Shown here piece after piece: positions 1 to 31,213 of a stretch of 31,213 nt of DNA. Position numbers and translations under genes: made by a program. The stretch's first letter is position 1. Every line of letters begins with the position of its first letter. Below the pieces are notes generated by a model, which made no database searches, had not been told where the DNA came from, and saw nothing but the letters and a program-made list of their open reading frames with translations. The stretch comes from a virus: positions 1 to 31,213 of IMG/VR virus record IMGVR_UViG_3300044846_003613; one strand, given 5' to 3'.

Positions 1-441
1 TCGTGGAGCAGCACGAGTGTAATCATCTAAGATAAGTACACCGTTTTCTCCCTTACCGGCAATCCAAGCTGGCTTAGCATAGCTCATACGGCTTTGTCCA
101 TTTGCCTTCCATCCCTGTGCTGCAAAGGAATCCATGACTTTTTCATCAACCCATTTACCTACTGGCTTATCACCTTGCTTAGCAACCATCTGATATTCCT
201 TAACTGGAATTCCTACTAGATCGCCTAGCTCATCAAGTTGAGCCAAGTTTATAATTTCTACATGGTTTATATTTAGCTCTTCAGCTAATTGTTCCACTAC
301 GGAAGTTTTTCCTAATCCTGCTGCACCACAAATGGAAATTGCAACTGGTTTCAATCCATCTTCTTGGATTGCTCTATTGTTTGTAATCAAGTGAGTCAAT
401 GTTTCTTTTAACTCTTTACTGTTCAACTGTACTTTATTCAT
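1..441 (-). CDS. MoxR-family AAA+ ATPase (C-terminus cut by window edge)
   Basis: The frame is open from an ATG at 441 to the left edge, 147 codons without a stop, so only the N-terminal part is present. A Walker A motif GAAGLGKTS lies near residues 39-47 and a Walker B-like VLILDDYTRA lies near the cut end. Spacing and wording resemble MoxR-type AAA+ proteins, which work as chaperone-like partners of VWA-domain proteins. The third gene upstream in the same direction (656-1903) has exactly such a VWA domain, which supports the call. Only 5 bases separate this start from the preceding stop, so the genes are probably co-transcribed. The client is unknown. Sensor and arginine-finger motifs lie outside the window. 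Confidence 0.8.
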   Translation of the reverse strand, partial: MNKVQLNSKELKETLTHLITNNRAIQEDGLKPVAISICGAAGLGKTSVVEQLAEELNINHVEIINLAQLDELGDLVGIPVKEYQMVAKQGDKPVGKWVDEKVMDSFAAQGWKANGQSRMSYAKPAWIAGKGENGVLILDDYTRAAPR

Positions 442-446
442 AACTC

Positions 447-656
447 TTAATTTAATGGTACTCCCTTGTTTGTGTAATATTCAATCAATTCTATTTTGTG
501 CTGTAAAGCAAGAATTGGAGTCATTGCATCTGCCTCCCAATAGAACGGTGTTCTAACCGTCCTCCAATCTTCTAGATCAAAGTGTTTTGTAAGTTGCGCA
601 AACCTATCTCGCAGTGCTTTTATTGAATGATAATCATGTTTTTCATTATAATCCAT
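447..656 (-). CDS. Small protein of unknown function between VWA and MoxR genes
   Basis: This 69-residue charged, aromatic-rich protein has no signal peptide or membrane segment and no family I recognise. Its ATG overlaps the TGA of the VWA gene as ATGA, and its stop is 5 bases before the MoxR start, so it is translationally coupled inside that pair. The tight packing argues that it is real and may be a small accessory of the AAA+/VWA system, but that role is inferred from position only. Confidence 0.7.
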   Translation of the reverse strand: MDYNEKHDYHSIKALRDRFAQLTKHFDLEDWRTVRTPFYWEADAMTPILALQHKIELIEYYTNKGVPLN

Positions 657-1903
657 CAGTTCAATTTAATAGTTTTGCCTGGCAAATGGTCAGTGTCTTG
701 ACATCTTGTAGATAAAACCCACAACATGTTTTTAACTGGCGCATCTGGAGCTGGACATTCTCCATCTGTAAGATAGATTAGTGTTGTATATTTCTTTCTG
801 TGTTGCATGTAATAATCTACAACAGGATTGAAATCTGTGCCTCCTCTTTTTTTAATTACAAGAGGTACATTTGGTCTGTATTTAATTGGATCTTGCATTT
901 GTGTATCAGCAAATATCAATGTGAAATCATGCCCGCATTTGTACATGTGGTGAATTTCATTCATGAATTCTTTGATTTCATCATCAGATACTGAAGCGGA
1001 ACTGTCAATTGCAATTAAGATGTTTGAGAACTCCTGCACTTTTATTCCAAAGTCTAATTCAAAACGCTTGCTTTGTTTTCTTTTGGTTTTGCGCATACTG
1101 TTCTTAGAGCTGTTCCCAATGTATCTTCTTAGATAAGCTCTCCAATTAAACTTTGGTGGTTCAATTTGTTTAAGCTTTTCTAACTTCTGCAGGACTTCTC
1201 TAGGGATTGTACCACGCATCTTTTGTACTTGTTCAACAACTTCGTCTAGCATTACTTCCAATTGCTTGTCAATAAGCTTTTGTTGTGTTTCTGATAGATC
1301 ATCAAAATCGTCCCATTGGTGATCTGGTACACGCATGTTACTTGAACCTTGACCACTAACTTGCATCGTACCGTTGGCAATAGCATCTTTTATGGCATCA
1401 AGTAAACTTTGTCCTTGTCCTTGACCTTGCCCTTGTCCGTTACCAGATCCTGGTCCTTGTCCGTCATCAGCACGGTTTAGTTTTTCATAATAGATATTGG
1501 TGCCTTCTTCCGGAAGCAAATCATATCCTTTATCAATAAACTTTTCTAGTGTACAACCATCTGGTGGCAGATAAGACTCAGGAATCTTTTGATTGATTTC
1601 AATATCTTGAGCAATATTTGCAAGCTCATGACTTTTAAGATGCTTGTATTCTGTAATATGAAAGAATGCAATGTGCATCAATTCATGCTGAAGCAACCCT
1701 TTCTTGTGTTCTTCAGATAATGTTTGCCAAAATTCCGGATTGATATACAACTTGTAGTTGATTCCTTCTAGTCCAACACCGGCTGTTGGTACTTTTGTTG
1801 TCCATTCTTTGTTAAGATTTAGAAGCAGTAATCCATAAAATGGCTGTTCTAACATCAAATCTTTACAAATCTTTGTGAGATTTTGTTGGAGTTGTGCTGA
1901 CAT
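656..1903 (-). CDS. VWA-domain protein with N-terminal metallopeptidase-like domain (DUF2201/COG3864 type)
   Basis: The 415-residue protein has two parts. The N-terminal part carries a zinc-binding HELMH motif at residues 73-77, followed by NIAQDIEIN near 96-104 that could supply the third ligand, as in putative VWA-like metallopeptidases of the DUF2201 group. A low-complexity Gly/Gln linker (about 148-165) follows. The C-terminal part is a von Willebrand A fold with MIDAS residues DSSAS (300-304), GGTDF (354-358) and TDGE (379-382). Proteins of this build are usually found next to MoxR-type AAA+ ATPases, as here. The pair probably remodels or cleaves a host or virion protein complex, but the substrate cannot be seen. 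Confidence 0.85.
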   Translation of the reverse strand: MSAQLQQNLTKICKDLMLEQPFYGLLLLNLNKEWTTKVPTAGVGLEGINYKLYINPEFWQTLSEEHKKGLLQHELMHIAFFHITEYKHLKSHELANIAQDIEINQKIPESYLPPDGCTLEKFIDKGYDLLPEEGTNIYYEKLNRADDGQGPGSGNGQGQGQGQGQSLLDAIKDAIANGTMQVSGQGSSNMRVPDHQWDDFDDLSETQQKLIDKQLEVMLDEVVEQVQKMRGTIPREVLQKLEKLKQIEPPKFNWRAYLRRYIGNSSKNSMRKTKRKQSKRFELDFGIKVQEFSNILIAIDSSASVSDDEIKEFMNEIHHMYKCGHDFTLIFADTQMQDPIKYRPNVPLVIKKRGGTDFNPVVDYYMQHRKKYTTLIYLTDGECPAPDAPVKNMLWVLSTRCQDTDHLPGKTIKLN

Positions 1904-2285
1904 TTAACTGTGGTATTTGTAATTTAAGTGACTTTCTTGCATCTGTTGTCCAACTATGTGACATTAGACTGTATAAGTATTCATTGTAATATGCAAAGAA
2001 CTTTTCTACGCTGAGTGCTGAAGGATAATTTACTTGAATGAAACTTACCATCTGTGATAAATTTTCTAGTGCTGGCTTTATTGCATTCCAACCTAACAAC
2101 TCAGTCATTTTTGCATAAAGGTCTTTATCAACTTTGATTTTATCTTTAATTGGCTCCATAGTTAAGTACCAATACAAGACATTTTCTTGTTTTAAAAGAG
2201 TGATCAAACTGAGTTGAGCAAGATTATGATTTTCTGGATCTTCTGAATCAAGAAGTCTTTTGATTTTTTTCTCTTGAGAGTGCAT
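1863..2285 (-). CDS. Hypothetical protein, 140 residues
   Basis: I choose the Met at 2285 (MHSQEKK) rather than the upstream Met at 2351, because the longer start would overlap the primase frame by about 100 bases. With this start the overlap is 38 bases. It also overlaps the VWA gene by 41 bases at its 3' end. The protein is helical and rich in Leu, Lys and aromatic residues, with no motif I recognise. Its place between the primase and the VWA protein suggests either a replication helper or part of the MoxR/VWA group. Confidence 0.65.
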   Translation of the reverse strand: MHSQEKKIKRLLDSEDPENHNLAQLSLITLLKQENVLYWYLTMEPIKDKIKVDKDLYAKMTELLGWNAIKPALENLSQMVSFIQVNYPSALSVEKFFAYYNEYLYSLMSHSWTTDARKSLKLQIPQLNVSTTPTKSHKDL

Positions 2286-3246
2286 TTTTAAAAATTGGAA
2301 TAAAAAATACTTTTGTGCTAGAAACACCATGCTGTTTAACACATTCAGCAATATCTTTTTCTACATTGAAATAGATGTAAGGGATACCATAAAGCTCTTC
2401 ATAATGCTTCATTGCTTTCATGCCTGCAATATCGTTGTCAAACATTGTGAATACATGCTTGTAGCTTTGGCGATACTTGTCAATTTGCGTTTGAGTGATA
2501 GTAACATTCTCGCTGTCGGGAGCCACAAGCTCAATGTCTTTGAACTTGAGTGCTTTGAATGCACCAATATCTTTGAGAGATGATGCAATGATTAAGCAAC
2601 GAGCATTGTAAGTGAGTTGTTCTTCACCTTGCGTACACTCTTTGAGCTTCATGAACTTTGCTTCTTTACGCGTTGGCTGGTAAATCTTGTACAGTTCTCC
2701 TGCATTATTGAAATAACCGTAGCACATGTTTTGAGCAAAATCCATTTCTTTTATTGTTTCCCCCTTAGTGATTGTCATAGTAAAAGACGCTATTGGTTTT
2801 ATGTTGTAGGTTTTTAGGAATGAACCACCTATTCCAAATTGTTTCCAGAACTCCGCGTCTGCATTTGTCCATTTGCGGATTTTAAACTTAGTGACTTCTT
2901 TTGTAACCTTTTCAGCTGTGTTAATGTAATTAGGGATTTCTGAATCATTTTTAAAAAGCTCAAGGATTTTTCTGTAGCCATCTTGTCTATCTGAAAGGTT
3001 GTAAATTTCTAGCACTATATCAACAGCATCACCATAATTTCCAGAAGAGAAGTCTTTGAATCTATATATTTGTTCATCATCTGAGAAAAACAAAATCATT
3101 GATGGATCATTATCTTGTGAGTTAAAGATAGATTTTATCTTAACTGATTGACCGTCTAATGCTTCTTCAAGATTTAGAATTCTTTCCATGATCCTATTAC
3201 TCGGTATTGGAAAGTTTTTATTAGTGTAATAAACTGTGTGTATCAT
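2248..3246 (-). CDS. DNA primase with TOPRIM domain (DnaG-like, phage type)
   Basis: The 332-residue protein begins with a segment holding YRFKDFSSGNYGDAVDIV (61-78), which resembles the region after the zinc-binding fold of phage primases, but no cysteine zinc ligands are seen. A TOPRIM domain follows: LIIASSLKD (218-226) replaces the classic EGxxD motif, as in many phage primases that read (T/S)SSLKD, and FDND (269-272) supplies the acidic pair. It would make RNA primers for lagging-strand synthesis with the DnaB-type helicase at 5424-6419. Being split from the helicase differs from T7 gp4. It follows a terminator and lies in the replication block. Confidence 0.8.
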   Translation of the reverse strand: MIHTVYYTNKNFPIPSNRIMERILNLEEALDGQSVKIKSIFNSQDNDPSMILFFSDDEQIYRFKDFSSGNYGDAVDIVLEIYNLSDRQDGYRKILELFKNDSEIPNYINTAEKVTKEVTKFKIRKWTNADAEFWKQFGIGGSFLKTYNIKPIASFTMTITKGETIKEMDFAQNMCYGYFNNAGELYKIYQPTRKEAKFMKLKECTQGEEQLTYNARCLIIASSLKDIGAFKALKFKDIELVAPDSENVTITQTQIDKYRQSYKHVFTMFDNDIAGMKAMKHYEELYGIPYIYFNVEKDIAECVKQHGVSSTKVFFIPIFKNALSREKNQKTS

Positions 3247-3251
3247 AATGA

Positions 3252-3288
3252 GAATAAAAAAAGGCGGGCTAAATTAATAACCCGCCTT
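3252..3288 (-). terminator. Rho-independent terminator after the ssDNA-binding protein gene
   Basis: On the minus strand, AAGGCGGG pairs with CCCGCCTT around a 12-base loop and is followed directly by a run of T. It sits between the ssDNA-binding protein gene and the primase gene, so it could trim or attenuate read-through between the abundant binding protein and the primase. Confidence 0.9.
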
Positions 3289-3304
3289 GTGTTATTGGAA
3301 AAAA

Positions 3305-4063
3305 TTAATCCTCCATGTCAAACAACTCGCTGTCATCTAACTCATCTGCATCATCAAACGGACTGTCCGCAGGCGCGTTAGCAAATTCGTCATCCTCGTC
3401 ATCAACTCCGTCATTAAGAGCTGCATTTTCTGTTACAGCTTTAGACTTTGTAATGTGAACTGTTGGATCAAACTTGGTAACTAATCCACCTTCAATTGCA
3501 AATGGAGAGGCTGCATCTTTTTTCTCTGGCAACCACATGTAGTATACTGTGTATCCAGCAGAATTTTGACCTTCTGTAGCACCAATACACCAAGAGAAGT
3601 ATTTCTCTTTAAGCAATCCTGAACGAATGATACCAGAGAACATTTGTTCCCAAGTGTCAAACTTACCATCGTTGTCTTCCAACCATGTATCAGCACCAAC
3701 TTCAGACAACAATTTTTGCAAGAACTCAAGAATTTTTGCAGATGCCAAAATCTTGTATGGCTTTCCTGTTTTCTTAGAAGTACCTTCACTTGTTCTGATT
3801 GGCCAGTTAGAGAACTGAATCTTTTTAGTTTGACCTAAATGCTGACCTTTACTTGGATCACCAAACACTTTGTCAAAACCTACGAAGTCCCCACCAATTG
3901 GTTTGCTTTCCAATTCAATAAAGATTTTGTACTCAGGATTCTTTGGATCCTTTGGAGTTTTTACTTGTTCAATAGACAAGTTGTTGATTTTTGCTACAAC
4001 ATTACCTGGCTTTAATTCTTTGGAGATGTGATTTTTCTTAACTCCTTTAGTTGAAATAGACAT
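3305..4063 (-). CDS. Single-stranded DNA-binding protein (acidic-tail type)
   Basis: This 252-residue protein has a mixed alpha/beta core with many aromatic and lysine residues (for example FSNWPIRTSEG near 84-94 and YTVYYMW further on), then a strongly acidic disordered tail with repeated Asp/Glu ending in SELFDMED. Such a tail, used to contact polymerase, helicase and primase, is typical of phage ssDNA-binding proteins of the gp2.5/gp32 kind. Its neighbours are a Sak4-like ATPase upstream and the primase downstream. I infer the function from tail and context; no OB-fold signature can be proved by eye. The start lies in A-rich sequence without a Shine-Dalgarno motif. Confidence 0.7.
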   Translation of the reverse strand: MSISTKGVKKNHISKELKPGNVVAKINNLSIEQVKTPKDPKNPEYKIFIELESKPIGGDFVGFDKVFGDPSKGQHLGQTKKIQFSNWPIRTSEGTSKKTGKPYKILASAKILEFLQKLLSEVGADTWLEDNDGKFDTWEQMFSGIIRSGLLKEKYFSWCIGATEGQNSAGYTVYYMWLPEKKDAASPFAIEGGLVTKFDPTVHITKSKAVTENAALNDGVDDEDDEFANAPADSPFDDADELDDSELFDMED

Positions 4064-4095
4064 AACTTTTCTTTTTACTAGTTAATAATTACTGT

Positions 4096-4896
4096 TTACT
4101 TAATATAGATTTGGTCCCAATGAGTAACCAAATTATCCTTCTCATCATACTCGGAGATAAGAACTTCTTTTCCTTCTAATCTTTTGATTTTACAACCAGC
4201 TAAGACATCATCACTTGGCAAGAAACATAAGTAGTTTGCTTTACCAATGCGTGTCATATATGCAATGGCTTGTGCTTCCGCTGAAATAGATTGTTTGTTT
4301 TTACCAATCAAATTTACATCATGTGATGTCAATTCCGCACCTTCTTTTAGGATGTTGGTTTCTTTGACATGCGCAATGTAAATAATATTATCAGCACATT
4401 CTTCAATCATTTTGGTGATTTGCTTGAATGCTTGACGCAAATACTGATAGCCTGAACCATTTGGTAAGAACAAAATGTTGGTGTATTTAGCTTTACCACA
4501 TGTAGGTAATAACTTACCTGTAGCTTCATCTTTTTTAATCCAACTGTCTTTACCCATAGGAGTCTTCATGTAAATCCGTTCTGCTTCCAGAACACATAAG
4601 TCTTCCAATTTGGTTAAGGTGTCAATTGCAATATACTGATACGGCTTACCTGCAGATTTGATTTTCTGTAGGACAACTTTCAAGTCATTCAGTGTTGGGA
4701 CATACATCACCATACCATCTGCGGTTTGAATTTTGTCTTCAAGATTAATCACTAAGCAATTTTCCAATGCAGCAATTGCAGTAGTTTTACCAATCTTTGG
4801 TTTACCAAAAACTAATAATGGACTTGGGTTTTTTAGCTTACTTTTAGTAGGCTTAGTTGGGAGGATAAATCCATCCGCTTCTTTTTCATCACTCAT
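4096..4896 (-). CDS. RecA-fold ATPase, Sak4-like recombination protein (AAA_24 type)
   Basis: The 266-residue protein has Walker A GKPKIGKTT (31-39), a Walker B-like YIAIDTLTK (88-96) and the phrase IIYIAHVKE further on, the order seen in phage Sak4/AAA_24 NTPases. These are single-domain RecA relatives that load annealing or recombination proteins on ssDNA. It lies directly upstream of the ssDNA-binding protein gene, with which Sak4 proteins commonly act. No obvious DNA-binding extension is seen. A related Rad51/RecA-core function cannot be excluded. Confidence 0.75.
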   Translation of the reverse strand: MSDEKEADGFILPTKPTKSKLKNPSPLLVFGKPKIGKTTAIAALENCLVINLEDKIQTADGMVMYVPTLNDLKVVLQKIKSAGKPYQYIAIDTLTKLEDLCVLEAERIYMKTPMGKDSWIKKDEATGKLLPTCGKAKYTNILFLPNGSGYQYLRQAFKQITKMIEECADNIIYIAHVKETNILKEGAELTSHDVNLIGKNKQSISAEAQAIAYMTRIGKANYLCFLPSDDVLAGCKIKRLEGKEVLISEYDEKDNLVTHWDQIYIK

Positions 4897-4908
4897 CTCA
4901 ATTACTAT

Positions 4909-5427
4909 TTACTTTTTTACTATTTCATTTAGCCATTTCTTCATACTCACTGGCTTACCTGTAAGTATTGCAGCTAAATCCCTAATTGTTAACTGGTCAA
5001 TTGGCAAGTCCTGATCCGGATCCGGCATATCAAACTCATCTAGGTCAGATGCTTCCGTTGAACAAACAATAAGTTCTTCTACAGGAATAATGTATCTGAT
5101 TGTATGGTTTGCTGAATGTGGTTCAGTAACTCTATATTCTGAAGCATAGTGCGGATTGTATTTCCATTTGTACAATGTGCGCGACTGGTCTTCTGAATCG
5201 TAATCTCTGCTCACAAATTCTGTGTAGATGTCTTCTCCCTTTTCAATTTCACTTGGAAAGAAAGATATAACTCTTTCACCTGAATCATAATAAGCCATCT
5301 TAGGAGAAAAGACTGGATCTTTTACTCCAAATTTAGCAAATGCTTTTTTGTGATAAGATTTTAAAATCTCAATTTTTGCCTTTTTGTCTAGCGTTTCATT
5401 TGTGTTTTTCTTTGTGTTTATACTCAT
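4909..5427 (-). CDS. Hypothetical protein in replication block, 172 residues
   Basis: No family is recognised. The N-terminus is Lys-rich, the middle holds aromatic-rich beta-like segments, and residues near 130-140 are acidic (DLDEFDMPDPDQD). Its start overlaps the end of the DnaB-type helicase gene by 4 bases and its stop is 12 bases before the Sak4-like gene, so it is part of the same transcript. A helicase loader or recombination accessory is possible from position only. Confidence 0.75.
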   Translation of the reverse strand: MSINTKKNTNETLDKKAKIEILKSYHKKAFAKFGVKDPVFSPKMAYYDSGERVISFFPSEIEKGEDIYTEFVSRDYDSEDQSRTLYKWKYNPHYASEYRVTEPHSANHTIRYIIPVEELIVCSTEASDLDEFDMPDPDQDLPIDQLTIRDLAAILTGKPVSMKKWLNEIVKK

Positions 5428-6419
5428 TTCTTTTTAGTTTGAATTGGTTGTTGATCTTGACCAGGTGTTTCCATTTCACTAATTAGCATGTTATGAAACT
5501 CTGCTTTGAAGAAACTCATACCTACTTCACCATTTCTGGATTTAATCCAATGGAGAACAAGCGTGTTATCATCTTCAATTATGAATCTATCTGGCCCATA
5601 ATAGCTAATAAATCTTTTGGCTGGTCTGTTAATTCCTACAACTAAATCTGCATGTTGGACAAGTCCATCACCCCCATATATATCAGACTCTAAAATGTAG
5701 TTGCCGTATTTACCATTCTCATTTCTTTCCGGTCTGTCCGTGTCCCTGTTTAACTGGGTAAGTAGAATGAATGCAATAGGGAATTTCTTTTTTAGCTCTG
5801 TACATACTTCACCAAGATTTGCTAATGTTTCCTGCTTAGAGGCTTCATCTGCATCTTTCTTGATTAATACGGAGTGGTCAAGGGTAACGACAGTGTTTTG
5901 GTATTTAATCTTACCGCTGTCGTCAGATACTGAGTACTCTTTCATGTACTCAATGATCTCAGTTCTAAATTGTTTTACCGTTACTGATTCATCAACAATG
6001 TCAATTGGATACTTAGATGCTTCTTTAGCATATTTGTGACATAGATCAATTATATCATCTGATACAACAATATCTTCTTCTTCTGCACTACACAAGTATC
6101 TATAAGTTTCTTTGGTAACTGATGAAAACTCTCTGAGTTTTGTTGTTCTTCCAAACATTTCCAATTGAAACTGTAGTACTCTGATGTTGAGTCCAGGGTT
6201 TAATTTAAAACCTTCTCTTACAATTTGGTCAACCATTAATGTTTTACCTGATGCAGGTCTAGCACCTATAACAGTAATGGTATTAAACTCAAGACCATTT
6301 AAAGTTGCCGCATTAAATTTTGGCCATGGAGTTTTGTAACTTGGAATTAATCCTTGTTGCTTACCTTTCATGTATTTAAGCGCATCTTTGTAATGCTCTT
6401 TGTGGCTTTTCCACTTCAT
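5424..6419 (-). CDS. Replicative DNA helicase, DnaB C-terminal domain type
   Basis: The 331-residue protein consists almost only of the RecA-like motor of DnaB helicases. Walker A is GARPASGKT (52-60). VLQFQLEM (81-88) is the motif read FSLEM in bacterial DnaB. Walker B is VVTLDHS (177-183) and the sensor is LLTQLNR (219-225). The C-terminal part has GGDGLVQHADLV (249-260), the usual hexamer-interface region. The N-terminal DnaB domain is absent, as is common in phages. It should unwind the fork with the separate TOPRIM primase at 2248-3246. It overlaps both neighbours by 4 bases. Confidence 0.85.
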   Translation of the reverse strand: MKWKSHKEHYKDALKYMKGKQQGLIPSYKTPWPKFNAATLNGLEFNTITVIGARPASGKTLMVDQIVREGFKLNPGLNIRVLQFQLEMFGRTTKLREFSSVTKETYRYLCSAEEEDIVVSDDIIDLCHKYAKEASKYPIDIVDESVTVKQFRTEIIEYMKEYSVSDDSGKIKYQNTVVTLDHSVLIKKDADEASKQETLANLGEVCTELKKKFPIAFILLTQLNRDTDRPERNENGKYGNYILESDIYGGDGLVQHADLVVGINRPAKRFISYYGPDRFIIEDDNTLVLHWIKSRNGEVGMSFFKAEFHNMLISEMETPGQDQQPIQTKKK

Positions 6420-6967
6420 AAGATTTTGGTTTTAAAGTATTTCTCTTTGGTGTAACTTTCATTGTTGACTATCTTGTCACAGTAGTCAGCTAAATCAGAA
6501 TGCACCGTCCTTGTTCCATCATCTTTGCGGATGAAATACAAGGCTGTTCTCATATACAGAAAGTTTTTAGCGCGATATTCAGATACATACATGATTGTTG
6601 CATCATGGATAACTTGCCATGAGTAATTGTAATTCTCAAAAAACCATCTGAAATTAGTTTCAATGTTCTTTTTATTACCTCTGGCGTATTTGCCATTGGG
6701 TAACTTAGTTGTGGGGAATATCTCTATGTAATCATCAATTTGATTTTGATACTCTGCTCCCATTAGATCATCTAACTTTAGCTTCTTTTTTGTTGCAAAC
6801 AATTCATCAATGCTTTTTAGAATTTTAAACTCACGGCTATCTTCTGGAAGATCTCCCATAGTGTAATCTAAATAGATTTGAATGTACTGTTTTACAGTAA
6901 TCTTATGGTACTTTAGTCTTTCAAATAGACTACTTTGCTTCAGATTATTTTTCATAGAAAGGACCAC
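6416..6967 (-). CDS. Hypothetical phage protein, 183 residues
   Basis: Two starts are possible, the Met at 6967 and a second at 6955 (MKNNLK); the second fits the usual lysine-rich beginnings here. The protein is helical and aromatic-rich with no known motif. The most ordered stretch is around residues 115-160, with WQVIHDATIMYVSE and then FIRKDDGTR. It overlaps the helicase gene by 4 bases, which ties it to replication. Confidence 0.75.
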   Translation of the reverse strand: MVLSMKNNLKQSSLFERLKYHKITVKQYIQIYLDYTMGDLPEDSREFKILKSIDELFATKKKLKLDDLMGAEYQNQIDDYIEIFPTTKLPNGKYARGNKKNIETNFRWFFENYNYSWQVIHDATIMYVSEYRAKNFLYMRTALYFIRKDDGTRTVHSDLADYCDKIVNNESYTKEKYFKTKIL

Positions 6968-6982
6968 TAATATACAAAACTT

Positions 6983-7579
6983 TTACCAATTGATGGTAGA
7001 AATGTCTTTACTTTCTAGTATTGAATTTACATTTTCAGCAAACAATTTGTGCAGTTTATTTGAATTCCAAATAGCATGTGATTGCTCTGGTAAAAACACT
7101 TTGTTTCCGTGTGTATCTTCAGTTATTAACTCTGAAAAATCACTTGCTTCAAAACCAACAAAGACATATACGATGTCAGGTATGTTTGAAACTAAGTAGT
7201 CAATGAAATAGATGTTAAACATTCTCCAGTCTTCCATCATTTGATCTGTTCCTACAGCTGTTCTTGATAGATTGTAGAACATTACACCTTGATTGGATAA
7301 AAGTTCTTGAGATACAAAGTCTGATGGAAATTCTACAGGTCCTTTAGAAATCACTAATACTTTCAAATCAACTGGACTTACTTTGATAAAGTCGTCAAAC
7401 CAAGATTTCATTGGAGGCGTGAATGGTTTACCAGTGGATACACCAGCAATAAGTTTGTCTAACATTTTTTCAAATGTAGGTTTATCAAATTCCTGCAATA
7501 GGAACTTACTCCACGGGAAGTCCCCGTATTTTTCTTTCTGTTTATTTATTATATCTTTGGAGTTAATTTTTGAACTCAT
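6983..7579 (-). CDS. Uracil-DNA glycosylase-fold protein with altered active site
   Basis: From the Met at 7579 the protein is 198 residues. Its order of motifs follows family-1 UDG: KVLVISKGP (73-81) where UDG has VILGQDPYH, then NQGVMFYNLSRTAVG (96-110) for GVLLLNTVLTVRAG, DWRMF (117-121) for GWETFT, DIVYVFVG (135-142) for VVFLLWGS, and an ending FAENVNSIL like HFSKANQYL. The catalytic Asp/His of GQDPYH and the HPSP loop are not kept, so it may bind rather than excise uracil, or be a repurposed fold. A longer start at 7615 exists but would cross the opposite gene. The ATG at 7579 forms a CATG with the divergent gene. Confidence 0.6.
   Translation of the reverse strand: MSSKINSKDIINKQKEKYGDFPWSKFLLQEFDKPTFEKMLDKLIAGVSTGKPFTPPMKSWFDDFIKVSPVDLKVLVISKGPVEFPSDFVSQELLSNQGVMFYNLSRTAVGTDQMMEDWRMFNIYFIDYLVSNIPDIVYVFVGFEASDFSELITEDTHGNKVFLPEQSHAIWNSNKLHKLFAENVNSILESKDISTINW
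7552..7559 (+). promoter_or_regulatory. Candidate Bacteroidota -7 element for the lone plus-strand gene
   Basis: TATCTTTG matches the Bacteroidota TAnnTTTG -7 consensus and ends 18 bases before the ATG at 7578. I see no perfect -33 TTTG. It lies inside the 5' end of the minus-strand UDG-like gene. Confidence 0.4.
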
Positions 7580-7880
7580 GGCTAAAAAAATTTTTACTGT
7601 TATTAAAGATGACACTGTTGTGCAGATTGATGTATCTGGTGCGTATTACAACCGTGTTGTTGATTTGATGACAAAGCTGTTAGAAAAACAACCGGATCTT
7701 AAACAAACTCTTATCAACATTGATACACCTACTAATGAAACTCCGCTTACTATTTCTGAAGCTGTCATTCAAACATATATGATGCTTGTGAAGACGGTAG
7801 AAGAAGCGGCAAGTAAGGATTTGAAAAAGCACACACAAGAGATTGAATTAGAAATCAAAGAAGATCCTTCCGAAAGTTAA
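7578..7880 (+). CDS. Lone plus-strand small protein within minus-strand block, 100 residues
   Basis: This is the only convincing plus-strand gene left of 22.9 kb. It starts MAKKIFTVIKDD and is an alpha/beta then helical acidic protein without a recognised domain. No alternative minus-strand gene occupies 7616-7854, which supports it. Its ATG shares the tetramer CATG with the start of the minus-strand UDG-like gene, so the two genes diverge from the same four bases. Its 3' end overlaps the convergent gene at 7855-8250 by 26 bases. A separate promoter (TATCTTTG) lies just upstream, so it could be expressed on a different schedule from its neighbours. Confidence 0.75.
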   Translation: MAKKIFTVIKDDTVVQIDVSGAYYNRVVDLMTKLLEKQPDLKQTLINIDTPTNETPLTISEAVIQTYMMLVKTVEEAASKDLKKHTQEIELEIKEDPSES

Positions 7881-8250
7881 TGTTGAGGAAGTCCCCAATC
7901 AAATACATTTTTTCAATGACATCTGACAAGTTTTGTCTTGACATATCTGCAAATGACTTATAGTATTTCTTCTGGTCCACATAATAAGTCAAACCGCATT
8001 GATCTTTGATGTCTTTTTTAGTTTTCTTAATGTCCTCACCTGTTTCATCTGAGATTTCTTTAATCATTACATGGATCTTTGCAAGCTGAGCTTTGGTATT
8101 GTTAGGCTCAACCGCTTCCATAATACATTCTATCTCATCATCTTCAGTCAACTCGCGTATGAATTGATTGAATCTTGTTTTCATCAGACCATCTTTAGGA
8201 ATAAGTTTTCCATTTACCATTTTGAATTTGATGATACAGGTCTTTTTCAT
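7855..8250 (-). CDS. NinB-like small phage protein (tentative)
   Basis: This 131-residue protein begins with a beta-rich KKTCIIKFKMVNGKLIP segment and continues with KAQLAKIHVMIKEISDETGE, then a DIKKTKKDIKDQCG helix and a C-terminal helix SRQNLSDVIEKMY. This layout (Gln-rich helix, xxTGxDxxxxKxxxK, then a Ser-led helix) is the one seen in phage recombination proteins of the NinB kind and relatives. The match is by layout only. It overlaps the upstream gene by 4 bases and converges with the plus-strand gene. Confidence 0.65.
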   Translation of the reverse strand: MKKTCIIKFKMVNGKLIPKDGLMKTRFNQFIRELTEDDEIECIMEAVEPNNTKAQLAKIHVMIKEISDETGEDIKKTKKDIKDQCGLTYYVDQKKYYKSFADMSRQNLSDVIEKMYLIGDFLNINFRKDLL

Positions 8251-8765
8251 GCGACTGTTTCTTTAATTCTTGTGATTGAATGAGATTCTAGTGATGCATT
8301 TTCAATAAGACTTTCTAGTTTTTCATAATCAAAACCAGTTTCATCATCATCTTCATCACCTTCTTCTTTGAATTGACAAGCTTTTATGTCTTCTTCTGAT
8401 GCTGATTGCTCATACAATGTGCCTTCTCCATCAATGATTTCAAATGTGTATTTTCCAAAGAGTCCCATTCCGCTTTCTTCATAGTCATAAGTAAATTGTA
8501 AGTCAAATAACTCGGCAATTCTAACTATGTCATTGGGAATTGGAGCCCATCTGGATTGAAATGAAAGCGTAAGCCATCCTTCACCTGAATCCACATTTGA
8601 TATTTCAAACATATAGCCGTCAATTGAACCTTCTAGTCCAAATAGTAACTGACCGTTCCCTGTCATCTCTTGCATTTCAATTGTTTTATCAATCAATTTG
8701 CTAAGGTTATCTACATTTTTTTCTTTTCCTGTAAACTCTACATTATTCCAACACCAATTTGGCAT
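8247..8765 (-). CDS. Api92-like/DUF1281-type protein (MPNWC start)
   Basis: The N-terminus MPNWCWNNVEF is the mark of the Api92-like family with a ferredoxin-like fold, common in phages and plasmids, and the length of 172 residues suits it. The middle holds WLTLSFQSRWAPIP, as in the family, where an aromatic-rich strand precedes a conserved Pro. The C-terminal 40 residues are acidic. The biochemical role is unknown. The stop overlaps the following ATG. Confidence 0.75.
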   Translation of the reverse strand: MPNWCWNNVEFTGKEKNVDNLSKLIDKTIEMQEMTGNGQLLFGLEGSIDGYMFEISNVDSGEGWLTLSFQSRWAPIPNDIVRIAELFDLQFTYDYEESGMGLFGKYTFEIIDGEGTLYEQSASEEDIKACQFKEEGDEDDDETGFDYEKLESLIENASLESHSITRIKETVA

Positions 8766-8804
8766 ACTGTTTATTTTTAAGGTTCAACATCTGGATTGAT
8801 GTAT

Positions 8805-9302
8805 CTAATAGCGTTCCGCTTTATCTCTCTTAACTGCGTAGACATAATTGTTCCTTTTTCTTTCCTTCTTTTTCTCTGAAGAGGAGTCTTCGCGTTGCTG
8901 TTTGCATTCTTCAAGTGCAACTTGTTTAAATAGTCCATGTTCTTTTCTGTCTTTTCCGTATGCTGTTAATGGATAAATTTGGTTTTGGACAAAAGTGTTA
9001 AAGTATCTTGAGATAAATTCACGATGTCCTTCAACCGGAATGTAAGTGTTTATATAGTAAAAAACTGTTGCATGATTAGTCACATTAATGATTTCAGCAA
9101 GCTGTTCTAATACTATTTCAGGATAGATGCTTTTGGCTACTTTTATAGCATGATATTTCATGGCAACATAGTATCTATCTCTCCTGTTTACTGCAGCAAA
9201 GTATCTGCGCAGTTGATTTAAATCTGGATAAACTTCATACAAATCTTGGTCATTTGATACCAATCCGCTGTAAAAAACCTTATTTATCAGTCCGTGATTC
9301 AT
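8805..9302 (-). CDS. DnaA domain IV-like DNA-binding protein (tentative)
   Basis: The 165-residue protein has a segment, residues 65-95, reading LEQLAEIINVTNHATVFYYIN, close to the helix-turn-helix of DnaA domain IV, in which (D/N)H(S/A)TV follows the LAxxx helix. No AAA+ domain is present, so it would be a stand-alone duplex DNA binder, perhaps for the phage origin or a regulator. The C-terminal 40 residues are very basic (KKKERKRNN). It overlaps the next gene by 23 bases. Confidence 0.6.
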   Translation of the reverse strand: MNHGLINKVFYSGLVSNDQDLYEVYPDLNQLRRYFAAVNRRDRYYVAMKYHAIKVAKSIYPEIVLEQLAEIINVTNHATVFYYINTYIPVEGHREFISRYFNTFVQNQIYPLTAYGKDRKEHGLFKQVALEECKQQREDSSSEKKKERKRNNYVYAVKRDKAERY

Positions 9303-9570
9303 AAAACTTTTTTTCTTCTTTTGTTAGCTCTTCGTATTTATATACTGGTGGATTCAGCATTTCTTCTTCAGAATCATAGTATGGTTCTGTTTTGCTGCCA
9401 AGTATTCCGCTACTACGCGGTGTTATTTTCCTTATGTAACCTTCATCAATAATGATTTGCTCTACTTCTAAGATGCTTATTTCTTGGTCCCTGGCTATCT
9501 CTTTTATAGATGATCCAGTTTCATACATTAAGCCAATTCTTTTTTTGTAACGAGCACTGAGCTCAGACAT
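9280..9570 (-). CDS. Small helix-turn-helix-like protein, 96 residues
   Basis: Residues about 5-45 (KKRIGLMYETGSSIKEIARD, then ISILEVEQIIIDEG) have the spacing of a simple homeodomain-like helix-turn-helix. The C-terminal half is acidic and aromatic. It probably binds DNA or interacts with the transcription machinery. It abuts both neighbours and overlaps the downstream gene by 23 bases. Confidence 0.65.
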   Translation of the reverse strand: MSELSARYKKRIGLMYETGSSIKEIARDQEISILEVEQIIIDEGYIRKITPRSSGILGSKTEPYYDSEEEMLNPPVYKYEELTKEEKKFYESRTDK

Positions 9571-9851
9571 TACGCAAGCTTTGGATTCAGTATTTCATCT
9601 AATTCTGCTTCAATTGCGTCCATTTCGGATTGTTCAACAGGAACAAAGCGGTCTGGATTGAAATAGTGATAAGGGAAACATTCTTCTCCAAGAGTGATTT
9701 CTGCGAGCTCGAACCCCATTGAGTTTGATGATAGTAACGGTTGCACACCGATAAGCGTGTAGACTGTGCCTGCTGTTACCCACTTGTTTGCAGGAATTTC
9801 TTGAGGTCTATTCTTGTCATTGACACACATAATTCTCATTGGTAAACTCAT
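9570..9851 (-). CDS. Conserved small phage protein, SH3-like beta barrel (tentative)
   Basis: The 93-residue protein reads MRIMCVNDKNRPQEIP, then a W-V-T-A-G-T-V-Y-T-L segment, then GFELAEI, a Cys-containing FPYHYFNPDRF, and an acidic helix. I recognise this pattern (a CxDxxxxPxEIP start, YTV strand, YF...RF end) from many Bacteroidota and other phages, where it remains uncharacterised. Beta-barrel structure is inferred from the alternating strands. Confidence 0.75.
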   Translation of the reverse strand: MSLPMRIMCVNDKNRPQEIPANKWVTAGTVYTLIGVQPLLSSNSMGFELAEITLGEECFPYHYFNPDRFVPVEQSEMDAIEAELDEILNPKLA

Positions 9852-10057
9852 AATTGCTTTCCGTCTTTAATTTGATTTAACTCTTCTTCTTCTTGTTCTT
9901 CAAGCCATGCATCAAAGTTGATTTCAAACTGCCCGTACATGTCTGACATTACCTCTGTCAAATATGTTTTGAATATGTTTGCTGTTTGCGGTTTACTGTA
10001 TCCGCATTCACTTAATGTGGTAACTATATTCTCAGGTATGTCAATCTTAATTGTCAT
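9848..10057 (-). CDS. Small acidic protein, 69 residues
   Basis: Reads MTIKIDIPENIVTTLSECGY followed by an amphipathic helix and an acidic EEQEEEEL end. No family recognised. ATGA-type overlaps link it to both neighbours. Confidence 0.65.
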   Translation of the reverse strand: MTIKIDIPENIVTTLSECGYSKPQTANIFKTYLTEVMSDMYGQFEINFDAWLEEQEEEELNQIKDGKQL

Positions 10058-10353
10058 GGTGTTTGCAATTTGATTATTTTCTGTAGGAACAATTCATTCT
10101 CTCTCTTCAAATCTTTGATGCGGTTTTCTTTGTCCTTGAGTTCTTCTTTGAGCCGTTTGTTTTTAAGAATGAGCGCACTCTTTTCTTCAGTCTTCATTAG
10201 ATCTTTAAGTTCATCTATTTCTGACTGGAGCATTCCAATTTCTATATTGAGATTGCGATTAGATTCTTCTAACTGCTTCTTCTCAAATTCTAGCCAAAGA
10301 ACCTTTTCTTCAGGAGTCTTTGGCCGTAAATTCATTAATGGTTCTTGTTCCAT
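10054..10353 (-). CDS. Coiled-coil protein, 99 residues
   Basis: Nearly the whole sequence from residue 13 to 95 is Glu/Lys/Leu-rich with heptad spacing (EEKVLWLEFEKKQLEE, then LQSEIDELKDLMK, LKEELKDKENRIKDLKREN), a long two-stranded coiled coil. No catalytic motif. It lies just after the ClpS-like gene with a 2-base gap. Confidence 0.7.
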   Translation of the reverse strand: MEQEPLMNLRPKTPEEKVLWLEFEKKQLEESNRNLNIEIGMLQSEIDELKDLMKTEEKSALILKNKRLKEELKDKENRIKDLKRENELFLQKIIKLQTP

Positions 10354-10355
10354 AT

Positions 10356-10577
10356 CTATTCTATTAGTTCAACCTTTAGGTTGTGATTTTCTAAACTGTT
10401 TTTCATGTCCAGCATTTCTATAAAATCTCCGTCTTTAATAGTTACCTTCTTGTTGTTGTGTGCAATTAAAGCACATTGTTCAGCTTGAATAGGCAAGTGT
10501 TCGCAGTATCTAATTAGACATGCGGTTACTTTTGCGAAGCTGTTCTTGTCGTCATTATAGAGAATTAACTTTGCCAT
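10356..10577 (-). CDS. clpS: ClpS-like N-degron adaptor
   Basis: The 73-residue protein matches the ClpS core almost end to end. It has LILYNDD at 4-10 (the NDD that grips the N-terminal amine of a substrate), IRYCEHLPIQAEQCALIAH at 22-40 with the conserved His, a K-V-T-I-K strand, then an acidic helix and VELIE at the end. The wording is closest to Bacteroidota ClpS, which read NDD...QAEQC...HYKGKC. The N-terminal arm that engages ClpA/ClpC in bacterial ClpS is almost absent here (3 residues before the core). It might redirect host N-end-rule proteolysis or block it. It overlaps the SF2 helicase gene by 23 bases. Confidence 0.8.
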   Translation of the reverse strand: MAKLILYNDDKNSFAKVTACLIRYCEHLPIQAEQCALIAHNNKKVTIKDGDFIEMLDMKNSLENHNLKVELIE

Positions 10578-11643
10578 TGTATTTTAGTACTTTGTTTTTA
10601 TCAAAATCTTTTAATGCTGTCTTGCACCATTTTAAATCTATGGTTTCTTTGTAACATAGTAAATGTACAACACTTTTTTGATTTGGATTTAATCTTAGGA
10701 ACCTTCCAATCTTTTGGCGCAACTTTTTTTCATTAGCATAAGCATGCATAATGATTCCAACTTTTAGATCCGGAATGTTTATTCCTTCAGCAAGTTGTTG
10801 AACAGAAGCCAACTGATTTATTTCTCCAGTGCGAAACTTTTCTAAATACAATTTAGAATTTTTTTCTTTGCTGTGATAAACATATCTAGAAATTCTATCT
10901 GCCTGATCTGTAAAATCAGTAAACACTAATGTCTTGTCAGTCTGTTGGCTCAACAATTCTTTTGCATAAGTTACCTTTGTTTGGTATGATTGAATTGCTT
11001 TCATTCGCATGATACGCATCATCATTTCTTTATGCGGCTTGGCATTGTCTACAATGTTGCACCACATGAGGTAATCTTTATGCTCAGATGTATAGCCTCC
11101 ATTCTTTTTTTTAAGTGTGTTGAATTTATTCAGATCCAATAGATGAACATAGATCCGGTAATCATTAAGCATGTGGTCAGCAATGCCATCACTGATTTCA
11201 TACTTGTACACAACAGGACAAAACTTTTCACAGACCTTATAGGATTCAGAAGTTTTGTACTTTGGATATGTTCCGGTTAATCCTAATATGGGCCCATCAT
11301 ATAATCTTAACCAGTCACCGTGCTTTTTTTTAGCGTTGTGACATTCATCAAGATAAACAAAATCATAACTGTAATTGGCTTTGTGTAAGCTAATGTAAGT
11401 TATGAATTGCATGTGAGGAATCAGATACTCAAGTCCATGTTCTTGCGCCTGGCTAATCCATTCTTGATGAATAGATATTTTAGGTGCAACAACTAGGAAC
11501 AATGAAGTATCCGTATATTTTTTTGCCATGTGCTTGAGTCCCAACAAAGTTTTGCCAGCACCCGTGCCTAGAATGACACCAGAATATTTCCTTGTTCCTA
11601 TAGCTGTAAGACAAGCTGCTTGAATTTCTGATTTCTTATTCAT
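10555..11643 (-). CDS. SF2 DEAD/DEAH-box helicase
   Basis: The 362-residue protein has the SF2 motifs in order: I GTGAGKT (26-32), II DECH (99-102), III TGT (123-125), and in the second RecA lobe LVFTDF (239-244), AEGINIP (285-291) and VI QKIGRFLR (310-317). It is a compact UvsW/ResIII-like enzyme with no extra domains, likely used in recombination-dependent replication, fork remodelling or R-loop removal. It overlaps the ClpS-like gene and the upstream gene. Confidence 0.85.
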   Translation of the reverse strand: MNKKSEIQAACLTAIGTRKYSGVILGTGAGKTLLGLKHMAKKYTDTSLFLVVAPKISIHQEWISQAQEHGLEYLIPHMQFITYISLHKANYSYDFVYLDECHNAKKKHGDWLRLYDGPILGLTGTYPKYKTSESYKVCEKFCPVVYKYEISDGIADHMLNDYRIYVHLLDLNKFNTLKKKNGGYTSEHKDYLMWCNIVDNAKPHKEMMMRIMRMKAIQSYQTKVTYAKELLSQQTDKTLVFTDFTDQADRISRYVYHSKEKNSKLYLEKFRTGEINQLASVQQLAEGINIPDLKVGIIMHAYANEKKLRQKIGRFLRLNPNQKSVVHLLCYKETIDLKWCKTALKDFDKNKVLKYNGKVNSL

Positions 11644-11897
11644 ACCTCTTGTGTTTTTTTATTTACCCATTGGTGAAATGAATCCCAGTTATCTTGTACT
11701 GTTCTGCAATTAAGATTCAATGCATCATAAGTACCTTTGTACTTTGGATTATATTTCTCCACTGGTAACTTGTGTTCTACTAAATATTCAGTAACTAACT
11801 GATTCAATGGACCTCTGCGACCTTTACAATCTAATCCTTTTTCTCCAAGGAATTTAATAACTCCCCATTCTGCATTAATACTTGATCTAAATCCCAT
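11640..11897 (-). CDS. Hypothetical protein, 85 residues
   Basis: Basic-aromatic protein with no recognised motif. Its ATG is 2 bases from the stop of a tiny membrane gene and its end overlaps the helicase ATG, so it belongs to the helicase transcript. Residues KGRRGPLNQLVTEYL suggest a nucleic-acid-contacting helix, but this is a weak inference. Confidence 0.65.
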   Translation of the reverse strand: MGFRSSINAEWGVIKFLGEKGLDCKGRRGPLNQLVTEYLVEHKLPVEKYNPKYKGTYDALNLNCRTVQDNWDSFHQWVNKKTQEV

Positions 11898-11899
11898 GA

Positions 11900-12001
11900 T
11901 TATCTTCTCGTATTTGCAGCGTTAAGTATAGCAATAGATGCAATGACCACAAAGAATGTTGTCCAAGGATAATCATACACTGCTTGTAAAAACTCTCTCA
12001 T
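11900..12001 (-). CDS. Tiny single-pass membrane protein, 33 residues
   Basis: Frame from ATG at 12001 (overlapping the TGA of the upstream gene as ATGA) to TAA at 11900-11902. It reads MREFLQAVYDYPW, then a hydrophobic segment TTFFVVIASIAILNA, and ends NTRR: one transmembrane helix with a basic end. The perfect start overlap and the close next ATG support translation. Confidence 0.6.
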   Translation of the reverse strand: MREFLQAVYDYPWTTFFVVIASIAILNAANTRR

Positions 12002-12231
12002 ATCCATCTTAAATTTTCTGGTGGACACTTAGCACCGGTATCTCCATCATGGAACCGTGCCCATATTCCGCCATCTCGTACTGTAGAAATGAATCCTACT
12101 TCGCAGTCAGGATGATCTTCATCTTCTACATGTGGAGGCATGTATAATACTGGAGCACCTAAGTGTTTGAACTCTACTTCTATTCCTTCAATAAATACTC
12201 TGGACTTTTCATCCACTCTTTCTTTTTCCAT
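11998..12231 (-). CDS. Hypothetical protein, 77 residues
   Basis: Acidic, His- and Pro-rich small protein with a beta-like end (FISTVRDGGIWARFHDGD) that resembles SH3-like small phage proteins. No family recognised. It overlaps the upstream gene by 52 bases. Confidence 0.65.
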   Translation of the reverse strand: MEKERVDEKSRVFIEGIEVEFKHLGAPVLYMPPHVEDEDHPDCEVGFISTVRDGGIWARFHDGDTGAKCPPENLRWI

Positions 12232-12668
12232 TCTTCAAAATCTTTAACTGATTTTTCAATTCCTTTTGTTGTTCCAAAGTCAGCAATCTTTATCAACTCA
12301 TGTAAATCAGGGTTGTTAAAATCATTTATGTAATTGGAGATGTCTTCAATACTAAACTTAATTGTGTCTGGATGTGATTCACTGATGCCATACATTACAG
12401 TGATTTCCTTACTCAATTTAAATTTATTTAATACAATTTCTCTGCAAGTATAAATGATCTTTAATCGACAGTGATACACGGTACCTTCTTCATCTCTTTG
12501 CTGAAATAATAAGTGACCACTAGAACCTAATGTCCAAACAGGAAATCTAGATTGAGTTTGCTGATTCATATAGTAATCATAGTTAAGTTTTAACCGGAGA
12601 TTATAATCCATCAGCGTGCTTAACTGACTGAACTCTGCTTGACTTTCCATTTCTACAGTACATTCCAT
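12180..12668 (-). CDS. Hypothetical protein, 162 residues
   Basis: No domain recognised. The N-terminal half is beta-rich and the C-terminal end is Lys/Glu/Trp-rich helical (EEWKKKEWMKSPEY). It has a 52-base overlap with the following gene and begins 5 bases after the HNH gene stop. Confidence 0.65.
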   Translation of the reverse strand: MECTVEMESQAEFSQLSTLMDYNLRLKLNYDYYMNQQTQSRFPVWTLGSSGHLLFQQRDEEGTVYHCRLKIIYTCREIVLNKFKLSKEITVMYGISESHPDTIKFSIEDISNYINDFNNPDLHELIKIADFGTTKGIEKSVKDFEEWKKKEWMKSPEYLLKE

Positions 12669-12673
12669 ACATT

Positions 12674-13075
12674 TTATTTTAGAAACCCTAACTCTCTTGC
12701 TTCTTTTGGATTAGCATGCACCCACTGGTGACATACTCGGCATGTTGCAAACCATGTGTCAACTCCTAAAAAGTTATCACCTGTTCTATATGCAGCATGG
12801 TGAATCTCAGTTGAATGTTTAGTGCATTCAGCTGTATTGATCTGACAAACTGGAAACTTTTCTAATTGAACTTTTCTAAGTTTAGAATACAATGCGTCAA
12901 GTTTTTTCTTTTTGTCACTAGTTTTTTTGATCTGCACTTTGTTAGGCTTTACCTTTAGATTTTCTTTAAAGGCACAGTCTTTACACAGTTTATAACGAGT
13001 GCCATCAATAGTTACATTTTTGTAAATGTATTTCTGTTGATGACACCCGTTACATTCTTTCATCTTGCTAATCAT
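12674..13075 (-). CDS. HNH endonuclease-like protein with N-terminal zinc finger
   Basis: The 133-residue protein has a four-Cys zinc finger at the N-terminus (C8, C11, C31, C34), a Lys-rich linker, then an HNH-type fold: C77/C84, EIHHAAYR (90-97) with the metal-binding His pair, and CRVCHQWVH (112-120). The order is that of phage HNH proteins related to NinG/Rap-type or terminase-adjacent nucleases. It could process recombination intermediates or be a free-standing homing endonuclease. The former is favoured by the operon-like packing (4-base overlap with the upstream gene). Confidence 0.75.
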   Translation of the reverse strand: MISKMKECNGCHQQKYIYKNVTIDGTRYKLCKDCAFKENLKVKPNKVQIKKTSDKKKKLDALYSKLRKVQLEKFPVCQINTAECTKHSTEIHHAAYRTGDNFLGVDTWFATCRVCHQWVHANPKEARELGFLK

Positions 13076-13530
13076 GCAGCTGCAAAGTTTGCAGGTAAAA
13101 ACTTTTCTTGAATCAACTTATTGATAATGTCAGTTTTACTAATACCTAAATCTTTAAATGCTAAAGTGTTTGTGTACTTAGTACTTGTACTATTGTCAGC
13201 ATTAAGTTCAGCAATCAATGTAGACTTAGGAAACAAACTTGATAGCAATCTTGTAGTGAATGCATTGGTTAGTTCTTGTTTCCAAAGATTGAGCATTGTC
13301 TGCGCTTGCTTGTGCTTCTTAAAGATCTTACTCTTTTTAGCACTGTTCATAGCATAAAGTTCTTGAGGAGTGTACATGTCAAGACCAACCATTACATGTT
13401 TATACATGCGATGTTGGGCTGGTGTAAGTGTTGTATAATCTACAACAGATGTTGTTGGGAACTGCTTAGATTCCATTTGGCCAGAATACATCAATTCCTG
13501 TAAGCCGTCAAAGCTGTTAACTTTTTTCAT
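13072..13530 (-). CDS. Hypothetical protein, 152 residues
   Basis: Helical protein without a recognised domain. Residues 35-75 are Lys/Gln-rich (TPAQHRMYKHVMVG, KKSKIFKKHKQAQ), which suggests nucleic-acid contact. The end FLPANFAAA is unusual for this set. It overlaps the HNH gene by 4 bases. Confidence 0.65.
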   Translation of the reverse strand: MKKVNSFDGLQELMYSGQMESKQFPTTSVVDYTTLTPAQHRMYKHVMVGLDMYTPQELYAMNSAKKSKIFKKHKQAQTMLNLWKQELTNAFTTRLLSSLFPKSTLIAELNADNSTSTKYTNTLAFKDLGISKTDIINKLIQEKFLPANFAAA

Positions 13531-13556
13531 GATAAATGTTTTTTGTGTGGGTGAAT

Positions 13557-13796
13557 TTATTCTTCGTCAAGATCTATGTCATCGGGGAACTCTATGTCCT
13601 CTGGTAGATCTTCAATGTAATCTTCTACAAACTGTAAGTGTTCTGTAGTATCTTCTGTTATATCAAATGGATTTGTATCTCCAACATGGCTTCCAAACTC
13701 TGATTCATTAAGATAACGCAAGTCTTCATCAGACATTCTGAGATAGGCTTCAACGCTTATGTTAATAATCTTACCATTTGGAAGTTGATATATCAT
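13557..13796 (-). CDS. Small acidic protein, 79 residues
   Basis: Begins with MIYQLPNGKIINISVEAYLRMSDEDLRYL, then an acidic tail with many Asp/Glu. The LPNGKII...YL.M.D..L.YL start is common in small Bacteroidota and marine phage proteins of unknown role. No enzyme motif. Confidence 0.7.
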   Translation of the reverse strand: MIYQLPNGKIINISVEAYLRMSDEDLRYLNESEFGSHVGDTNPFDITEDTTEHLQFVEDYIEDLPEDIEFPDDIDLDEE

Positions 13797-13804
13797 GAAA
13801 TCAA

Positions 13805-14212
13805 TTACATAAGTTGTATTTCTTTTTGATTTGGGATGTGTCCAGGATATACATCAATCACTGATTCTACTTCAGAAGTATCAGTAACTAACATCAAACC
13901 AACATAACCCGTGATTGGATTTATATGTTCAACTAGGACACGAATATACAAATCATTTACTAAAAGCGCATTGTCTTCATAATATTTTTTGTTTGGCCCT
14001 GGATATGAACTTACATTAATGGGTACATATATGTAGTCACCTTCTTGAAAATGTTTATCATCATTTCTGAGTTTCTTTTCATTCAGGAAATCTACAAGCA
14101 TGTCTTTGTCAGACACATTCTCTAATAAAAATTTGAGTAATCTTTTTTGAGTTGCTGCTGAAGCACTGTAAAATTTTGTTGCTAACAGATCAGCGAGGTT
14201 TTCTTTCGTCAT
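13805..14212 (-). CDS. Hypothetical protein, 135 residues
   Basis: The first 50 residues are helical (KENLADLLATKFYSAS...KRLLKFLLENV) and the rest reads as beta strands with many Tyr and Pro. No family recognised. It overlaps the membrane-protein gene upstream by 23 bases. Confidence 0.65.
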   Translation of the reverse strand: MTKENLADLLATKFYSASAATQKRLLKFLLENVSDKDMLVDFLNEKKLRNDDKHFQEGDYIYVPINVSSYPGPNKKYYEDNALLVNDLYIRVLVEHINPITGYVGLMLVTDTSEVESVIDVYPGHIPNQKEIQLM

Positions 14213-14387
14213 TGTTCATGCTGAATACAGCCATAAGAAAACTACATGCGCCTGCACCTAATAGTGATGGTGCCGATACAGTATAAAATATAATCCATTT
14301 GTACTCTGTATAGGTCACACAAAAATATGCTGATGTTATTACCAGACACATAAATATTAAGCTTAGGACAAATAGTTTTCTTATCAT
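14190..14387 (-). CDS. Small two-helix membrane protein, 65 residues
   Basis: Two hydrophobic segments are visible: residues 4-24 (KLFVLSLIFMCLVITSAYF) and 32-54 (IIFYTVSAPSLLGAGACSFLM), followed by a charged tail NNDERKPR. It would sit in the inner membrane. Holin-like size and shape are noted, but no lysis gene is next to it. Confidence 0.55.
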   Translation of the reverse strand: MIRKLFVLSLIFMCLVITSAYFCVTYTEYKWIIFYTVSAPSLLGAGACSFLMAVFSMNNDERKPR

Positions 14388-14406
14388 GCTGCCAATTTAC
14401 AAATAA

Positions 14407-14556
14407 TTATGCAACTAATGTAGTCACATAAAGTATCTCTTTGTCACCGTGAGTTTTGGTAAATAAGTTTAATGCCTCAACATAATTTTTTGCATTGATG
14501 TTAACACCAGAGCATAGTTCTTTGGCAAGAAAATAACAGATGTGAAATCTTTTCAT
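14407..14556 (-). CDS. Small protein, 49 residues
   Basis: Frame from ATG at 14556 to TAA at 14407-14409. It reads MKRFHICYFLAKELC, then NINAKNYVEALNLFTKTHGD and ends LYVTTLVA. The sequence has a normal mix for a small soluble protein, lies in an otherwise empty gap, and is followed by the next gene 20 bases on. No family recognised. Confidence 0.5.
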   Translation of the reverse strand: MKRFHICYFLAKELCSGVNINAKNYVEALNLFTKTHGDKEILYVTTLVA

Positions 14557-14579
14557 AGTTTGTTTTTTTAAAAGTTAAA

Positions 14580-14605
14580 GGGTAGGAAATGTCACTAACC
14601 TACCC
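14580..14605 (-). terminator. Stem-loop before the 49-residue gene
   Basis: GGGTAGG pairs with CCTACCC around a 12-base loop. On the minus strand it is followed by TTTAACTTTT, a weak T tract. It lies between the 14713-15240 gene and the 49-residue gene, so it could be a terminator or a 5' leader element. Confidence 0.55.
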
Positions 14606-14659
14606 TCATGTACAACCAGTGCAAGTCTATCCCTGCTGTCTTAGCATCATTAGAATAAA

Positions 14660-14692
14660 GAACCACCGCGAGTTAGACTGCAACGGTGGTTC
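14660..14692 (-). terminator. Terminator-like stem-loop after the MGQYY gene
   Basis: A perfect 9-bp stem GAACCACCG/CGGTGGTTC closes a 15-base loop and, on the minus strand, is followed by TTTATTCT. It lies 20 bases after the stop of the 14713-15240 gene. Confidence 0.7.
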
Positions 14693-14712
14693 AATTATTC
14701 ACCCTACATATC

Positions 14713-15240
14713 CTACTCTACAAGATCAAATTCTAATTCAGTAAATCCTTTTGGTAATTCTTCGGACACAGAGATCAAACATCTTGACCATGAACCTACA
14801 AGTTCTGAATCACCACGGAAATCACCACCACCGCGACCATTACCTTCAGCTGTTAGTAAAGGAAGTGGATGTATTTGCCAACCCTCTTTATCTTTAGGAA
14901 CATTTTCTTTGTCAACATATTCCTTAGTATCATGGTTGATTATGTACCGGCTTTTGTGATTTCCCAATACAGTTGTTGGATGTAATTCTGTTTTATCTTC
15001 ACGCATTGAATAAAGAGTAACACCGTCATCAGTACCATCTTCTGCATCTGCATAATCTCCAGCCCATACTACAGGCATAGGATTTTTGTAGATTAAATTT
15101 TCAAATGCTTTTACAAAATCATTTTCCATCCACGAGTGTTCCATAAGTTTGGCTCCTGAATCATACTTGTATGATGATACCCAACCAATTACCTTTTTCT
15201 TTTCGGCATCTAATAGCACCGGTTTATAATACTGTCCCAT
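14713..15240 (-). CDS. Conserved phage protein of the MGQYY type, 175 residues
   Basis: The N-terminus MGQYYKPVLLD, the phrase KLMEHSWMENDFV (31-43) and VVWAGDYADAED (57-68) are marks of a widely spread, uncharacterised family found in phages and some bacteria. Length is usual. It lies next to another widespread uncharacterised family (15244-15849), which strengthens both calls. Function is unknown. Confidence 0.75.
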   Translation of the reverse strand: MGQYYKPVLLDAEKKKVIGWVSSYKYDSGAKLMEHSWMENDFVKAFENLIYKNPMPVVWAGDYADAEDGTDDGVTLYSMREDKTELHPTTVLGNHKSRYIINHDTKEYVDKENVPKDKEGWQIHPLPLLTAEGNGRGGGDFRGDSELVGSWSRCLISVSEELPKGFTELEFDLVE

Positions 15241-15243
15241 CTT

Positions 15244-15849
15244 TTAAATTTTAGAATAGATTGTTTCACCGTTACTAAACTTAGCAGTAACTCCCAACGG
15301 CATGGAGTTCTGTTTGTAAAATTCTTCTACAACTTCAATCAATTCTTCTGCAGTAGTAGAAGCAAATCGTTCAGCATGTTTACACTGAATTTTTATCATG
15401 CCTGCTGGCATAGACGATTGCCATTCCATATCTGCTAAGAAATCAATTTGATCCATGTTGATACCACATGCGTCATAAGTAATATACCAATCAAGACTTG
15501 CGCCTTCATAGTATGCACCTCTGACTACACAATTAATGTTTATTGTAACATCAACATCGCCAAACTTCTTGTTCTTATAGAACTGAAACTGGGGAATAGA
15601 AGCATAACTTCTGAGTTCATGTGGATCCGGATCACAGGTGTGGTGGTAACTGAATCCTTTTGTTGGAGCCAATTCCGCAGCATCTTCTTTAAGATTGCTG
15701 AAGAAATCATCACATTCCCATGATTCTGGAGCACAATTTTCCATCTCATCAGTTTCATCTCCGTTGGCATCTAGTACTGGTTGCTCGTAGTTCATCAACA
15801 CTGCGTAAACATTACGCGCATTGACATTGTGAAAGTTACTTGTTCCCAT
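15244..15849 (-). CDS. Conserved phage protein of the MGTSNF type, 201 residues
   Basis: The start MGTSNFHNVNARNVYAVLM is shared by a family of phage proteins of unknown function. The body is rich in beta strands and contains FSYHHTCDPDPHELRSY (67-83), whose His/Cys/Asp residues could bind a metal. The stop lies 3 bases before the MGQYY gene and its start overlaps the upstream stop. Confidence 0.75.
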   Translation of the reverse strand: MGTSNFHNVNARNVYAVLMNYEQPVLDANGDETDEMENCAPESWECDDFFSNLKEDAAELAPTKGFSYHHTCDPDPHELRSYASIPQFQFYKNKKFGDVDVTININCVVRGAYYEGASLDWYITYDACGINMDQIDFLADMEWQSSMPAGMIKIQCKHAERFASTTAEELIEVVEEFYKQNSMPLGVTAKFSNGETIYSKI

Positions 15850-16166
15850 TAGTCTACAACTGAATTTTGATAGAACTCTCCCATAGTTTGTTGCCTTCTG
15901 ATACCTGTCTTATGGCAATACATAGTGCGACCATACTTGTCATCGCCAATTTGATACCATTCATGCACATCAGGATTTTCAATTTCATCAATACGAGCTA
16001 GATCTGTAAGATAAAGTTGTTTGATTCTGTCTAGTTCTGATTGACTTGGTTTGTGTTTGGAATCTTTGTACTTCATTCGGCTGGTAAATTCACCAGACTT
16101 ACAGATGTTTCCATTCCACATGATACAAGCACCGCTTGTCATGCGATCAATTTGTTGATCTGTCAT
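15849..16166 (-). CDS. Hypothetical protein, 105 residues
   Basis: Begins MTDQQIDRMTSGACIMWNG and has a WYQIGDDKYGRTMYCHKTG stretch, aromatic and possibly metal-binding (Cys/His). No family recognised. Packed with a single-base gap to the upstream gene. Confidence 0.65.
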   Translation of the reverse strand: MTDQQIDRMTSGACIMWNGNICKSGEFTSRMKYKDSKHKPSQSELDRIKQLYLTDLARIDEIENPDVHEWYQIGDDKYGRTMYCHKTGIRRQQTMGEFYQNSVVD

Positions 16167-16167
16167 T

Positions 16168-16359
16168 TTAAATGTTTTTGAGGGTGGGTAATAATTTTAT
16201 TCTTTGTTCTGCTTCAAGTCTTAACTCCGCTCCACTTTTGTGGTAGAACTTGCGGGTTAGTTTTCTTAATACACCTTGTTCAGGCATTACATTTTCGTGT
16301 CCAGGAAGACAACATACAAGTGGAAATGGTTCCACAACGGTTACGGGTTTTCTTGCCAT
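16168..16359 (-). CDS. Small basic protein, 63 residues
   Basis: Reads MARKPVTVVEPFPLVCCLPG, followed by a Lys/Arg-rich second half. No family recognised. It overlaps the upstream gene by 19 bases. Confidence 0.6.
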   Translation of the reverse strand: MARKPVTVVEPFPLVCCLPGHENVMPEQGVLRKLTRKFYHKSGAELRLEAEQRIKLLPTLKNI

Positions 16360-16745
16360 TGTTTTACTATTTGCTGTTGGTTATACAATTCATCATAGCC
16401 AATTAAAACTTGAGCTATGTATTCTACTCCTCCATTAAGTTCCAGCAGATCTAATAAAATTGCGGGACACATGTTATACAATTCTTTGATTGTAAATTCA
16501 TGATGACCATTCATTTTTACATCTAGATGAGGACAATGCTGGTGCATGCGGAAACACAATTCATCTGATTCAGACAAATTCATATCGTATCCGTTTAGCT
16601 CAAAGGATGTTCCTTTTTCTACTGCTTCTTTGGCTTCTACATTTGCGAACATTACATGTCCATCTTTGCGTCTGCCTACATATTTTACTTTGTGTACCAT
16701 GTGATTTAAATTATGGGATAGCACCTTTGATGTAATCTCCGGCAC
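16341..16745 (-). CDS. Hypothetical protein, 134 residues
   Basis: Beta-rich N-terminal half (VKYVGRRKDGHVMFANV...) with a helical C-terminal half holding YNMCPAILLDLLELNGG. No recognised motif. Confidence 0.65.
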   Translation of the reverse strand: MPEITSKVLSHNLNHMVHKVKYVGRRKDGHVMFANVEAKEAVEKGTSFELNGYDMNLSESDELCFRMHQHCPHLDVKMNGHHEFTIKELYNMCPAILLDLLELNGGVEYIAQVLIGYDELYNQQQIVKQWQENP

Positions 16746-16758
16746 TAACCCTTATTTC

Positions 16759-17589
16759 TTAAAATGGATAATCGTCATTGTCCAACATTTGATTCAAGCC
16801 TTGGTCTAGCATGTCTTGCGCAATGTCACCGTTGAGCCCTGACCAATGTTTCTTTTCCGTTGGTTGAGGTTCTTCTAGAGATTTTGCGAATTCTGATGCT
16901 GGTGTTGATGATAGTAACTGCACGGTTTCTGTCGGTGGCGGATTACTATGGAACAAATTCAAAAGACTTGGGTACAATCTGACATGCATTTTGTAGTTGT
17001 CAATTGTTTCATCTTCCAAACACTTAATGGCAAATTGAATTCTTTTCTCTGAAAGATTTCTTTCTTTGTGCGGATACATTCCGATTAAAGCAATACATCC
17101 GCTGTGCTGAATGTAGTATCCCCATCCGAATGCTTTATACGCTGTACCATGTAATGATTGGTAAGAAAGTTCTAAGTCATCTGCATCTGCCTTAGTTGTT
17201 GGCGAGAAATAAAATTTGACTGTGTTTCCTACTCCTGTAAGTATGATGTACTTTTTGAGTATTGTGTCACTACCTATACGGTTGATAGCAGGCTCACGAT
17301 ATTTCTCATCATAAATAGCCTTAGCTTCTTTGCGCATGATCATTGATTCGCGTTCTCTGTGCTTAGATGCAAGGTTCTTTAGTTCAGACTGTTCATCTCT
17401 TGTTGCTACAGCTTTAGCAATACGCATCCAACTGTTGAACATTTTCTTCATGTAGTACTTGTTGTTATCCAGGTACACATATTTTGCTGTGATTTTAGTA
17501 ACTGTGCGAGGCGCACCGTCAACAATAAACTGATCATCTACCGATGCTTTGTTTTTGCTAAGCGTTTTTACTGGTTCAAATACTTTCAT
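16759..17589 (-). CDS. Hypothetical protein, 276 residues
   Basis: I choose the Met at 17589 (MKVFEPVK) because it overlaps the stop of a 24-residue gene as ATGA; a start at 17622 would add 11 residues. The body has a beta-rich N-terminus (FIVDGAPRTVTKITAKYVYLDNNKYY, in parts), a basic helix (RERESMIMRKEAKAIYDEKYRE), a middle with KYIILTGVGNTVKFYF, and an unstructured Pro/Thr/Gln tail ending DNDDYPF. No family recognised. The acidic-aromatic end resembles a partner-contacting peptide. Confidence 0.7.
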   Translation of the reverse strand: MKVFEPVKTLSKNKASVDDQFIVDGAPRTVTKITAKYVYLDNNKYYMKKMFNSWMRIAKAVATRDEQSELKNLASKHRERESMIMRKEAKAIYDEKYREPAINRIGSDTILKKYIILTGVGNTVKFYFSPTTKADADDLELSYQSLHGTAYKAFGWGYYIQHSGCIALIGMYPHKERNLSEKRIQFAIKCLEDETIDNYKMHVRLYPSLLNLFHSNPPPTETVQLLSSTPASEFAKSLEEPQPTEKKHWSGLNGDIAQDMLDQGLNQMLDNDDYPF

Positions 17590-17660
17590 CTCTTTTGGTT
17601 TAAAATGTATTGCGAATAGCACAATGCCATTAGCAATAGGGTGATTACTATTTCCTTCAT
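17586..17660 (-). CDS. Tiny hydrophobic peptide, 24 residues
   Basis: ATG at 17660, TGA at 17586-17588 overlapping the next ATG. It reads MKEIVITLLLMALCYSQYIL and ends NQKR: a basic-hydrophobic peptide like a signal or membrane anchor. It may act as a coupled leader peptide for the 276-residue gene. Evidence is the start/stop overlap only. Confidence 0.4.
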   Translation of the reverse strand: MKEIVITLLLMALCYSQYILNQKR

Positions 17661-17690
17661 AGGATTTAATTTTTAGGGTTTATTAAATAG

Positions 17691-17781
17691 TTCTCTCACA
17701 AGGTTGCAACCCTTGACATACATCGAATACCGGAGCATTATAAGCCCATTCGTAGTATGCTATCCTGCTTGGATGAGAGAA
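17691..17781 (-). ncRNA. Cloverleaf-like structured RNA A
   Basis: On the minus strand the 5' TTCTCTCA pairs with the 3' TGAGAGAA (8 bp). Three arms lie inside: ATCC-AAGCA-GGAT; a long arm CATAC..CGAAT..GGGC-loop TTATAAT-GCTC..ATTCG..GTATG; and CAAGG-GTTGCAA-CCTTG with a 5-bp stem and 7-base loop like a T arm. The shape is that of a type II tRNA but the T-loop lacks TTC and the anticodon arm is extended. No coding frame occupies it. Confidence 0.5.
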
Positions 17782-17860
17782 TAATGATTGAATTAACTGG
17801 ACTGAAGTTTCAATCATTACACAGGCTTTGCACCTGCTTGGGAGCATCTAACCCTCCAAA
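17782..17860. ncRNA. Hairpin group between two cloverleaf-like elements
   Basis: An 11-bp perfect stem TAATGATTGAA/TTCAATCATTA (17782-17792 with 17809-17819) is followed by CAGG-CTTTGCA-CCTG (17822-17836) and a bulged TTGG..AG/CT..CCAA hairpin near 17838-17859. Read on the minus strand the middle arm has the loop TGCAAAG, which keeps C56-R57-A58 of a tRNA T-loop. Strand is uncertain. Confidence 0.4.
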
Positions 17861-17862
17861 AG

Positions 17863-17934
17863 CGGTATAGGAGGGAATCGAACCCACACACATAGCATTG
17901 TTGCTACAGCTCTACCAGTTGAGCTTACTATACC
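17863..17934 (-). tRNA. Degenerate tRNA or tRNA-like RNA with abnormal anticodon loop
   Basis: A 72-base element on the minus strand has a perfect 7-bp acceptor stem GGTATAG/CTATACC, a D arm GCTC-AACTGGTA-GAGC with the conserved GG, and a T arm whose loop is TTCGATT (one stem mismatch). The anticodon arm is GTAGC-AACAAT-GCTAT: a 6-base loop without the invariant T33, and there is one extra base between the acceptor and D stems. So no anticodon can be assigned. No CCA is encoded. It could be a decaying tRNA, a decoy, or a processing signal for the flanking structured RNAs. Confidence 0.55.
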
Positions 17935-17935
17935 T

Positions 17936-18037
17936 ATTCCAATTATAACTTCAGGAGCTTCACCTGCCTTTTAATTATAACTTGTACCTCTCAGTTAAGA
18001 GTCAGTACGAGCTTTCTTACTTTGTTACAATTGGAAT
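17936..18037 (-). ncRNA. Cloverleaf-like structured RNA F with 14-bp closing stem
   Basis: The ends ATTCCAATTATAAC and GTTACAATTGGAAT pair over 14 bp with one wobble. Inside are CAGG-AGCTTCA-CCTG (T-arm-like, 7-base loop) and a nested arm GTAC..CTCT-loop-AGAG..GTAC. An 11-base direct repeat AATTATAACTT occurs at its left side. It abuts the tRNA-like element with one base between, so the elements form a tandem array. No protein frame is convincing here. Confidence 0.5.
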
Positions 18038-18061
18038 ATGCCATCTGGGTTGCAGACAGTA

Positions 18062-18340
18062 TTAATATTCAGGACCAAGGTCGATCCATTCTCCACCTTC
18101 AAGAATCTCCATATCATGAATGAATCCATCTTGTCCAAGAACTAATCTTTGATCTGGATAATTCACAGCAATCTTACCGTTAGGTAAACGATATACTTCT
18201 GGCTTATCTTTGCCACTGATGCGTATCACATTCTTGATGAAGCGCATTTCAGAAAAACTAAAATGGTCTGTTGTTGTAAGGTGTTTAGGTACTCCTGCTT
18301 CCATCCCGAATGCAGCAAGTAATAGGATTAGAATTTTCAT
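18062..18340 (-). CDS. Small secreted protein, 92 residues
   Basis: The first 16 residues, MKILILLLAAFGMEAG, form a signal peptide with a likely cut after the small residues. The mature part holds VYRLPNGKIAVNYPDQRLVL and is beta-rich. No family recognised. It lies downstream of the membrane-anchored HExxH protein. Confidence 0.65.
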   Translation of the reverse strand: MKILILLLAAFGMEAGVPKHLTTTDHFSFSEMRFIKNVIRISGKDKPEVYRLPNGKIAVNYPDQRLVLGQDGFIHDMEILEGGEWIDLGPEY

Positions 18341-18352
18341 TTGATTTTAGAT

Positions 18353-18859
18353 TTAAATAAACTTTTTTTTCTTTAAGAGCACTATGATCTCATTGGCTTC
18401 TTTTTCAGCCCATGTAATCATTTCTTCTTCGTGAGAATCCCAACAGCCATTATAAATTAACCCGGCCATGTGCATACACTCATGCATAATGCAAGTGTAG
18501 ACTTCATGATTACTATAGTTATTTTGTAATGAACCTATGTTTAGGAATACAAACGGTAAAGGATTTTTCACAAGATTTTTATCCCTTGGATGGTAGTTAC
18601 ATAGACCGTCAATATACGATCCGCCTTCAGCAATCCTTTTTTCGGCTCCTGAAAGAGATAGTCCATGCATTTTTGTTACCCGGTAATGCAAGAAGATTTG
18701 CTTAGCATCTTGACCAAGTATTAGATGATAACTGCCTCTGTCAATTACAATTGTGGTAGATGGCAGTTTCTTTCTTGTGTTTAGAATATGAATAATAAGT
18801 ACTACCCACACAACGGTGAGCACCACTATAGGACCGATGGTATTAAATACTTTTTCCAT
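18353..18859 (-). CDS. Membrane-anchored HExxH zinc metallopeptidase-like protein
   Basis: I start it at the Met at 18859 (MEKVFNTIGP), which overlaps the small lipoprotein gene end; an upstream Met at 18913 would lie within that gene. The 168-residue protein has one transmembrane helix (about 8-27) and a soluble part with HECMH at 126-130 followed by SHEEEMITWAEKEAN (142-156), where a Glu may be the third zinc ligand, as in small gluzincin-like phage peptidases. It may cut envelope or cell-wall peptides near the membrane. The substrate is unknown. Confidence 0.65.
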   Translation of the reverse strand: MEKVFNTIGPIVVLTVVWVVLIIHILNTRKKLPSTTIVIDRGSYHLILGQDAKQIFLHYRVTKMHGLSLSGAEKRIAEGGSYIDGLCNYHPRDKNLVKNPLPFVFLNIGSLQNNYSNHEVYTCIMHECMHMAGLIYNGCWDSHEEEMITWAEKEANEIIVLLKKKKFI

Positions 18860-18989
18860 TGGTAGTTTGATTTGATCCGTAGGCATCACAGTGCTGGTAG
18901 TGACTACTTGCACATGATGTTGCGGCTAATAAGATGAGGGTTACAAAAGCTGTGAGTATTACTACTCTGGGTACTGAAAGTGTTTTCAT
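18843..18989 (-). CDS. Small lipoprotein, 48 residues (CDAYGS motif)
   Basis: Frame from ATG at 18989 to TAA at 18843-18845. A signal peptide with lipobox (LLAATSC, Cys at residue 26) leads to a short mature part ASSHYQHCDAYGSNQTTNGKSI. The same core TSC..S....CDAYGS is found in the lipoprotein at 21956-22183, so the two are related. It overlaps the peptidase start by 17 bases. The mature peptide should be lipid-anchored. Confidence 0.65.
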   Translation of the reverse strand: MKTLSVPRVVILTAFVTLILLAATSCASSHYQHCDAYGSNQTTNGKSI

Positions 18990-19017
18990 TTGTTTAGGTT
19001 TTTAAAATGAAATGAAT

Positions 19018-19055
19018 AAAAAAAAGGGAGAGGTTTGTCTTGTCGGTACTCTCCC
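19018..19055 (-). terminator. Rho-independent terminator
   Basis: Minus strand: GGGAGAG, a 16-base loop, CTCTCCC, then eight T. It stands 28 bases before the ATG of the small lipoprotein gene, so it ends transcripts arriving from the right and leaves 18062-18989 needing its own promoter or read-through. Confidence 0.85.
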
Positions 19056-19237
19056 ATTGACCTGCTTGCTAAGCTTTCCTTTTGGCTCTCACATCCCAAA
19101 GCAATAAGGGAACGGCACATTTTTTGGTTTCCATAATAATTCGGGTAGTTCAACTCCCTAGATAGTTTGACACTAAGAACCATGATTGCGTCTGTTAATA
19201 ATAAATAGATGAGGAGATTAACTCCTTAGCATTGCAA

Positions 19238-19429
19238 TTAATGATCTTGAGTCCATGCTTTACATGCAGGACTTCTTCTCATTTTTCTTTTGTGCTTTGC
19301 TTGCTTTCTGTAATGTTTCTTGTAATTGAAACCAGAGTTAGCTTTGTTTTTTGGGAACTTGTCCGTTGTGTGAGCTGATGCTACAGCTGGTAATGCAATT
19401 AGAATTGCAATGATTAAAGATTTTAACAT
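19238..19429 (-). CDS. Small secreted very basic protein, 63 residues
   Basis: A clear signal peptide (MLKSLIIAILIALPAVASA, cut after ASA near residue 19) is followed by a Lys/Arg/His-rich mature part (KHYRKQAKHKRKMRR) with one Cys. Such a cationic export product could act on the periplasm or the outer membrane, but no family is recognised. A weak stem-loop GGAG-TTAAT-CTCC follows the stop on the minus strand. Confidence 0.65.
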   Translation of the reverse strand: MLKSLIIAILIALPAVASAHTTDKFPKNKANSGFNYKKHYRKQAKHKRKMRRSPACKAWTQDH

Positions 19430-19502
19430 AACTGTTTGTTAATTTAATTGAGTGTGTAGGTGGACGTTTTCATCTCCTAATTGACACTACAGTTTGATAA
19501 TT

Positions 19503-19537
19503 AAAATGGAGGAGCATACAAGGCATCATCTCCTCCA
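19503..19537 (-). terminator. Terminator-like stem-loop
   Basis: Minus strand TGGAGGAG and CTCCTCCA pair over 8 bp around a 15-base loop, followed by TTTTAATT. It sits 25 bases after the stop of the gene at 19562-19744. Confidence 0.7.
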
Positions 19538-19561
19538 GTATACTGAGCCTAGATGCTTAGA

Positions 19562-19744
19562 CTATTCAGTTGGATAATCAGGTTCATCTCTTGGATCTTC
19601 CTGTTTTTGCATAAATACATTGGCATTAACACAATCCCTATTGTGGAACACTACTACTTGCATCAGGTGTTGTGCTTGATGTGCAGTAAGGTCTTTATGG
19701 ATTTGTGAAACACCACGGTCGAAGTGTAAGATAACTGTCCACAT
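19562..19744 (-). CDS. Hypothetical protein, 60 residues
   Basis: Starts MWTVILHFDRGVSQIH one base after the stop of the membrane gene (19746-20018) and continues with an amphipathic helix and an acidic tail EDPRDEPDYPTE. No family recognised. The packing supports it. Confidence 0.6.
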   Translation of the reverse strand: MWTVILHFDRGVSQIHKDLTAHQAQHLMQVVVFHNRDCVNANVFMQKQEDPRDEPDYPTE

Positions 19745-19745
19745 G

Positions 19746-20018
19746 TTACTTGTCTTTAGGAGTGTAGATGTTTTCAGGTACGTCTTCTGTAGCCCGTCTG
19801 TTACTAGAATTCATTGGTCTTACAGCTACTCTTGTTGCACTCCTAATAGAAGAGAATACTATAGAGAGTAAGAAGACTAATTCAAACCCTAATGTAGTAG
19901 CTGACCAAGTGCTGAAGTCTATCCAGGCGTTGTGGCTTAATCCGTATGCGATTTGTTGTAATGCTAATCCTACGGTGAGATTAACAAAGACTCTGCTAAG
20001 AATGCTGATTGTTTTCAT
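19746..20018 (-). CDS. Small two-helix membrane protein, 90 residues
   Basis: Hydrophobic segments at about 8-28 (SRVFVNLTVGLALQQIAYGL) and 40-57 (TTLGFELVFLLSIVF), then a basic, Arg-rich soluble tail ending NIYTPKDK. It would be in the inner membrane. No family recognised. Confidence 0.6.
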   Translation of the reverse strand: MKTISILSRVFVNLTVGLALQQIAYGLSHNAWIDFSTWSATTLGFELVFLLSIVFSSIRSATRVAVRPMNSSNRRATEDVPENIYTPKDK

Positions 20019-20128
20019 ATAACTATATTATTATGACTAATTGGTGAAAAATGGGTTAACTCTTTTTTAAAGATATGGGGATGGGTAGGCTTTCTCATGC
20101 ACAAAAACCCGCATAATACATAAAATAA

Positions 20129-20238
20129 ACCCTAATCTCTCCGTGTAAAAGAGAATAGGGTGTTATTTAACTGCGGTATTCTTCGCGTGTAAACAAGAAT
20201 AGCCTTAATTAGCTCCTTATGAGGCCGTTAAAAGGCCT
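20129..20238. other. Three hairpins, two with the same loop CGTGTAAA
   Basis: Hairpin 1 (20129-20161) has ACCCTA/TAGGGT and CTCT/AGAG stems; hairpin 2 (20175-20204) has GGTATTCTT/AAGAATAGCC with one bulge. Their stems differ but both loops contain CGTGTAAA. Hairpin 3 (20222-20238) is AGGCC-GTTAAAA-GGCCT. All lie in the gap between the genes at 19746-20018 and 20248-20448, with no frame. They could be leader elements or protein-binding sites. Confidence 0.6.
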
Positions 20239-20247
20239 TAAAGGGTA

Positions 20248-20448
20248 TTAAAAGTCTACACCTGCTGTATAACCACACTTTGCTAAGAAAGGTGCTTCAG
20301 TTACCACGATACACTGAGTCTTCTCCCACTTAACGAGGAAGTGTACTTTGTGAGTCAAGGCTTGTAATCTAAAGTCATAGTATTCGCGAGAGGTCATCTT
20401 GCATTCTACAATGAAGTTTTCTGAGTAATCTGTTTTGTTGTGTGACAT
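20248..20448 (-). CDS. Hypothetical protein, 66 residues
   Basis: The Met at 20448 (MSHNKTDYSENFIVE) is chosen because upstream in-frame sequence belongs to the structured RNA block. The protein has a Tyr/Arg-rich helix and two beta-like stretches ending FLAKCGYTAGVDF. No family recognised. Confidence 0.6.
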   Translation of the reverse strand: MSHNKTDYSENFIVECKMTSREYYDFRLQALTHKVHFLVKWEKTQCIVVTEAPFLAKCGYTAGVDF

Positions 20449-20826
20449 TTTGTGATAGTAATTAATTAGAAAAAATTTACGCGTTCTCTCCTTGATGATA
20501 GTAACTGGAGGGCCCGGAGCGGAGCGACCAGCGGGATACTTAAACCGAAGAGGTTTAAGCCTGCGGAGCATTGGCCCGCGGCAGGCGAGCAAAGGTATAG
20601 CCAGGCGCGAAGGATCTGCAAGATCCTGTTAGCCGACACCATGCATACCATGGGCTAGTAATCTCGCGGGAGTTTGAACCGAAGAGGTTCAACCCTCGGA
20701 GAGTTATGTACCGTGGTTGTCAATGGGTTGCCCGGCCGGCAGGGCGTAGCCCTTATAAGAGGCCACCTGCAATATGAATAACCCGCGTCACACCTGAGTG
20801 CAACGCGAGTATATCCATTCTGAAAT
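20449..20826 (-). ncRNA. Highly structured GC-rich noncoding block
   Basis: This 378-base gap is more GC-rich than its surroundings and full of hairpins: CTTAAACC-GAAGA-GGTTTAAG (20539-20559), AGGATCT-GCA-AGATCCT (20611-20627), TTGAACC-GAAGA-GGTTCAA (20674-20692), AGGGC-GTA-GCCCT (20741-20753) and CGCGT..ACGCG (20784-20807). The two GAAGA-loop hairpins sit in copies of a longer element (GCGGGA..hairpin..CC..CGGAG) and differ by a compensatory A-T to G-C swap. I see no gene. Strand is assigned minus because the neighbouring genes are. Confidence 0.6.
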
Positions 20827-21441
20827 TTAGAAGTTAATTTCAGGAAGCTCAACAGCCTCAATGTCTTTGGCTTTGCTTTGAGCTGTGATTTCAGCTTCAG
20901 CGTCTTTCAAAGACATCTTGTATTTCAGAGCGTGTCGAGCAGATGCTTGGCTCAACTTTTCCTGAAACTTATCAATTTGGTCATTCAAAGAAGTAATCTT
21001 CTCGTCTGCTGACCAATTGACGCGACCTGTATAATATCCTTTGTCGCTGAGTTGGATTGTATCTGCTTTTAAAGCGAATACTTGTCCAACCTCAAGGTTC
21101 ATAGCTTTCAAGCGAAGGTCGCTGTTAACTACTACAAAGGAATTACCATAGGCAAATTTTGGGTTTTGGCTTTTTGACCTACCAATGTATGGCAAATACA
21201 AAACCGCACCAAAATTTTCTGTATGCTCAACACCCTCCAATTCCAATACAGGAACTGAAGTAGTAGTTGTAGCTACAGTAGTTTCTTCAGCTGAATAATC
21301 AGCGTGAGCTTGAATTTCAGCAACCAATGCGTCAACTGCGTCTTCGGTAAGACCTGCAATTTTAGCATTAGTTAATTTAACTGAAGAAACTAAGTTCTTG
21401 TTTGCTTTAACAAAAGCAATTTTTTCTGACATAGTTGTCAT
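20827..21441 (-). CDS. Hypothetical protein, 204 residues
   Basis: The start may be the Met at 21441 or the fourth residue Met at 21432 (MSEKIAFVK). A helical N-terminal region with TEDAVDALVAEIQAHADYSAEE leads through a Thr/Val linker to a beta-rich middle (GAVLYLPYIGRSKSQ, FALKADTIQL, GYYTGRVNW) and a helical C-terminal coiled region (LNDQIDKFQEKLSQAS). No family recognised. It stands alone between two structured noncoding blocks. Confidence 0.7.
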   Translation of the reverse strand: MTTMSEKIAFVKANKNLVSSVKLTNAKIAGLTEDAVDALVAEIQAHADYSAEETTVATTTTSVPVLELEGVEHTENFGAVLYLPYIGRSKSQNPKFAYGNSFVVVNSDLRLKAMNLEVGQVFALKADTIQLSDKGYYTGRVNWSADEKITSLNDQIDKFQEKLSQASARHALKYKMSLKDAEAEITAQSKAKDIEAVELPEINF

Positions 21442-21568
21442 GATTTTGACTTGCCAATAACACCAAATGGTGCTCCGAACGCAAGTTCTCGGATAATAAA
21501 AAAAATTTGAAGCCTATTCACGCAAGGCATATAGCGAGTGACAAACCCCCGAAGGGAAGGCGAAGCCC

Positions 21569-21602
21569 AAAGTCACTTGTGACTTTAAGTTTAGGATAGA
21601 GA
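21569..21602 (-). repeat. Hairpin plus conserved box, copy 1
   Basis: AAAGTCAC-TT-GTGACTTT followed by AAGTTTAGGATAGAGA and then a G/T-rich stretch. The same arrangement with a different stem occurs at 22641-22674. Confidence 0.75.
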
Positions 21603-21606
21603 GTGT

Positions 21607-21621
21607 GAGGTGTGGTTGTCA
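21607..21621 (+). repeat. GAGGTGTGGTTGTCA motif, copy 1
   Basis: Matches 14 of 15 bases with 22879-22893; the core GTGGTTGTCA recurs at 20713-20722 and GTGTGGTTG at 21672-21680. All copies are in noncoding DNA. Confidence 0.65.
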
Positions 21622-21731
21622 GGGTGTGGGAAGCGGCATAGTGCCGAGGAACGAGGCTGCTTGCCGCGTGTGTGTGGTTGTTTGAGTGATAGTAAATCAC
21701 TCCACACAATGGGTGTTACCCCGATGTCCCC

Positions 21732-21760
21732 AAAAAAAAAGGCAGAGCCGAAGCCCTGCC
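21732..21760 (-). terminator. Strong Rho-independent terminator
   Basis: Minus strand GGCAGGGC-TTCG-GCTCTGCC followed by nine T. The loop is a classic C(UUCG)G. It ends the transcript of the small membrane-protein cluster (21768-22616), eight bases after its last stop. Confidence 0.95.
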
Positions 21761-21767
21761 CTTAATG

Positions 21768-21947
21768 TTATTTACCAGGCTTCATTCCAATGTATAGACA
21801 AGGAATGAATGACAAGGATGTGATACCTAATACTATGTTGGCTAACCACATCTGATCAGTTGTCTTTGCTACCATAGCAATGAGCATACCAACCATAATA
21901 CCAACAAGGTTCAATACGAACCACCATGACCAATTGTACTGTGACAT
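21768..21947 (-). CDS. Small two-helix membrane protein, 59 residues
   Basis: ATG at 21947, TAA at 21768-21770. Two hydrophobic helices, WSWWFVLNLVGIMVGMLIAM and MWLANIVLGITSLSFIPCLYI (parts), are joined by a short polar loop KTTDQ. Last gene of the five-gene cluster, directly before the strong terminator. Confidence 0.7.
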   Translation of the reverse strand: MSQYNWSWWFVLNLVGIMVGMLIAMVAKTTDQMWLANIVLGITSLSFIPCLYIGMKPGK

Positions 21948-21955
21948 GAGCTTAA

Positions 21956-22183
21956 TTATTTAATGCCGTAACGGCTGTTGAACATTTCTTGTGTGACTTC
22001 TTCCGCGTCTACACCTGCGTTGAATGCAACCTCAACAACGAACTCTTCGTTGTCAGGGTTGCTGATGCTGTCTTCCCACTTAACATCAATGCTGCCGTAG
22101 GCATCACATTGAATATGTTTGTTTGAACCACATGAAGTGAACAACAACAAAGCCGCGCCAGCGGCAACTATAACTTTTTTCAT
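21956..22183 (-). CDS. Small lipoprotein, 75 residues (CDAYGS motif)
   Basis: I choose the Met at 22183 (MKKVIVAAGAALLLFTSC), which gives a clean lipoprotein signal with lipobox LFTSC; an upstream Met at 22246 would put the signal inside. The mature part is GSNKHIQCDAYGS, then an acidic region (WEDSISNPDNEE) and a helix. It is related to the lipoprotein at 18843-18989 by the CDAYGS core. The neighbours on both sides are small inner-membrane proteins, so an envelope function such as spanin-like bridging or receptor masking is possible. Confidence 0.75.
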   Translation of the reverse strand: MKKVIVAAGAALLLFTSCGSNKHIQCDAYGSIDVKWEDSISNPDNEEFVVEVAFNAGVDAEEVTQEMFNSRYGIK

Positions 22184-22187
22184 AAGT

Positions 22188-22340
22188 TTAATCTTTAAGA
22201 ATTGTGATAAATACAAAACCAAATACTGCAGACATGATGCCTGCAAGTACTTGGTTATTTAATTGTGGAGCTGTGAATGCGACAACTCCAAATGTCACTG
22301 CTATAAGAGCAATGAACAACAACCATGTTAACTTCTCCAT
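22188..22340 (-). CDS. Small two-helix membrane protein, 50 residues
   Basis: ATG at 22340 overlaps the stop of the next gene as TAATG. It reads MEKLTWLLFIALIAVTFGVV, then a polar PQLNNQ, then a second hydrophobic helix ending FITILKD. Two transmembrane segments fit. Confidence 0.7.
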   Translation of the reverse strand: MEKLTWLLFIALIAVTFGVVAFTAPQLNNQVLAGIMSAVFGFVFITILKD

Positions 22341-22450
22341 TACTTTGTTGGAATTAAATCAAACAAATACAATGTGCCAATCAACATGGTCATTGATAGA
22401 ACGAATCCTGTCCACAGAATCCATTCTCCTTGTCTTCTTAACAACTTCAT
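22340..22450 (-). CDS. Tiny single-pass membrane protein, 36 residues
   Basis: ATG at 22450, TAA at 22340-22342. It reads MKLLRRQGEWILWTGFVLSM, continues hydrophobic and ends LFDLIPTK, with a basic N-terminus. The TAATG overlap with the following gene and the same orientation support it. Confidence 0.65.
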   Translation of the reverse strand: MKLLRRQGEWILWTGFVLSMTMLIGTLYLFDLIPTK

Positions 22451-22451
22451 C

Positions 22452-22616
22452 TTACTTCTTGAATAAAGGATAAGATGCGTTAATAAGAAAACATATTGCA
22501 CTCAAGCACATTGCCGTTGAGGCAAGAACGAATGCTTCTGTGCAGTTAGCCGTCAAGGCTTCAATACAACTAACACCGCACATAAGCGTTAGAAGTAGGT
22601 TAAACAAATTGTTCAT
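22452..22616 (-). CDS. Small two-helix, Cys-rich membrane protein, 54 residues
   Basis: ATG at 22616, TAA at 22452-22454. It reads MNNLFNLLLTLMCGVSCIEA, then a polar TANCTEAF, then a second hydrophobic stretch and KK at the end. Four Cys (13, 17, 25, 37) and Cys42 are unusual for the set. First gene of the cluster, 25 bases from the copy-2 hairpin. Confidence 0.65.
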   Translation of the reverse strand: MNNLFNLLLTLMCGVSCIEALTANCTEAFVLASTAMCLSAICFLINASYPLFKK

Positions 22617-22640
22617 ACAAATTTTTTTAAGGGGTTTAGA

Positions 22641-22674
22641 AAAATCTCTTGAGATTTTAAGTTTAGGATAAAGA
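22641..22674 (-). repeat. Hairpin plus conserved box, copy 2
   Basis: AAAATCTC-TT-GAGATTTT followed by AAGTTTAGGATAAAGA and G/T-rich sequence, matching copy 1 at 21569-21602. The stem sequence differs but the pairing is kept, and the box is identical except for one base. Confidence 0.75.
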
Positions 22675-22878
22675 AAGGTGTGTGGTCGTAGGTGTGTGGT
22701 GGATAGTATATCCTCTATTAGTAGTGATGTGTGTGGAGCCTTGGCTCCCTGGCTGTGAGTGTGTGTGTGGTGGTGCTGCCTCCCCCGGTGGTGGTGGGTG
22801 GTGGGTGGTGTGAGCTTGGTGTGTGAAGAACTCTTCCCTGGTGGATTTTTTTTGAGTTTTGATCTTGGATTTTCTTTT

Positions 22879-22893
22879 GAGGTGTGGTTGACA
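22879..22893 (+). repeat. GAGGTGTGGTTGACA motif, copy 2
   Basis: Matches 14 of 15 bases with 21607-21621. Confidence 0.65.
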
Positions 22894-22991
22894 TGGGGGG
22901 TACACCACTTCTTCTGTTAGGCCGGGGTTGTAATTTATAGGGACTCCCGACACACACTCACATAGTCCAATTCCATATTACCCAAAATGTG

Positions 22992-22999
22992 TATTTTTG
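22992..22999 (+). promoter_or_regulatory. Candidate -7 promoter element for first plus-strand gene
   Basis: TATTTTTG fits TAnnTTTG and ends three bases before the ATG at 23003, which would make a leaderless or nearly leaderless mRNA. No clear -33 element is seen. Confidence 0.4.
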
Positions 23000-23002
23000 C
23001 CT

Positions 23003-23302
23003 ATGGAGTATTCAAATATGTGGTGGAGCACTAGCATAGAGATCCCTTTAATGATCAAACATGTGCAGATAATAAAACACTTTGAGAAAAGGTATAAAGT
23101 AGAAGTTAACAGAGAAATGACTTTTGCTGAATCTAAATTTATATCTGACGCTATCACTAAGATCAAGTTTCTCAAGGTGAGAAAGCTTATAGATAATGAC
23201 AAACTGTGTACACTATTTAAGTTGATTAGTAGTACTGATGAAGAGAGTAGAGAATTAGGATCTGTGTTATTGAAGCAGCTTCACAAAAAAACCAAAGCAT
23301 GA
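23003..23302 (+). CDS. Hypothetical protein, 99 residues
   Basis: I choose the ATG at 23003 (MEYSNMWWSTS); an upstream in-frame TTG is possible but less likely. The protein is helical and basic, rich in Lys/Ile/Leu. No family recognised. Its stop overlaps the next ATG by 4 bases, so it is co-translated with the HExxH protein. Confidence 0.65.
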   Translation: MEYSNMWWSTSIEIPLMIKHVQIIKHFEKRYKVEVNREMTFAESKFISDAITKIKFLKVRKLIDNDKLCTLFKLISSTDEESRELGSVLLKQLHKKTKA

Positions 23303-23778
23303 GTAAGATTTGCGCAATTGATACAGTCATACTGGAGCCGTACAGTACGGAGCGTATGATCATTGTCAGTGGGTATAACTGCAATGAAGTTCTTGAATGG
23401 TATATTGATGCTTTTGGTAAACCTACAAGTAATAAGCTGTCTGAGATTAAAGATTTCTACAAAGTCAAATCTGAATGGATCCAATTCATTAAGGATAACC
23501 GGGAGGATCTTGACGGATTGGATAAAGACGGGGGTGGAATTGGACAAGGGGTTTATATTACACGCGATGCATCTGACAAGAATTGTAAACTCCGGTTGAT
23601 GATCTTAAAGTACGGATTCTCTCCTTACAATCCAGAGAACATGAGAACCCTCGCGCATGAAGTACTTCATCTATGCCAAGAGTTTCTGCCTCAGTTCTTA
23701 GATCGCAATGAAGAAAGAGAAGCGGAAGCCTACTTTCATTCGTATGTAATGCATAGTTGCTACAAGCTATTTCTGTAA
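23299..23778 (+). CDS. HExxH metallopeptidase-like protein, 159 residues
   Basis: The C-terminal part has AHEVLHLCQ (119-127) with the HExxH at 120-124, and about 15 residues later NEEREAEAYFHSYV (137-150), where a Glu is a good third zinc ligand. This is the layout of small zincins found in many phages near structural or lysis genes. The N-terminal 110 residues carry no signal peptide, so it would act in the cytoplasm or be packed in the virion. Confidence 0.7.
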   Translation: MSKICAIDTVILEPYSTERMIIVSGYNCNEVLEWYIDAFGKPTSNKLSEIKDFYKVKSEWIQFIKDNREDLDGLDKDGGGIGQGVYITRDASDKNCKLRLMILKYGFSPYNPENMRTLAHEVLHLCQEFLPQFLDRNEEREAEAYFHSYVMHSCYKLFL

Positions 23779-23790
23779 GAGAAAGTTTAT

Positions 23791-23798
23791 TATATTTG
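23791..23798 (+). promoter_or_regulatory. Candidate -7 promoter element for 46-residue gene
   Basis: TATATTTG fits TAnnTTTG and lies 22 bases before the ATG at 23820. The same TTTAT..TATATTTGTT context recurs at 27576-27583 before the virion genes. Confidence 0.5.
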
Positions 23799-23819
23799 TT
23801 TTTCTAAAACAATCGGATT

Positions 23820-23960
23820 ATGGCAAAAATGGGATTACAAGGATCGAACACTAGAGTTTCTGTTAAAGTTTCTAGACCGGGTGTTCACGCAAAGACCAAA
23901 ACCTCAAAGTCTAAGCGTAGCAAAAATTACAAAAAGGCCTACAAAGGGCAAGGTAAATAA
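23820..23960 (+). CDS. Tiny very basic protein, 46 residues
   Basis: ATG at 23820, TAA at 23958-23960. It reads MAKMGLQGSNTRVSVKVSRP, then GVHAKTKTSKSKRSKNYKKA and YKGQGK: a small Lys/Arg/Ser protein with an ordered pattern that I recall from Bacteroidota and their phages. Such a composition fits nucleic-acid binding. It has its own candidate promoter and is followed by a strong terminator, so it is a single-gene unit. Confidence 0.7.
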   Translation: MAKMGLQGSNTRVSVKVSRPGVHAKTKTSKSKRSKNYKKAYKGQGK

Positions 23961-23964
23961 GTTT

Positions 23965-24051
23965 CCCGCTTCTCTCTCCAGGCGGGCTGCCGTGTGACCA
24001 CACTGTTACACCGGAACCCTTACGAATCTCTACCCTCGTAAGGGTTTTTTT
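23965..24051 (+). terminator. Hairpin group ending in a Rho-independent terminator
   Basis: CCCGC..GCGGG (23965-23986) and GTGTG-AC-CACAC are followed by AACCCTTACGA-loop-TCGTAAGGGTT (24015-24046) and a T run. The last hairpin has 11 bp and is a clear plus-strand terminator. The first two are extra stems upstream of it. Confidence 0.9.
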
Positions 24052-24122
24052 ATGTTGCTAAATATACTAATATAGGGGGACCATTAAAAACCTAGCATTG
24101 ACGGGGGATACAGAAGATAGGG

Positions 24123-24140
24123 TGCACCCAAATAGGTGCA
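24123..24140 (+). promoter_or_regulatory. Palindromic operator 1, TGCACC-N6-GGTGCA
   Basis: Inverted repeat with spacer CAAATA. An identical pair of arms occurs at 24165-24182, 42 bases to the right. The two bases to the left, GG, extend the left arm to the palindrome GGTGCACC. Confidence 0.85.
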
Positions 24141-24164
24141 AAAATGCGCAAATTAAAGAAAAAT

Positions 24165-24182
24165 TGCACCAAAAAAGGTGCA
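24165..24182 (+). promoter_or_regulatory. Palindromic operator 2, TGCACC-N6-GGTGCA
   Basis: Perfect inverted repeat with spacer AAAAAA, abutting the candidate -33 region of the promoter at 24201-24208. The centre-to-centre distance to operator 1 is 42 bp, four helical turns, so two dimers would bind on the same face of DNA. Confidence 0.85.
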
Positions 24183-24200
24183 TTGTTCAAGAATGTTTGC

Positions 24201-24208
24201 TACATTTG
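24201..24208 (+). promoter_or_regulatory. Candidate -7 promoter element of the regulator operon
   Basis: TACATTTG matches TAnnTTTG, with TTG at 24183-24185 as a possible -33 element. The ATG of the regulator is 4 bases downstream of this element, so the transcript is predicted to be leaderless. Confidence 0.55.
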
Positions 24209-24212
24209 TGTC

Positions 24213-24707
24213 ATGATAAAGCCGGTAATTAGGAAAGTTAAGTTAGAAGAAGGCATTGCCGATGTAGCTACTGGAGAAATCCTTCCAAAATCCACAACAA
24301 TCAATGTAGTTGACAAAGACCTGGTAATTGTTCACAGCGATGAGTATGTGATCATAGACAGTTCGGCTCTTCAGTACATCCTTCAGAACTTTAGTCCAGT
24401 AGACTACGGAAGAATTTTGAAAATGGCGGATATGACCAACGGTGTGTACAATATTTTGTACCATAACCGTCAAATTCCGCACACTGATGCTACACTTATG
24501 GAGCAACTACAGTACACTCGCAACAAGTATGCGGATTTTATGAAGAGGTTATACCGTAAGAGTGTGATCAGTTACATTCATACGGTAAAAGATGGCAAAG
24601 AGATGAAGTACATTATGCTTAATCCCAACTTGGCCAGAAAAAGAAAGACAATTGACAAGAATTGCTTGACATATTTTGATGAATTAGGAACTAAAAACGG
24701 TATTTAG
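24213..24707 (+). CDS. RepL-like winged-helix regulator or replication initiator
   Basis: I choose the ATG at 24213 (MIKPVIRKVK) over 24144, because the longer frame would run through operator 2 and the promoter. The 164-residue protein has the phrase LMEQLQYTRNKYADFMKRLY, then VISYI..VKDGKEMKYIMLNPNLARKRKTID, which is the layout of RepL-like winged-helix proteins (helix-turn-helix, wing, then a conserved IMLNP..ARKRK tail). It likely binds the twin palindromes upstream and controls its own operon. A replication-initiator role is the alternative. Confidence 0.65.
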   Translation: MIKPVIRKVKLEEGIADVATGEILPKSTTINVVDKDLVIVHSDEYVIIDSSALQYILQNFSPVDYGRILKMADMTNGVYNILYHNRQIPHTDATLMEQLQYTRNKYADFMKRLYRKSVISYIHTVKDGKEMKYIMLNPNLARKRKTIDKNCLTYFDELGTKNGI

Positions 24708-24947
24708 ATGACAGTTTTTTACAAAGTTATAAATGGATTTAAAGTTAAATTTTGCCGCACTTATTTCTGTATTGGTATCGGAATGGATCAGTTTACTCCA
24801 GTTTACCATAGATATATTACTGGACAATCACTGGGACCTGTTAAAAATAAAACAAATATACATCTCCCAAAAGAGAAGGACGTTCAGCCACAGAGCAAGA
24901 GTTTGGCCAAAACTAATTATGGCAAAAGGGCACGCCATAAAAACTAG
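24708..24947 (+). CDS. Hypothetical basic protein, 79 residues (frame uncertain)
   Basis: ATG abuts the stop of the regulator gene and the stop lies 5 bases before the next ATG, a snug fit. It reads MTVFYKVINGFKVKF, then DQFTPVYHRYITGQ and a basic tail GKRARHKN. A competing frame (24733-24984, MDLKLNFAALISVL...) is equally open but overlaps the next gene by 32 bases. I prefer the first, with low certainty. Confidence 0.4.
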   Translation: MTVFYKVINGFKVKFCRTYFCIGIGMDQFTPVYHRYITGQSLGPVKNKTNIHLPKEKDVQPQSKSLAKTNYGKRARHKN

Positions 24948-24952
24948 AAAGT

Positions 24953-25369
24953 ATGTGGATATTAGACGGAAAAGAGTTCACTGAAGAAATGATTCCGGAA
25001 GGAGCTGTGGGATTTGTGTACGAAATGGTTTCAATCATTGATGGGAAACCGGTTAGATACATTGGAAAAAAGAATTTTTACGCTGATGTCAAAACCAAAC
25101 TTGGCAAAAAGGAAATGCCAACTGATAAAAGGTTGAAGACATACAAGCGAGTTCGCAAATCAACATACCAAAACTACTACAGTAGCAATGAAGTGTTGAA
25201 GCAAGCGCACAAAAATGGTATCACAATCCGCAGAGAGATCTTGCACATCTGTTTTGGTAAACAGGAATTGTCATACTACGAATGCAAGTACCAATTTGCA
25301 TTGGGTGTACTTGAGAATGAAGAGTTCCTAAATGGGAACATACTTGGTAAATTTTATAAACTAAAATAA
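24953..25369 (+). CDS. GIY-YIG-like endonuclease
   Basis: The 138-residue protein has GFVYEM at 20-25 (GIY position) and RYIGKK at 35-40 (YIG position), followed by a basic segment, YYSSNEVLKQAHKNGITI and EILHICFGKQELSYYECKYQ, ending NGNILGKFYK. This order is that of T4-type GIY-YIG nucleases with the Y..E..Q and NI.GKF end. It could degrade host or competing DNA, or be a homing-type enzyme. It begins 5 bases after the preceding stop and is followed directly by the next ATG. Confidence 0.7.
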   Translation: MWILDGKEFTEEMIPEGAVGFVYEMVSIIDGKPVRYIGKKNFYADVKTKLGKKEMPTDKRLKTYKRVRKSTYQNYYSSNEVLKQAHKNGITIRREILHICFGKQELSYYECKYQFALGVLENEEFLNGNILGKFYKLK

Positions 25370-25939
25370 ATGGAGAGAGAAACAATTATTAGAATTTCGC
25401 GGGTTGGACCTGCGGGATCATGGCACAACAACTGTATTGGTCAAGAGTTTTATGGAGTTATTGGTGAATCAGAAACTGAATTTAAACTGGGTGTTGATGG
25501 AGGACTTTGGATTGATAAACATTTTGTTGATGTAAGACATTCAAAAAGTGAGTCATGGGTTTCCGGTGATAAATATAGAACTGTCAGACAAGAAGAAACG
25601 TGCAGACCAATTTCAGCAGAAGAAGACGCAATTATGAACAACCCTCTTTTGATGAGCATGGCTGTAACATTTAATGACTGTCTTCTTACAGCTGTAGCAA
25701 AGAACAATGATTACGGTGGATCTAACAATGATCCATTTGCTAACTTTAGAAACAGTACAATTGCGGGCGTTTCTGTGGAAAAAGGTATCTTGGTAAGGCT
25801 GATGGATAAAATGTCCCGTGTGTCCACGCTATTGGACAAAGATGCTATGGTAAAGAATGAAGCAATCACTGATACTATTGATGATGCTATCAATTACTTG
25901 GCAATTATGAAAGCGTATATTAATCTCAAAAACAAATAA
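25370..25939 (+). CDS. DUF1599-like nucleotide-associated protein with N-terminal extension
   Basis: The C-terminal 90 residues hold KNNDYGG, then PFANFRNS, GVSVEKGILVRLMDKMSRVS and EAITDTIDDAINYLAIMKAY, the motif order of the DUF1599 / nucleotide-modification-associated family (MazG-like all-alpha fold with an acidic metal site). The N-terminal 80 residues are beta-rich, with GPAGSWHNNCIGQEFYG, and could be a separate small domain. The family is linked to modified nucleotide metabolism in phages, but the exact reaction is not known. Confidence 0.65.
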   Translation: MERETIIRISRVGPAGSWHNNCIGQEFYGVIGESETEFKLGVDGGLWIDKHFVDVRHSKSESWVSGDKYRTVRQEETCRPISAEEDAIMNNPLLMSMAVTFNDCLLTAVAKNNDYGGSNNDPFANFRNSTIAGVSVEKGILVRLMDKMSRVSTLLDKDAMVKNEAITDTIDDAINYLAIMKAYINLKNK

Positions 25940-25940
25940 C

Positions 25941-26057
25941 ATGTTAATTTTTCAAATCGCAGTTGGATCCTTTATTGGAGTATGTGCAGCAGTAGGAGCA
26001 ATCATGGCTGTTGAAGGTATTGTTGAACAGTACAAAAACAAAAAGAATGATAAGTAG
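25941..26057 (+). CDS. Tiny single-pass membrane protein, 38 residues
   Basis: ATG one base after the preceding stop, TAG at 26055-26057. It reads MLIFQIAVGSFIGVCAAVGA, then IMAVEGIVEQ and a basic tail YKNKKNDK: one Gly/Ala-rich transmembrane helix. It overlaps the next ATG by 11 bases. Confidence 0.65.
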   Translation: MLIFQIAVGSFIGVCAAVGAIMAVEGIVEQYKNKKNDK

Positions 26058-26661
26058 ATTCACAAAGAAACCAATCACAATTGAAGCTGTTGAATTTGTA
26101 GATGCAACATTGGCAACAATGGACAACATCTCTGAATTTATGGGTGAGAAAAAAGAGATTGAATTTGATGGCACAAGTGTAGAGCCAAAGATCAAAATTG
26201 AAACTCTTGAAGGACCAATTTATGCATCAGTTGGTGACTTTATCATCAAAGGTATTCATGGTGAATTTTATCCATGCAAACCAGACATCTTTTTTAAGTC
26301 TTATGACCGCGAAGGTTTAGAAGACAGAGGAGAACTATCTGATGGCTATCACACTTTCAACGAGTTGTATGATTTTCGTAAGATGTACAATGCGGCTGCA
26401 TTTAATGCTTGGGCCAAAGAAGGATTGTACGATGTGCATAAGTCAATTCGCCATAGTGATGGTATTGAATGTTTTGGTGGCGGATGGTTCATTGTAATGG
26501 CAATGCTACCTGGTGGTCAAATCAGCAATCATTACAAAATGGAAGACTGGGATTTATTCCAAGTTCCGGAAGTAGAAATTGTGAAACATTCTTATGATGG
26601 ACATACTGCAAAAGATGTCTTGAAAAGATTGGAAGAAGTATGTTTAACACCTAATAAATAA
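26047..26661 (+). CDS. Two-module phage protein: GDF/KPDIF module plus DGHT module
   Basis: The Met at 26047 (MISRFTKKPITIEAVEF) is chosen over 26011, which lies inside the tiny membrane gene. The N-terminal module (1-90) ends GDFIIKGIHGEFYPCKPDIF, a widespread phage cassette of unknown role. The C-terminal module has SDGYHTFNELYDFR, RHSDGIECFGGGWFIVMAMLPGGQISNHY and then SYDGHTAKDV, the pattern of the phage WDGH-type family with Trp replaced by Tyr. The two modules usually occur separately or side by side; here they are fused. Confidence 0.75.
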   Translation: MISRFTKKPITIEAVEFVDATLATMDNISEFMGEKKEIEFDGTSVEPKIKIETLEGPIYASVGDFIIKGIHGEFYPCKPDIFFKSYDREGLEDRGELSDGYHTFNELYDFRKMYNAAAFNAWAKEGLYDVHKSIRHSDGIECFGGGWFIVMAMLPGGQISNHYKMEDWDLFQVPEVEIVKHSYDGHTAKDVLKRLEEVCLTPNK

Positions 26662-26664
26662 AAA

Positions 26665-26913
26665 ATGCAAGAAGAACCAACAAGAGAATTGACACTTGGA
26701 GAAAAAAGATGTCATGTAGGATTTAACCCGTCAAATGATGACGACATCCACACGTTTAAAGTAATGATGGCTGCAGCTATTGATTTTTTAATGGTGCATT
26801 CAGTAGCAACTGAAGATCCAGAAGCTAAAAGATGTTTTGCCTTGGCAATGACTGATTTAGAAACAGCGCAAATGTACGGAGTAAAAGGAATTGCTAAAGG
26901 TTTGAAGAAATAA
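26665..26913 (+). CDS. Acb2/Tad1-type hairpin protein, candidate anti-CBASS sponge
   Basis: The 82-residue protein reads GEKRCHVGFNPSNDDDIHTFKVMM in parts, then a hydrophobic helix (AAAIDFLMVHSV), an acidic turn (ATEDPEAKR) and a second helix CFALAMTDLETAQMYGVKGI. The FNPS..D start, the AxxTDLExAxMxxVK end and the helix-turn-helix hairpin shape fit the Acb2/Tad1 hairpin domain family. Acb2 proteins bind cyclic oligonucleotides and so block CBASS defence. Its neighbours are other small conserved phage proteins. Pocket residues cannot be checked by eye. Confidence 0.55.
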   Translation: MQEEPTRELTLGEKRCHVGFNPSNDDDIHTFKVMMAAAIDFLMVHSVATEDPEAKRCFALAMTDLETAQMYGVKGIAKGLKK

Positions 26914-27227
26914 TGGAAGAAAAAACATTGGGTAATACCACAGCAAGTAAAGCCAGAGAAAATGTCAAAGACATTGTTTTTTGGGGAGATGGTGATACAT
27001 TCAAACTAATTAGTAAAGCATCTAGCGTTAATGAGGGATGGATGAAATCAACAAAAGCCATGCAGGCTGGACATAATGTAGTTGTACAAGTTACAACACA
27101 ACAGCAAAATCCAGATGGATCTTATGCTGTAGCTGAAGCAGTAACTACTGTTCCAAATGCAGAAATTGTTGATGTAGTTGAAAATGGTGTGGTTATCGCA
27201 AGACACATCCAGTATAAAATGTTTTAA
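26913..27227 (+). CDS. Conserved small phage protein, 104 residues
   Basis: Reads DTFKLISKASSVNEGWMKST, then VVVQVTTQQQNPDGSYAVAEAVTTVPNAEI. I recall this layout from many phages, often next to Acb2-type genes. Beta-rich, soluble. It overlaps the Acb2-like gene stop by one base and leaves a 13-base gap to the next gene. Function unknown. Confidence 0.65.
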   Translation: MEEKTLGNTTASKARENVKDIVFWGDGDTFKLISKASSVNEGWMKSTKAMQAGHNVVVQVTTQQQNPDGSYAVAEAVTTVPNAEIVDVVENGVVIARHIQYKMF

Positions 27228-27240
27228 ATAAATAATAGTT

Positions 27241-27522
27241 ATGCAGTACCAAGGAAAAATTGTCATTTTAGACAAGCCGGTTTATGAACCAAAAATCAAA
27301 GGATTAGAACTTAGCCCAGAAGCGCAAGCATCAATGGAAGCGGATCTTGTAAAACATTACACGCGTCTTAAAGTGCACGCAGTAGGTGGAGAAGTAAACT
27401 TTTGTAAAGCAGGAGATGAAGTGTTAATTACACCGCGTCAATTGTCTTATTGCGATGTAGTTGACATTGATGGAAAGACTAAGTTTATTGCTAAAGAATC
27501 TGATGTCATTGCCATTTACTAA
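27241..27522 (+). CDS. GroES-like co-chaperonin
   Basis: The 93-residue protein has the GroES layout: GKIVILDKPVYEP at the N-terminus, a mobile-loop-like region (about 18-40), then VHAVGGEVNFCKAGDEVLI and a C-terminal IDGKTKFIAKESDVIAIY, which matches the DG..Y.I..E.DI.AI end of GroES. Phage GroES analogues help host GroEL fold capsid proteins, and the gene stands just before the virion module. The mobile loop cannot be matched to GroEL-binding residues with certainty. Confidence 0.6.
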   Translation: MQYQGKIVILDKPVYEPKIKGLELSPEAQASMEADLVKHYTRLKVHAVGGEVNFCKAGDEVLITPRQLSYCDVVDIDGKTKFIAKESDVIAIY

Positions 27523-27544
27523 GATGTTCTGATTTATATGAGAA

Positions 27545-27572
27545 AGGTCTTGTTTACACAAGGCCTTTTTTT
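27545..27572 (+). terminator. Rho-independent terminator of the regulator operon
   Basis: AGGTCTTG-TTTACA-CAAGGCCT (8 bp with one G-T pair) is followed by seven T. It separates 24213-27522 from the virion genes. Confidence 0.95.
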
Positions 27573-27575
27573 GTT

Positions 27576-27583
27576 TATATTTG
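27576..27583 (+). promoter_or_regulatory. Candidate promoter of the virion genes
   Basis: TATATTTG fits TAnnTTTG and lies directly after the terminator and 60 bases before the first virion ATG. TTG at 27550-27552 may be a -33 element. The core and context are like those at 23791-23798. Confidence 0.5.
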
Positions 27584-27642
27584 TTGCAAAAGAGAAAAAG
27601 ATTTTGTATATTATAGATATTGTTTATTAAAATTCAGGGGTT

Positions 27643-28092
27643 ATGTCAATTATAAATTCAGACGGTTTAAATACCAACTGGCAGCTTAATGTTTTGAGAG
27701 GTCTTCAAAGCGTTGCAGACCAAATTCAAAATTTAGGTAATATAAACGCTACAATCGTAGCACCATTAGGTATAAGAGATGAATCAGAAAGTGTAAGTGT
27801 TGCACTTTCATCTGATCAATGGAGATTACAAATTCGTCCAACACTAATTATATCTTCAGGAGATGCTCCAACATTAATATACACCAATACTTACTCAATA
27901 TCTTTTGCAAGTAACGGTACAGCTCCAGCATTAGTTACATTTGATCAAGGTATAACTTATGAATCAATTCCTCCGGGAACTACAATTAACATGGATGCGG
28001 GCGGACTTGGTAATTATTATCCAGGTAGTTTTTTTGGATATGACACACAAACTAATGCAGGTTCTTCTTTGATTATTACTTACAACGAATAA
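27643..28092 (+). CDS. Virion structural protein, 149 residues
   Basis: N-terminal helix with NWQLNVLRGLQSVADQI, then beta-rich sequence with SESVSVALSSDQWRLQI and a Gly/Tyr-rich end (GGLGNYYPGSFFGY). Thr/Ser-rich, no signal peptide. The SVSVALSSDQ phrase is common in phage tail or head decoration proteins. First gene of the virion module. Confidence 0.65.
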   Translation: MSIINSDGLNTNWQLNVLRGLQSVADQIQNLGNINATIVAPLGIRDESESVSVALSSDQWRLQIRPTLIISSGDAPTLIYTNTYSISFASNGTAPALVTFDQGITYESIPPGTTINMDAGGLGNYYPGSFFGYDTQTNAGSSLIITYNE

Positions 28093-28094
28093 TC

Positions 28095-28655
28095 ATGAGT
28101 ACTAATATTCATTTAGACAGGTATTCATCAAACCCTAATGGATATTTGAGTAGATTATACACTCAAACAAATTCTAGTATTCCTGTAACCAATACAACTG
28201 TAGAAACAAGTTTATTGGATGGCGGTTTAGGTAGCCTTACTGTTCCAGCTAATGCTTTTCAGGTTGGAGATAGTTTTCATGCCATACTTACAGGACATAT
28301 ATCTTCTGTAAATAATCACAAACTTCAAATAAGAGTCAAAACAGGTGCAATAGAACTTGCAACTACTGATCAAATAATAATGGCTGGTTCAACTAACAAG
28401 CATTGGAAGTTAGAACTCTTTTTTACAGTTAGAACCATTGGTGCATCAGGTGTTGCATCAGTAGTTACAGGTGGCACATTTATGTACACAAAAGATGCAA
28501 GTACTGCATTTGAAGGTGCAAATTTTAGCACAGAAGTCTTTGCTGGTTTTGACACAACTATAGACAACACTTTGTCTATTACAGCACAATGGGATACAGC
28601 AAATGCAGGAGATTCAATTTATTCAGAAATAGTCACATTAAATAAAACTTACTAA
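28095..28655 (+). CDS. Virion structural protein, jelly-roll-like, 186 residues
   Basis: Beta-rich protein with IPVTNTTVETSLLDGGLGSL, LTVPANAFQVGDSFHAILTG and LQIRVKTGAIELAT: alternating strands of a jelly-roll type found in virion proteins of large phages. Its ATG is 2 bases after the preceding stop and its TAA overlaps the next ATG. Confidence 0.65.
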   Translation: MSTNIHLDRYSSNPNGYLSRLYTQTNSSIPVTNTTVETSLLDGGLGSLTVPANAFQVGDSFHAILTGHISSVNNHKLQIRVKTGAIELATTDQIIMAGSTNKHWKLELFFTVRTIGASGVASVVTGGTFMYTKDASTAFEGANFSTEVFAGFDTTIDNTLSITAQWDTANAGDSIYSEIVTLNKTY

Positions 28656-31213
28656 TGAGTACATTTATTACCATACCAAATGAAAGCAATGAGGGGTGTA
28701 TTCCACCATTAAATTTTAAACCCGGTTCAATAGGTCCAAAGGTATCTTTTGTAAAAAGACCAAATTCTAGTGATACAGATATAATTATCCCAGGAATCTT
28801 AGAAATTACTAGAGGTAGCAATGGTGGTATTTACAACGTTGCTGTTGAAGGTAATTATAATCAAGCACAGTCACCTCAATACACAAGATGGAATACTCAA
28901 TATGTAGATGCAGACAATACAGATTGGTCAGATTTAACAAGTATTCAAAATAGAACTTATTTGGTTTGGAGAGATGCAATTACAACTCCATCTAATGATG
29001 CAGCACCACCAATGTATGTTGGAATGCGATCAATCATGAAATTTGATATGGGTGGTATAGTTAAATACTACTTGGTTATTTTTACAGAATGGCAGGCTAA
29101 TGGATCCGGTGGCGGTTTTGCTTATGACCGTTATGAAATTTTAGATGGTGTATATATTGAACAACTTAGTTCTGATGATCCAAATGCACAACAAACAATT
29201 GATATTGTATCACCCAATGTACATTTAACTAGAAGATACCAAGGAGGCGGACTGTATAACAGTGCAGTTGAAAATAATGCTCTGCAAGGACTTTCGCCTT
29301 ATAATACAAGATGGAATAGTATTTTTACAGACACAAGACCAGGTCATTCAGGTTTTGCAAACTTAACAAATCTTGAATCAAGAGTTTATACGGATTTTAC
29401 AAGTGCATTAGATGGCAACATAGGTAATAATTTACCAGGCACTGATTTAATAATGCATGATCTAACAACCGGGGTTTATCATAAAATTGAATTTGATGCT
29501 TGGGCGCAAGGTTGCGGAGGTCCTGGAAGCATTCAGTATAATTCTACTTATTCAAATCCTTCGGGATACCCAGAAGGTACCATTTATGTTCAAGGAACAG
29601 GAGGCTCTGGTTCAGGTATGGTGATGCAGATTAATACTGATAATTCAGGCAATATGCAGGGTTACGGTCTTACTCAAAATGGAAGTGGTTATCAAGTTGG
29701 AGATACTGTTTTATTTATATTTAATGGAAGTGGAACTTTACAAATAACCATAGCGACTGTTTGTTCCCAAGGAGGTTTTACATACACAAGAACACCAATT
29801 CCTCAATCATGTGGAATTAAGTTTGCAGATGGTACGGTTATAAACTCTGCTAACTCATTAGGTGGTGTACAATCTGTTACAGGATTAAATACTAATAATG
29901 CAGATCCTGCAAATCCAATTGTAAAAATATCTGTTGATGGTATAACAATTACTGGAGATGGAACTCCTGGTAGTCCTTTGGTAGCTACAACTTCTTGTAA
30001 ACCAGAGTTTATAAAAATTGCATCTCATTCTTGTAATGTAAGAGCAGGGTTAATACAAAATTCAGAACTTTCAATTTTATTTGGTGGATTTCCTTATAAT
30101 TATGATGATTCATATTTGCCAATATGGTCAACTGAATTGCATAATTACAAATTTGGTTTTGCCACACCTGGTATAAATCCTAATCAAAAAGCATTAGGTA
30201 TTGCATGTCCAGCAAATTTGGTTAAAAATGATGTTTTAAGAATATCAGGATCAGCTTACTATAATAATTTTGAGAACTATAATGATGGAGGATTTAATGT
30301 AAACTTTTTTATTGCTGTTTCAGTATTTGATTGTTCAGAAATCATAGATGGTAAATATCCTTCATTTACATTAATTCCTTTGCAAACATACTTTTTTGGT
30401 AAAGACAGCTCACTTTGTTTTTCAGCAGAAGTAACATTACCTAAAAATTATGATTTACACACTACTAGGTTTCTTGTAGGTGCTGGAGCAACAGCTATTT
30501 GTCCAGAAGGTAATACTTGTGAACTTGTTGAACCTATTGCTGAAAATCTTATTAGTTTATCTTATACACTTGATGTTGAAAGACCATGTGCAGCAGAGTT
30601 AAATAATTACATTATTAAAAATTGTTGTGAGCCAATTATTACTGAATTAGTTTATGCACCTGATGGTTTAACAGTTGGCGATTTTCTTAGTGATGACGAA
30701 GGTAACTGTTGGGAAGTTTTATCTGCTTCTACAGATGTAACTAACTTTAGCAGAAACTTTGTAAACACTTATGTTTCGTGTGCTGAATGTCAAAATGAGA
30801 ATGCTTGTCCGGCTAATCTTGTTATTTCATCATGTTGTGTACCCGGAACTGAATTTGTAACTGGATCGCTTCCAGGATTACAATTAGGTGATACATTTGT
30901 TGATAATAATGGATTATGTTGGAATGTTGTAGGTGAAACATCAGTACCAATATCAGAAGAGTCAATTACAGTTGGTGCAATTATAGATGGATCTTGTCCA
31001 GATTGTCAGGCATTGCATCCTTGTCCTAATTTTTATAAAGTTAGTTCTTGCTGTCTTGGTATTGACGTATCAATATCAACACCTGTTACTTTAAATCAAG
31101 GTGATTCATTTGTGGATCAGTTAGGAAGATGTTGGATGTGCATGGGTGAAGCAGATCAATTACCAACAGATTACAGCATTGAAGTTGTTACAGTGTATCC
31201 TACACCAACACCT
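28655..31213 (+). CDS. Long virion fibre-like protein (C-terminus cut by window edge)
   Basis: The frame is open from the ATG at 28655 to the right edge, 853 codons. Residues about 51-110 and 191-252 form an internal duplication (G.YN.AVE.N..Q..SP..TRWN, then LT..(Q/E).R.Y). From about residue 650 to the end are three Cys-rich repeats of about 71 residues, each with a CC pair (657-658, 727-728, 799-800), GD.F.D..G.CW and a Pro/Cys linker. Gly/Thr/Asn-rich, beta-solenoid-like. Residues before the edge read PTPTP. It is likely a tail fibre or decoration protein; the Cys pairs may bind metal or form disulphides outside the cell. Confidence 0.75.
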   Translation, partial: MSTFITIPNESNEGCIPPLNFKPGSIGPKVSFVKRPNSSDTDIIIPGILEITRGSNGGIYNVAVEGNYNQAQSPQYTRWNTQYVDADNTDWSDLTSIQNRTYLVWRDAITTPSNDAAPPMYVGMRSIMKFDMGGIVKYYLVIFTEWQANGSGGGFAYDRYEILDGVYIEQLSSDDPNAQQTIDIVSPNVHLTRRYQGGGLYNSAVENNALQGLSPYNTRWNSIFTDTRPGHSGFANLTNLESRVYTDFTSALDGNIGNNLPGTDLIMHDLTTGVYHKIEFDAWAQGCGGPGSIQYNSTYSNPSGYPEGTIYVQGTGGSGSGMVMQINTDNSGNMQGYGLTQNGSGYQVGDTVLFIFNGSGTLQITIATVCSQGGFTYTRTPIPQSCGIKFADGTVINSANSLGGVQSVTGLNTNNADPANPIVKISVDGITITGDGTPGSPLVATTSCKPEFIKIASHSCNVRAGLIQNSELSILFGGFPYNYDDSYLPIWSTELHNYKFGFATPGINPNQKALGIACPANLVKNDVLRISGSAYYNNFENYNDGGFNVNFFIAVSVFDCSEIIDGKYPSFTLIPLQTYFFGKDSSLCFSAEVTLPKNYDLHTTRFLVGAGATAICPEGNTCELVEPIAENLISLSYTLDVERPCAAELNNYIIKNCCEPIITELVYAPDGLTVGDFLSDDEGNCWEVLSASTDVTNFSRNFVNTYVSCAECQNENACPANLVISSCCVPGTEFVTGSLPGLQLGDTFVDNNGLCWNVVGETSVPISEESITVGAIIDGSCPDCQALHPCPNFYKVSSCCLGIDVSISTPVTLNQGDSFVDQLGRCWMCMGEADQLPTDYSIEVVTVYPTPTP

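Follow-up and report, generated by a model that had tools for sequence, protein, structure and literature searches.

A crAss-like phage encodes a core-only ClpS without the N-terminal arm

The stretch of DNA analysed here (the window), a 31,213-bp fragment from IMG/VR, contains on the minus strand at positions 10356–10577 a gene confirmed to encode ClpS, whose 73-residue product (MAKLILYNDDKNSFAKVTACLIRYCEHLPIQAEQCALIAHNNKKVTIKDGDFIEMLDMKNSLENHNLKVELIE, translated from this ORF) retains the N-degron pocket and has no N-terminal arm. We infer that this protein stems from a host adaptor that would no longer deliver cargo and would instead act on host ClpC as a competitor or regulator; the data suggest that a core-only ClpS may jam or redirect host protein disposal. 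The window adds a crAss-like ClpS family to the cases known from jumbo phages; the real novelty lies in a series of phage forms which comprises arm-bearing, short-arm and armless proteins, the last with or without the pocket.

The earlier note on this DNA had recognised a ClpS carrying the NDD and His signature of the N-degron pocket, and both parts of that claim were borne out. The Pfam ClpS profile (PF02617) covers residues 2–68 with 38.7 bits (cut-off 23; E 8.4e-10) and relatives are encoded on more than 80 viral contig stretches, which rules out a chance ORF; PHROGs gave no clear match (best E 0.013). An AlphaFold2 model calculated from 49 phage sequences (mean pLDDT 97.1, pTM 0.84) agrees with a ClpS fold. 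In a Foldseek comparison with the PDB its top match is ClpS of M. smegmatis (TM 0.95), and the first 38 matches are all ClpS. The C-terminal domain of ribosomal protein L7/L12, which has a related fold, follows later as a weaker match and is without a Pfam hit above the applied threshold; an L7/L12-like ORF is thus ruled out by the Pfam score together with the Foldseek ranking. Upon alignment, N8, D9, D10 and H40 correspond to N34, D35, D36 and H66 of E. coli ClpS, such that all four pocket residues are kept.

Only three residues precede the core, as the earlier note had pointed out; they are M-A-K, in front of the motif LILYNDD, and residue 1 aligns with residue 27 of E. coli ClpS, which corresponds to an arm length of zero. 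Since the core of E. coli ClpS comprises residues 27–106 (PMC9663308), the window protein is a bare core. A misannotated start is ruled out by the DNA itself: the codons at 10586–10575 on the minus strand read TAA AAT ACA ATG and thus place an in-frame stop three codons 5' of the start (TAA AAT ACA, 10578–10586; open frame of 75 codons), so that no longer in-frame start exists and no arm is possible. Cellular Bacteroidota ClpS proteins, found with the phage profile and the seed PIQAEQCA, carry arms with a median length of 19 residues, the range being 17–26 in 73 of the 76 proteins. In E. coli, the N-terminal extension of ClpS sits in the ClpA channel where the unfoldase pulls on the adaptor, and blocked entry inhibits delivery (PMC9663308). 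An extension capable of entering the unfoldase channel, a trait of a delivery adaptor, is lacking in the window protein with its zero arm residues and upstream stop. The former statement that the arm engages ClpA or ClpC holds for E. coli ClpA, this evidence not extending to Bacteroidota ClpC. Separately, a ClpS with an arm of only 5 residues is encoded on a cellular contig (L120, Bacteroidetes MAG SZAS-3), perhaps owing to an independent loss or to a prophage.

The window phage is crAss-like (Crassvirales) according to shared genes. The DnaB-like helicase, AAA and primase genes of the window match those of cr4_1, a crAss-like phage that a 117-kb relative (G001) also matches in TerL (4e-26), portal (3e-27) and DNA polymerase (5e-48); the major capsid gave no match in this comparison. 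Named phages with a similar terminase include Flavobacterium and Bacteroides phages. A Bacteroidota host is likely, as judged from the crAss-like affiliation, these terminase kin and the nesting of the ClpS among Bacteroidota sequences. Elsewhere in the window, the empty-looking right end is not explained by recoded stops, because a standard-code frame of 853 codons (28655–31213, plus strand), which may encode a structural or tail protein, runs off the contig. The gene at 656–1903 (minus strand) bears conflicting labels, a DUF2201 putative metallopeptidase with a VWA-like domain in Pfam and an HNH endonuclease in PHROGs, and a tRNA at 17863–17934 (minus strand) is reported by Rfam (43.4 bits) and not by ARAGORN.

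The claimed overlap with an SF2 helicase gene also proved correct. The helicase gene (10555–11643, minus strand; Pfam Helicase_C 1.5e-10, ResIII 1.6e-6) is the upstream neighbour of clpS in all 80 phage relatives and shares 23 bp with it in the window (10555–10577). This overlap is restricted to the window and its relatives L001–L004, the other loci having a gap except for one with an 8 bp overlap. The same five loci are set apart by a 99-residue coiled-coil-like gene adjoining clpS (10054–10353, minus strand) and by a 69-residue gene (9848–10057, minus strand) placed between clpS and a 93-residue gene (9570–9851, minus strand). The latter, without Pfam match or assigned function, is found near clpS in 79 of the 80 relatives, and in most of them its start lies within clpS, at the 3' end; in L005–L080 (e.g. 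L005 near 3890–3923) the last clpS codons overlap its start in a different frame. Most relatives therewith have a Y-E-S-x-M-H tail on ClpS that is absent from the window protein. A functional C-terminal motif was ruled out; the tail is a by-product, because these bases, read in the other frame, specify the first residues (MKVICID) of the gene downstream. In two loci a GIY-YIG/NUMOD1 endonuclease ORF is inserted between clpS and the 93-residue gene (L009, 5485–6201; L052, from 4723), where the first codons of that gene remain at the clpS end and a complete copy follows the insert. In most relatives (e.g. L008, L046, L071), the clpS ATG is preceded at a distance of a few bases by a TATATTA-like stretch, which could be a promoter element or a leader signal.

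To sample the wider phage family, loci were selected for the helicase rather than for ClpS. Among the 80 helicase loci thus obtained, ClpS follows the helicase within the sequence covered in 46, and 34 have other genes there, at least two of these contigs (L375, L392) encoding ClpS elsewhere. This set and two more searches gave 179 distinct phage ClpS frames, partly found with QAEQC-type seeds and in viral records that may be incomplete. Together with the window they fall into 71 proteins with an arm of at least 10 residues, 97 with 3–9 residues (nine proteins with an ambiguous start being classed as short by the start adjoining a THK-type motif), five armless proteins with an intact pocket, which form the window clade, and seven armless proteins without the pocket. 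N34, D35 and H66 are kept in all 71 armed proteins, H66 is substituted in 29 of the 97 with 3–9 arm residues, and the seven have N34, D35, D36 and H66 all replaced. H66 is thus present in 71/71 armed versus 73/109 short-arm or armless proteins; however, few independent events stand behind these raw counts and a paired test was without power, so that a statistical link between the loss of the arm and that of H66 was not upheld. The pocketless proteins still possess the QAEQC-type residues, a conservation partly due to search bias because the seeds contained that stretch. One of them (L270) is recorded by the Pfam ClpS profile alone with E 0.0086, and its predicted fold (pLDDT 96.9) has ClpS as best match. 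As a further feature of the family, Cys and His residues at window positions 25, 27, 35 and 45 are common to most cellular (L102–L181) and phage ClpS and absent in E. coli, the window protein itself having V at position 45; they may form a metal site, the pattern being partly a search bias of the seed PIQAEQCA.

When the four pocket columns were excluded from tree building, 45 of the 46 short-arm proteins sampled fell into a single clade (support 100/97), which lies among phage and Bacteroidota ClpS and includes the armless window clade (98/97) and six pocketless proteins (100/96); with 67 columns, support for the finer order is limited. Arm loss marks essentially one phage clade. The truncated forms tested, i.e. 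the window clade and six pocketless proteins (the seventh, L309, being outside the test), are under purifying selection, with dN/dS values of 0.08–0.39, mostly about 0.1, from a simple pairwise method in which dS is often near saturation.

Any Clp partner of these proteins would be that of the host, because neither Clp_N nor ClpP was detected in a domain search of 20 related phage records, possibly fragments (0/20 each), while Clp_N occurs in Flavobacteriia genomes (8/8); a phage-encoded partner was accordingly discarded within this set. Aat was found in 0 of 14 related phage records and in 7 of 7 Flavobacteriia genomes. Among 14 control genomes, Bacteroides ihuae contains Clp_N and ClpP and no ClpS according to Pfam, and gut Bacteroides may lack the adaptor possessed by the environmental relatives. 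E. coli ClpS docks to ClpA through positions 79, 82 and 84 (PMC12493166). The corresponding helix-3 positions E79, E82 and K84 are occupied in the window protein by I53, L56 and M58, and a basic residue at the K84 position is found in 0 of 54 short-arm phage proteins. A helix-3 proline is present in 60/76 cellular, 49/71 armed phage and 1/109 short-arm or armless proteins. The rewritten helix 3 of the phage clade may weaken docking to ClpC. However, the near cellular relatives L104 and L105 are also devoid of E82 and K84, and for this reason we do not claim a loss of docking as proof of a trap.

A phage-encoded ClpS as such is not new. It has been published for jumbo phages with a proposed role in delivery to host ClpAP (PMC7824862), and ClpS is annotated in several phage records. 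The window shares phage encoding with the ClpS of Pseudomonas phage PA5oct, Sinorhizobium phage Phosso, Cronobacter phage GAP32 and Agrobacterium phage Atu_ph07, whose lineage is unrelated to the Bacteroidota-type core; in contrast to the window protein, those of PA5oct, Phosso and Atu_ph07 have arms of 18–19 residues, and that of Vibrio phage 2.275 has 5. Closer to the window are the Bacteroidota-type ClpS proteins of the uncultured huge phages LR756502, LR756504 and LR745206 (41–46% identity), although the arms of the two examined are 19–22 residues long. Cellular Bacteroidota ClpS proteins (37–56% identity to the first sequence of A1) resemble the window protein in the PIQAEQC-type core, the NDD and His pocket, an F at the M40 position and an equal core length. 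They differ from it by their arm of 17–26 residues, and from the phage clade by the exchange of V65 to A and the rewritten helix 3. BFVD lists, for the gut crAss-like phages cr10_1, cr50_1, cr1_1, cr56_1 and cr126_1, uncharacterised proteins whose fold resembles ClpS or the bL12 C-terminal domain and which may be distant kin. A literature search, with subscription journals mostly outside its coverage, found no paper on ClpS in crAss-like phages.

Consistent with these data we propose the following scenario. A crAss-like phage lineage would have acquired a Bacteroidota-type ClpS and trimmed it by loss of the arm to the folded core. The window protein might still recognise N-degrons, the N-domain of host ClpC or both, presumably with no handover of cargo because the unfoldase would have no arm to pull on, and such a non-delivering ClpS would compete with delivery and damp or redirect host ClpC-dependent proteolysis in infection. 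We put this forward tentatively, its chance being somewhat short of even. It is in line with the ClpS identity from Pfam, AlphaFold2 and Foldseek, the kept pocket, an arm of 0 versus a median of 19 residues, the role of the arm in delivery by E. coli ClpA, the single short-arm clade, the low dN/dS and the absence of Clp_N and ClpP from the 20 phage records. Against it, the role of the arm is established for E. coli ClpA and may not extend to Bacteroidota ClpC, the rewritten helix 3 may weaken docking to ClpC, and the pocketless relatives argue against N-degron binding as the function of all armless members. The role as trap or block advanced in the earlier note is a reasonable inference which gains some support from the one arm-loss clade and the pocket erosion inside it; trapping, on the other hand, is unlikely as a function common to all armless forms because the N-degron signature is gone in the pocketless ones.

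A working adaptor is a possibility that we consider rather doubtful. Bacteroidota ClpC would then need no ClpS arm, and the phage protein would pass selected proteins of host or phage on to the host's ClpCP, as suggested by the intact pocket of the window clade, the delivery role proposed for jumbo-phage ClpS (PMC7824862) and the short arm also seen in Vibrio phage 2.275. Yet the arm's conservation in 73 of 76 cellular Bacteroidota proteins and in 71 phage ClpS suggests that it matters there, arm loss coincides with changes in pocket and helix 3, and pocket erosion within the arm-loss clade fits a pure delivery adaptor poorly. About equally doubtful is a dedicated antagonist, in which the clade's ClpS would act as a core-only plug on the ClpC N-domain, so that the arm could be dispensed with first and the pocket later in some lineages. 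The fold might also serve, as a repurposed scaffold, another partner, probably via the helix 1–2 surface, such that neither N-degrons nor ClpC matter; this appears unlikely. The seven armless relatives that keep QAEQC-type residues without the pocket, with low dN/dS where tested, and the ClpS fold predicted for L270 would fit, but the window clade keeps every pocket residue under purifying selection and the QAEQC conservation is partly a search bias. A pure N-degron trap, binding and shielding proteins with destabilising N-termini without docking to ClpC, is improbable: the intact pocket, the absent arm and the missing basic residue at the K84 position agree with it, but that residue is likewise missing in L104 and L105, and pocketless relatives could not trap via the N-degron pocket. 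Finally, a relic shortened by genome compaction with little function, to which the helicase overlap peculiar to the window clade might point, is very improbable in view of the dN/dS values of diverged copies, which are mostly about 0.1, the confidently predicted fold and the persistence of the short-arm form over a large clade.

N-degron biology of the likely Bacteroidota hosts is little described, and a search of the literature covered revealed no paper mainly on this topic. Laboratory work splits the functions of ClpS by truncation and point mutation, and phages seem to have done likewise in nature. As arm-bearing, short-arm and armless forms with and without the pocket adjoin the same helicase, it becomes testable which part of ClpS the virus needs, and also whether host N-degron proteolysis limits infection. 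Should the clade's ClpS indeed act as a plug on ClpC, the pocketless armless proteins would represent a new type of phage-encoded ClpC inhibitor, one that has evolved from the adaptor.
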